Assembly: GCA_945897435.1 (NCBI GenBank)
Contig: CAMDFJ010000008.1
Coordinates: 1 to 48,376 of the forward strand
Source: Candidatus Kuenenia stuttgartensis
GTDB taxonomy: Bacteria; Planctomycetota; Planctomycetia; Pirellulales; UBA1268
Direction of reading: 5' to 3'
Length of the DNA stretch: 48,376 bases
The position numbers and the translations under genes were made by a program. The notes under the pieces were generated by a model that did not search any database, was not told where the DNA came from, and saw only the letters and a program-made list of their open reading frames with translations. How positions within the stretch are numbered: the first letter of the stretch is position 1; the number at the start of each line of letters is the position of its first letter. Shown piece after piece: positions 1-48,376 of this stretch.

Positions 1-151
1 CATCCTGCCGAATTTTCCTTGGCGACCTCCGGTCGCTGGTGATCACCCGGCCCTCCGGGCCTATCGCTCTTTGGCGGTTCTCATCTCGGCATCCTGCCGA
101 ATTTTCCTTGGCGACCTCCGGTCGCTGGTGATCACCCGGTCCTCCGGGCCT
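1..151. repeat. Tandem duplication of a 62-base intergenic unit
   Basis: Bases 1-62 and 90-151 are the same 62-base unit, starting CATCCTGCCGAATTTTCC and ending CCTCCGGGCCT, with one visible difference (CCCGGCCCT against CCCGGTCCT). The copies are 27 bases apart. Each carries short palindromes such as GACCTCCGGTC. A related but diverged composite (CATCCTGCCG ... CCCGGCCCTCCGGGCCTGGCGA) occurs at 29160, so this is one member of a dispersed noncoding family. No coding sequence is apparent here. Confidence 0.8.
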
Positions 152-176
152 GGCGAGGGGTGGTAGGTCTTGGCAG

Positions 177-208
177 TGACAGGCTGAAGCCTGTTCCACA
201 TCGGGCAG
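177..208 (+). repeat. Dispersed hairpin repeat, copy 1
   Basis: TGACAGGCTGAAGCCTGT followed by TCCACATCGGGCAG. The first part folds as ACAGGC-TGAA-GCCTGT. It lies in the noncoding stretch downstream of the leftward SGNH gene. Four other copies occur in this window, at 20192, 29247, 29408 and 37241 (inverted), all between genes. Confidence 0.75.
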
Positions 209-225
209 GGTCAAGGCTGATTGCT

Positions 226-1017
226 TCAATACAGCGAGATCCTCAGTCCGTCACGTTCGATGGTCGGCTGCCGCGTGTATCGCATTCGGCCGGCGAGCAT
301 CCGCACCTCGGCGGCGCGGCTGCCGAGATGCGCCCATGAGGCCAGAGTTGTGCGTGGCCTGGCTGCGGACGACGTCAGGCCCCAGGCGTCGCAGGACTCG
401 CTCCAGAGGCGGTCGAGTGACCGCCTGCGGATGTGGATCGCATCGAAGGCGTACCAATCCTGGGGCTGCTCGATGACCGTGGCTCCGAACTCGGCGGCGA
501 TTGCCAGGAGCTGCTGATCGAGCCTGGTGGCGGCAGACTTGAGATCGTCGAGCGAAAGGCGGCAGCCCGGCACATAGAGCGTCCGCAGCAGGCTGTAGCG
601 AAAGGATCCGACGCCGGAGATGCTCGCCAGCGGCAGCCGCGTGATCGCGATCGTAGCCTTCCGGGCGACCAACCGGGCCACGGCCTCCCGGACCCATGTC
701 GCCACCTGATCCGCCGGGAAGCCATAGAGCAGATCGTTGCCCACGTCGGTGACGAGGGCGTGGAGCGGAGGAGGATCGGTCCGCAGATCCGAAATCCGGT
801 CGAGCGCCCGCCAGATGCCGCACCAGAGGATCGAAGGCAGCCGCCTCATCCAAATACGGCTGTTGGCCCCGTAGGACCGGCCGTGTCCGGCGGCGACCGA
901 GAATTCGAGCGACCCAGGCGAGCGATCGCGAACTGCGGCCACGAGCCGGGGCAATCCGCGCGAGACATTGCTCGCGCCGAGCACCACGAACGACCGCGGA
1001 CGGCTCGCTAATTCCAC
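226..1017 (-). CDS. SGNH/GDSL-fold hydrolase-like protein
   Basis: Probable SGNH-fold esterase or acyl hydrolase of about 263 residues; the substrate is unknown. The landmarks are present in order: a block-I-like segment VVLGASNVSRG near the N-terminus (Ser within GASN instead of the usual GDS), a block-III-like VTDVGNDLLYG carrying the GxND signature, and a C-terminal DAIH corresponding to the catalytic Asp-x-x-His. I see no clear signal peptide. It is the last gene of a leftward group after lpxB and the M50 protease. The GTG at 1017 overlaps the protease stop by 10 bases and is preferred. An in-frame GTG at 1056 would add 13 residues. Neither has a convincing ribosome-binding site. The fold is fairly secure, the activity is not. 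Confidence 0.7.
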   Translation of the reverse strand: MELASRPRSFVVLGASNVSRGLPRLVAAVRDRSPGSLEFSVAAGHGRSYGANSRIWMRRLPSILWCGIWRALDRISDLRTDPPPLHALVTDVGNDLLYGFPADQVATWVREAVARLVARKATIAITRLPLASISGVGSFRYSLLRTLYVPGCRLSLDDLKSAATRLDQQLLAIAAEFGATVIEQPQDWYAFDAIHIRRRSLDRLWSESCDAWGLTSSAARPRTTLASWAHLGSRAAEVRMLAGRMRYTRQPTIERDGLRISLY

Positions 1018-1787
1018 CGCTGCCACGGCGTGTTTCCCGGCAGGTTCTGGAAGCACGACACGGCGAGCATTCCGAACATGATCCCGAGATAGGGTTCGTT
1101 TCGTGAGTAGGCCCAGACGGCGACAAGTCCACCGGCGATCATGCCGAGCACGCCGGCGATCCGATCCGCGTCGCCGACCCCGAGGCTGGCCAGGCCTTCC
1201 CGTACGATCTGGCCGCCGTCGAGAGGCGGCACCGGAAGCAGGTTGAGCAGCGGCCAGAAGATGTTCACCTGGAGCAGGAACCAGACAATCGCGAAAGCCA
1301 ACTGCGACGGCAGCTGACGGCCGGCGTCGAGGCCGAGAGCCGCTCCGACCGACGAGATCGGAAAGGGCACGCGGTAGTCACCTGCCCTGAGCAGGGTGAC
1401 GACCGCTGCGGCGAGCGCGAGTTGCGCCAGTGGCCCGGCCGCCGAGACGATCAGCCGCTCAATCGGCCGCCGCGCACCACGACGGCCCCAGCGATCCGGG
1501 ATGGCGAGTCCGCCGAAGTGATAGAGGACGACGTGTGCGGCCTGGCCAAAGTACCGGTAGGCGAGGGCATGCCCCATCTCGTGGACGAGGATCGAGACAA
1601 AGACGACGGCCACCCAGGCCACGAGCGAGCGGAGCAATTCCCGCTGGTCGCCGCCGGCGAGGCTCTGGCAGACATTCCAGCCAAGCAGGGCGGCGGCCAC
1701 CCAGAACCAGGCCGAAACCCGGACCGGAATCCCGCTCCAGGAAAACCTGAGGTCGGCGGCCGTGGGCTGGGGTTCGGTGAGAAACAT
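1008..1787 (-). CDS. Site-2-protease-type M50 membrane metalloprotease
   Basis: Integral-membrane zinc protease of the M50 family, 259 residues, expected to cut substrates within the membrane. The zinc-binding HEMGH sits in the second hydrophobic segment, and the second motif NLLPVPPLDGGQ lies around residues 183-194 and supplies the Asp ligand. About six hydrophobic segments can be counted. No PDZ or CBS domain is visible, so it is a minimal member. It starts 7 bases after lpxB and overlaps the following SGNH gene, so the three are probably co-transcribed. The link to lipid A synthesis suggests an envelope role, but that is inference. The start ATG directly precedes FLTEPQPTAADL and has no strong ribosome-binding site. 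Confidence 0.87.
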   Translation of the reverse strand: MFLTEPQPTAADLRFSWSGIPVRVSAWFWVAAALLGWNVCQSLAGGDQRELLRSLVAWVAVVFVSILVHEMGHALAYRYFGQAAHVVLYHFGGLAIPDRWGRRGARRPIERLIVSAAGPLAQLALAAAVVTLLRAGDYRVPFPISSVGAALGLDAGRQLPSQLAFAIVWFLLQVNIFWPLLNLLPVPPLDGGQIVREGLASLGVGDADRIAGVLGMIAGGLVAVWAYSRNEPYLGIMFGMLAVSCFQNLPGNTPWQRWN

Positions 1788-1794
1788 GCTGCGA

Positions 1795-3042
1795 TTATGC
1801 CGCGCGGGCTGGCTGGTGTGCGTTCAGCGACGCTGATTCCGGCGGAGCACAGCCGACGGCCATCGCCAGCACCGCCTCGGCGGCCCGGGCGGCCGATCCA
1901 GACCGGGCCACGCCCCGGGCGACGGCCTCGAGCCGACCGATCGTCGCCTGCCGGACCTGGGGCTCCACGAGCCATTCGACGGCATGCTCGGCAACCTGTT
2001 CGGCCGGATCCTGAACCGTGAGATACTCGGGGTAGACCGCCTCGTCGTCGGCCCGCGGCACGTTCCGTGGAGCCACCCAGACGCCCTCTGCCGGGCCGAT
2101 CGGATCCCGGACGGCAAGCAGATTCACCAGCGTGATGAACCTGGCATGCCGGAACCAGCTCTGGACCACGTAGGCAAACCCGCCGACCCGGTAGACGATC
2201 ACGGTCGGCACCCGGGCCGCGAGCAGTTCGAGCGACACCGAACCGCTGACCGCGATCGCACAGTCAGCCGAGGGCATCAGGCTGCGGGTGCGACCGACCG
2301 CGACCTCCACCTCGATGCCGCCGAGCTGGCAGGTGAGCGAACGGATGATCTCTCGAATCCGCTCGGCATGCCGTTCGTGCAACGCTCCGATGACAAACCG
2401 GGCTTCGGGCACGCGGCCGGCGACGATCGCCGCCGCCCGAAGAATCGTGCCGAGGTTGCCCTCGATCTCCTGGGTCCGTGAACCTGGAAGCAGCAACACC
2501 CTGCGGTCACCGTGGCGGGACTCCGCAGGCTGGTGCGATGTGTCGAGCTCATCGAAGAATGGATGCCCGACGAGCGTGCTCGGCATGCCGCGGGCGATGA
2601 ACCAGTCGTGCTCGAACGGCAGCGCGGAAAGCACCCGATCGATGAGTCGCCTCATCTTGCCGATCCGCCAGCTGGCCCATGCCCAGATCTGCGGTGGGCA
2701 GTAGAAGACGACCGGAATCCCGTGCCGCTTCGCCCGCCAGGCGAGCCACCAGTGAAAGCCGGGAAAGTCGACGAGCACGCAGACATCCGGCCGGGCGTCG
2801 AGAAAACTCCTCTCTGCCCGCCGGGCGAGGTCGACGAAGCGATGGATGTTGAGGATCACCCGCAGGAACCACATCACGGCCAGCTGGGTCATGTCGGCCA
2901 CGAGCCTGCAGCCCTCCGCCTCCATGCACGGCCCGCCGAGGCCGATGCATTCGAGATCGGGCCGCCGCTGCCTGAGCGCGCGGACGAGCAACGCCGCATG
3001 ATGATCGCCGGACGGTTCTCCGGCGGAGAGAAACACTCGCAT
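1795..3042 (-). CDS. lpxB: Lipid-A-disaccharide synthase
   Basis: Glycosyltransferase (family GT19) that joins UDP-2,3-diacylglucosamine and lipid X to form the lipid A disaccharide, at the inner face of the cytoplasmic membrane. The 415-residue product starts MRVFLSAGEPSGDHHAA, the typical LpxB N-terminus. It also has LVDFPGFHWWLA, YCPPQIWAWASWR, the nucleotide-binding region LLPGSRTQEIE, and AVSGSVSLELLA near the C-terminal donor site. The ATG at 3042 is preferred to the upstream in-frame start because AAGGGTGGC sits just before it and the family begins there. It heads a three-gene leftward group. Its presence implies a lipid A-based outer membrane. Confidence 0.94.
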   Translation of the reverse strand: MRVFLSAGEPSGDHHAALLVRALRQRRPDLECIGLGGPCMEAEGCRLVADMTQLAVMWFLRVILNIHRFVDLARRAERSFLDARPDVCVLVDFPGFHWWLAWRAKRHGIPVVFYCPPQIWAWASWRIGKMRRLIDRVLSALPFEHDWFIARGMPSTLVGHPFFDELDTSHQPAESRHGDRRVLLLPGSRTQEIEGNLGTILRAAAIVAGRVPEARFVIGALHERHAERIREIIRSLTCQLGGIEVEVAVGRTRSLMPSADCAIAVSGSVSLELLAARVPTVIVYRVGGFAYVVQSWFRHARFITLVNLLAVRDPIGPAEGVWVAPRNVPRADDEAVYPEYLTVQDPAEQVAEHAVEWLVEPQVRQATIGRLEAVARGVARSGSAARAAEAVLAMAVGCAPPESASLNAHQPARAA

Positions 3043-3218
3043 CGTGCCACCCTTCAAAACCGGGGGGATCGGGCGGAGTATTCCATGCCTGCGGCCCGCC
3101 ACCTAGGCCATTTCACGGCCCGGCTGGGCAGCGTTTTCTCGCAGACAAGCCTGAATTTGGGTGTATTATGGACTGTTCCGTCCACGTGGTCCGCCCGTCC
3201 AATCAGAGAGTCTTTCGG
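3043..3218. other. Divergent intergenic region, lpxB / PVC cytochrome
   Basis: About 176 bases between two divergent starts. It must hold promoters for both directions. The segment around 3155-3178 (TTTGGGTGTATTATGG) has a TATTAT that could be a -10 element for the rightward gene, but I cannot find a well-spaced -35. No repeat or coding sequence is recognised. Confidence 0.4.
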
Positions 3219-6200
3219 ATGCCCGGCTACCATTTCCGAAGTTCCACCCTTCCCCTGCGGGAGTACCGCGACGGCAGGATGCTCTGGATCCTTCTGCTGA
3301 CGCTCGTCTCCCTCGCCGGAAACACCGGCTGGGCGATCCCCGGCGTCGATCCCGCACCCCTGCCAAAGGCTCCCAGGATCGCGGACGAGTCGGACGAGCC
3401 GGCCAAATCGGCCACGACGTTCGGCATGCCCGAGGGCTTCGTCGTCGAGCTCTTCGCCGCCGAGCCCGATGTTGCCAACCCGGTGGCCTTCTCGATCGAT
3501 GAGCGGGGCCGCGTCTTCGTCTGCGAATCATTCCGACAAAACCAGGGCGTGACCGACAATCGCAAGCACGATCGAACCTGGGTCGAGGCCGATCTGGCTG
3601 CCCAGACGGTCGAGGACAGGCGTGCCTATCACCTCCGTCTGCTCGGCGACAAGGTGAAAGACTACGAACTCCAGGACGATCGCATCCGGCTGCTCGTCGA
3701 TGCCGACAGAAATGGCAGGGCCGACTCCGCCGCGGTCTTCGCAGAGGGTTTCAACAGTCTGCTCGACGGCACGGCCGCGGGCATCCTCGCCCGCCGCGGG
3801 GACCTGTTTCTGACCTGCATTCCCAGCCTCTATCGGCTTCGAGACGAAAACGGCGACGGCGTGGCCGACAAGACCCCCGGCGAACGGGCGATCCTCTCGA
3901 CTGGCTATGGCGTGCGGGTGGCACTGCGGGGGCACGATCTCCACGGTCTGATCCTCGGACCGGATGGACGGCTCTATTTCACGATCGGCGACCGCGGCTA
4001 CCGCCTCGAGCATGACGGCCGGGTCGATCATGATCCGGGCTCTGGTGCCGTGTTTCGCTGCGAACCCGACGGTCGCAACCTCGAGGTCTTCGCCCGCAGC
4101 CTGCGGAATCCACAGGAACTTGCCTTCGACGACCTCGGCAACCTGTTCACCGTCGACAACAACTCGGACGGAGGCGACAAGGCCCGGGTCGTGCACCTCG
4201 TTCCTGGCAGCGAGTCCGGCTGGAACATGTCCTTTCAATATCTCGACGACCGTGGCCCCTGGAGTCGGGAAAAGATCTGGCACACTGCCTGCGACGGCCA
4301 GCCGGCCTGGACACTGCCGCCGCTGGCCCATCTCGGCGCGGGTCCATCTGGAATGGCCGCCTACCCCGGCACCGGCCTGACGTCCCACTTCGACGATCGC
4401 TTCCTCCTCGCCGACTTCCACGGCGGCGCCCCGGGCAGTTCGGTGCGTTCGTTCCGAGTCCGTCCCGATGGCGCGACGTTCAGAGTCTGCGACGAGGAAG
4501 AAACGTTCCGACACATCCTCGCGACCGACGTCGAATTCGGGCCCGACGGGGCTGTCTGGGTGAGCGACTGGGTCCACGGATGGGATGGCGAAGGCAAGGG
4601 AAGGCTCTGGCGGTTTCGGCCCAAGGATCAGGATGCGAAGGTCGTCGACGAGGTGCGGTCGCTGCTCGCGGGCGATTGGGAGGCGATCGATCCGGAAAGA
4701 CTTCTCGGATTGCTCGGCCATGCCGATCGGCGGGTTCGCCTCGAGGCCCAATGGGAACTCGCCCGCAGGCGGGAGGCAGCCTCGTTCGCGAGGCTGCTCG
4801 GCGAAACGGCGACGCCGCTGTTGGCACGGGTGCATGCGGTGCAGGGTCTCGGACAGATCCTGCGGATGGAGAAGGAGCAGGTGGTCGATCCCCTGATCAA
4901 AGCCTCGGCCAGCCCCGACTGGGAGCTGCGGATGGTGGCCGCCCGGGCTCTCGGCGACTGCCCTCCTGCCGCGACCCGACGTGCCGACGTGCGGGCGGCG
5001 CTCGGACGGCGGCTCAGCGATGGCCACCCGCACGTGCAGGTGGCTGCGGCGACGGCTCTCGGCCAGCTCGGCCATCGGCCTGGCGATGATCCGGCGATCG
5101 GGAGCGAACTGATTGCACTCGCCGAGCGCAACGCCGACGCCGACCGCACCCTGCGTCATGCGGCAGTGATCGGGATCGCCGGCGGCATGCCAGCCGAGGC
5201 CCTCGAGTCATTGCTTGGACATCCCTCCGCCAGCCTGCGGATGGTCGCCTGTCTGGTTCTTCGCCGCCGCGCCGACGACCGGATCGTGAGGCTGCTCGAC
5301 GACCCCGACGAGGCGATCGTCGTCGAGGCGGCGCGGGCCATTCACGACATTCCGCTCAGCGGCTGCCTCGCGGCTCTCGCCTCCCGGGCCGGCAGCGGTC
5401 CGGCCAACGAAGCCTTTCTTCGCCGGGCCGTGTCGGCCGCCGAACAGATTGGCACGTCCGCGACGGCCCGCGAACTCGTCCGGGTCATCGACCGCGAAGA
5501 CGCTTCCCAGGCGACCCGACTCGAGGCTGTCGACGCCCTGCGAGCCTGGAAAAATCCGCCGAAGGTCAACCGGGTGACGGGAGCCTGGCTGCCGCTCGCC
5601 ACCCCCCGCGATGCAGCGCCGGCCCGCGAGGCACTCCGCGATGCGATGGCCTCCCTGGTTCACGACACTGCCAAACCGCGGCTCGATGAATCCCTGCGCT
5701 CGGCATTGCTGACTGCGGCCTCGAGCCTCGGCATCGACGGCGTCGGGCCGCTGCTCGCAGCCTGGTGCGACGATGCCTCGTGCAGCGCCGCCTCCCGGGC
5801 CAAGGCACTCGATGCGCTCTTCGTGGCGGAACATCCGGACGTCCTCGGGATCGCCGATCGGCTGATCGCTGACGACGAGCCCTTGGTGCGGACCGCGGCC
5901 CGACGGGTGCGGGCGAGCAAAAACCCGACCGCGGCGATCGTGCCCGACCTCGTCTCCGCCTGCGGCGGAGACGACCTGGAAGAGAGACAGGCTGCCGTGG
6001 GCCTGCTGGCCAGCATCTCGGAGCCATCCGCCACCGCCGCCATCGGCGAACTCCATGAAAAACTCCTCGCTGGCAATCTCGATCCGACGATCGCCCTCGA
6101 GGTTCGAGAGGCTGCCCGGGTGCGACTCGGCGAGGCTGAGGCATCACGGCCGACGGTGACGGGTCGGGAAGGGAACGGCCCGGCAACAGCCACAGACCCA

Positions 6201-6647
6201 CTGGCGGAATGGAGCGATCTGCTCGTCGGAGGCAACGCCCAGCGGGGCCGCGACATCTTTCTGAAGAAGACCGAGGTCTCCTGCCTCCGCTGCCATGCGG
6301 TGGAGGGCAGCGGTGGAAACGTCGGCCCGAAGCTCGACGGAATCGCCGCAACCCGCGACGCCCGCTACCTGCTCGAAGCGATCGTGCTGCCGAATGCCAG
6401 GGTCGCCGAAGGCTACCGCACGACCATCATCGTCACCGACGAGGGACGCACCGTTTCCGGGATCGTCATCGGCGAGGACGATGGCTTCGTCAGGCTCAGA
6501 AACGCCGATGGCAAGGAGGAGCGGGTGGCCGTGGGGTCGATTGAAGACCGCACCAGCGGTCCGAGCTCGATGCCGGCGGATCTGGCGGCGAAGCTGACTC
6601 GGCGGGAACTTCGCGATCTGGTTGCCTGGCTCCAGGGCCTGCGCTGA
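3219..6647 (+). CDS. PVC-type haem-binding propeller protein with HEAT repeats and C-terminal cytochrome c
   Basis: Large exported protein (about 1142 residues) of a family amplified in Planctomycetes. The N-terminal hydrophobic segment MLWILLLTLVSLAGNTGWA is a signal peptide. Residues about 55-450 form a glucose/sorbosone-dehydrogenase-like beta-propeller (blade motifs such as GLILGPDGRLYFTIGDRG and LRNPQELAFDDLGNLFTVDN). Residues about 470-960 are Ala/Leu/Arg-rich HEAT-like helices. The C-terminal domain has one c-type haem site, CLRCH at 1022-1026, followed by GGNVGPKLDGIAATRDARYLLEAI. Such proteins are thought to act in periplasmic oxidation of sugars or other organics, but the substrate is unknown. 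The ATG at 3219 has AGAGAG upstream; ATG 3279 is an alternative that would shorten the signal peptide's basic region. It converges on the MFS gene 10 bases away. Confidence 0.9.
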   Translation: MPGYHFRSSTLPLREYRDGRMLWILLLTLVSLAGNTGWAIPGVDPAPLPKAPRIADESDEPAKSATTFGMPEGFVVELFAAEPDVANPVAFSIDERGRVFVCESFRQNQGVTDNRKHDRTWVEADLAAQTVEDRRAYHLRLLGDKVKDYELQDDRIRLLVDADRNGRADSAAVFAEGFNSLLDGTAAGILARRGDLFLTCIPSLYRLRDENGDGVADKTPGERAILSTGYGVRVALRGHDLHGLILGPDGRLYFTIGDRGYRLEHDGRVDHDPGSGAVFRCEPDGRNLEVFARSLRNPQELAFDDLGNLFTVDNNSDGGDKARVVHLVPGSESGWNMSFQYLDDRGPWSREKIWHTACDGQPAWTLPPLAHLGAGPSGMAAYPGTGLTSHFDDRFLLADFHGGAPGSSVRSFRVRPDGATFRVCDEEETFRHILATDVEFGPDGAVWVSDWVHGWDGEGKGRLWRFRPKDQDAKVVDEVRSLLAGDWEAIDPERLLGLLGHADRRVRLEAQWELARRREAASFARLLGETATPLLARVHAVQGLGQILRMEKEQVVDPLIKASASPDWELRMVAARALGDCPPAATRRADVRAALGRRLSDGHPHVQVAAATALGQLGHRPGDDPAIGSELIALAERNADADRTLRHAAVIGIAGGMPAEALESLLGHPSASLRMVACLVLRRRADDRIVRLLDDPDEAIVVEAARAIHDIPLSGCLAALASRAGSGPANEAFLRRAVSAAEQIGTSATARELVRVIDREDASQATRLEAVDALRAWKNPPKVNRVTGAWLPLATPRDAAPAREALRDAMASLVHDTAKPRLDESLRSALLTAASSLGIDGVGPLLAAWCDDASCSAASRAKALDALFVAEHPDVLGIADRLIADDEPLVRTAARRVRASKNPTAAIVPDLVSACGGDDLEERQAAVGLLASISEPSATAAIGELHEKLLAGNLDPTIALEVREAARVRLGEAEASRPTVTGREGNGPATATDPLAEWSDLLVGGNAQRGRDIFLKKTEVSCLRCHAVEGSGGNVGPKLDGIAATRDARYLLEAIVLPNARVAEGYRTTIIVTDEGRTVSGIVIGEDDGFVRLRNADGKEERVAVGSIEDRTSGPSSMPADLAAKLTRRELRDLVAWLQGLR

Positions 6648-6657
6648 CTGGCCCCGG

Positions 6658-8016
6658 TCAGCGACGCCGGGGTTCGGGCAGGCCCGAGGCCACGACGGCA
6701 CCGCAGGCAATGACGGCGGCACCGACGACGAACACGTGGCGGAAGCCGAACCGGTCGACGGCCATCCCCACCAGCGGCGAGACCACGAAGGGCGCCGCCA
6801 GCGCGGCCCCCACGATGCTCACATACCGCGGATGCTCGACGGCAGCCGGCGCGAGTTCGAGGGCATAGTTGGTGAAGATCTTCAGCGAGATCGGATTCAG
6901 CCCCAGTGGAACATAGACCAGCCAGAACCATTCCACGGCGGTTGCATGCGGTAGCAGCGAGAGGCCGGTGGCGATCAGCGGTGTCGCCGCCGAGAGGCCG
7001 ACCAGCCAGACGAGCACGTCCCGCGTGCCGCGGCGATCGGAGACCGGACCGGCAAACAGGCTCGCGACGCCAGTGGCGGCGTTCTGCACGACGACCCACC
7101 AGAGCAGGCTGTCGATCCGACTGCCGAGCCGATCCCTGGCGAAGGCCTGGTAGTGGGGAAACATGATCAGCACGGCTGAGAAGCAGGCTGCCACGGCGGT
7201 CAATCGGACGAGCGCGGCATCGGCTGCCAGCGTCCGCCGCCAGGCATCGATGCCACGGCCGACGGCGGCACGCATCCCTGCCAGCCGGCCGACGGTCGGC
7301 GTCGGCAGGCTGGCCGCGGCTTCGGCCAACTCGACGGGCTCGTCGAGAAAGATCGGCAGGATGGCGGCCAGCGCGAAGAAAAGGGCGGTGGCCGCGAAGA
7401 TCTTGGGAAAGCCATCGGGCTGCCCGAGCCACGGTCCGAGCAGCACAACGGCTGCAACGATCGCCAAGACGCTGCCCAAGGCCGTTCCCACGACAAGTGC
7501 CCTGCCGCGGCGGCCAGGCGAGACGAGTTTTCCCTGGAGGGCGGCGAAGGCGAGTTGGTTGAGCCCATTGACGGCCGAGAAGCCCGCGTAGAGCACCAGA
7601 AACAACAGCGCCAGCAGATCGGGTCGGCGGGCCTCGAGTGGCCCCCAGGCCGCGGCCAGCAGTCCGAAGCAGGCCGCCATCGCCAGGCTCGTGGCGACGA
7701 GCGTCCACTGCTTTCTGGGCAGCCTGCCGAGCGCCCCTGAGACGAACAGCGGCGGCAGGCTCTGACCACCCCGGTTGAGCACCGGGAGCAGTCCGCGCAG
7801 CAGTCCCGAGTCGACGACGGCATCGAGCACCGCCGGCATGATGATCGTCTCGGTCTTGAAGATCCAGCCGATGCGGACGACGACCTGGTAGGCCTCGAGC
7901 CAGGCGGTATTTCGGGCCTCTCTGTCGCGTCCGCCATCGACAGATTCCTGCCCATTTCCGACACCCGACCCACGGCTCCCCGGGGTCGATCCGCGGTCGT
8001 TGTAACTCACGGTCAT
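6658..8016 (-). CDS. MFS transporter
   Basis: Major facilitator superfamily permease of 452 residues. About 12 hydrophobic segments are visible in two groups, separated by a polar loop (PVELAEAAASLPTPTVGRL ... WRRTLAADAALV). A cytoplasmic loop signature GPVSDRRGTRDVLVW resembles the MFS A-motif in the second half. The N-terminus is an unusually polar Gly/Arg/Asp-rich stretch of about 40 residues before the first membrane segment. The ATG at 8016 is taken as start although no ribosome-binding site is evident; a later internal start is possible. The substrate cannot be read from the sequence. It is divergent from the lactonase gene at 8130. Confidence 0.82.
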   Translation of the reverse strand: MTVSYNDRGSTPGSRGSGVGNGQESVDGGRDREARNTAWLEAYQVVVRIGWIFKTETIIMPAVLDAVVDSGLLRGLLPVLNRGGQSLPPLFVSGALGRLPRKQWTLVATSLAMAACFGLLAAAWGPLEARRPDLLALLFLVLYAGFSAVNGLNQLAFAALQGKLVSPGRRGRALVVGTALGSVLAIVAAVVLLGPWLGQPDGFPKIFAATALFFALAAILPIFLDEPVELAEAAASLPTPTVGRLAGMRAAVGRGIDAWRRTLAADAALVRLTAVAACFSAVLIMFPHYQAFARDRLGSRIDSLLWWVVVQNAATGVASLFAGPVSDRRGTRDVLVWLVGLSAATPLIATGLSLLPHATAVEWFWLVYVPLGLNPISLKIFTNYALELAPAAVEHPRYVSIVGAALAAPFVVSPLVGMAVDRFGFRHVFVVGAAVIACGAVVASGLPEPRRR

Positions 8017-8129
8017 GGGGGTACGATTGGGATCCTGAGGCAGGTGGCGATTCCCTTGCAGCATGAGGCTTTCGAGCCGCCGCGTCCATCGTGCCAGACT
8101 CCAGTCCTCCGAGGATGCGTTGGCAAAGC

Positions 8130-9326
8130 ATGAGCCCGAACTGCCACTTTCGCATCCGCCGCCTGAAGATCCTCGCCGCCCTGCTGACGCCGCTGATCGC
8201 GGCGGTTTTCTCTTCGGTCGCCTCTGCCGCCGACGGGCAGGGACGGCTCGTCTGGTTTGGCACCTACACCGGGGGCCGCTCGCAGAGCGAAGGCATTCAT
8301 GTCTCCAGGTTCGATGACGACACCGGCAGGCTCTCGACCGTCAGGCTGGCGGCACCCGCGAAGAACCCGTCGTTTCTGGCGCTCCATCCGGCCCTCCCCG
8401 TGCTCTATGCGGTCTCGGAAACCGCCGGCAGTGACGGCAGGCCGCAGGGTGCAGTCGTCTCGTTCAGGATCGATCCCTCGACCGGGATTCTCGAGCGACA
8501 GAGCGAGCAGCCTTCCGGTGGTAGCGGCCCCTGCCATCTCTCGGTCGATCGCAGCGGCCGCGTGCTGCTTGCGGCCAACTACGGCGGTGGCAGCGTGATC
8601 TGTCTTGGACTCGAGGCCGATGGCAGCCTGCGGCCGGTCGTCCCCGGAGGCTTCCTGCAGCACGAGGGCAGCAGCCTGAACCCGAAGCGGCAGCAGGGTC
8701 CGCACGGACACTCGATCGACGCCTCGCCCGACGGCCGCTTCGCCATCAGTTGCGATCTTGGCATCGACAAGGTGCTCGTCCATGGACTCGATACCGCCGC
8801 GGCGACGCTCGCGCCGCACTCGGCTGCCAGCATGGCTCCGGCCGCCGGCCCCCGTCACTTCGCCCTCCATCCGAACGGACGGTTCGGGTACGTGGTCAAC
8901 GAACTCGATCTCACGGTGACGGCCTGCGGTTTTGATCCTTTAGCCGGGGTGCTCACACCGCTGCAGTCGCTCTCCACACTTCCTGACGGCGTCAGCGACC
9001 GGGAGGGGTTCTCGACCGCCGAGATCGCCGTTCACCCCAACGGTCAGACGGTCTATGCGTCGAACCGCGGCCACGACTCGATCGCCAGTTTTGTGATCGA
9101 CGCCCCGACGGGCCGGCTCAGCTTCCTCGGCTGCGAGCCGATCCGGGGCAAGACACCGCGACACTTCGCGATCGACCCTTCGGGGCGGCACCTGTTGGCT
9201 GCCGGACAGCATTCGGATACGGTGACCGTCTTCGCGATCGACCCGAATTCCGGCAGAATGCGATTCACCGGACAGTCGATCGATGTACCCTCTCCGGTCT
9301 GCGTGCTGTTCCACCCCTCCCGCTGA
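8130..9326 (+). CDS. Exported lactonase-family beta-propeller protein
   Basis: Seven-bladed propeller of the 6-phosphogluconolactonase/YkgB-like lactonase family (PF10282), 398 residues. The N-terminus carries a basic region (FRIRRLKI) and a hydrophobic core ending SSVASAAD, a clear signal peptide, so the protein is periplasmic. It is therefore unlikely to serve the cytoplasmic pentose-phosphate pathway. Recognisable repeats include LVWFGTYTGG, GGSGPCHLSVDRSGR, QGPHGHSIDASPDGR, AAGPRHFALHPNGR and KTPRHFAIDPSGRHLL; the repeated PRHFA and HG/H motifs are family hallmarks. ATG 8130 gives the best signal peptide; ATG 8115 is also possible. It lies 19 bases before panD on the same strand. Confidence 0.87.
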   Translation: MSPNCHFRIRRLKILAALLTPLIAAVFSSVASAADGQGRLVWFGTYTGGRSQSEGIHVSRFDDDTGRLSTVRLAAPAKNPSFLALHPALPVLYAVSETAGSDGRPQGAVVSFRIDPSTGILERQSEQPSGGSGPCHLSVDRSGRVLLAANYGGGSVICLGLEADGSLRPVVPGGFLQHEGSSLNPKRQQGPHGHSIDASPDGRFAISCDLGIDKVLVHGLDTAAATLAPHSAASMAPAAGPRHFALHPNGRFGYVVNELDLTVTACGFDPLAGVLTPLQSLSTLPDGVSDREGFSTAEIAVHPNGQTVYASNRGHDSIASFVIDAPTGRLSFLGCEPIRGKTPRHFAIDPSGRHLLAAGQHSDTVTVFAIDPNSGRMRFTGQSIDVPSPVCVLFHPSR

Positions 9327-9345
9327 CGTCGAAACATCCTGGCCG

Positions 9346-9696
9346 ATGCTCGTCTGCCGTCTCAAATCGAAGATCCACCGGGCCGTCGTCACCGCGGCGT
9401 CGATCGACTACGAGGGAAGCCTCACGATCGCGGCCGACCTCGCCCGTCAGGTGGGGCTGGCGGCCTATGAAAAGATCCTCGTCGGAAACCTGGCCAACGG
9501 GGAGCGGTTCGAGACCTATGTGATCCTCGGTCCGGAAGGATCGGGAGCGATCGAACTCAACGGAGCCACGGCCCATCTCGGCAAGCCGGGGGACCGGCTC
9601 ACGATCATGTCGTTCACCTGGCTCGATGGCTACGAGGCTGGCCGGCACACGCCTGCGGTGATCCTGCTCGACGAGCGGAATCGGGTCGTCCGCTAA
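9346..9696 (+). CDS. panD: Aspartate 1-decarboxylase
   Basis: Pyruvoyl-dependent enzyme that converts L-aspartate to beta-alanine for pantothenate and coenzyme A synthesis. The 116-residue product has the canonical self-processing site Gly24-Ser25 (YEGSLTI), the catalytic Lys9 (LKSKIHRA), and the downstream blocks ERFETYVI, GSGAIELNGATAHLGKPGD and the C-terminal VILLDERN. The length is close to the family norm. The start at 9346 puts Lys9 and Ser25 exactly at their usual numbering, which settles it against longer upstream starts. It follows the lactonase by 19 bases and converges on the CYTH gene. Confidence 0.95.
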   Translation: MLVCRLKSKIHRAVVTAASIDYEGSLTIAADLARQVGLAAYEKILVGNLANGERFETYVILGPEGSGAIELNGATAHLGKPGDRLTIMSFTWLDGYEAGRHTPAVILLDERNRVVR

Positions 9697-9711
9697 CCTC
9701 TGCCTCTCGTC

Positions 9712-10296
9712 TCAGCGGACGACAGGCCGCTGCAGCAGCAGCAACTCGAGGTAGCTGCGTCGCTCGGGCGTGCCGCAGCCGAGTTCTTCGGCGAGCGCCA
9801 GGATACAGGCCTGGGCCATCGGCACCTCGCCTTCGCGGGCCAGCAGTTCCAGTTCGACGAACTCCCCCAGACCGACGACGCTGTCGAGTGCCAGATCGAC
9901 CTCAGCCCCCTGCCAGGGCACCCTGGCAGGCGTTCGCCGCTTGGCAACCTCGAGCACGCTGCGAAAGCCGAGCGCCTCGAGGAGTTCGCTCCAGCGGTCG
10001 ATCGTCGCCGGCGGCCCGCCGGAAAGTTCGGAGGGAATCGATCCGAGCGGCAGTTCGATCTCGCGGCGTGTCTTGGTGGTGGCGTCGATCCGCGGGCCTT
10101 TCCAGGTAATGGCGACATCATCACCGACCCGCCGCAGCCGCAATGCCTCGTCGGTACGGGCGAAATCCCGGGCCGGATGGGCGAAATAGCGGTCGACCTG
10201 ATCGATCGGCTCGCCCATCCGGGCGGCGAGCGCCGTCAGCCGGCGTTCGAGCGACGCCCTTTCTGCCACCGGAAATTTGACTTCCACCTCATACAC
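9712..10296 (-). CDS. CYTH-domain protein (CyaB/class IV adenylate cyclase-like)
   Basis: Single-domain CYTH protein of 194 residues. It begins MYEVEVKFPV, giving the diagnostic ExExK (Glu3, Glu5, Lys7) that binds metal and triphosphate. Further charged strand motifs follow: ALRLRRVGDDVAITWKGP, TTKTRREIELPL, RTPARVPWQGAEVDLALDSVVGLGEFVELEL and RRSYLELLL. Family members include class IV adenylate cyclases, thiamine triphosphatases and inorganic triphosphatases, and the sequence does not decide between these. The GTG at 10296 is the start: GGAGGA lies 8 bases upstream and the conserved motif begins immediately. A longer upstream reading frame has no homology. Confidence 0.88.
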   Translation of the reverse strand: MYEVEVKFPVAERASLERRLTALAARMGEPIDQVDRYFAHPARDFARTDEALRLRRVGDDVAITWKGPRIDATTKTRREIELPLGSIPSELSGGPPATIDRWSELLEALGFRSVLEVAKRRTPARVPWQGAEVDLALDSVVGLGEFVELELLAREGEVPMAQACILALAEELGCGTPERRSYLELLLLQRPVVR

Positions 10297-10380
10297 TTGT
10301 GCGATCCTCCGCCTGTCTGACCAGACACCTTCCCCTGCCAGGTGCGACCCAGAATGCCACACGCAAGCCAACCGAGCCCG

Positions 10381-10992
10381 ATGATAGCCCGGCGGCAGCC
10401 CGCCAGGCACGCCCACCGGATTCTGATCGGACTGATCGCCGCTGCCATGCTGCCGATCGGCTGTGGTGGTCCGCCTTCCGGGCACCCCGCAATCGGCCAA
10501 ACCGTCGGCAGCCTGCCGATCGTCTCGATCCGCGAGCCGTCGAAGAATCCCCCGACGCTTGCCGGGAAGGTGACCCTGCTCAACTTCTGGGGCACCTGGT
10601 GCCCCCCCTGCCGCCGCGAACTGCCGGGCATGGCCCGGATCGCGGGCCGGCTGGCGGACGAACCGGGGTTTCAACTGATCGCCATCTCCTGCGGAGCCGG
10701 AGGCCCCGACGAGATCGACGAGATCCGCGACACCACCAAGGCCTTCCTTGCCGAACAGCGTCTTGCTCTCGACCCCTGGGCCGATCCCGACGGCATGACG
10801 CGGATGATCTTTTCCGAGGCGTTCGGTTTCTCGGCCTATCCCACGACCTATCTGATCGGCCCCGATCGCCGGATCCGGGCTGTCTGGACGGGCTTTCGCG
10901 GCCGTGACGAGGCGGAGATGGCCGCCGCCGTGGTCGAGGCCCTCAAGACGCTGACGGGTTCCGCGGCTCCTGCGGCCGCAGTCGCTCGATGA
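10381..10992 (+). CDS. TlpA/ResA-like thioredoxin-fold lipoprotein
   Basis: Envelope thiol-disulfide oxidoreductase-like protein of about 203 residues. A basic N-terminus and hydrophobic stretch end at LPIGC, a somewhat irregular lipobox with the lipidated Cys at 28. The thioredoxin domain has NFWGTWCPPCRREL with the redox pair Cys74 and Cys77, and the cis-Pro region AYPTTYLIGPDRRI. A likely role is reduction of periplasmic disulfides, for example for cytochrome c maturation, but the partner is unknown. ATG 10381 fits a normal lipoprotein signal; an upstream ATG at 10354 is in frame. Its 3' end overlaps the convergent thiE gene by 50 bases. Confidence 0.85.
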   Translation: MIARRQPARHAHRILIGLIAAAMLPIGCGGPPSGHPAIGQTVGSLPIVSIREPSKNPPTLAGKVTLLNFWGTWCPPCRRELPGMARIAGRLADEPGFQLIAISCGAGGPDEIDEIRDTTKAFLAEQRLALDPWADPDGMTRMIFSEAFGFSAYPTTYLIGPDRRIRAVWTGFRGRDEAEMAAAVVEALKTLTGSAAPAAAVAR

Positions 10993-12112
10993 AGGCCGCG
11001 GCGGCCGCGGCGGGATCGGCGGCCGAGGTCACGGCTGATGCCACGGCAACCCGCCGGTAGCCGAGGGCCGTGATCTGCTCGAGTCGATCGAGCGTGATGC
11101 CCCCGATCGCGAACGTCGGCAGTCGGATTTCGCGGGCGACTCCGACGAGGAACTCCGCCGGGGCGAAACTCTCGAACGACTTGGTCGATGACGGAAAGCA
11201 GGGGCCGATGCCGAGGTAGTCGGCCCCTTCGAGGACGGCGATCCGTGCCTCATCGAGGTCGTGTGCGGTTCTGCCGAGCAGCCCCCGCGGGCCGATCACC
11301 CGGCGGACGAGCCCGGTCGGGAGGTCGTCGGCTCCGGTGTGGGCTCCATCGGCAGAGGCCGCAACGGCGACATCGACCCGGTCGTTGACGACGACGAGGC
11401 CGGCGCCACCGTGGTGCTGACGCCGGGTGATACCGACGGCCCGTCGAACCCGATCTGCCAGCTGCGGAAGCCCGAGATCCTTGTCGCGAATCTGGAACAT
11501 CCGCACCCCCGCCTCGACAAGCGATTCGACAAGCCGCTCGAAGACGTGGGCATCGGCACGGCCGTCGAGCAGCACGCAGAGCGTGATGCCCCGCAGCCGC
11601 TCGGTCGAACGCGCCGTGCCGAGGGCGGCCCGCTCCAAGACGTAGAGTCGGTAGCGGATCTGCTCGAACCGTGCCGCAACCGCTGGTGCCAGCATCCGGG
11701 CGCATTCCTGCAGGCTGCGGAGCGACTGGCCGGCGCGGGCGGCGTTGGCGGCGATGATGTCATCGACAGTCGCCCGGGGCAGGGCCGCGTCGGCCTCGGC
11801 ACCGGCTCCGACGTCGCCCCCGACATCCCGCGCGGCCTGACGCAGAGCGAGTTCCGGCTCCACCAGAACCGCGGCCAGATCATGCCGCAGCTGCTTCGCG
11901 AGCCCCGTGAGATGGGCATCGTCGAGGGCGAACCGGACGATGTCCTCGACGACCCGCAGGGCCTCGCCCGCCCGATTGGCCGAGGCATCGATTGCCCGCC
12001 AGACTCCGGCCCCGGTTCCGGTCACCTCTCCGGGCTGCTCGAATCGGGCGAACTCCCGCCGCTGCTCTGCCGCGGCCTGCGTGTCTGGGTTGTCTGCCAC
12101 CGCTTGCTCCAT
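10943..12112 (-). CDS. thiE: Thiamine-phosphate synthase with N-terminal ThiD2-type domain
   Basis: Two-domain thiamine-synthesis protein of 389 residues. Residues about 33-185 match the ThiD2-type domain (RAIDASANRAGEALRVVEDI, ARAGQSLRSLQECARML), proposed elsewhere to replace ThiD, the HMP-phosphate kinase. Residues about 190-385 are ThiE, the TIM barrel that couples HMP-pyrophosphate with thiazole phosphate. Its motifs are MFQIRDKD, VVVNDRVDVAVAASADGAH, YLGIGPCFPSSTKS and FAIGGIT. The usual HLGQ after ADG reads HTGA, a small deviation. ATG 12112 is preferred; longer in-frame starts up to 12256 add unconserved sequence and would run against the divergent gene at 12277. No TPP riboswitch was recognised in the short upstream region. 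Confidence 0.88.
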   Translation of the reverse strand: MEQAVADNPDTQAAAEQRREFARFEQPGEVTGTGAGVWRAIDASANRAGEALRVVEDIVRFALDDAHLTGLAKQLRHDLAAVLVEPELALRQAARDVGGDVGAGAEADAALPRATVDDIIAANAARAGQSLRSLQECARMLAPAVAARFEQIRYRLYVLERAALGTARSTERLRGITLCVLLDGRADAHVFERLVESLVEAGVRMFQIRDKDLGLPQLADRVRRAVGITRRQHHGGAGLVVVNDRVDVAVAASADGAHTGADDLPTGLVRRVIGPRGLLGRTAHDLDEARIAVLEGADYLGIGPCFPSSTKSFESFAPAEFLVGVAREIRLPTFAIGGITLDRLEQITALGYRRVAVASAVTSAADPAAAAAAFIERLRPQEPRNPSAS

Positions 12113-12276
12113 TCGCCTGTTCACCGAACCCGCAGATTCCCCGGCTTCCGCCCGGGGATTCCGCAGCCTCTGTTGTAGCCCGTGGACGCCTTGGAGAAAT
12201 CTCCGCCCGTTCCTACACTCCCGCCCCCACTCCGTCGGTGTCATTCGTTCCCGCACGCCCGCAGAGGATCCTCGCG

Positions 12277-12897
12277 GTGGCAGCCCTCCGATACCTCACG
12301 CTGCTCTGGCCCGGCATGCCCTGGCTCTGGCTCCGCGGCAGCAGGGCCGGCCTCGTGCTCGCCCTCGCCTTCGCGATCGTGCTCGACGTGGCGATCCTGA
12401 CCACCTGGATCTGGTCGGACCTCGTCGATGCGGGCGTTCCCATCGGGCTCTGGGCCGCGGCGGCCGCGGTCTGGATCATCGCCAGCGTTTCGGCCCTGTC
12501 GGCATTTCCGACGCCGCTGCGAACCCGCCGAAACGCCGCCACCGACGGGCTCTTCGTCGAGGCCCGCGACGCCTATCTGGCCCGCGACTGGCTCAAGGCG
12601 GAGACCAAGCTGCGGGCCCTGCTCGTGGTCGCCCCGACCGATGGCGAGGCACAGCTGCTGCTCGCGACACTCTTCCGCCGTGCGGGAAGGCTCGCCGAAG
12701 CCCGGACCGCTCTCGACAAACTTGCCCGCAGCGATTCCGGCGCGGCATGGGCCTCGGCGATCAACCGGGAACGAACGCGAATCGCAGCCGGGGCCAGCAG
12801 GCCGGCCGACGCAAAACCGGACCTGGGCCCGCAGCCAGCCATCCTCGCCCTCGACCGCCCCACGGCGGAGGGCGAACCCGACTCACTGGCGGCCTAG
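12277..12897 (+). CDS. Membrane-anchored protein with TPR-like C-terminal domain
   Basis: 206-residue protein with two N-terminal hydrophobic segments (about 25-45 and 55-75). A soluble helical domain follows, containing ARDAYLARDWLKAETKLRALLVVAPTDGEAQLLLATLFRRAGRLAEARTALDKL read in segments. That is two tandem TPR-like helix pairs with the usual A/G/L spacing. The C-terminal 30 residues are Ala/Pro-rich. The GTG at 12277 is chosen because AGAGGA lies 8 bases before it and the hydrophobic region starts right after. It precedes clpC by 214 bases on the same strand. No specific function can be assigned; it could be a scaffold. Confidence 0.72.
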   Translation: MAALRYLTLLWPGMPWLWLRGSRAGLVLALAFAIVLDVAILTTWIWSDLVDAGVPIGLWAAAAAVWIIASVSALSAFPTPLRTRRNAATDGLFVEARDAYLARDWLKAETKLRALLVVAPTDGEAQLLLATLFRRAGRLAEARTALDKLARSDSGAAWASAINRERTRIAAGASRPADAKPDLGPQPAILALDRPTAEGEPDSLAA

Positions 12898-13019
12898 TCG
12901 CATGCCGAAGCCGACGGGCGGCCTCGAAAAAGTCGGTTTTGCCCCGAAATGCCACTCTGCCGCGACGGGCGACGCCGGCCCTCCTACAATCTCGCACGGG
13001 TGGAATCAGGACCGCCGTT

Positions 13020-13035
13020 TGGCGTAAGGTTTGCA
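13020..13035 (+). promoter_or_regulatory. Candidate sigma-54 (-24/-12) promoter before clpC
   Basis: TGGCGTAAGGTTTGCA has GG at 13021-13022 and GC at 13033-13034, the obligatory 12-base spacing of sigma-54 promoters. TGGC and TTGCA match the consensus; the ACG after TGGC does not. Transcription would begin near 13046, about 65 bases before the clpC ATG. It is a weaker match than the site at 23420. Confidence 0.35.
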
Positions 13036-13111
13036 CCATTTCAATCTCTCGATTGGCCGGCTGCCGGAATGGCATCCCCGGCCGGTGATGAATCCCGCGA
13101 AGGAACAGCAC

Positions 13112-15658
13112 ATGTACGAGCGTTTCACCGACCGTGCCCGAAAAGTGATGCAGCTGGCCAATCAGGAGGCCCAGCGGTTCAACCATGAGTACATCGGCAC
13201 GGAGCATGTCCTTCTCGGTCTGATCAAGGAGGGGAGCGGCGTGGCGGCGAACGTCCTCAAAAACCTCGACATCGACCTGCGGAAGATCCGCATGGAGGTC
13301 GAAAAACTCGTCCAGAGCGGCCCGGACATGGTCACCATGGGGAAACTGCCCCAGACCCCCCGGGCGAAGAAGGTGATCGAATATTCGATGGAGGAGGCCC
13401 GCAACCTCAACCATAACTACGTCGGCACGGAGCACATCCTGCTCGGACTGCTCCGGGAGCAGGAGGGGGTCGCCGCGCAGGTGCTGATGAACCTCGGCCT
13501 CAAACTCGAGGACGTCCGCGAGGAGGTCCTCAACCTGCTTGGCCACGGCATGGAGAATGAGGGAGGCGAACGGGCCGGGATGGGCGGCCGGCAGACGGCC
13601 GGTGCCGGAGCCGGCGGCGGCGAAACATCGACCAAGGGCGGCAAGAGCAAGACCCCTGCCCTCGACAGCTTCGGCCGCGACCTCACCGAACTCGCCCGTC
13701 AGGGAAAACTCGACCCGGTGATCGGCCGCGAGAAGGAGATCGAGCGGGCGATCCAGATCCTCTGCCGTCGCACCAAGAACAATCCCGTTCTCCTCGGCGA
13801 GGCGGGTGTGGGCAAAACGGCGATCGTCGAGGGCTTCGCCCAGCGGGTGGTCGACGGCAACGTGCCCGAACTGCTTGCCGACAGGCGGATCGTCGTCCTC
13901 GACCTGGCGATGATGGTCGCCGGCACCAAGTACCGCGGCCAATTCGAGGAGCGGATCAAGGCGGTGATGAACGAGGTCCGCCGGGCCAAAAATACGATCC
14001 TTTTCATCGACGAACTCCACACGCTCGTCGGTGCCGGCGGTGCCGAGGGGGCGATCGACGCCTCGAACGTGCTCAAGCCGGCACTCGCCCGCGGCGAGAT
14101 CCAGTGCATCGGCGCCACCACGCTCGACGAGTATCGCAAGTACATCGAGAAGGATTCGGCCCTCGACCGCCGGTTTCAGATCATCATGATCGAGCCGGCC
14201 AGCAAGGCCGAGGCCGTGGAGATCCTCAAGGGTCTTCGCGACCGCTACGAGTCGCACCATCGTGTTCAAATCACGAACGAGGCCCTCGAGAGCGCCGTCG
14301 AACTCTCGAGCCGCTACATCACCGGCCGCTGCCTCCCCGACAAGGCGATCGACGTGATCGACGAGGCGGGGGCCCGCGTCCGCCTCAAGGCGATGACCAA
14401 GCCGCCAGATCTCAAGGAGATCGACGAGGAGGTCGAGAAGCTCAACAAGGAGAAGGAGGAGGCGGTCGCCAATCAGGATTTCGAGAAGGCGGCGGCCCTC
14501 CGAGATCAGGCTGACAAGCTCAAGAAGAAGAAGCAGTCGATGACCCGCGACTGGCGGGACAAGAGCCGTGAGGCCGACGGCGTCGTCGATGAGGAGGTCG
14601 TGGCGGAGGTCGTCTCCAAGATGACCGGCATCCCGCTGACCCGGATGAGCACCGAGGATCAGGCCCGACTGATGGGCATGGAAGACGAACTCCACAAGAA
14701 GGTCATCGGTCAGGACGCCGCGATCAAGAGCGTCTCGAAGGCGGTTCGTCGCAGCCGCTCCGGCCTCAAGGATCCGAAGCGGCCGATCGGTTCGTTCGTC
14801 TTCGCGGGCCCCACCGGCGTCGGCAAGACGCTGCTCGCCAAGGCGCTGGCCCAGTTCATGTTCGGCGATGCCGATGCGCTGATCCAGATCGACATGAGCG
14901 AATACATGGAGAAGCACAACGTCAGCCGTCTGATCGGTGCCCCGCCGGGCTATGTCGGCTTCGAGGAGGGCGGCCAGCTGACCGAGAAAATCAGAAGGCG
15001 TCCTTATGCCGTGGTGTTGCTCGACGAGATCGAAAAGGCCCATCCCGACGTGTTCAACATGCTGCTGCAGGTGATGGAGGAGGGTCGACTCACCGATTCC
15101 TTCGGTCGCAACGTCGACTTCCGCAACACGATCATCATCATGACGACCAATGCGGGTGCCGAGGCGATCAAGAACGAGTCGGCCTTCGGCTTCCAAAAGC
15201 CGGACGACGACGCCAGCTACGACAGCATGAAGGGCCGCGTCAACGAGCGGATCGAGAAGGTGTTTCGGCCCGAGTTCCTCAACCGTCTCGACGACGTGAT
15301 CGTGTTCCACCACCTCACGGTCGACGACCTCAAGAAGGTCATCGACATCGAGCTGGCCAAGGTTCGCGAACGCCTCGGCGAGCGCGGCCTCAAGCTGGAA
15401 CTCACCGAAGAGGCCAAGAAGTTCCTCATCAAGAAGGGCTCGGATACCGACTTCGGCGCCCGTCCGCTGCGTCGGGCACTCGAGAACTACATCGAGGATC
15501 CGGTCTCCGAAGAACTGCTCAAGGGCGAGTTCCAGGGCAAGGACACGATCCAGGTCGACTGCACCGAGGTCGCCGGCAAGAAGCAGCTCGTCTTCAAGGG
15601 GATCGCTACGGCCGAACCGGTCGCTGCAGGTCCGACCGGCGAGTCTTCCGCCTCGTAG
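13112..15658 (+). CDS. clpC: ATP-dependent Clp protease ATP-binding subunit ClpC
   Basis: Hsp100 AAA+ unfoldase of 848 residues that feeds substrates to ClpP. Domains in order: two Clp-N repeats (residues 1-150; [12 protein letters not shown], and the repeated [14 protein letters not shown]), a Gly/Ala/Lys-rich linker, AAA-1 with Walker A GEAGVGKT at 229-236 and Walker B ILFIDELH, a UVR-like middle segment ([20 protein letters not shown]), AAA-2 with GPTGVGKT at 566-573 and [13 protein letters not shown], and the D2-small domain. The length is normal for ClpC. The ATG at 13112 has AAGGA 7 bases upstream. No ctsR or mcsAB genes adjoin it, so the Gram-positive regulatory context is absent. Confidence 0.96.
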
Positions 15659-15686
15659 CAGCGTCGCCTCTCAGCCCGATAGTTCT

Positions 15687-15720
15687 CGGCCGTGGCAGCC
15701 GGATACAGCTGCCACGGCCG
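15687..15720. terminator. Strong bidirectional hairpin between clpC and the zinc-ribbon gene
   Basis: CGGCCGTGGCAGC and GCTGCCACGGCCG form a perfect 13-bp stem with an 8-base loop (CGGATACA). It lies 29 bases after the clpC stop and 12 bases beyond the end of the convergent small gene. No U-tract follows on either strand, so it may act by structure alone. Confidence 0.8.
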
Positions 15721-15731
15721 GAGGGGCTGCG

Positions 15732-15947
15732 TCAGCTGGATTTCCTGGAGAGCGAGTTCAGCGCCTTCGTGAGCTTGCGTTCGGAAGGGTCCCTCTTGGC
15801 GGGCAGTTTTTCCAGGGCCCGTTCCAGTCGGCGGCAGCGGCCGCAGAGCCTGTCTTTGAAGCAGGGCTCTTCCGCCCGGTACTCCTTGCTGCGGCCACAC
15901 GAGACACAGGTGTACGACCAGGAAAACCTGCTCTGCAACTTCTTCAT
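15732..15947 (-). CDS. Small zinc-ribbon-like protein
   Basis: 71-residue basic protein. The N-terminal half has CVSC and, about 20 residues on, CGRC, plus one further Cys (EEPC) between them: a probable treble-clef or zinc-ribbon site. The C-terminal half is a charged helix (RRLERALEKL ... RKLTKALNSL). The start is well supported: GAGGTG lies 7 bases before the ATG. Small basic zinc ribbons often bind nucleic acid or act as ribosome-associated factors, but I do not recognise this family. It converges on clpC, with a strong hairpin between the two stops. Confidence 0.7.
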   Translation of the reverse strand: MKKLQSRFSWSYTCVSCGRSKEYRAEEPCFKDRLCGRCRRLERALEKLPAKRDPSERKLTKALNSLSRKSS

Positions 15948-16173
15948 CGTGGTTCACCTCGCTTCGTTCGGTCGGTTCGACCAATTGTCCAGCAGGACCT
16001 TCGTTCCGCCCTGCGGGATTCGGATACGGGTTCCAGGCCGGCATTGTTCGGCATGAACTGTCGAAAATGGCCTCGGGACCGAGGCTGGAAGTCGCGACGG
16101 TGTGGAATTAGGCTCACACGCTGGTAGCGGTGCGAACCGCTGCGAAACGAAGCCCGCACCCGCTGATTCGCTG

Positions 16174-17235
16174 ATGCCCCGATTGACCACACGTTTCAGA
16201 GTCTGGTTCTTGGTCGTCTGGCTCGTCGTGCCGGCCTGCGGGCCAGGCAGCCCCCGTCCCCCCGCCTCGAAGGCCACGCTTCAGCCGCCGGCAGCCGGTC
16301 ATGCCCTGGGCCTCTATCCGACATCGGCCTACACCCGGCTCCTCGGCCGGCCGGCTCCGGCGCTCTCGGTCTCCCACTGGACGGCCGGAGACGATACGGC
16401 ATGCAGTCCGTTCGAAACCTTCGAACGGGGCCGGGTCCATCTGATCGCATTCTGGGCCACCTGGTGCCCGCTCTGCCGGGAGGCCCTGCCTGAACTTGCA
16501 GGACTGCTGCAGCAGGAAGACCTACGGGATGTGGCCGTCATCGCGGTGACCCACGAATCGCCTGACGATGTCCGGCAGTTTCTCGCCAGCGACGACGAGG
16601 CGGTCCGGCCGGCCACCGAGGTGGCGAAAAAGTGCTGCATTGCGATCGACCCTGACGAATCGGTCCACCGCGACTACATGGAGGCGGTGGATGAAACCGG
16701 GATTCCGACGGTGTTCATCGTCGGCCGCGGAGGCCTGGTTGAATGGATCGGCCACCCGTCGGAGATCGCTTCACCGCTGCAACGTGTGGTCGAGGGAACC
16801 TGGGATCGCGCGGCCTTCATCGCCGAGCGTGCCCGGATCGAACCGATCCGGGCACGGATGGCAAAGATCGTCGAACGCAGCCAGGAAAAGAATCCTGCCG
16901 AGGCGGTCGCGGACCTGCGGAACTTCGCGGCCACAGAACGTGACGACGCCGAGACACTCAACGAGATCGGCTGGCTGGTGGTCGAGTTTGCCGAAGACAA
17001 GCCGCTCCCGGCCGAGATCGTCTCGACGGCGATCGCAGCCGTGCAGCGGAGCCTGGCGATCGCTCCCGACGATGGCAACACGCTCGACACGCTGGCCCAC
17101 CTGCAACGGATGCAGGGAAAGCGTGAGGCCGCCATCGAGACGGCAAAACGGGCGCTCGAGCGGCCCGGCCCGCATGTCGAGGCGACGCGAAGGTTTCTCC
17201 GCGAACTCGATCCACCGGTACCGACCGGGGGCTGA
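16174..17235 (+). CDS. TlpA-like thioredoxin lipoprotein with helical C-terminal extension
   Basis: 353-residue predicted lipoprotein. The N-terminal basic/hydrophobic stretch ends VVPAC, with lipidated Cys22. A thioredoxin domain occupies about 55-215 with AFWATWCPLC (W97, C98, C101) and the cis-Pro segment TGIPTVFIVGRGG. Residues about 230-350 are helical and TPR-like (DAETLNEIGWLVVEFA, AIAAVQRSLAIAPDDGNTLDTLAHLQ, KREAAIETAKRALE). Fusion to TPR-like repeats suggests a protein-binding scaffold on the periplasmic face. ATG 16174 gives the lipoprotein signal; an upstream in-frame ATG at 16102 would bury it. It is 120 bases before mlaE, so co-transcription is possible but not shown. Confidence 0.83.
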   Translation: MPRLTTRFRVWFLVVWLVVPACGPGSPRPPASKATLQPPAAGHALGLYPTSAYTRLLGRPAPALSVSHWTAGDDTACSPFETFERGRVHLIAFWATWCPLCREALPELAGLLQQEDLRDVAVIAVTHESPDDVRQFLASDDEAVRPATEVAKKCCIAIDPDESVHRDYMEAVDETGIPTVFIVGRGGLVEWIGHPSEIASPLQRVVEGTWDRAAFIAERARIEPIRARMAKIVERSQEKNPAEAVADLRNFAATERDDAETLNEIGWLVVEFAEDKPLPAEIVSTAIAAVQRSLAIAPDDGNTLDTLAHLQRMQGKREAAIETAKRALERPGPHVEATRRFLRELDPPVPTGG

Positions 17236-17355
17236 GAAGCCCCTCTCCGGGCCAGTTCCCCCAGCCTGCCGCGACAAACACAGAATCGTCGCGGATGGCT
17301 CAACTTGCCCGACCCGCATGGCCGATACGACCGACATCCCTCAGGTCGCATCCCC

Positions 17356-18225
17356 ATGGCATCTCCAACCGTCCCTGCCGCCGCCCAGCCATCAGGCCTC
17401 GCCGGATGGTTCGTCAATCAGGTCGCCAACGTCGGCGAATTCGCCATGGCCAGGGTCGCCGGCATCGGTGACGTGGCAATCTTCTCGCTGCGGACGCTGG
17501 GCTGGCTGTTCTCGCGGCGGCAGCGGCGGGATGTCCTGCTTCCGGCCTTCTACCAGATCGGCGTGCTCTCGCTGCCCGTCGTCGCCATCACCGGCCTGTT
17601 CATCGGGATGGTGCTGGCCGTGCAGAGTTTCGCCCAGTTCAAGGCGCTCGGACTGGAAACGAGGCTCGGTTCGGTGATCAACCTGTCTCTCGTCCGTGAA
17701 CTCGGGCCGGTACTGGCGGCCACGATGCTCGCCGGCCGGGTCGGCAGCGCGATGGCCGCGGAACTGGGCACGATGCGGGTCACCGAACAGATCGACGCGC
17801 TCGAGAGCATGGGCGCCAATCCCATCTACTATCTCGTGGTGCCGCGATTTCTCGGCTGCCTGGTGCTGATCCCCACGCTCACGATCATGGCCGACTTCAT
17901 GGGCGTGCTTGGCGGCTATCTCTACTCATACGGGCTGCTGGGGATCGACTACCACCACTACTGGGCCAATTCCCGGGAGTATGTCGACGCCTTCGACTTC
18001 CTGATGGGGATCTTCAAGACGTTCTTCTTCGGCGCGGCAATCGCCCTGGTGAGCTGCCACCACGGCTTCAACTGCGAACACGGCGCGGAGGGGGTCGGCC
18101 GGGCCGCGACAAACGCCTTTGTGCATTCGTTCGTGCTGATCCTGGTGCTCGACCTGTTCCTCGGCATCTGGCTCAACAACGTCCACGACTTCTTCCGTCC
18201 CGAGGGTCCGCGCAAGCTGCTCTGA
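17356..18225 (+). CDS. mlaE: MlaE-family ABC permease
   Basis: Permease of the Mla/Mce-type phospholipid ABC transporter, 289 residues. A 60-residue N-terminal part ([22 protein letters not shown]) resembles the interfacial helices of MlaE. About five membrane helices follow. Family blocks seen are [54 protein letters not shown] and [15 protein letters not shown]; the RELGPV and E-I-DAL segments are diagnostic. The C-terminus is a short charged tail. It is the first gene of mlaE-mlaF-mlaD. No mlaB or mlaC lies here, which differs from the enterobacterial operon. ATG 17356 was chosen over an upstream in-frame start at 17305. Confidence 0.92.
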
Positions 18226-18251
18226 CCCCACTCCCTCCTCGAGATCATGCC

Positions 18252-19106
18252 ATGCCGGCCATCGCCTCCGCCCCGTCCGTCCGCCATGAACAGCCCGAGC
18301 AGCCGATGCTGGAGATCGATTCCGTCTCGGTCCGATTCGGAAGGCAGCCGGTGCTCCGCGACATCTCGCTGCAGATCCCTGGGGGCGAGACGCTCGTGAT
18401 TCTCGGGGAGAGCGGCTGCGGCAAGACGGTGCTGTTGAAGACACTGATCGGACTGGTGCGCCCCACCGAAGGGGACATTCGCTTCGAGGGGCAGTCGCTC
18501 GGCGAAATGAACGACCGCCGGCTGGCATCGATCCGCACCCGTTACGGCTTCGTCTTCCAGAACGCTGCTCTGTTTGACAGCCTGACGATCGCCGACAACA
18601 TCTCCTTCCCGCTCAGGGAGCACACACGGCTGGACGAGGCGGAGATCGCCATGATCGTCGAGTCGCTGCTTGCCGAGGTGGGGCTGCCCCGTTCCGCGGC
18701 CCGCAAGAAGCCGGTGCAGCTCTCTGGAGGGATGCGGAAGCGGGCCGGCCTGGCCCGGGCACTGGCCCTCGACCCGCCGCTGGTGCTCTACGACGAACCG
18801 ACCACCGGACTCGATCCGATCATGACCGATGTGATCAACGAGCTCATCCTTCGGGTTCGCAATCGGGAGGGAGTTACGAGCGTCGTCGTCACCCACGACA
18901 TGAACACCGCCCGCAAGGTGGCGGACAGGATCATCATGCTCTATCCGCTGTTTCGGCTCGAGGCGGATGAGTCGCAGATCGTCTTCGAGGGCACGCCCGC
19001 CGAACTCGACGCCTGCAGCGATCCCCGGATTCGCCAGTTCGTCGAGGGTCGTGCCGGCTCGCGACTGATCGAGCTGCAGGACGAGCAGGAGCGAGATTCT
19101 CCATGA
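18252..19106 (+). CDS. mlaF: MlaF-family ABC ATPase
   Basis: Nucleotide-binding subunit of the Mla-type lipid transporter, 284 residues. It has Walker A LGESGCGKT, a Q-loop VFQNAALFDSLTI, the signature LSGGMRKRAGLARAL (the LSGGM variant is typical of MlaF/Mce ATPases), Walker B LVLYDEPTTGLDP and the switch His in VVVTHDMNTA. About 18 extra N-terminal residues precede LEIDSVSVRFG; ATG 18306 would give a minimal protein, so the start is not certain. It lies 26 bases after mlaE, and its stop overlaps the mlaD start (ATGA), indicating translational coupling. Confidence 0.93.
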   Translation: MPAIASAPSVRHEQPEQPMLEIDSVSVRFGRQPVLRDISLQIPGGETLVILGESGCGKTVLLKTLIGLVRPTEGDIRFEGQSLGEMNDRRLASIRTRYGFVFQNAALFDSLTIADNISFPLREHTRLDEAEIAMIVESLLAEVGLPRSAARKKPVQLSGGMRKRAGLARALALDPPLVLYDEPTTGLDPIMTDVINELILRVRNREGVTSVVVTHDMNTARKVADRIIMLYPLFRLEADESQIVFEGTPAELDACSDPRIRQFVEGRAGSRLIELQDEQERDSP

Positions 19107-20170
19107 ATGACCGCGTGATGCAGTTCCGCGTCGGTGTGATGGTGCTCGCCACCGCGATCATCGCCGGCATCCTGATCGTGCTCTTCGGCGACCTGCCCTC
19201 GCTGGTGCAGGCGACCTATCCGCTGAAGATGGAATTCAGCGACGCCCGGGGCGTGTCGCAGGGGACGCCGGTTCGCAAGAATGGAATCCTCGTCGGACGC
19301 GTCGGCAGCGTGACGCTCAACGAACGTGGCGGCGTGACCGTCGTCGCCGACATCGATTCCTACGTGCCCGTCTACAAGGACGAGCAGCCGCGGATCGGCG
19401 GCTCCCTGCTCGGCGACGCCGAAATCTCGCTCGTTCCCGGTCGGATCGTGCCGCCGCGGCAGCGGCTGGGAAAGGAGGAGGTGCTCACGGGGGCCGTCTC
19501 CCGCGACCCATTCGAGGTCTTTGCCACGCTGGAGCCGAAGTTTGGAGCCACCCTCGAATCCCTCGCCGAGGCCAGCGAGTCGGTCACCAAACTCGCCGGC
19601 AACCTCGACCGGATGTTCCTCGGCGAGGACGACAAGTTCGAGAGGATGGTCCGCAAGACCGAGTCGGCGCTCGACAACTTCAGCATCGCGATGAACAACA
19701 TCAACGACGTGATGGGGGATCCGAAGTCGCGGGAGCAGATGAAGACCGCGATCGCGGCCCTGCCGGAGGTGATGGCCGACCTGCGGACGACCGTGCAGGG
19801 GATCGGCACGGTCGTCGATTCGGCCGACCGCAACCTCAAGAACCTCGAGGGGCTCACCAAGCCGCTCGGCGACCGCGGCGAACAGATGGTGGCCCAGGTC
19901 GACCGGACGATCGGCCGGCTCGACCAGACGCTCCAGCAGGCCGCCCTGTTCACCAAGGCCCTCAACGAATCCCAGGGCACGCTCGGAAAACTGGTCCGCG
20001 ATCCGAAGGTCTACGACGACCTCGCCCAGGCTGCCAACAATGTCAACAAGCTGACGAAAGAACTGCGGCCGATCGTCGACGATGTCCGCGTCTTCACCGA
20101 CAAGATCGCCCGCCACCCGGAGCAGCTCGGTGTCCGCGGCGCCCTCGACCGCCGTCCGGGGCTGAAATGA
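19103..20170 (+). CDS. mlaD: MlaD/MCE-domain protein
   Basis: Substrate-binding MCE protein of the Mla-type transporter, 355 residues. One N-terminal membrane helix (MVLATAIIAGILIVLFGDL) anchors it, and a single MCE domain follows (residues about 35-120; YPLKMEFSDARGVSQGTPVRKNG in parts, GSLLGDAEISLVPG). The remaining 230 residues are a long helical region with regular heptads (SLAEASESVTKLAGNLDRM, VDSADRNLKNLEGLTKPL). It is longer than E. coli MlaD and closer to single-MCE proteins with a coiled C-terminus that may bridge the periplasm. It overlaps mlaF by four bases. A hairpin repeat lies 21 bases after its stop. Confidence 0.9.
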   Translation: MNDRVMQFRVGVMVLATAIIAGILIVLFGDLPSLVQATYPLKMEFSDARGVSQGTPVRKNGILVGRVGSVTLNERGGVTVVADIDSYVPVYKDEQPRIGGSLLGDAEISLVPGRIVPPRQRLGKEEVLTGAVSRDPFEVFATLEPKFGATLESLAEASESVTKLAGNLDRMFLGEDDKFERMVRKTESALDNFSIAMNNINDVMGDPKSREQMKTAIAALPEVMADLRTTVQGIGTVVDSADRNLKNLEGLTKPLGDRGEQMVAQVDRTIGRLDQTLQQAALFTKALNESQGTLGKLVRDPKVYDDLAQAANNVNKLTKELRPIVDDVRVFTDKIARHPEQLGVRGALDRRPGLK

Positions 20171-20191
20171 GGCCGTGCCCCGGATGGGGCA

Positions 20192-20222
20192 TGAGAGGCT
20201 GAAGCCTGTCCCACGTCGGCAG
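20192..20222 (+). repeat. Dispersed hairpin repeat, copy 2
   Basis: TGAGAGGCTGAAGCCTGT followed by CCCACGTCGGCAG, between the convergent mlaD and DUF1854 genes. The stem has one mismatch relative to the ACAGGC/GCCTGT form. The position suits a bidirectional terminator. Confidence 0.7.
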
Positions 20223-20260
20223 CGAGGCGAAGGGGACGACCCAGGCTCGCTGGACGGGAT

Positions 20261-20743
20261 CTACAGGGCCCTCTCGAACAGCCGACGGCTGGTGGCATCG
20301 AGATCGGAGAGGCTCGGAATCCGATAGCGGAGGCCAAACGTGTCGGTGATCACGACGCTGTCATCCTCGAGGCGGAGAATGTCGTCTCCATGCCCCACCT
20401 TGAACCGGTGCGGCCCGCGGTCGGTGATGACGCTCCATTCGGCAGGCTCTCCATCGGAGAGCGATTCGATCCGTTCGACCGACGGCACAAACTCCCTCCG
20501 CCCCAGTTCCTCTTCGAGCAGCTTTCTCAGGCCCGGCTCAACCTCGGCCAGGGATTCGACCCAGGCGAGTTCGGCATCGTTCTCGCCGACGATCGCCACT
20601 GGACCGGCAGGAGCCGAGATCGGGAAGGCCCGGAGCACGTCGACGTCGACATGCGTCCGCCCCTCGGAATCGATGAAGTCGAGCCGGCCGTGGGGCCGCC
20701 GCTCGAGCCGCCATGTCAGCGAAGCCTCCTGTTGCGCAGTCAT
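20261..20743 (-). CDS. DUF1854 protein associated with cyanophycin metabolism
   Basis: 160-residue soluble protein of the DUF1854 family. Recognised by LERRPHGRLDFIDSEGR, DVLRAFPISAPAGPVAIV, LRKLLEEELGRREFVPSVERI, WSVITDRGPHRFKVG and the ending GLRYRIPSLSDLDATSRRLFE. My recollection is that public annotation names such proteins, together with the ABC protein encoded just upstream, as cyanophycin metabolism-associated; the biochemical role is unknown. It starts shortly after the ABC gene on the same strand, so they form a pair. ATG 20743 is chosen (GGAG 12 bases upstream). A GTG at 20761 would add six residues. The divergent cyanophycin synthetase supports the assignment. Confidence 0.87.
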   Translation of the reverse strand: MTAQQEASLTWRLERRPHGRLDFIDSEGRTHVDVDVLRAFPISAPAGPVAIVGENDAELAWVESLAEVEPGLRKLLEEELGRREFVPSVERIESLSDGEPAEWSVITDRGPHRFKVGHGDDILRLEDDSVVITDTFGLRYRIPSLSDLDATSRRLFERAL

Positions 20744-20776
20744 GATGAAGACATTCTCCACTTCGAGTTTGGTTCG

Positions 20777-23140
20777 TCAGACTCCGGCCTCGGCCGCCTC
20801 GGCCGCCTTCATCTGGGCATGGTAGAGCCGGGCGTAGGCGCCGTCCGCCGCGAGCAGTTCGTCGTGGGTGCCTGTCTCGACGATCCGGCCGGCGTCGAGC
20901 ACCACCAGCCGGTTGGCTCGCCGCAGGGTGGACAGACGGTGGGCGATGGCGATGGTCGTACGACCGACCACGAGCCGATCGATGGCCGCCTGGATCACCG
21001 CCTCGGTCTCCGGATCGACACTCGATGTCGCCTCGTCGAGGACGAGGATTCGGGGATCGACGAGCAGCGCGCGGGCGATCGAGAGTCGCTGCCGCTCGCC
21101 GCCGGAGAGCGAGCCGCCCCGTTCGCCCACCCGCGAGTCGTAGGCGGCGGGCAGTCGGAGGATGAAGTCGTGGGCACCGGCGGCCCGCGCCGCCGCCACG
21201 ATCCGCTCCCGGGAGGCATCCGTGCGTCCGTAGGCGATGTTTTCCGCGACGGTCCCGAAGAACAGGAAGGGCTCCTGCAGCACACAGCCGAGGTTCCGGC
21301 GGAAGTCGGCGATCGAGAACTGCCGCAGGTCGACGCCGTCGATCGTGATCGAACCGCTCGACGGGTCGTAGAACCGGCAGACGAGATTCGCCAGGGTCGA
21401 CTTGCCGGAGCCGCTTGCGCCGACGAGTCCGATCATTTCTCCGGGCTCGATCGTGAGGTCGATGCCGTGGAGAATCTCACGCGTTCCGTAGCGGAAATGG
21501 ACCCCCGAGATCACGATCCGTCCGGCGACGCGGCCGGGATCGACAGGCCGCGTCGGCTCCGCGACGGTCGGCGTGCAGTCGAGGATCTCGAAGATCCGCT
21601 GGGCGCTGGCGGCCGCCCGTTGGGTCGCCGGAACCATGTGGATCATCGATTCGACCCGGCCATAGAAGCGTGAGATGTAGGTCAGGAAGGCGGTCAGGGT
21701 GCCGACCGTCACGCCCCCGCCGAAGACGAGCCATGCGCCGGCCGCCCAGACGACGAGGATTCCCGCCTCGCTGCAGAGGCTGACGAGCGGCCCGAAGAAC
21801 GACCAGACGACATTGACCCGGTCGTTGGCCTCGAGAACCCGGTCGTTGGCGGCCCTGAATCTGGCAACCTCCCTTGATTCCTGGGCGAATGCCTTGACCA
21901 CCCGGATTCCCGGGATCGTGTCGGCCAGCACGCTCGTCATGTCGGCCCAGGCGACGCTGGCCCGGGCGAAGCCGCGCCTGAGCCGATAGCGGACCGCATA
22001 GGAGAGCCAGACGACGAATGGAAAGGGGGCGAGCGTGACGAGGGCCAGGATCGGGTTCATCCAGATGAGCACTGCCGCGGTCAGCAGCACGAGCATCACG
22101 TTTGAGGAGAACTCGATCAGGTTCACCGAGAGAAACACGTTGATCCGGTCGGTGTCGCTGCCGACCCGCGTGATCAGGTCGCCGGTCCGTTTCCCGGAGA
22201 AGAAATCGAGGGAAAGCCCCTGCATGTGTGCGTAGGTTCGGACGCGGAGATCGGCCGCCACACGCTCGCTCACCCAGGCGAGCACCCAGGATCGGGCCCA
22301 GGAAAGAATCCAGGCCGCGACCGCCGCGATGGCGAGGCCGCCGAGATACCACCAGACGACTGAAAACGGTACGGGCACGCCGGACTGCCTTGGGATCAGC
22401 ACCTGATCGACAAGCGGCATCGTCAGGTACGGAGGCACGAGCGCCGCTGCGGTTCCCGCCAGCGACAAAAGCCCGCCGAGGATCGCCATGCCGGCGTGCG
22501 GCCGCACGAAGGAGACCAGTCGCCCCAGGGCCCGCCACGAGGTCGCCGTCGGCTCGTTCTCCAGCCCACCTTCCTCGGCATCGACCGCCTTGGCGGACGC
22601 CGCGGGTTCATCGATTCGCACGGCAGCGGGCTCGAGCGCCGAATCCTCGTCGTCATCAGTCGGTTCGCGTCGCGTCAGTTCATCGAACGCATCCTCGAGG
22701 GCATGCACGCCCTTCGCCCGAGCCGGCGTGAACAGCCAGCGGGCCACGACCTGCCCGTCGCGAGAGAGCTCGATCCTCCCGACGGCGTTTCGCAGTCGCA
22801 CGTCGAACAGCGTCGACTGGTCGATCGGCCAGAACCAGACGCCCTGCGGCGAGACGGTTGCAGGATCGCGATCGGCCGAGGCAGGGGCATCGCTCAGCAG
22901 GCGGCGATCGGTGAGCACGATCCAGCCGTCGGCGAAGTCGAGGTTGGCATCGAGATCGAACCTCGCGGTCCCGATCAGCGTTTCACCAGGCTCGAGTTGG
23001 AACCGTTCCAGGGGCGGCAGGGACGGCGTGCCGGGCAGGTCTGAGGCGGATCCGGCCTGACCAGCCGGGGAGACGGGGGGCTGGAGACCGGTTTCTGTTT
23101 CGGCCGACCTCCGCTCCTTGGTCCGGTGAAGATTTTCCAT
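20777..23140 (-). CDS. ABC exporter with N-terminal PH-like domain, cyanophycin-associated
   Basis: Full-length exporter half-transporter of 787 residues. Residues about 45-165 form a PH/GRAM-like beta domain (ETLIGTARFDLDANLDF, GWIVLTDRRLLSD, RIELSRDGQVVARWLF), unusual in front of an ABC exporter. After an acidic linker, six membrane helices (about 195-480) form the exporter domain (DFFSGKRTGDLITRVGSDTD). The ATPase domain has Walker A GLVGASGSGKST, signature SLSGGERQRLSIARAL, Walker B ILVLDEATSSVD and IAIAHRLSTL. It probably works as a homodimer. The substrate is unknown; peptides or lipids are both possible. It heads a leftward pair with DUF1854 and is divergent from cphA across an 892-bp gap. 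ATG 23140 is taken; an in-frame TTG at 23197 exists. Confidence 0.9.
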   Translation of the reverse strand: MENLHRTKERRSAETETGLQPPVSPAGQAGSASDLPGTPSLPPLERFQLEPGETLIGTARFDLDANLDFADGWIVLTDRRLLSDAPASADRDPATVSPQGVWFWPIDQSTLFDVRLRNAVGRIELSRDGQVVARWLFTPARAKGVHALEDAFDELTRREPTDDDEDSALEPAAVRIDEPAASAKAVDAEEGGLENEPTATSWRALGRLVSFVRPHAGMAILGGLLSLAGTAAALVPPYLTMPLVDQVLIPRQSGVPVPFSVVWWYLGGLAIAAVAAWILSWARSWVLAWVSERVAADLRVRTYAHMQGLSLDFFSGKRTGDLITRVGSDTDRINVFLSVNLIEFSSNVMLVLLTAAVLIWMNPILALVTLAPFPFVVWLSYAVRYRLRRGFARASVAWADMTSVLADTIPGIRVVKAFAQESREVARFRAANDRVLEANDRVNVVWSFFGPLVSLCSEAGILVVWAAGAWLVFGGGVTVGTLTAFLTYISRFYGRVESMIHMVPATQRAAASAQRIFEILDCTPTVAEPTRPVDPGRVAGRIVISGVHFRYGTREILHGIDLTIEPGEMIGLVGASGSGKSTLANLVCRFYDPSSGSITIDGVDLRQFSIADFRRNLGCVLQEPFLFFGTVAENIAYGRTDASRERIVAAARAAGAHDFILRLPAAYDSRVGERGGSLSGGERQRLSIARALLVDPRILVLDEATSSVDPETEAVIQAAIDRLVVGRTTIAIAHRLSTLRRANRLVVLDAGRIVETGTHDELLAADGAYARLYHAQMKAAEAAEAGV

Positions 23141-24032
23141 GAAAAGCGGCTGAAACGAGGCTTTTAGGACTGTTTTTCCGGGGACAACAGCCCCCAATCT
23201 GAAACGACAGAATCTTGCGTGGACTTCCGAAGATACCTAAATTAACTGGACTGGAACTGGATCGACCGGTTCATCTGGAAAAACTTACCTGCCTACCGCC
23301 GCCCGCCTCGCGATTTTGCACACCGGATTGTCATCCCTTCCATGACCACGCCCCGCGGCCCGCATTGGCAGGCCTGCCTTTCGGCGGACGCTCGTACTGC
23401 AGTCGGCATCCTGAAGCGTTGGCACGGAACGTGCAATGTTTCTCTGTCACTGAAAAATGATTCGCATCCTCTTCAGGGAAGCGTAAACTTTTCCGATCGG
23501 TCTGCGAAGGCTTCGAATGCTTTGCAGAAGAACCTTCAGGACCGAACTGAACGAACTGACGATTCAGACTTCGAAGATTGGTGTGATTCGATTCATGGTG
23601 CCGGAGGGCACGCGTACCGCAAGCGATCGCACGTCCGCGCGGCGTGCGGCGGTGCAATGCGGCCCTCGGGTTTGGGAAACATTACGACCCATGGCCACTT
23701 CGGCCGGTTGGTGGTTCGCTGGTTCCTCCCTCCAGGGATGGCTCTTCCTTCCCATGTTCTTCCGCCTGACTGCGAAGCCGTGCTTCGCCAGAGGCACCTC
23801 GCCCGCGGCCCCGGACTCCCGGCCGCCCTGACGACGGCAGTCGTCGCGTTCGGTGAGACCCCCGCCCTTGCTAACCGGGCTTCGCGGGCGACGCGCCCGC
23901 CCAGCCCAGACTTGATCCGTGCGGCCTCCATTCCCCCAACGTCCCCAGGAACGTCCTGCGGCCGGGGGAGGCCCACACAAACCCAGCCCACGCACGCGTC
24001 TGCGTCCGGGCAAGAGAGCATGCCTTTCTTCC
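23141..24032. other. Long divergent regulatory region, ABC exporter / cphA
   Basis: 892 bases without a credible gene. Bases 23200-23600 are clearly richer in A+T than the flanks. They hold tandem ACTGGA-type repeats near 23240-23262, a 12-base perfect palindrome GGCAGGCCTGCC at 23367-23378, the sigma-54 site at 23420, a hairpin TCTGCGAAG/CTTTGCAGA at 23501-23528 and a direct repeat CGAACTGA at 23543 and 23552. The G+C-rich second half (23640-24030) has further hairpins, for example GCGAAGC-CGT-GCTTCGC at 23772-23788. Open frames across it have no protein-like composition. It may encode a structured leader or small RNA. Confidence 0.55.
23420..23435 (+). promoter_or_regulatory. Sigma-54 promoter upstream of cphA
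   Basis: TGGCACGGAACGTGCA matches the sigma-54 consensus TGGCACG-N4-TTGCA at every position except one (G for T). GG at 23421-23422 and GC at 23433-23434 have the required spacing. Transcription would begin near 23446 and give a leader of about 585 bases before the cphA ATG. The element is also a near inverted repeat (TTGGCACG-GAA-CGTGCAA with one extra base), so an operator is an alternative. Enhancer sites were not identified. Confidence 0.62.
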
Positions 24033-27000
24033 ATGGAGATCATTTCGCTCAAGGTTCTGCGCGGTCCCAACCAGTGGGCTTCGTTTCCCGTTCTTGAGGT
24101 CTGGGTCGACCTCGGCCACCTCGAGGACTACCCGTCCAACACGCTTCCTGGATTCAACGAACGGGTGATGCAGTGGCTGCCGACAATGATCGAGCACCGC
24201 TGCACCATCGGCGAGCGGGGAGGGTTCTTCGAGCGGCTGCGAACCGGCACCTGGATGGGCCACATCCTCGAGCACGTGACCCTGGAACTGCAGTCGCTGG
24301 CGGGCACCACCGTCGGCTTCGGGCGGGCCCGCGAGGCCAAGACCCGCGGCGTCTACAAGGTGGCGATCGAGTACAAGGAGGAGAAGTTCGCGGTCGAGTG
24401 TCTCCACACCGCCCACCGTCTCTTGAAGGCGGCGATCTCCGGTGATTCTTTCGAGATCGGCTGCGAGCTGAAGCGGCTGCGGAAGGTATTGCTCGAGGAG
24501 CAGCTCGGCCCCAGCACCCGCTCGATCGTCGAGGCCGCGGTTGCCCGTGGCATCCCCGCGACACGCCTCACCGCCGGCTCGCTGGTGCGCCTTGGACAGG
24601 GTTCGAAGCAGCGGCGGATCATCGCCGCCGAGACCGACCGCACCGGCGCCGTGGCCGAGTGCATCGCCCAGGACAAGGACCTTACCCGCACGCTGCTCGC
24701 CGAGGCCGGCATCCCGGTGCCCGAGGGCAGACCGGTGGCCGATGCGGCCGATGCCTGGGCCGTTGCAGAGGAGATCGCGGCGCCCGTGGTCGTCAAGCCG
24801 CGTTATGGGAATCAGGGCCGCGGGGTGTCGGTCGACCTCAAGAGCCGCGAAGAGATCGAGCGGGCCTGGCAGCTGGCCCGCGAGCAGGATGCCTGTGTCG
24901 TGGTTGAGCGGTTCGTGACCGGCGACGACTACCGTCTCCTGGTCGTCGGTGGCCGGGTCGTGGCAGCCGCCCGCCGCCGCCCGCCGACGGTCACCGGCGA
25001 CGGCTTTCTCACGGTGAAGCAACTCGCCGACCGGGTCAACGAGGATCCGCGGCGCTGCGGCGACCATGCAACCTGCCTCAGCCCGGTGATCATCGACGAT
25101 GTGGCGCTCGCCGTGCTCGATGAACAGGGGCTCACGCCCGAGAGCATTCCCGAGGACGGGCGGATGGTTTTGCTGCGTCAGAATGCCAACCTCAGCACCG
25201 GCGGCACTTCGGAGGACGTCACCGACATCGTCCATGCCGAGGTGGCGGCCCGGGCCGTCGAGGCCGCGCGGATCATCGGACTCGACGTGGCTGGAATCGA
25301 CATCGTGACCTCCGACATCAGTCAGCCGCTCGAGTCGCAGCGGGGTGTCGTCATCGAGGTCAATGCCGGCCCAGGACTGCGGATGCATCTCGAGCCCACC
25401 GTGGGCACGCCGCGAAATGTCGGCGAGGCGATCGTCGAGACGCTCTTCACCGCCGACGATGACGGCCGGATCCCTGTGGCCGCGGTCACCGGCACGAACG
25501 GCAAGACCACGGTCACCCGTCTGATCTCACATCTGGCCGCGACAGGCGGGGCGACGGTTGGCACCACATGCACCGAGGGCATCTGGGTCGGCGGACGGCA
25601 GATCGACGCCGGCGACTGCAGTGGTCCGGCGAGCGCCCGCCGCGTGCTTGCCAATCCGTCGGTCACCACGGCAGTTCTCGAAACAGCCCGCGGCGGCATC
25701 CTCCGGGAGGGCTGCGGCTTCGACTTCTGCGACGTCGCGGTGGTCACCAACATCTCCTCGGGCGACCATCTCGGCCTCGGGGAAATCGACACACCGGAAC
25801 GGCTCGCCTGGGTGAAGGGAGCGATCGTCGCCGCGGTGAGCAAGAAGGGCTCTGCCGTGCTCAACGCGGCAGATCCGCTGGTCGTCGACATGAAGAAGTG
25901 GTGCAAGGGGCAGGTTGTCTACTTCGCCCTCGACCCGGCCAACCCGGTGGTCGTCGAGCACCTCGCGCAGGGTGGTCTGGCGGCCACCGTGCGGGAAGGC
26001 TGGATCGTCCTCTGCGACGGCCCACGGGAGACCCGTCTCGCCCATCTCGAACGGGTGCCGCTGGTCCACAAGGGACTCGTCGGCTTCCAGGTCGAAAACG
26101 TGCTCGCGAGTGCCGCCGCGGCCTGGCGGCTCGGGGTGCCGCTGGAACTGGTGCGACTGGGGCTGGAGAGCTTTTCCTCCGGTTCCGCCGGGTCACCCGG
26201 CCGGTTCAACCTGCTCGATCTCGATGGGGCGGCGATCGTGGTCGACTACGGCCACAACGTGCCGTCGCTGGAGCAGATCTGCAGCACCCTCCGCAGGCTG
26301 CCCCATCCGCGACGGATTGCGGTCTACTCGGCCGCAGGCGACCGCCGCGACGAGGATCTGATCGTCCAGGGCCGGCTCCTCGGCGAGACCTTCGACCGGG
26401 TGGTGATCTACGAAGACGCCTACATTCGCGGCCGGCAGCCGGGCGAGATCACCCGACTGCTCTCCGAAGGCATCCGTCAGGCGGGTGATGCCGGCCGCAG
26501 CACGCTGATCGAGTCGGGGGGCGACTGGGCAACATCCGCGGCCCTCGTGCTCGATGCCGCCACGGCGGGAGACCTCATCCTCCTGCAGCCCGATACCATC
26601 GAGCAGACGATCCCCTGGCTGCAGGCCCGGTATGGCTCGCGGCTCCGCGACAGCAACTTCGACGAGATGGCCGGGATCACCGTCCGCGAGTCGGAGGTGC
26701 GGCTCCCCGGACCGCACGAACCGGTCGAGGTCCGCACTGGCCGCCTCGGACAGACGGTCTGCGCGACCCGACAGATCGCCGCCGGCGAAACGGTGCTCTC
26801 GACCTGGGGACCACAGGCCCCGAAGCGGTCGCGGCACACGATGCAGGTCGAGACCGACATGCACATCCTGCCCGACGGCGTGACGGTGCTCGTCAACCAT
26901 TCCTGCGAACCCAACTGCGGAGTGGTGATCCGGGCCGGCGTCAAACGGATCGAGGTTCGGGCACTGAGGCCGATCGCAGCAGGTGAGGAGCTGACGTTCG

Positions 27001-27188
27001 ACTACGACACGTTCGAGTACGAGGTCGAACACCTCGGCGGGCAGTGTCGCTGCGGCGCCGCCAAGTGTCGTGGTAGGGTCGCCGGATACAAGCATCTCGC
27101 GGCCGACGTGAAGGCCCGATACGGCGAATTCATCGCCGACTATCTCCGGATTCTCGACGCCGACGTGACCAGCCCCGTCGGTGCCTGA
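24033..27188 (+). CDS. cphA: Cyanophycin synthetase fused to a SET-domain methyltransferase module
   Basis: 1051-residue protein. Residues 1 to about 885 are a complete cyanophycin synthetase, which builds poly-aspartate with arginine side chains. There is an N-terminal domain (EIISLKVLRGPNQWASFPV), an ATP-grasp domain with glycine loop KPRYGNQGRG (255-264) that adds Asp, and a Mur-ligase domain with P-loop GTNGKTT (487-493), ETARGGILREG and VDYGHN that adds Arg. Residues about 890-1045 are a SET domain: GRLGQTVCATRQIAAGE, NHSCEPN (955-961), LTFDYDT (987-993) and post-SET Cys1005, 1007 and 1012. The frame is open throughout, with a roughly 25-residue linker. The ATG at 24033 gives the canonical family N-terminus. 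No cyanophycinase gene is in the window. SET enzymes methylate lysine; the target here is unknown. Confidence 0.93.
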   Translation: MEIISLKVLRGPNQWASFPVLEVWVDLGHLEDYPSNTLPGFNERVMQWLPTMIEHRCTIGERGGFFERLRTGTWMGHILEHVTLELQSLAGTTVGFGRAREAKTRGVYKVAIEYKEEKFAVECLHTAHRLLKAAISGDSFEIGCELKRLRKVLLEEQLGPSTRSIVEAAVARGIPATRLTAGSLVRLGQGSKQRRIIAAETDRTGAVAECIAQDKDLTRTLLAEAGIPVPEGRPVADAADAWAVAEEIAAPVVVKPRYGNQGRGVSVDLKSREEIERAWQLAREQDACVVVERFVTGDDYRLLVVGGRVVAAARRRPPTVTGDGFLTVKQLADRVNEDPRRCGDHATCLSPVIIDDVALAVLDEQGLTPESIPEDGRMVLLRQNANLSTGGTSEDVTDIVHAEVAARAVEAARIIGLDVAGIDIVTSDISQPLESQRGVVIEVNAGPGLRMHLEPTVGTPRNVGEAIVETLFTADDDGRIPVAAVTGTNGKTTVTRLISHLAATGGATVGTTCTEGIWVGGRQIDAGDCSGPASARRVLANPSVTTAVLETARGGILREGCGFDFCDVAVVTNISSGDHLGLGEIDTPERLAWVKGAIVAAVSKKGSAVLNAADPLVVDMKKWCKGQVVYFALDPANPVVVEHLAQGGLAATVREGWIVLCDGPRETRLAHLERVPLVHKGLVGFQVENVLASAAAAWRLGVPLELVRLGLESFSSGSAGSPGRFNLLDLDGAAIVVDYGHNVPSLEQICSTLRRLPHPRRIAVYSAAGDRRDEDLIVQGRLLGETFDRVVIYEDAYIRGRQPGEITRLLSEGIRQAGDAGRSTLIESGGDWATSAALVLDAATAGDLILLQPDTIEQTIPWLQARYGSRLRDSNFDEMAGITVRESEVRLPGPHEPVEVRTGRLGQTVCATRQIAAGETVLSTWGPQAPKRSRHTMQVETDMHILPDGVTVLVNHSCEPNCGVVIRAGVKRIEVRALRPIAAGEELTFDYDTFEYEVEHLGGQCRCGAAKCRGRVAGYKHLAADVKARYGEFIADYLRILDADVTSPVGA

Positions 27189-27444
27189 TCCACGAGGCTG
27201 AGGATCGGTCTCTTTCTGGCTGCCCATAGCCGCCGTCCGGCGACGGCCTGCGCCGCCCACGTCTCCCATCCCTCCACCTTTGAGAGGGGCCGCTGGACGA
27301 CCCCCGTAAGATGCACCGATTACGACGATCACGCGGCCGGAACCCCTGTTTTTCCCGAGAAAATTCCAAAAAAAGAGTGAACAAACGGCTTGATGGCTGC
27401 GTTTGAGGGATTAGTCTCGAAGGGTCTTTCCAAGGAGTGCACAG
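27189..27444. other. Intergenic region upstream of the YTV-type gene
   Basis: 256 bases between cphA and the repeat protein. The first half is G+C-rich with short inverted repeats (CGCCGTCCGGCGACGG). The last 100 bases turn A/T-rich (CCCGAGAAAATTCCAAAAAAAG) and probably hold the promoter. I could not settle a -35/-10 pair. Nothing coding is seen. Confidence 0.4.
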
Positions 27445-29133
27445 ATGACCGCTCTACGTCTCTTCTCGACCCGTTCGTTCGCCTGCGACGCCGCCCGGGT
27501 GGCTGCCTGTGTCGCGCTCGTGGCGTCGCAGTCGGCTGCGATCGCCACCGCCCAGTGCTGCGGCCAGTCCGCCCCGGCGCCGGTTGCAACCCAGACCTAC
27601 AGACTCGACTTCCAGACGGTCTACGACGAACAGCAGATGACGGCCTACCGCGTCTCCTACGAAACCGTCTACGACACCAAGACCTACACCGTCACGAAGC
27701 CCGTCTGGGAAACCCAGACCTCCGAGCGTCGCTACACGGTGCAGCGGCCCGTCTGGGAAACCCAGACCCGCGAAGAGCGATTCACCGTCATGAAGCCGGT
27801 CTACGAGACGCAGATCGTCGACCGCAGCTACGACGTCACCCGTGATGTCGTCGAGACGAGCACCCGCGAGGAACGTTTCACGGTGATGAAGCCGGTCTAC
27901 GAGACCGCCGTGCAGCAGCAGGTCAGCCTGGTTCGCCGTCCGGTCTACGAGACCAGCGAGCGAGAGGAGGCCTTCACCGTGGCCGAGCCGGTGACGACCG
28001 TTCGCACCGCCTACTCGGTTGGCTCCCAGCCGATCGACGTGGTGACGCCGATGGTGGCCCCGGGCAGTTCACAACTCGGCTTCGTGCCGGGCGGATACGC
28101 CGTCAACCCGGCCACGGGACTGATGTCTTGGCAGCGAGGCGGATATGCCTGGACCGTAACCCCGGGCGTCGTCATGAATCAGGTCAGCCGTAGCTACCAG
28201 CCAACCTACACGCCGGTGCAGGTGCCCGAGACCACGATGGTCAACCGGGTGATGACCCGCAAGGTGCCGGTTCAGACGGTCCGCTACGTGGATGAGCAGG
28301 TCGTCCAGCAGGTGCCTGTGCAGACCATGAAGATGGTGGCCGAGGAGCAGGTCCGTCAGGTGCCCGTGCAGACCGTCCGCAAGGTCGTCGAGCGTGTCGA
28401 CAACAAGGTGCCCGTCCAGGTCATGAAGATGGTGGCCGAGGAGCAGGTCCGTCAGGTGCCCGTGCAGGTCTGCAGGATGGTCAGTGAAGAAAAGGTGGAG
28501 CCTGTCAGCGTGCAGGTCTGCAAGTACGTCAACGAGGAACGTTCGATGCAGGTGCCTCGGGTCGTCGAAAAACGCGAACCCTACTCCTACACCGTGCGTT
28601 CGCCGCGGACTGTCGTGATGCGGGTGCCGCTCGATCCCTGCGGCAATCCGATCCCCGCCGCCGCCGCGACCGTTCCTGCTGTGGGGGCCGCGATGGCTCG
28701 CCCCGCGACCGTCCCTCCGACCGTCGCAGCACCCTCGATCGCCCCCTCTCTGCCGGCCACCCCGACCGGCCCGATGAAGACCTTCAGCGACAAGCCCGCT
28801 GAAGCCGCCCCGCCGGCACAAGAGGGCTGGACCTCATCCGGCCTGGGCCACGTCGACCCCTCCAAGGGCAGTGCGGACAGCAGCGCCATTCGGGTTGAAA
28901 AGCCTGTCGAGAAGGCCTCCGAAGCCGGTGCGGCGCTCCGGCCGATCGAGCCGATCCCGACGCCAGCCCCCTCAATCTCGAAGCCAACCCCAGCCCAGCA
29001 GCCGACAATCGCCCCGCTCGGGCCGTCTGTAGAACCCGCTCCCCCGGCCGCCGACACCCGCGACTTCCCGGCCTCGGAAACCTCGAGCGGCTTGATTCGA
29101 ATCCAGCCCGCCTTCGGCGACCGCTCGACGTAG
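27445..29133 (+). CDS. Secreted repeat-rich planctomycete YTV-type surface protein
   Basis: 562-residue protein with an N-terminal signal sequence (VAACVALVASQSAAIATAQ). Residues about 50-185 hold degenerate 17-20-residue repeats built on YTVxKPVxETQT and FTVMKPVYETQ. Residues about 275-390 hold about seven copies of a 16-residue repeat, VPVQTxKMVxEEQVRQ. The last 150 residues are Pro/Ala/Ser-rich and disordered-looking. Tandem Tyr-Thr-Val repeats of this kind were described in planctomycetes and linked to the cell wall or surface; no enzymatic function is known. Cys is rare apart from a CC near the mature N-terminus and isolated VQVC positions. AAGGAG lies 7 bases before the ATG, a strong start. 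A hairpin terminator follows the stop. Confidence 0.85.
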   Translation: MTALRLFSTRSFACDAARVAACVALVASQSAAIATAQCCGQSAPAPVATQTYRLDFQTVYDEQQMTAYRVSYETVYDTKTYTVTKPVWETQTSERRYTVQRPVWETQTREERFTVMKPVYETQIVDRSYDVTRDVVETSTREERFTVMKPVYETAVQQQVSLVRRPVYETSEREEAFTVAEPVTTVRTAYSVGSQPIDVVTPMVAPGSSQLGFVPGGYAVNPATGLMSWQRGGYAWTVTPGVVMNQVSRSYQPTYTPVQVPETTMVNRVMTRKVPVQTVRYVDEQVVQQVPVQTMKMVAEEQVRQVPVQTVRKVVERVDNKVPVQVMKMVAEEQVRQVPVQVCRMVSEEKVEPVSVQVCKYVNEERSMQVPRVVEKREPYSYTVRSPRTVVMRVPLDPCGNPIPAAAATVPAVGAAMARPATVPPTVAAPSIAPSLPATPTGPMKTFSDKPAEAAPPAQEGWTSSGLGHVDPSKGSADSSAIRVEKPVEKASEAGAALRPIEPIPTPAPSISKPTPAQQPTIAPLGPSVEPAPPAADTRDFPASETSSGLIRIQPAFGDRST

Positions 29134-29147
29134 TGCGGCTGTTTCAC

Positions 29148-29177
29148 GCAAACACACGGCATCCTGCCGTTGTTTGC
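29148..29177 (+). terminator. Hairpin terminator after the YTV-type gene
   Basis: GCAAACACACGGCA and TGCCGTTGTTTGC pair over 13 bases with one bulge and a three-base loop (TCC), beginning 15 bases after the stop codon. A second short hairpin, GCCGGC-TCC-GCCGGC, follows at 29181-29195. There is no U-tract. Confidence 0.65.
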
Positions 29178-29277
29178 ATGGCCGGCTCCGCCGGCTGGCT
29201 CTTACCCGGCCCTCCGGGCCTGGCGATCCTTGGCGGTTCTTGGCAATGACAGGCTGAGGCCTGTCCCACATCGGGCA
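29160..29277 (+). repeat. Composite dispersed repeat including hairpin copy 3
   Basis: Begins CATCCTGCCG, contains CCCGGCCCTCCGGGCCTGGC and CTTGGCGG, and ends with TGACAGGCTGAGGCCTGT plus CCCACATCGGGCA at 29247-29277. The order of blocks matches bases 90-208 of the window, but the middle has diverged, so both are members of one composite family. It overlaps the terminator of the YTV-type gene. Confidence 0.7.
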
Positions 29278-29407
29278 TGAAGCCAAGTCTAGGGAGGCGA
29301 AGGGGTCGGCGAATGCTCGAGGAGCGTTTGGACCGAGTCCTCGAGGGCCACAGCGACGAGACCTTTGCCGCCCCGAAGCCGGGTCCTGACTCGGTTCCCA
29401 TAAAAAT

Positions 29408-29439
29408 TGACGGGCTGAGGCCTGTCCCACTTCGGGCAG
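29408..29439 (+). repeat. Dispersed hairpin repeat, copy 4
   Basis: TGACGGGCTGAGGCCTGT then CCCACTTCGGGCAG, 131 bases after copy 3 and about 110 bases before icd. The A-to-G change in the left arm (ACGGGC) keeps pairing as G-U with GCCTGT. Between copies 3 and 4 no gene is supported. Confidence 0.7.
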
Positions 29440-29547
29440 GAGCCGCTGGCGAGTCCCTCTTCCGTCGCGCTGCTTGCGACCATGCAAATGACGCTGTAGG
29501 TTCTCCTCGTCGTCTGGGCAGAACGCCGCAGCATGAGGAGGCTTTTC

Positions 29548-30765
29548 GTGGGCAAGATCAAGGTGGCCGGTCCCGTCGTGGAACTCGACGGCGACGAGAT
29601 GACCCGGATCATCTGGCAATTCATCAAGGAACAGTTGATTCTGCCCTATCTTGATCTCGATCTGCGGTACTACGACCTCTCGATCGAAAATCGCGACGCC
29701 ACCGCCGACCAGGTGACGATCGACGCGGCCAACGCCATCCGGGAGTGCGGCGTGGGCGTCAAGTGCGCGACGATCACCCCCGACGAGGCCCGGGTCAAGG
29801 AATTCGGCCTGAAGAAGATGTGGAAGAGTCCCAACGGGACGATCCGCAACATCCTCGGTGGCGTGATCTTCCGCGAGCCGATCATCATCAGCAACATTCC
29901 ACGGCTCGTGCCGGGCTGGACGAAACCGATCGTCGTCGGCCGACACGCCTTCGGCGACCAGTATCGGGCGACCGACGTGAGGATTCCCGGCAAGGGAGCG
30001 CTCACGCTCACGTTCACGCCCGAGGATGGATCCGCTCCGATGGAACTCCATGTCTACGACTTCCCGTCGGCGGGCGTCGCGATGGCGATGTACAACCTCG
30101 ACGATTCGATTTGCGATTTCGCCAGGGCCAGTTTCCGCTACGGACTGGCACGAAACTTCCCGGTCTATCTTTCGACCAAGAACACGATCCTCAAGGCCTA
30201 CGACGGCCGCTTCAAGGATTTGTTTCAGGAGATCTTCGACGCCGAGTTCAAGACTGAATTCGCGGCCAAGGGCCTGACCTACGAGCACCGCCTGATCGAC
30301 GACATGGTGGCCTCGGCCCTGAAGTGGGAGGGTGGCTACATCTGGGCCTGCAAAAACTACGACGGCGACGTGCAGAGCGACATCGTGGCCCAGGGCTTCG
30401 GATCGCTCGGCCTGATGACGAGCGTGCTGATGACGCCCGATGGCAGGACGGTCGAGGCGGAGGCGGCCCACGGCACGGTGACGCGGCACTACCGCCAGCA
30501 CCAGCAGGGCAGGCCCACCTCGACCAATCCGATCGCCTCGATCTTCGCCTGGACCAGGGGCCTCGCCCACCGCGGCAAACTCGACGGAACTCCTGCTCTG
30601 ACAGCCTTTGCCGAGACGCTCGAGCAGGTCTGCGTGAGCACCGTCGAAGAGGGGAAGATGACGAAGGATTTGGCCATTCTGATCGGGCCGGATCAGCCCC
30701 ATCTCAACACCCAGGCCTTCCTCGCGGCGATCGACGAGAATCTGCGCCGTGTCCAGCAGGCGTAG
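29548..30765 (+). CDS. icd: NADP-dependent isocitrate dehydrogenase
   Basis: TCA-cycle enzyme converting isocitrate to 2-oxoglutarate, with NADPH formation; 405 residues. It belongs to the subfamily related to eukaryotic IDH1/IDH2 rather than E. coli Icd. This is shown by the start [18 protein letters not shown], then [86 protein letters not shown] and [19 protein letters not shown]. All substrate-binding blocks are intact. The GTG at 29548 is preferred to the ATG at 29533 because GAGGAGG sits six bases before it. Its end overlaps the DUF429 gene. Confidence 0.94.
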
Positions 30766-31654
30766 ACCGGCCGGAGAGCGGCCCGCCGGAGGCACGACAG
30801 ACCTCGTGCTCGGCATCGATTTCACGTCGGCCCCGAGCCGGCGAAAGCCGATCACGGTGGCGGTCGGACGGGTCGAGAGAGGATCCGGCGGCGTCTACCG
30901 GCTGGAGACGATCCGGGAGCTCACGAGCCTCGAGGCCTTCGATGCCTTTCTGCGCGAGGATGGCCCCTGGCTCGGCGGCTTCGATCTGCCCTTCGGCCAG
31001 TCGCGGATGCTGATCGAGCATGAAGGCTGGCCCGACCGCTGGCCCGACTTCGTGCGGTTCTACTGTGCCCAGCCACGCGAGACGCTGCGGGCGACGTTTC
31101 GACGCTGGTGCGACAGCCGGCCAGCAGGCGACAAGTTCGCCTGGCGGCAGGCTGACAGGCCGGCAGGATCGAGTCCGGCGATGCGCTGGGCAAACCCACC
31201 GGTCGCCTGGATGATGCATGCCGGTATCGGCCGTATGCTCGCGGCCGGACTCGACTTCCCCGCCCACGGGCACCGACCTCGATCGCAGCGGAAGCCGGCC
31301 AGGATCGCGCTCGAGGCCTACCCCGGTTTCGCGGCCCGCGCAGTCTGTCGTCAGTCGTACAAGAGCGATGCCCGCGACAAGCAAACCCCCGAACGCGCCC
31401 GGAATCGGCGGGCGATCCTGAACTCTCTGATTGCCGGCGAAGCCGGTCTCAATCTGGGACTGGCGATCAACGCCGCCTGGCGTCGACGGCTGGTCGACGA
31501 CGGCAGTGGCGACCTGCTCGACGCGGTGATCTGCGGACTGCAGGCCGCTCATGCCGCCGCCCTGCCCCGCTACGGCCTGCCCCGCTCGCTCGACACCCTC
31601 GAAGGCTGGATCGCATCGGTGCCGCCGATGGACGATGCCTCTGACGTCGGGTAG
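30749..31654 (+). CDS. DUF429 family protein (predicted RNase H-fold nuclease)
   Basis: 301-residue protein. [22 protein letters not shown] at the start and [18 protein letters not shown] near the end are the conserved parts of DUF429, whose acidic residues resemble an RNase H-like active site. That relation is structural prediction, not shown activity. Middle blocks [11 protein letters not shown] and [13 protein letters not shown] are also typical. The GTG at 30749 overlaps icd by 17 bases. An internal GTG just before LGIDFTS would drop about 20 residues. Tight packing suggests co-transcription with icd; I see no functional link. Confidence 0.75.
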
Positions 31655-31681
31655 AGTCTCCGCACCTTGGAGCGAGCGATC

Positions 31682-32767
31682 ATGACCAGCAGGGTCAAGG
31701 ACGACCAGAGCGATGCACCCCATGCATCCGCCACCAGACGGCGACGCGGGCCGCTGCGGAAAAACGCTGCCGGCGGTCGAACTCCGAACCCTTCCCCGAG
31801 CACCTCGCTTCCCTTGTTCGCCGGCGGGGAAGACGACGAGTCCGGCGTCCGCCGTCTCTACACCGTCGCGATGATGGCAGCGGTCCTCGACGTGCCGCAG
31901 GCCGCCGTCCGGCACTGGAGCAGAACCGGACAACTCGAGCCCAAGCGACGTGCGGATTCGATCGAATGGTTCGACTTCGAGCAGCTCGTGGCAGGACGCC
32001 AGCTGGCACGGCTGCTGGGCAGCGGACTCTCGCTCCGTGAGATCGACGCCGGCCTGCGGGCGCTCGCTCCGGGAGAGCCCGCCGTCGCGGCGCGGTGCGG
32101 CGACCGGATCGTGGTCGACGGCCGTCGGCTCTCGATACGGAATGGCGACCGGCTCGTCGGTTCGGGCGGGCAGTTGCAGCTCGGGTTTTACAGCGAAGGG
32201 GTCGGTGCCGCGGCAGAAGGGGGCGGGCATGATCCGCTGGCATGGCGGAGCGTGGTCGGCAGAATCGAGGCGACCGCCGAACACGAGGAGAGCGAGGGGC
32301 CGACCTGCGTTGCGGAACTGCTCGATCTCGCGGCCGACCTCGAGGCCGCCGGCGAATTCGTCGAGGCGGCTGAGGCGATTCGGGCCGTGCTGCAGGCCAC
32401 TGGTCCATCCGCCCCGGTCGTGTTCATGCTGGCCGAACTGCTCTACCGCTCCGGCGATCTGACCGCCGCCAGGGAGCGGTACTACACCGCGGTCGAACTC
32501 GACGCCGACCATCTTGAGGCGCGGGCCAGCCTCGGCTGCGTGCTGGCCGAACTCGGCGATCAGGACCTTGCCATCGCCGCCCTCGAGGGCGTTCTCCACC
32601 AGCAGCCAGACTACGCCGACGCCCACTGGCAGATGGCCGGTCTCCTCGAGGCGGTGGACCGGGAGCCGGAAGCCCGCCGGCATCTCGAGATCTTCGTCTC
32701 GCTCGCGCCCGAGAGCCCGTGGGCAGATGCCGCCCGCGACAAACTCCACGCCGGAACGACCGACTAA
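31682..32767 (+). CDS. MerR-type HTH protein with TPR domain
   Basis: 361-residue putative regulator. After a basic, disordered N-terminus of about 55 residues comes a MerR-like winged helix-turn-helix (residues about 58-110): LYTVAMMAAVLDVPQAAVRHW then RTGQLEPKRR and FDFEQLVAGRQLARLLGSG. MerR proteins normally continue into a dimerisation helix and effector site. Here the C-terminal 150 residues are instead TPR-like repeats (LLDLAADLEAAGEFVEAAEA, AELLYRSGDLTAARERYYTA, ASLGCVLAELGDQDLAIAAL). This points to protein-partner sensing, by inference. ATG 31682 has GGAG upstream. The gene lies between DUF429 and an exported amidase. Confidence 0.82.
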   Translation: MTSRVKDDQSDAPHASATRRRRGPLRKNAAGGRTPNPSPSTSLPLFAGGEDDESGVRRLYTVAMMAAVLDVPQAAVRHWSRTGQLEPKRRADSIEWFDFEQLVAGRQLARLLGSGLSLREIDAGLRALAPGEPAVAARCGDRIVVDGRRLSIRNGDRLVGSGGQLQLGFYSEGVGAAAEGGGHDPLAWRSVVGRIEATAEHEESEGPTCVAELLDLAADLEAAGEFVEAAEAIRAVLQATGPSAPVVFMLAELLYRSGDLTAARERYYTAVELDADHLEARASLGCVLAELGDQDLAIAALEGVLHQQPDYADAHWQMAGLLEAVDREPEARRHLEIFVSLAPESPWADAARDKLHAGTTD

Positions 32768-32838
32768 CCGACCCTGTACCGGGGTTCACGAAGCATCTTT
32801 CCGGTATCCGTCCTCGTCACCTCCAGAAAGGTTTCATC

Positions 32839-33885
32839 ATGTCGATGCGTCCGCTCATCATCTCTCTGACGATCATCGCCGGCCTGATCGCGTCTCCCGT
32901 CGTCGCCTGCACCCGCTGCATGCACGTCTCCACCGACGGCACCGTTCTCGTGGGCCGATCGATGGACTGGGCCGAGGATCCGAAGTCGGAGATCTGGGTC
33001 TTCCCCCGGGGGATGAAACGGAGCGGAGCCGCCGGCCCAAACAGCCTTGCATGGACGAGCCGCTACGGGTCGGTCGTGGTGAGCTTCTACGGGATTGCGA
33101 CGGCCGACGGCATGAACGAGAAGGGGCTCGTCGCCAACGTCCTCTATCTTGCCGAGAGCGACTACGGCAAGCAGGTGGCAGGCCGACCAAACCTGTCGAT
33201 CGCGGCCTGGACCCAGTACGTGCTCGATTCCTACGCGACGGTCGCAGAGGCCGTGGCCGCTCTGGAGAAGGAGCCGTTCACGATCGTGGCACCGGTGCTG
33301 CCCAACGGAATCCCCGGCGTGGGCCACCTCGCCATCTCCGATCCCTCCGGCGATTCGGCGATCCTGGAATACGTGGGGGGCAGGCTCGTGATCCATCACG
33401 GCCGTCGGTACACAGTGATGACCAACTCGCCGACGTTCGACCAGCAGCTCGCGCTCGACGCCTACTGGAAGGAGATCGGCGGCGATGTGATGCTGCCCGG
33501 CACCAGCCGTGCCAGCGATCGCTTCGTGCGGACGAGCTTCTACATCGGGGCGATCCCCCGGGAAACGACGGGGGAGCGGGCGGTGGCCGGGGTGTTCAGC
33601 GTGATCCGTGGGGCGAGCGTGCCGCTGGGCATCACGACGCCCGAAAAGCCGAACATCGCCAGCACCATCTGGCGGACGGTGCACGACCAAAAGGACCGCA
33701 TCGTCTATTTCGACTCGGCCACCAGCCCGACGGTCTGCTGGATCCCGCTCGAAGGACTCGACTTCGGGGCCGGTGCGACCGTGAAGCGGTTGCCGCTGGC
33801 CGCCGGCGAGCGATACAGCGGCGACGCCAAACCGCAGCTCATGCCGGCAGAGCCGTATCTTTTTCTGCAGGCGAAGCCGGACTGA
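32839..33885 (+). CDS. Exported choloylglycine-hydrolase-family amidase (Ntn hydrolase)
   Basis: 348-residue N-terminal-nucleophile hydrolase acting on linear C-N amide bonds; relatives include bile-salt hydrolase, penicillin V acylase and N-acyl-homoserine-lactone acylases. A signal peptide (PLIISLTIIAGLIASPVVA) ends directly before Cys24, which would become the N-terminal nucleophile of the mature protein (CTRCMHVSTDG). Other family marks: VLVGRSMDW, GMNEKGLVANVLYL, SAILEYVGG, TNSPTFDQQL and YFDSATSPTVCWI. Periplasmic location and an unknown substrate leave acyl-amide signals, lipids or peptides open. AAAGG lies 8 bases before the ATG. It converges on the secreted Cys/His-rich gene. Confidence 0.88.
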   Translation: MSMRPLIISLTIIAGLIASPVVACTRCMHVSTDGTVLVGRSMDWAEDPKSEIWVFPRGMKRSGAAGPNSLAWTSRYGSVVVSFYGIATADGMNEKGLVANVLYLAESDYGKQVAGRPNLSIAAWTQYVLDSYATVAEAVAALEKEPFTIVAPVLPNGIPGVGHLAISDPSGDSAILEYVGGRLVIHHGRRYTVMTNSPTFDQQLALDAYWKEIGGDVMLPGTSRASDRFVRTSFYIGAIPRETTGERAVAGVFSVIRGASVPLGITTPEKPNIASTIWRTVHDQKDRIVYFDSATSPTVCWIPLEGLDFGAGATVKRLPLAAGERYSGDAKPQLMPAEPYLFLQAKPD

Positions 33886-33901
33886 ATCCTCTGGCGGATT
33901 C
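33884..33901. terminator. Short hairpin between convergent genes
   Basis: GAATCC-TCTGGC-GGATTC, a perfect 6-bp stem starting at the last bases of the amidase stop codon. There is no U-tract. Weak, but its position between two convergent genes is right for a terminator. Confidence 0.35.
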
Positions 33902-33918
33902 CTTCGTTCGCGACCCTG

Positions 33919-34461
33919 CTAGTAGGCGCCCCAGGGGCCACGGACGGGGTGCACGCCGAACTGAACCGTGTCGCTCGGCCAGTAGGGCGTCGGATACATG
34001 CCGCCCCCGGAGCCCGGTACCGCACCAGGTCCCGGATAGGGCCGACGAAACTGGTGATAGATCGGCATCACCCGTGAACTGGGTACGCCCCAGGCATACT
34101 CGCTCGTAAACTCCGCCGTCGGCGGCACGACGAGCGCCATCGGACGGCCGATCGTCGGATCGTACCAGTTGCTGTGCCAGCTCTTTCCCTGACTGCGGAG
34201 GAAGTACCGCTTCTCGTAGACGTCGTGGTGCAGGGCGTGATGATCGCCGGAGCAGAGTCCGTGGCAGCCATGATGGCCGCAGCGGCCACAGCAGTCGCCG
34301 CAGTCCTGCCGGCAATTGCCACAGCCGCCCTGCCTGCAGGCGGCGGCGTGGTGCCCGCCCGCATGGACGATGCCGCCGCTGATCCACACGGCCGCCATCA
34401 GGGCGAACGATCCGGCACGGCCGAATCGGCGGAGCATGACTTCAACTCTCGATCGCTGCAT
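33919..34461 (-). CDS. Secreted Cys/His-rich protein of unknown function
   Basis: 180-residue exported protein. A signal peptide (FGRAGSFALMAAVWISGGIVHA) is followed at once by a dense metal-ligand-like stretch with nine Cys and several His in about 30 residues (AACRQGGCGNC, CGDCCGRCGHHGCHGLC), then HH pairs. The rest is aromatic and proline-rich (RSQGKSWHSNWYDP, EYAWGVPSSRV, YPTPYWPSDTVQFG). I do not recognise a named family; metal binding or a disulfide-rich surface role is inferred. GGAG overlaps the stop of the preceding small gene 10 bases before ATG 34461. ATG 34437 is a possible later start. Confidence 0.68.
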   Translation of the reverse strand: MQRSRVEVMLRRFGRAGSFALMAAVWISGGIVHAGGHHAAACRQGGCGNCRQDCGDCCGRCGHHGCHGLCSGDHHALHHDVYEKRYFLRSQGKSWHSNWYDPTIGRPMALVVPPTAEFTSEYAWGVPSSRVMPIYHQFRRPYPGPGAVPGSGGGMYPTPYWPSDTVQFGVHPVRGPWGAY

Positions 34462-34475
34462 GATCTCTCGACTCC

Positions 34476-34823
34476 TCACCACCAGTAGGCGTGCACGTCG
34501 GTCCGCATCCCCATGGCACCTGCCGGCCGCACGTAGTGCCGGCGGTGCTTGTAGAGAAACTCGTGGGGCATGAAAGGCGGATAGGTGTACCAGGTGTGGC
34601 CAACGTGCGGCGGCACGGGCCGCGGCGACACATACAGCTGGGCTCCGAAGCCGGGGCCGGATCCGGCGGGAACGGGGGGCACGTAATAGTTGTAAAAGAC
34701 GTCGGGGGTCGGGGCCTCGACACCGCCGTTGATCGGGGCCGCCTGGCTCAGGGCCGGCATTGCCATCGGGATCAGAACGCCAGCCAGCAATGCCACGAAC
34801 CAGAACCTGAAAACGCGGACCAT
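34476..34823 (-). CDS. Small secreted aromatic/proline-rich protein
   Basis: 115-residue protein with a clear signal peptide (FWFVALLAGVLIPMAMPALSQA). The mature part of about 88 residues is rich in Tyr, Pro, His and Gly (DVFYNYYVPPVPAG, HTWYTYPPFMPHEFLYKHRR) and ends HAYWW. There is no Cys. The family is unknown. The start is strongly supported by GAGGAGGTGA just upstream. It is followed after 14 bases by the Cys/His-rich gene, so the two make a leftward pair of small envelope proteins divergent from topoisomerase VI B. Confidence 0.72.
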   Translation of the reverse strand: MVRVFRFWFVALLAGVLIPMAMPALSQAAPINGGVEAPTPDVFYNYYVPPVPAGSGPGFGAQLYVSPRPVPPHVGHTWYTYPPFMPHEFLYKHRRHYVRPAGAMGMRTDVHAYWW

Positions 34824-35054
34824 GGGGTCACCTCCTCAACACGACGTTCACGATCGTCCCAGCCATTTGAGGTCTTCGGCTCTCTCCGTTTGGGCCGATG
34901 AGTTGCCGATCCGGACCTCTGATCGCCTGCCCAGCAGGCAAGGTCCGCCGACCCGGCGGTGATCGCCGGAGCTGCGGACCGAGAGGCCCTACAACCGCTA
35001 TACTTTGCCCCTCTTGCCAGCGTCCTGTGCGTCGATCAGAGTCTTGTCATCATC

Positions 35055-37220
35055 ATGGCCACCAAACCAAAGCCCCCGAAAAAGAAGTCCCGCAAGGACC
35101 AGGCCAAAAAGGCCGATCCGCATCCGCCCGAACCGGCGGCCGCCCCCGAGGCGAGCGTCTCCCCGTCGGCACAGGGAAAGCCGGTCGCCAAGCGTCGGGC
35201 CTCGGCCCAGACGCTCGCCGCCGGTCAGCGTGACATCTCGGTCAGCGAGTTCTTCGCCAAGAACAGACACCTGCTCGGATTCGATTCTCCGCGAAAGGCC
35301 CTGCTGACGAGCGTCAAGGAGGCGGTCGACAACTCTCTCGACGCCTGCGAGGAGGCTGGGATTCTGCCCGAGATCTGGGTGCGGATCGAAGAGGTCGGCG
35401 AGAGCGGCACGCGATACCGGATGAGCGTTCAGGACAATGGCCCGGGCATCGTCAGCAAGCAGATCCCGCTGATCTTCGGCAAACTGCTCTACGGCTCCAA
35501 ATTCCACCGACTGCGGATGAGCCGTGGACAGCAGGGCATCGGCATCTCGGCGGCGGGGATGTATGGCGTGCTCACCACGGGCAAGCCGGTGAAGATCATC
35601 TCCAAGATCGACGCCAAGCACCCGGCCCACTATTCCGAACTCCGGATCGACACCAAGACCAACCAGCCCGAGATCTTGAACGGCAAGGGGGAGGGCGTCG
35701 ACATCCCCGCCGGCAAGGGCGGGGCCGAGTTGATGGCCAAGCACTCGATCGAGTGGGTCGCCGAGAACGACCACGGTGTATCGATCGAGCACGGCACTCG
35801 GGTGACGATCGAAATGGAGGCGAAGTTCCAGCGGGGCCGCGGCAGCGTCGAGGAGTATCTCGAGCAGACGGCGATCGCGAATCCACACACCCGGATCCAC
35901 TTCCAGGGCCCCGACGGCCCGGAACGGATCATCGAGCGGTCGAGCGATGATCTCCCGCCGGAGCCGAAGGAGATCAAGCCGCATCCCTACGGAGTCGAGC
36001 TCGGGCGACTCGTGACGATGCTGCAGGAGCATCCGAAGCTGACGCTCTCACAGTTTCTCTCACAATCGTTCTCCCGCGTCTCCCCCGGCACGGCCAAGAA
36101 GATCTGCGACACGGCGAAGCTCTCGACCCGGGTGACCACGGGCAAGCTCGGCCGGGGAGAGGCCGACGCGCTGTTCAAGGCGATCCAGGAGACGAAGATC
36201 CCTCCGCCCGCCACAGACTGCATCGTGCCGATCGGCGAGCAGCGGCTGCTGGCCGGACTTCGCCAGGTCGTCCCCGGCGAGTTCTTCACGGCGGCGACCC
36301 GTCCGCCCTCCGTCTACCGGGGAAATCCGTTTCTGATCGAGGCCGCGCTCGCCTTCGGCGGGGGCACCTCCGCCCAGAAGATCAGCCGCGAGGCGCTCGG
36401 CGAAATCGCCTCGGAGAGCGACGCCCGCAGCCTGCGGCAGTTCCTCACCACCAACTTCAGCGGCATGGGAGGCGAGGCGGTCGACAAGATCCTCGCCGAG
36501 GCCCAGCTGGCACCGAGACAGAGCCCCTCCAAGCTCAAGAAGCCCCAGATCGACGCCCTCCACGGGGCGATGCAGCATGTCAACGCCGAGGATGGTCAGA
36601 GCATGAACGTGCTGCGGTATGCCAACCGGGTGCCGCTGCAGTTCCAGCCGGCCGCATGCGCGGTCACCCAGACGATTCTCTCGACCAACTGGCGGTCCTA
36701 CGGCCTTTCCCAGTCGCGGGGCAGCCTGCCCAGCGGCCCCGTGACGACGATGGTCCACGTTGCCAGCGTCTGGGTGCCGTTCACGAGCGAATCGAAGGAG
36801 GCGATCGCGTCCTATCCGGAGATCCAAAAAGAGATCCGGCTCGCGCTCCAGGCCGTCGGCCGGAAGCTGGGGATGTACATGCGGCGACGGCTTCGCGTCG
36901 CCCAGGAAGGACAGCGTCGCAGCATCTTCCTCCGCTATCTCGGCGAGGTGGCCTCGGCCGTCGCGACGATCAACGGCGTCGATCGCGACGAGCTCTACCA
37001 ACAGCTGCTCGCCGTGGCCAAGAAGAAGACGGCGGAAGCAGATGTGAAACTCGACGACCGCGGGCGGCCGATCGAGGAACAGGACGATCTCGACCTCGGC
37101 GACAACTGCATCGTCGTGCCGCAGATCGTGCCTGGGCTGGCAACAGAGCCGGCGGATGAAACCGGGCCGGCGAAGCCGGCAAAGACAGCGAAGAAGCCCG
37201 GACGACGCCGGAAAAAGTGA
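35055..37220 (+). CDS. top6B: DNA topoisomerase VI subunit B
   Basis: ATPase subunit of a type IIB topoisomerase, common in archaea and plants and patchy in bacteria; 721 residues. A Lys/Pro/Ala-rich tail (1-60) precedes a GHKL ATPase domain with AVDNSLDACEEAG (N box), VQDNGPGI (G1) and RGQQGIGISAAGMYG (G2). An H2TH region follows around 320-385 (FLSQSFSRVSPGTAKKI), and a transducer domain begins near VVPGEFFTAATRPP. A second, similar H2TH-like segment (RQFLTTNFSGMGGEAVDKI, about 455-510) interrupts it before RYANRVPLQF. The C-terminus is basic. No top6A is adjacent: the next gene is a convergent DUF1501. The ATG at 35055 lacks a clear ribosome-binding site. Confidence 0.93.
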   Translation: MATKPKPPKKKSRKDQAKKADPHPPEPAAAPEASVSPSAQGKPVAKRRASAQTLAAGQRDISVSEFFAKNRHLLGFDSPRKALLTSVKEAVDNSLDACEEAGILPEIWVRIEEVGESGTRYRMSVQDNGPGIVSKQIPLIFGKLLYGSKFHRLRMSRGQQGIGISAAGMYGVLTTGKPVKIISKIDAKHPAHYSELRIDTKTNQPEILNGKGEGVDIPAGKGGAELMAKHSIEWVAENDHGVSIEHGTRVTIEMEAKFQRGRGSVEEYLEQTAIANPHTRIHFQGPDGPERIIERSSDDLPPEPKEIKPHPYGVELGRLVTMLQEHPKLTLSQFLSQSFSRVSPGTAKKICDTAKLSTRVTTGKLGRGEADALFKAIQETKIPPPATDCIVPIGEQRLLAGLRQVVPGEFFTAATRPPSVYRGNPFLIEAALAFGGGTSAQKISREALGEIASESDARSLRQFLTTNFSGMGGEAVDKILAEAQLAPRQSPSKLKKPQIDALHGAMQHVNAEDGQSMNVLRYANRVPLQFQPAACAVTQTILSTNWRSYGLSQSRGSLPSGPVTTMVHVASVWVPFTSESKEAIASYPEIQKEIRLALQAVGRKLGMYMRRRLRVAQEGQRRSIFLRYLGEVASAVATINGVDRDELYQQLLAVAKKKTAEADVKLDDRGRPIEEQDDLDLGDNCIVVPQIVPGLATEPADETGPAKPAKTAKKPGRRRKK

Positions 37221-37240
37221 ATTGCCGGCAGCCCCCGGCC

Positions 37241-37272
37241 CTGCCCGACGTGGGACAGGCTTCAGCCTGTCA
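37241..37272 (-). repeat. Dispersed hairpin repeat, copy 5 (inverted)
   Basis: Reads on the minus strand TGACAGGCTGAAGCCTGT then CCCACGTCGGGCAG. It lies in the 89-base gap between the convergent top6B and DUF1501 stops. The ACAGGC/GCCTGT stem is perfect. Confidence 0.75.
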
Positions 37273-37309
37273 TGGCTGATTCAGGGCCGGGCGGGCACTC
37301 GTCCTGAAC

Positions 37310-38779
37310 TCAGCCCAGGATGCCTCGCACCACCTCGCCGTGCACGTCGGTGAGCCGGAAGTCGCGGCCCTGGTAGGGGAAGGTGAGCCGGAGGTGGTCG
37401 ATCCCCATCAGGTGCAGGATCGTGGCATTGAGATCGTGGACGTGCACCTTCTGGTCAGGCGTCGTGATGTTGTAGGAATAGTCGTCGGTCGCACCCCAGA
37501 CCAGGCCCGGCTTCACGCCGGCTCCCGCCATCAGGGTCGTGAAGCAACGCGGGTGATGATCGCGGCCATAGTTGGTCTCGGTGAGCGTGCCCTGGGAATA
37601 GATCGTACGGCCGAACTCGCCTCCCCAGACGACGAGCGTGTCGTCGAGCATGCCGCGGCGCTCGAGATCGTCGAGCAGGGCGGCCGTCGGCTGGTCGGTG
37701 TCCTTGCACTGCCCCTTGAGGGCCTCCGGCAGGCCGAAGTGATGGTCCCAGCCCATGTGGAAGAGCTGGACGAACCGCACCCCCTTCTCGGAAAGCCGCC
37801 GCGCGAGCAGACAGTTGAAGGCGTAACTTCCCGGGCGATGGACATCGGGGCCGTAGGCGTCGAGGACGTGCTTCGGCTCGTCGGAAATACGGACGAGATC
37901 GGGCACGCTGGCCTGCATCCGGAAGGCCATTTCATACTGGCTCGTGCGTGCGGCGATCTCGGGATCCCCCACGACACTGCTCCTGACCGCATTCAGGGCC
38001 GCGATTCTGTCGAGCGTGCTTCGCCGTGCATCACGGTCGATGCCGGGCGGATCGGCGAGGTAGAGCACCGGGTCGCCGGAGTTGCGAAACTTCACTCCCT
38101 GATGCTTCGTGGGCAAAAAGCCTGCCCCCCAGAGACGATCGTAGAGCGGCTGGTCGTCCTTGCGACCGGACCCAAAGCTCGTCAGCACGATGTAGGCGGG
38201 CAGGTCGGCATTTTCGCTGCCGAGGCCATAGCTCACCCAGGAGCCGATGCTCGGTCTGCCGGCGAGCTGGCTGCCGGTCTGGAAGAAGGTGATCGCCGGA
38301 TCGTGGTTGATCGCCTCGGTGAACATCGAGCGGATCATGCACCAGCGATCGGCATGGCGGGCGATGTTGGGCATCAGGTCGCTGAACCACATACCGCTCT
38401 CGCCGTGCTGGGCGAAGGGGAAGATCGAGGGCGCCACAGGAAAGCTCTTCTGGCCGCTGGTCATCGTCGTCAGCCGCTGGCCCTGGCGGATCGATTCCGG
38501 CAGATCCTCGCCGCGACGCTTCGCGAGCCCGGGCTTGGGATCGAAGAGATCCATCTGCGAGGGCGCACCAGACTGGAAGAGGTGGATGATCCGCTTTGCC
38601 TTCGGGGCATGATTGGGAAAGGCCGGCAGGCCGCCGGTCGCAGACAGGGTCGCCGCCCGGGCGTTCCCGGGCTGCAGCAGCGACGCCAGGGCGGCATATC
38701 CGAGTCCACCGGCGGCGCCGCCGAGAAACACGCGGCGATTGAGGGCGTCCTGGCCGCGAAGGGCATGCTGGTCGATCAT
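37310..38779 (-). CDS. DUF1501 protein, Tat-exported
   Basis: 489-residue member of the DUF1501 family, very abundant in Planctomycetes and distantly related to the alkaline phosphatase/sulfatase fold; the reaction is unknown. A twin-arginine signal [12 protein letters not shown] begins at residue 14. Conserved blocks: [96 protein letters not shown] and [17 protein letters not shown]. The His/Asp-rich blocks probably bind metal. It follows the DUF1549/DUF1553 gene by 4 bases. This pairing is typical and suggests joint action at the envelope. Confidence 0.92.
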
Positions 38780-38783
38780 GGCA

Positions 38784-41700
38784 CTACTCCCGCATCACGT
38801 ATTCGTCGAGGTTGATGATCACGCTGGCCGTCAGAGAACAGGCGGCGAACTCCGCGTCGGCCATGCCGTCCGGCTTTCGCACGAGCCCAACCGCCGCGAA
38901 TCGCCTGGCGGCATCCGGTTCGGCATTGAAGCGGGCCAGATCGGAACCGTAGCCCGCCACCAGCGCCGCCAACTCCCCGGCCTCCGGGCGGCGGCCGATC
39001 GCCAGACGGAAAGCATGGGAGATTCGCTCGGCGGGCGTCGAGCCACCTTCGGCGATCATCCGCCGCGCCAGACCGTGGGCGACCTCCACGAAGGTGGTCT
39101 CGTTGAGCAGGGCGAGCGCCTGCAGCGGCGTATTGGTTCGGGCACGCTTCACCGTGCAGATCTCACGATTTGGGGCGTCGAACAACAGCATCGTGGGAGG
39201 TGCGGCCGTGCGTTTCCAGATCGTGTACATGCTCCGCCGGTAGCGGCCCGCGCCGGTGTCGGGCTTGTAGCCCCGAAGGTCACCGTAGACGCTCGTCTCG
39301 TCCCAGATGCCGTCCGGCATCCAAGGCCGCACGCTCGGTCCGCCGACAGTGGGCACGAGCAGGCCGGCCACCGCCAGCGACTGGTCTCTGACGATCTCGC
39401 CGGGAAGCCGGATCCGCGACGCCCTGGAGAGGAGCCTGTTTTCCGGATCCTTGGCGAGCTTCTCCGGCGTCACGGCGGCAGACTGCCGATAGGTGGCACT
39501 CGTGACCAGAAGCCGGAGCATGGCCTTCATGTCCCAGCCGTTCTCCATGAATTCGACGGCCAGCCAGTCGAGCAGCTGCGGATGGCTTGGATACTCGGCC
39601 TGGCTGCCGAGGTTTTCACTCGTCTTCACGATCCCGGTGCCGAAAAAACGCTCCCACTGCCGGTTGACCCAGACCCGGGCCGTGAGGGGATTGTCCCGGG
39701 ATGCGATCCAGCGGGCGAGCCCGAGTCGATCGGGCTTCACGTTCGCGGGCAGGGGCGGCAGGAAGGCCGGTACCGCCGACGTCACCCTGTCGCCCTGCTT
39801 GTCGTACTCGCCGCGCACCAGAACGAACGAGCCCCGGGGCTTCCCCTCGCGCATCACCATCGCGCTCGGGAGCGTGTTTTCGAAATCCGCCAGACTCTTC
39901 TCGGCGGCAGCCTGCGCCGCATCGGCCCGCCGGATCGGACCGTCGACGTTCTTGCGGTAAAATCCTCGCAGCGAATCCCGCTGCTCCTGCGTGCGAGCCT
40001 CGGCGTCCGCGGCAACTGCCGCCTGCACGTCGTCAGGAAGACCGATGCCACCGACCTTCAGCAACGATGGTTCGAGCGCCGAGAACGCGATCCGAAACCG
40101 GCCGATCGCATGGTTCGGGAACGATTCCTGGCGGATGCGGAAAATGATCCGCGAATTCTCGTCGATGTCGATCCGCCTGGCGGCCATCACGGCGAGCATC
40201 CGCGGCCGGCGTTCAGAAACGTCCTTCCTGTGACCGTTGATCGCCCAGCCCTTGCCCTTGGAGCCGGCGAGGACCTGGGAGGCGTCATATCCCTTCTGGG
40301 CATAGTCGGCATCGGCCCGAGCCAGCTCGACGGGTGCGGTCTTGCCGTCCGGCTGCTCGATTTCAACCTCGACCTTGCTGACCACGATGTTGCCGTTGCC
40401 GAGGCGGGCGTAGCCCCCATCGGCAAACGAGCCATCGGGGATCACCTCGAGCCGCATCCCGCCGAGCGTGCCTTCCGGAATCTGGGCCTCGATCTCATAG
40501 GTGTCGCTCGGCGGGGTCGGCCCCTCCACGAGCCAGGAGCCATCGTCGAGCCGGCGAAACGCCGCCCCGCCCGTCGATCTGAGTTCGAGCGGCTCGAGCG
40601 GCTGCCAGACTTCGGAGGGATCATCGATCAACTGCCGCACGGACTCGACCCAACTCTCGGCGAGCGGATCGATGTTCTTCGACTCAGACGTCACCACCGC
40701 CTTCGCGTCATCGACCAGCTTTTGGAGCCTGGCGATCTCCGCCGTCTGCGTCTCGTCGGGAAGGCGGAGCAGAGGGTCGGTGTTGCCGCCGGCTCGGTTG
40801 CCCTGCAGGACGCCCGACTCGTCGATCGAGTTGAAGAAGGCGTAGAGCGAATAAAATTCCTTCTGTGTCAGCGGGTCGTATTTGTGGTCGTGGCAGCGGG
40901 CGCAGCCCACCGTCAGACCGAGCCAGGTCTGGCCGGTCGTCTCGGTGCGGTCGATGATCGTCTCAACGAGCCACTCCTCGGCGATCAGCCCTCCCTCGCC
41001 GTTGATTCTGTGGTTGCGGTTGAAGCCGGTGGCGACGATGTCGTCGCGGGAGGCACCCGGGAGCAGGTCGCCTGAGAGTTGTCGGATCGTGAACTGGTCG
41101 AAGGGCATGTTGGCGTTGAACGCCCTGATCACCCAGTCCCGCCAGGGCCAGTTCTTTCGGCTCGAGTCGGCCTGAAAGCCGTTGCTGTCGGCGTAGCGGG
41201 CGGCGTCGAGCCATTCGATCGCCATCCGTTCGCCGAAGTGCTGGCTTTCGAGCATCCGATCGACGTAGCGTTCATAGGCATCGGGAGAGGTGTCTGCCAG
41301 GAATGCGTCGATCTCCTCGGGCGTCGCAGGCAGACCTCTGAGGTCGAGGGAAAGGCGGCGGGCGAGACTCGTCCTCTCGGCCTCGGGATTGGGCTCGAGG
41401 CCGACCGCCTCCATCCGCGCGAGCACGAATCGGTCGAGTGGATTCCTGCACCAGTCATGAGACTTGACCGCCGGTTCCCCGGGCCGTTCTGCCCGACTGA
41501 ATGACCAATGACCCTTGTACTCGGCCCCCTCGGCGATCCAGCGGCGCAGGATCTCCGCCTCCGCCGGGGTGACCGGCTTGCCGAGATGCGGAGGCGGCAT
41601 GACGACGTCGGGATCGGTGTCCAGGATCCGCGCCAGAATCTCGCTGGCGGCAGGATTCCCCGGCACGATCGCCGTGACGCCGCTCTCGAGTTTGGTAGTG

Positions 41701-41903
41701 GCCGCAGACCGGTCGTCGAGGCGAAGCCCGGCCTGGCGATGCTCGTCCGGCCCATGACACGAAAAGCAGCGGTCCGAAAGAATCGGACGGATATCCCGGT
41801 TGAAGTCGAGCGTCGGCTCCGCTGCGGGCAGCACCGCGGAAGCCGCGGCGACCAGGCATCCGATCCACGCACTCGCGCACCCACGCCGGGCGGTGTGTCC
41901 CAT
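38784..41903 (-). CDS. DUF1549/DUF1553 planctomycete cytochrome protein
   Basis: 1039-residue exported protein. A signal peptide ([15 protein letters not shown]) is followed by a planctomycete cytochrome c-like domain with [10 protein letters not shown] and [13 protein letters not shown]1549 covers about residues 165-365 ([38 protein letters not shown]) and includes a second haem-like [12 protein letters not shown] middle region of about 300 residues has a beta-rich carbohydrate-binding-like part. DUF1553 is C-terminal ([58 protein letters not shown]). Such proteins are proposed to take part in breakdown of complex polysaccharides; direct evidence is limited. GAGG precedes the ATG. It is co-directional with DUF1501. 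Confidence 0.93.
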
Positions 41904-42040
41904 GGTGTCCTCGCCATGTCGTTGGGAAACACCCGCGTCGCCGTTCCATCGGCTGCATCAGCCGGGGAACGCGGACCTGAAAGAGGGGTCGATCAGCGGG
42001 ACATTCAACGATAGCACGATGGCTGGACTGCGGCAAACAA

Positions 42041-42070
42041 CCGCGGGCCGGCTGAAAAACCGGCCCGCGG
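42041..42070. terminator. Hairpin terminator after the coiled-coil gene
   Basis: CCGCGGGCCGG and CCGGCCCGCGG pair perfectly over 11 bases with loop CTGAAAAA. It lies 21 bases beyond the stop of the leftward coiled-coil gene and upstream of the DUF1549 gene, separating the two transcription units. Confidence 0.75.
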
Positions 42071-42091
42071 CAGATTCAAACAGGCGTGAAC

Positions 42092-42553
42092 TCAGGTTCG
42101 GGCCTTGAGCCGCTCCACTTCGGCCTCGAGCGACTTCACCCGCTCCTCGAGTTCGCGGAATTTTTCCCGGGCCTTCTCCATCCGCTCCCGCCCCTGTTCC
42201 ATCCGTTCCTCGATCATCTTCCGCATCTCCGGCGGCATTTCGGGCCGCTGGCCAGCGCCGCCCCAGCGAGGACGATCATGGGGGGGCCCATCGTGCGGGG
42301 GCCCGTCATGCCCGGGTCCTGGACCGAATCCTTGCGGCTCGGGACGTCCGGGCCGTGGTCCGCCCGGCCCCATTCGACCGACGATCCGATCGAGACGCTC
42401 GACGATCCGGTCGAGTTTCTGCATTGCATCTCCCTCGACCTTCGAGCCTGGAGATGCCTGGTCTTCGGCCCGCACCGCCTGAAAAAGTCCGGCCGCCAGC
42501 AGGAGGCCCGCACCAGAGACCGCCGCAATCACCCATGAACTCGCCCGTGTCAT
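42092..42553 (-). CDS. Small secreted coiled-coil protein
   Basis: 153-residue protein. An N-terminal hydrophobic segment (SWVIAAVSGAGLLLAAGLFQAVRA) is a signal peptide or anchor. A short helix (MQKLDRIVERLDRIVGRM) is followed by a Gly/Pro/His/Asp-rich linker with repeated HDGPP. The C-terminal 50 residues are a strong coiled coil (MRKMIEERMEQGRERMEKA, FRELEERVKSLEAEVERLK). No family name is known to me; similar small proteins are common in planctomycetes. AGGAG precedes the ATG at 42553. A longer in-frame frame up to 42868 overlaps the divergent methyltransferase and is not used. Confidence 0.72.
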   Translation of the reverse strand: MTRASSWVIAAVSGAGLLLAAGLFQAVRAEDQASPGSKVEGDAMQKLDRIVERLDRIVGRMGPGGPRPGRPEPQGFGPGPGHDGPPHDGPPHDRPRWGGAGQRPEMPPEMRKMIEERMEQGRERMEKAREKFRELEERVKSLEAEVERLKART

Positions 42554-42603
42554 TGCTCCACTCCTGGTCGATTGAAAAACCGCAGCCGGTATGCTGCTTC
42601 CCA

Positions 42604-43515
42604 ATGAACGACCGAGCCGCCGGAAAGTTTCCCGACCCCTCGCTGGTTGACTTCGGAGCCGACCGATCCGGCCAAGGAGCACGTCTGGAGATGCTCGGTG
42701 GTGTTCTGGTGGACCGGCCGCTGCCGATTCCGAATCTTCCCCCGCGGGCCGCATCGTCCCTCTGGAAGATGGCCGTCGCCCGGTTTTGTCCCGTCCCCGG
42801 CGACACCCCCTCCGGCAGCTGGGAGTTCTCCGGCCCCCTGCCCGACCCCTGGCTCGTGTCGCTGCCACTCACCCCCGACACCCGGCATCCGGCGATCGTC
42901 CTCGAGGTGCGGCCTGCCCCGTCGGGACAGCTCGGCGTGTTCCTCGAACAGGCCGAGCAGTGGCGCTGGCTCGCCCGTGTCACCCCTCCCGGCAGCCGAA
43001 TCCTTTCCCTGTTCGCCCACTCGGGAGCAGCGACGATCGCCGCAGCCCTCGCTGGCGCCGAGGTGGTGCATGTCGACGCCTCCCGTCAGGCGACCGCGAT
43101 GGCGCGGCGAAACGCGGCGGCATCGGGGCTCGAGACGGCGCCGATCCGCTGGCTCTGCGAGGATGCAGTGGGCTTCGTGGCCCGCGAACTGCGTCGCGGG
43201 GCAGCCTACGATGGCGTCATTCTCGATCCTCCGTCGTGGGGCCATGGCCCGAAGGGTCAGGCCTTCTCGATCGAACATGATCTCGAACCGCTGCTCGAGT
43301 CGCTGGCGGCCCTGCTCGGCGCCGGTCGATCCAGACCACTCGGCCCGATCCTCCTCACGAGCCACTCACCCCGCTGGAACCGACGGCGACTCTGCGACAC
43401 ACTGACCGGGGTCTTCTCCGGCCGCCCGACCGAATCGGGAGTGCTCGAATGCGTCGATGCCGCCGGTCGACGCCTTCCGCTCGGCTGTTTCGCCCGTCAG
43501 GCCACAACGCCATGA
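42604..43515 (+). CDS. Class I SAM-dependent methyltransferase, RlmI-like
   Basis: 303-residue Rossmann-fold methyltransferase. The SAM-binding motif I reads RILSLFAHSGAATIAAALAG, then VVHVDASRQATAMARRNAA. Motif IV is ILDPPSWGHGPKG, the DPP form seen in RlmI/RlmK-type 23S rRNA methyltransferases. The N-terminal 100 residues lack a visible PUA domain. The stop overlaps the next gene's start (ATGA), and that gene is another RNA methyltransferase, which supports an rRNA target; the exact base is unknown. ATG 42604 is chosen; an in-frame ATG at 42537 overlaps the divergent gene. Confidence 0.83.
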   Translation: MNDRAAGKFPDPSLVDFGADRSGQGARLEMLGGVLVDRPLPIPNLPPRAASSLWKMAVARFCPVPGDTPSGSWEFSGPLPDPWLVSLPLTPDTRHPAIVLEVRPAPSGQLGVFLEQAEQWRWLARVTPPGSRILSLFAHSGAATIAAALAGAEVVHVDASRQATAMARRNAAASGLETAPIRWLCEDAVGFVARELRRGAAYDGVILDPPSWGHGPKGQAFSIEHDLEPLLESLAALLGAGRSRPLGPILLTSHSPRWNRRRLCDTLTGVFSGRPTESGVLECVDAAGRRLPLGCFARQATTP

Positions 43516-44342
43516 TCCCGCACGATCCGATCACGAGCGTTTCCAATCCGCGGGTCCGCGAGGCGGTTCGCCTGCGCGACGCCGACGGCCGGCGTGAGAC
43601 AGGCCTGACGATCGTCGACGGGAGGCGGGAACTGGGCCGGGCTGACGACGCCGGCATCGAGATCGTCGAGGTGTTTTGCGACGCCGGCGCGGCCCCTGAC
43701 CATGACCGTGACGTCTGGCTCGGAGCCCTCCAGCAGCGCGGGACGAGGATCACGATTCTCGCCGCACGGCCGTTCGAGAAGGTCGCCTTCGGCAGCCGCA
43801 ACGAAGGACTCGTCGGCCTCGTGCGATTCGCCGGCACAACACTGCGGCAGTTCAGTGCCGAGCTGAACCGGCCGGTGATCGTGGCCGACGGTCTGGAGAA
43901 GCCCGGCAATCTTGGCGCCATCCTGCGGACAGCCGACGCCGCGGGAATCGCCGGAGTCATCGCCTGCGATCCACGGACCGATCCCGCCAATCCGGCCACG
44001 ATCCGGGCCAGCCTCGGCACGGTGTTTTCGATGCCGCTGGCAGTGGCGACCCTCGCCGAGGTGATCGCATGGTGCGGCAGCAACGGACGGCGGGTGCTGG
44101 CCGCGATGCCCGAAGGCCGGATCCTCTGGCACGAGGCGCGGCTTGCCGGCACCACGGCGATCGTGCTCGGCAGCGAGGCCCAGGGGATCTCACCGCAGTG
44201 GCAACAGGCTGCCGCAGACGGCCTGATCGAATTCGAGTCGGTCCGGCTGCCGATGCGGGGCAGAGCCGACAGCCTCAACGTCTCGGCCACGGCGGCCGTC
44301 CTGGCCTACGAGGCGCTGCGGCAGGAGCCTGAGAAACCATGA
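43512..44342 (+). CDS. SpoU/TrmH-family RNA 2'-O-methyltransferase
   Basis: 276-residue SPOUT-class enzyme that methylates a ribose 2'-OH in rRNA or tRNA. N-terminal part SVSNPRVREAVRLRD resembles the substrate-binding domain of RlmB/TsnR-like proteins. The knot domain has motif 1 KPGNLGAILRTADAAG, motif 2 IVLGSEAQGIS and motif 3 LPMRGRADSLNVSATAAVL. The catalytic Arg of motif 1 and the Asn of motif 3 are present. It starts within the stop of the preceding methyltransferase (ATGA) and ends within the start of the next gene, so three genes are translationally coupled. The target nucleotide cannot be read from sequence. Confidence 0.92.
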   Translation: MIPHDPITSVSNPRVREAVRLRDADGRRETGLTIVDGRRELGRADDAGIEIVEVFCDAGAAPDHDRDVWLGALQQRGTRITILAARPFEKVAFGSRNEGLVGLVRFAGTTLRQFSAELNRPVIVADGLEKPGNLGAILRTADAAGIAGVIACDPRTDPANPATIRASLGTVFSMPLAVATLAEVIAWCGSNGRRVLAAMPEGRILWHEARLAGTTAIVLGSEAQGISPQWQQAAADGLIEFESVRLPMRGRADSLNVSATAAVLAYEALRQEPEKP

Positions 44343-45577
44343 GCATGCCCGACGTCCCGAGTGATGCGTTCGATCAGATCGCCGCAGCGGCGGCTTCCGG
44401 CGGTTCATCCGCGATGTTCGCGGCACTGGCAACATCGCTCATCGAACGCCGCCGCTGGCACGCCCTCTTCGACCTCCGACTGCTGGAGGCCCGCTCATCG
44501 CTCGGACTGTCGTTGTCGGGAGATCGTGAGACTGTCGATGCCGGCGTTCGTGAATCGCTCGACGCCCGCTCGCTCGAAGCCTGCCGCGAGGTCGGCTGGC
44601 CGCTGCTCGATGAGGGCCAGGTCGCAGCGGCCTGGATGTATCTTCGGGCCGCCGCGGCCCCGGCGGAGGTGGCCGCACGACTGTCCGCCATCGCCGACGA
44701 CCTGGGTGAGTCCATCGACCCCGCGGACGAGGCCTCCGAACAACGACTGCAGGAGATCATCCACGTCGCCCTCTGGGAGGGCGTCGATTCGGCCCTTGGC
44801 ATTCGGCTCGTGATCGCCAGGCAGGGCACATGCAACGCGATCACCGCCTACGAACAGGCCGTCTCGCGGCTGCCCGTCGGCCGGCAGCAGCCCGCGGCGG
44901 CCGTGCTCGTGTCGCACCTCCACCGCGAGATCGCCGCCGCGCTCGAGTCCGATCTCGGCGGGCGGGGGATACAGTTTCCGGTTGCATCGGGTGGGTCGAT
45001 CGTCGAACTCCTCGACGCCGTCGGCGGAAAGTCGGCCGATGCAGGGCTCCACGTCGATGTCTCGCACCTGCAGTCGGTGCTGCGGATCGCCCGGGTCTGC
45101 ATCGATCCAGTCGTGCTGCGGCAGGCCTGGGAACTCGCCATCTATGGCTGCCGTCTTCCCGCCGGGGTGAGTTATCCCGGGGAACCGCCATTCGAGGATG
45201 TCGCCAACGCATCGCGGCTGTTCTTCGGAGCCCAGCTTGGCCGCGATGTCGATGCCGCAGTTGCCCACTTCCGCCGTGCCGCGGCGATCGCCGCGGTCGA
45301 GGAGGCGGGCACGCTTCCTGCCGACACGCTCACCTATCTGCTCTGGCGGCTCGGCCGACCCGCCGAGGCACTGCATGCGGCTTTGGCACGCCCCGCCGAC
45401 CACGGCATGCCGAGCACGATGCAATCCTGCGGCATGCTTCCCCCGCTCGTCGAACTGGCCGTGGCAGGAGACGTCGTCGAACTGCTGCTCGATGCCTGCC
45501 GAAAACGGGGCGACGAGATCACCTTCGCCGCCGCGCTTGCCGCGGCCGATCAGCGCCGAGATCCAGAGAGGCCGTGA
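44339..45577 (+). CDS. Uncharacterised helical protein coupled to two RNA methyltransferases
   Basis: 412-residue soluble, acidic, Ala/Leu-rich protein; I recognise no domain. The sequence looks almost wholly alpha-helical with weak solenoid-like periodicity (CREVGWPLLDEGQVAAAWMY, LRQAWELAIYGCRLPAG, FRRAAAIAAVEEAG, LTYLLWRLGRPAEALHAAL), suggesting a helical-repeat scaffold. It has no signal peptide or membrane segment. The start is fixed by the ATGA overlap with the SpoU gene. Its last 28 bases overlap the convergent Cys-rich gene. Coupling to RNA-modifying genes hints at a role with RNA or ribosomes, by context only. Confidence 0.75.
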   Translation: MSMPDVPSDAFDQIAAAAASGGSSAMFAALATSLIERRRWHALFDLRLLEARSSLGLSLSGDRETVDAGVRESLDARSLEACREVGWPLLDEGQVAAAWMYLRAAAAPAEVAARLSAIADDLGESIDPADEASEQRLQEIIHVALWEGVDSALGIRLVIARQGTCNAITAYEQAVSRLPVGRQQPAAAVLVSHLHREIAAALESDLGGRGIQFPVASGGSIVELLDAVGGKSADAGLHVDVSHLQSVLRIARVCIDPVVLRQAWELAIYGCRLPAGVSYPGEPPFEDVANASRLFFGAQLGRDVDAAVAHFRRAAAIAAVEEAGTLPADTLTYLLWRLGRPAEALHAALARPADHGMPSTMQSCGMLPPLVELAVAGDVVELLLDACRKRGDEITFAAALAAADQRRDPERP

Positions 45578-45924
45578 GACCGGCACCGCTCGCAGCCGCC
45601 GCTCGTGTCGTAGCCAAACTGCTCCGGCGGGATGAACCCGCGGCCCGGCGGGAGTTGCCAGGGGGCAAGCACGTCATTCGACCGCGACCTGCCTGTGCAG
45701 TCACGCCAGCGATTGCAGGCATCGCAGGGATCGGGGCAGTTCGGCTCATCATGCACTGCTCCCCAGTAGCGTGGCCCACAGCCCGTGTCGCCGTAGGGAG
45801 TGGCCATGCCGCCGTAGCCAGGCCCGCAATCCCGGCAGCGGAAGGCTTCTCCGGCGACTGCAGTCGCTCCGAAAAGCAGGCCGAGGATGCTCCAGCGGAA
45901 AACGGTGACGGCAATGCGTTGCAT
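45550..45924 (-). CDS. Small secreted Cys-rich protein
   Basis: 124-residue protein with a signal peptide (VFRWSILGLLFGATAVAG) and about ten Cys in the mature part, several in C-x-x-C pairs: RCRDCGPG, CPDPCDAC, CERCRSHG. Glycine, proline and aromatic residues dominate the rest (YGGMATPYGDTGCGPRYWG, PPGRGFIPPEQFGY). The family is not known; the composition resembles the Cys/His-rich protein at 33919 but the sequences do not align obviously. ATG 45924 gives the best signal peptide. Its 3' end overlaps the convergent unknown gene by 28 bases. It lies downstream of glgA on the same strand, 90 bases away. Confidence 0.66.
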   Translation of the reverse strand: MQRIAVTVFRWSILGLLFGATAVAGEAFRCRDCGPGYGGMATPYGDTGCGPRYWGAVHDEPNCPDPCDACNRWRDCTGRSRSNDVLAPWQLPPGRGFIPPEQFGYDTSGGCERCRSHGLSGSRR

Positions 45925-46014
45925 GCCGGTCGTATCGGTCGGAGGGGCAGCTCCGGATTGATCCGGCCCCTTCCGCCGGCAATGTCGGGCCATCCTGCCC
46001 GGCCTACCAGAGGG

Positions 46015-47496
46015 TCATCGCACCGGAACCGGAGGCCTCGCCCTCATCCGTTCATAGACCTGCATATAGGCCCGGCCGCTCGCCTCCCACGACCAGTCGC
46101 GTTGCATCACCTGCCGAACGAGTCCTGTCCAGAGCGGCCGGTCGGCATGGGCGTCGAGCGCCCGGGAGACGGCATGGTCGAGGGCTGCGGTATTGAAGGG
46201 CTCAAACATGAAGCCGCTCGCGGTGCCCTCGCCCAGGGCCGCCGGGCTTGCGTCCACGACCGTGTCGGCGAGGCCTCCCGTGGCCCGCACCACGGGAATC
46301 GTTCCGTAACGCATGGCGTAGAGTTGGGTGAGCCCGCAGGGCTCGTACCGGCTTGGAACGAGTGCGATGTCGGCCGCCGCCAGCAGGAGGTGTGCAAGCC
46401 CTTCGTCGAACCCGATCACGAGATCGATCGTTCCCGGAAATGCCGCCGCCATCCGCCGCAGCGCATCCTCCGTCGCCGGATTGCCGGTGCCGAGGATCAT
46501 GAACCTCGCCCTGCCTCCGCCCGCCATCCGGGCGAGGAGTTCGATCACAAGATCGATCCCCTTCTGCTCGACGAGCCTTCCCACGAGAGCGATCAGCGGC
46601 CTCGGATCGGGCGCTGCATGTCCGAGTCGGGCCGCCAGCGCGACTCGCGCGGCATACTTGCCGACATCGAAGTCGTCCTCGGAATAGTTCCGCGGGATCG
46701 ATCTGTCGGTGCGCGGATCCCAGATGGCGGTGTCGATGCCGTTGACGATCCCGCTGAGGGCGTCGCTGCGCGAGGCGAGCACTCCCTCGAGCCCGCAGCC
46801 GCCTGGCTCCCGCTGGATCTCCCGGGCGTAGGTCGGGCTCACCGTGCTGATCGCATCGGCGAAGACAAGCCCGGCTTTGAGAAAGTTGAGCTGGCCGTAA
46901 AACTCCATCTGCTGCCAGTTGAAATACCGCCAGTCGAGGCCGGTGAGCAGCATATCCCAGTGCCAGAACAGGCCCTGATAGGCCATGTTGTGGATCGTCA
47001 TCAGGGTTCTGGCAGGGGCCAGCGCCGGCCACGAGGCGTAGAGCAGTTTCTGGTAGGCGGGCACGAGCCCGGCCTGCCAGTCGTGGCAGTGGATGATGTC
47101 GAAGGGCTGGCCCTGCCGACCGGCGGCCTCGAGCGCCGCGCGGGCGAAGAAGATGAATCGCTCGGAGTTGTCGGGATAATCCTCAGCCCCGCCGTAGAGC
47201 GTGGGCCTGTCGAAGCATTCGTCGTTCGCCACCAGCAGCACCCGGACATTCCCGGTGGGCAGGCGGCTCTGCAGCACCCTGGCGGGCAGATTTCGGGCAC
47301 CGATCGAGACCTCGAATTCGAGGCCCATCGGCTCGACCGAGAGCCCCTTGGCGAAGACCTCGCGATAGGCGGGGAGAACGAGGGTGACCTCACAGCCGAG
47401 TCGGGCCAGGGCGGATGGCAGCGACCCGGCGACATCGGCGAGCCCGCCCGTCTTGGCGAACGGCGCCGCCTCGCTGGCCACCATCAGCACCCGCAT
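46015..47496 (-). CDS. glgA: Glycogen synthase
   Basis: GT5 glycosyltransferase of 493 residues that extends alpha-1,4-glucan from ADP-glucose. It begins MRVLMVASEAAPFAKTGGLADV, with the KTGGL ADP-glucose-binding motif at residues 15-19 as in bacterial GlgA. Other marks: DIIHCHDWQAGLVP, TIHNMAYQGLF, ISTVSPTYAREI, GIVNGIDTAIWDP, LVGRLVEQKGIDL and the catalytic-site loop PSRYEPCGLTQLYAMRYG. The length is near the family norm. ATG 47496 is set by this N-terminus; longer in-frame starts add unconserved residues. A TATACT at 47575-47570 on the minus strand could be its -10 element, but no matching -35 was found. No other glg genes are here. Confidence 0.95.
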   Translation of the reverse strand: MRVLMVASEAAPFAKTGGLADVAGSLPSALARLGCEVTLVLPAYREVFAKGLSVEPMGLEFEVSIGARNLPARVLQSRLPTGNVRVLLVANDECFDRPTLYGGAEDYPDNSERFIFFARAALEAAGRQGQPFDIIHCHDWQAGLVPAYQKLLYASWPALAPARTLMTIHNMAYQGLFWHWDMLLTGLDWRYFNWQQMEFYGQLNFLKAGLVFADAISTVSPTYAREIQREPGGCGLEGVLASRSDALSGIVNGIDTAIWDPRTDRSIPRNYSEDDFDVGKYAARVALAARLGHAAPDPRPLIALVGRLVEQKGIDLVIELLARMAGGGRARFMILGTGNPATEDALRRMAAAFPGTIDLVIGFDEGLAHLLLAAADIALVPSRYEPCGLTQLYAMRYGTIPVVRATGGLADTVVDASPAALGEGTASGFMFEPFNTAALDHAVSRALDAHADRPLWTGLVRQVMQRDWSWEASGRAYMQVYERMRARPPVPVR

Positions 47497-47590
47497 GGCT
47501 GCACGTCTCGCATCTGAAGAAGGCGTTTGGAAACCGCCGCCTCGGCGGGCGGTCGTGTCAGGCGAGGATAGTATAAGATCGCCCGTCGTC

Positions 47591-48247
47591 ATGTGCCCGC
47601 TCGTCAATCCAGCCTCGCTGTTCAGATTTCGGCTGCCATGCGGCCGTCGCGACAATCTCTGGCCACCGGCTGCGGCAAACCTCGACGAATCGCTGCGGCT
47701 TCCGACGCTGGCGGCACTGGCCGGTGTGCCCGACCTGCTCGACCTTCGGCTCGCCTGGAACGAACAGGGCCTCGGCCTGCGGGCGACCGTCCGCGGTGTG
47801 GGCGGTTCCCGCTGGTGTCAGCCGACACGACCCGAGGACAGCGACGGGCTGCACCTCTGGATCGCGACCCGGCCAACTGGAGAAAGCCACCGTGCGGGCC
47901 GCTACTGCCGACGGCTCGCCCTGCTGCCGACCGGCGGTGGACGCCAGGCCGACAGGCCGGTCGCCGTGGCTGCGGTGATCCCGCGAACGAGCGAGATGCC
48001 GGGAGAGATTCCCGACGGATCGATCCCGATCGAGGCCCGCCTCGATCCCGATGGATGGCAGATCGACGCCTTCATCTCCGCCGCCGCGCTTCCTGGCTGG
48101 GATCCGCTGGAACTGCCCCGACTCGGCTTCTTCGCGGCCGTCATCGACCGCCGTCTGGGCAGCCTGCCATTCTGCGGACCGGCCGAGTTTCCCTGGGACA
48201 GCGACCCCACGACCTGGGCCGAACTGGAACTGCGAACCAGGCTCTAG
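47591..48247 (+). CDS. Uncharacterised protein, possible CBM9/DOMON-like beta-sandwich
   Basis: 218-residue protein without signal peptide or membrane segment. Beta-strand-rich segments LLDLRLAWNEQGLGLRATVRG, DSDGLHLWIATRP, YCRRLALLP and LPRLGFFAAVIDRRLGSLPF resemble the order of strands in CBM9- or DOMON-like domains, with W-N-E-Q-G-L and D-G-L-x-L-W as landmarks. This is a weak structural guess. It starts MCPLVNPASLFRFRLPCG at 47591, divergent from glgA (94-base gap), so it might act in polysaccharide metabolism; only position supports that. A good intrinsic terminator overlaps its stop. Confidence 0.62.
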   Translation: MCPLVNPASLFRFRLPCGRRDNLWPPAAANLDESLRLPTLAALAGVPDLLDLRLAWNEQGLGLRATVRGVGGSRWCQPTRPEDSDGLHLWIATRPTGESHRAGRYCRRLALLPTGGGRQADRPVAVAAVIPRTSEMPGEIPDGSIPIEARLDPDGWQIDAFISAAALPGWDPLELPRLGFFAAVIDRRLGSLPFCGPAEFPWDSDPTTWAELELRTRL

Positions 48248-48270
48248 CCCCAGACGTTTGCAGTTTTTTT
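48228..48270 (+). terminator. Intrinsic terminator at the end of the last gene
   Basis: AACTGCGAAC pairs with GTTTGCAGTT over 10 bp (one G-U pair) and is followed directly by a run of T (48264-48270). The stop codon lies in the 18-base loop. This is the only classic Rho-independent terminator I found in the window. Confidence 0.7.
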
Positions 48271-48376
48271 GACCCACTCCGGAAGTTGCCCGTGCCCTGG
48301 GTCGGGGTTGCCCATGCCCCGAGAGCCGGGCTCGGCGGCAAGCGGAGCCAGGATGGCGAAGCGCAGCCGGCGTGCA
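48271..48376. other. Noncoding tail of the window
   Basis: Contains an imperfect tandem of GTTGCCCGTGCCCTGGGTCGGG and GTTGCCCATGCCCCGAG (read in parts) at about 48285-48322, then G+C-rich sequence resembling the dispersed intergenic repeats. No gene is supported before the window ends. Confidence 0.4.

Follow-up and report, generated by a model that had tools for sequence, protein, structure and literature searches.

A cyanophycin synthetase-type protein with a C-terminal SET domain in a family of freshwater planctomycete bacteria

Introduction

Research on cyanophycin and related amino-acid polymers treats them both as nitrogen stores and as biomaterials. The synthetase CphA1 attaches arginine to its polymer, and some CphAs also take lysine, ornithine or citrulline (PMC8560796). 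The primer-making site of the N domain has been defined as the motif Cx19HxxEH, which is present in 83% of CphA1s, and the H267A exchange in SuCphA1 inactivates the G domain (PMC9262961). Methylated polymers of the cyanophycin type have been made chemically (PMC8560796); we found no report of naturally methylated forms of such polymers in the open-access literature. Among SET-domain enzymes, the solved protein closest to the domain described here is BurB, an S-methyltransferase that converts free methionine to S-methylmethionine (PMC12542666). A third point of comparison is the Pls/PosA family, for which a Bdellovibrionales homologue whose adenylation code is DSECYGGVTK was modestly active with L-arginine and not active with four diamino acids; its authors suggested a larger analogue as the possible true substrate (PMC10522769).

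CphA and SET domains are each well known, and their fusion in one polypeptide is the new part of this report. A preliminary description of the locus, made from the DNA letters and their translations, knew of no account of this architecture, and we likewise found no published CphA-SET protein in the open-access literature, nor any work there that ties SET domains to poly-lysine synthetases or cyanophycin to DUF1854. The fusion comes from a single family of planctomycete bacteria that live in freshwater. The window referred to below is the whole stretch of DNA that was analysed, 48 376 nucleotides in length.

Results and discussion

The fusion gene

The cphA-SET gene of the window (positions 24033-27188, + strand) is a single uninterrupted frame with profile matches at both ends of the protein. 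Translation reproduced the frame, the coordinates and all motif positions of the preliminary description, giving 1051 residues and no stop, and the CphA plus SET architecture proposed there is borne out by intact motifs and by two profile scores above their cut-offs: TIGR02068 (NCBIfam) matches residues 2-864 with 1058.6 bits (cut-off 850; model positions 1-859 of 862) and PF00856 (Pfam) matches residues 909-991 with 49.9 bits (cut-off 22.4). The protein consists of a cyanophycin synthetase part with N, G and M domains, delimited by TIGR02068 and Foldseek (residues 1-866, 24033-26630), a variable linker (residues 867-897, 26631-26723), a SET and post-SET domain, assigned by PF00856, an AlphaFold2 model and the fold match to BurB (residues 898-1019, 26724-27089), and a C-terminal helical tail (residues 1020-1051, 27090-27185), all on the + strand. 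AlphaFold2 modelling of the full-length protein gave a mean pLDDT of 79.8 and a pTM of 0.60, and the top matches of this model are solved CphA1 structures.

Median dN/dS values calculated over 19 fused genes are 0.13 for the CphA part, 0.41 for the linker, 0.23 for the SET domain and 0.25 for the C-terminal tail; they are rough, with a high dS of about 1, and the order of the regions is clear. As its median of 0.23 indicates, the SET part of the fusion is under purifying selection, and the linker is far less constrained. The N-terminal half of the tail is kept in the fused clade and in two standalone SET proteins described below.

The CphA part

The best Foldseek matches of the CphA part are solved CphA1 structures (E 2e-88). 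The N domain contains the primer-making site (C57, H77, E80 and H81; 24201-24275, + strand), the G domain the ATP-grasp loop KPRYGNQGRG (residues 255-264; 24795-24824, + strand), and the M domain both the Mur-ligase P-loop GTNGKTT (residues 487-493; 25491-25511, + strand) and the pair D578-H579, equivalent to D585/H586 of SuCphA1 (25764-25769, + strand). The ATP-grasp loop departs from CphA1 in having Gln261 (GNQGRG; 24813-24815) at the position of the G-domain histidine (H267 in SuCphA1), which is present in all solved CphA1s and is not stated to define the family. Since Gln261 replaces this histidine, it would be premature to take the product for standard cyanophycin. The glutamine is common to most CphAs of the order, while one genome (G036, locus L196) has histidine; it occurs in fused and unfused CphAs alike, so that a link between the SET domain and the G-domain glutamine was rejected. 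The EDAYxRGR stretch of the M domain was read for arginine specificity, and the position varies among other CphAs.

The SET domain

The SET domain was modelled by AlphaFold2 from a broad alignment with a pLDDT of 92.0 and a pTM of 0.86. Its conserved stretches are RHTMQV (residues 934-939; 26832-26849), which aligns with the methionine- and SAM-contacting stretch of BurB (R70, H72 and T73), NHSCEPN (residues 955-961; 26895-26915), LTFDYDT (residues 987-993; 26991-27011) and the post-SET cysteines 1005, 1007 and 1012 (27045-27068), all on the + strand. Across 36 aligned SET domains, H956, C958, D990, Y991 and the three post-SET cysteines are invariant, and Q938 of RHTMQV is nearly so. The best solved match is BurB, both in sequence (E 1.2e-11) and in fold (Z 14.7), with the histone lysine methyltransferases ASH1L and MLL close behind in fold (Z about 13). 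Because the histone enzymes score nearly as high as BurB, the predicted fold leaves the substrate undecided between the BurB type and the histone methyltransferase type. The domain had been called a SET-domain lysine methyltransferase; the SET assignment stands on PF00856 and the motifs, whereas the lysine type was an assumption, the nearest solved SET domain being BurB.

The genome of the window encodes a second, standalone SET protein of 181 residues (G000:C42:21054-21338; loci L001 and L140) with the more typical motif SYCMEL. This protein falls into a different clade of the SET tree, and derivation of the fusion from it was rejected.

Distribution and history in the family

Of the 72 genomes of the GTDB family (f1), 52 give a strong match, and these comprise 27 with the fusion in one frame, two with the fusion split over two contigs, 18 with a CphA that ends at about residue 883-909, before the SET domain, four cut by contig ends and one with a shorter paralogue only (counts made by hand from the match listing). 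The full-length fusion also occurs, at 69-84% identity, in named MAGs that were assembled independently; most of these bear the label Planctomycetia, Planctomycetaceae or Pirellulales, and many have isolate names of a lake type. A hidden stop or frameshift, raised at the outset, is not borne out in a fusion that is uninterrupted in 27 genomes, and relatives, far from always having two separate genes, are mostly fused. Five MAG records titled Candidatus Kuenenia stuttgartiensis (L042, L044, L051, L056 and L058) carry the locus and group with the family of the window; their species labels look wrong.

A phylogeny of the CphA part unites the family in one clade (100/100), with unfused members interspersed among fused ones. 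The fused/unfused label changes seven times on this tree, one of these changes (L026) being just a contig end, and the well supported branches force at least three changes. The CphA tree by itself cannot separate gain of the SET domain from its loss. The unfused proteins of L049 and L050 retain a recognizable linker that ends in the first SET residues, and the fused SET domains resemble one another far more than any other SET domain found; on these grounds, the SET domain was probably gained once and then lost repeatedly. Beside the short, unfused cphA genes no SET sequence was found, the linker remnant in L049 and L050 being the only trace, and most genomes with a short CphA are without a strong SET match, so that a move of the SET domain to a separate gene, adjacent or elsewhere, was rejected for these lineages. 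Since relatives lost the SET domain and kept CphA, the SET domain is dispensable for keeping CphA and is an accessory step rather than part of polymerization.

Neighbouring genes, cyanophycinase and CphA paralogues

Upstream of the fusion and divergent from it lies a gene for a cyanophycin metabolism-associated ABC transporter (20777-23197, - strand; NF052233, 1022.3 bits, cut-off 880). Its position next to cphA is conserved in L064 and in seven or more further planctomycete families. The downstream gene (27445-29133, + strand) encodes a YTV-repeat protein (PF07639) and is a conserved neighbour of the fusion, seen at about 20 loci; we know of no link between it and cyanophycin.

Although most genomes of the family have CphA, no recognizable cyanophycinase (TIGR02069) was found in 34 of 36, including that of the window, with only G022 and G029 having one, and this holds too for family members without the SET domain. 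PF03575 is also absent from the genome of the window. The family may have another depolymerase.

A shorter CphA paralogue accompanies the fusion in 13 of the 29 genomes that carry it and occurs in none of the 18 that lack it (Fisher p 0.0006, not corrected for relatedness). Examples are L192 5123-7330, L193 4021-6603, L194 4028-6142 and L195 4345-6549; the L194 paralogue keeps the G-domain histidine and has lost the Mur P-loop, as in CphA2-like enzymes. Tandem cphA pairs occur in L061 (3108-8688), where one member has histidine and the other glutamine in the G domain, and in L064 (5974-11491).

SET genes beside CphA and Pls/PosA-like synthetases

When 396 genomes of the order were scanned with a profile of the fused SET domain, only two close relatives (160-161 bits) came up outside the family, both in one genome of another family (G081, family f9). 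The first is a 160-residue gene that starts 188 bp downstream of cphA on the same strand; the second lies at a contig end, with the upstream gene missing. The SET-cphA link thus takes the form of a fusion in one family and of neighbouring genes in one genome of another. It is not a general rule, as a SET gene was found neither near cphA at nine further planctomycete loci from outside the family nor beside cphA in Bacteroidota loci.

The same profile found 16 further standalone SET proteins in 392 genomes of the phylum; six of their genes immediately precede a gene for an adenylation-domain protein and share its strand. Those of the adenylation-domain genes that are long enough to be judged encode poly(amino acid) synthetases of the Pls/PosA type; they are called Pls/PosA-like here because their TIGR02353 scores (327 and 351 bits) lie below the curated cut-off of 423, and TIGR01733 gives about 360 bits. 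The six synthetase-adjacent SET proteins form one clade of the SET tree (98/96). A profile built from them found five more, of which three are again upstream of such a synthetase gene, and next reached the SET domain of the window itself (6.8e-26). In total, the arrangement was seen at nine loci in nine planctomycete genomes (L158, L164, L165, L167, L168, L170, L206, L207 and L208), and none of 20 lower-scoring SET proteins examined in the order has a synthetase neighbour; these counts come from scans ranked by likeness to the fused SET domain, not from a random sample, and carry no formal test. There is no gene of the Pls/PosA type within the window.

The eight readable adenylation codes of these synthetases, D-S-E-C-(V/A)-G-G-V-T as read by motif position and not from structure, nearly match the code of the arginine-preferring Bdellovibrionales homologue and can hence be termed arginine-like. 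As CphA attaches arginine and the codes of the synthetases are arginine-like, the element common to the two settings may be a basic amino acid, free or polymer-bound. The fused and the synthetase-adjacent SET domains are only about 27-35% identical, and their substrates may therefore differ. The pairs of SET and Pls/PosA-like genes with an arginine-like code form a possible biosynthetic locus that we have not seen described.

Possible function of the fusion protein

Our tentative proposal, plausible though somewhat short of probable, is a CphA-family synthetase with a tethered, active SET domain that methylates the basic residues of the polymer or their free precursors. With SAM as methyl donor, the SET domain would methylate the growing polymer on its basic side chains, of arginine or lysine type, or, alternatively, would methylate a free basic amino acid before the M domain attaches it, and the outcome would be a partly methylated cyanophycin-like polymer. 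We infer SAM binding, methylation and the substrate of the SET domain. The proposal is favoured by the two ways in which SET is tied to cphA (fusion and downstream gene), by the SET relatives beside Pls/PosA-like synthetases with an arginine-like code, and by the invariant catalytic and zinc residues together with the SET dN/dS. Against it stand the occurrence of the same fold in protein methyltransferases, the action of BurB, the nearest solved relative, on methionine, the dependence of the arginine code on a single, modestly active homologue, and the nine other planctomycete cphA loci that have no SET gene nearby. To our knowledge, methylation of arginine is not a generally known activity of SET enzymes, which also counts against it. 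The idea of a modified polymer in the preliminary description holds up; the choice that it left among polymer, synthetase and granule-bound proteins, like that between a polymer-bound and a free substrate, cannot be made from sequence. Methylation of lysine specifically is not indicated, as related SET proteins adjoin synthetases with an arginine-like code.

An unlikely, though still credible, alternative is that the targets of the SET domain are lysine residues in CphA itself or in proteins bound to the granules, a modification that would regulate polymer synthesis or granule assembly. The nearly equal fit to histone lysine methyltransferases (Z about 13 versus 14.7), the presence of NHSCxPN, the catalytic tyrosine and the post-SET zinc cysteines, and the suitability of cis tethering for self-modification all speak for it, but the SET genes beside Pls/PosA-like synthetases point to polymer synthesis as the theme rather than to one protein target, and a SET protein of a more typical kind, from another clade, is encoded separately in the genome. 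It is more doubtful that the domain acts like BurB, methylating free methionine or some other small amino acid that has nothing to do with the polymer, and is merely co-expressed through the fusion. BurB is the top match in sequence and fold, and the RxHT.Q stretch and the NHSC histidine, which contact substrate or SAM in BurB, are held in common; in the SET tree, however, BurB joins other planctomycete SET proteins (100/98) apart from the fused ones, although as a long branch represented by residues 40-158 only (L160 and L169, also long branches, are misaligned and are to be ignored in that tree), its H138 and R133 are not conserved, and no DMSP-pathway neighbours were seen around the fusion gene. 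Slightly less probable again is a SET domain that is no longer catalytic and serves as a zinc-bound docking or oligomerization module: it has been lost several times while CphA stayed and is less constrained than CphA (0.23 versus 0.13), but a scaffold would have no need of the cofactor-binding and catalytic residues, which are invariant with the three cysteines in 36 sequences. An artefact, in which a chimeric assembly or an overlooked stop or frameshift would have joined two genes, has a negligible probability although the source is a fragmented MAG of 205 contigs, as 27 uninterrupted copies with identical frame and junction and the independently assembled MAGs rule it out. The small probability left over falls to explanations beyond those considered here.

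Returning to the proposed methylation of polymer or precursors, such a step would amount to a genetically encoded tuning of charge, solubility or breakdown. This would fit a family that has CphA but nearly no recognizable cyanophycinase, although the lineages without the SET domain lack cyanophycinase equally. Beyond the fusion protein, it is possible, though less likely than not, that a bacterial SET clade, fused or adjacent to CphA and adjacent to Pls/PosA-like synthetases, is dedicated to poly(amino acid) synthesis and makes naturally methylated polymers. If so, this would be a class of modification not described before and a function for a bacterial SET group outside chromatin and protein methylation.

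Comparison with known systems

The fusion protein shares with CphA1 (TIGR02068; PDB entries 7wac and 7lg5) the N, G and M domains over residues 1-866, with about 40% identity in the structural alignment, and keeps the primer-making Cx19HxxEH motif, the Mur P-loop and the D-H pair; it differs in the added C-terminal SET domain, besides the G-domain glutamine. BurB (PDB entries 9l4t and 9l4v) resembles the SET domain most closely, with the RxHT.Q stretch in common and H93 aligned with H956, but its H138 and R133 are without counterpart in the fused domain and it is a standalone 172-residue protein of DMSP and malleicyprol synthesis. The protein lysine methyltransferases ASH1L, MLL and SETD2 (fold Z about 11-13) share NHSCxPN, the catalytic tyrosine and the post-SET zinc cysteines, whereas the fused SET domain has no pre-SET domain. 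The other SET protein of the genome has a YxM-type stretch where the fused domain has the RHTMQ-type stretch. The Pls/PosA family (TIGR02353; PMC10522769) consists of NRPS-type enzymes unrelated to CphA, but these also make amino-acid polymers, and relatives of the fused SET domain adjoin them.
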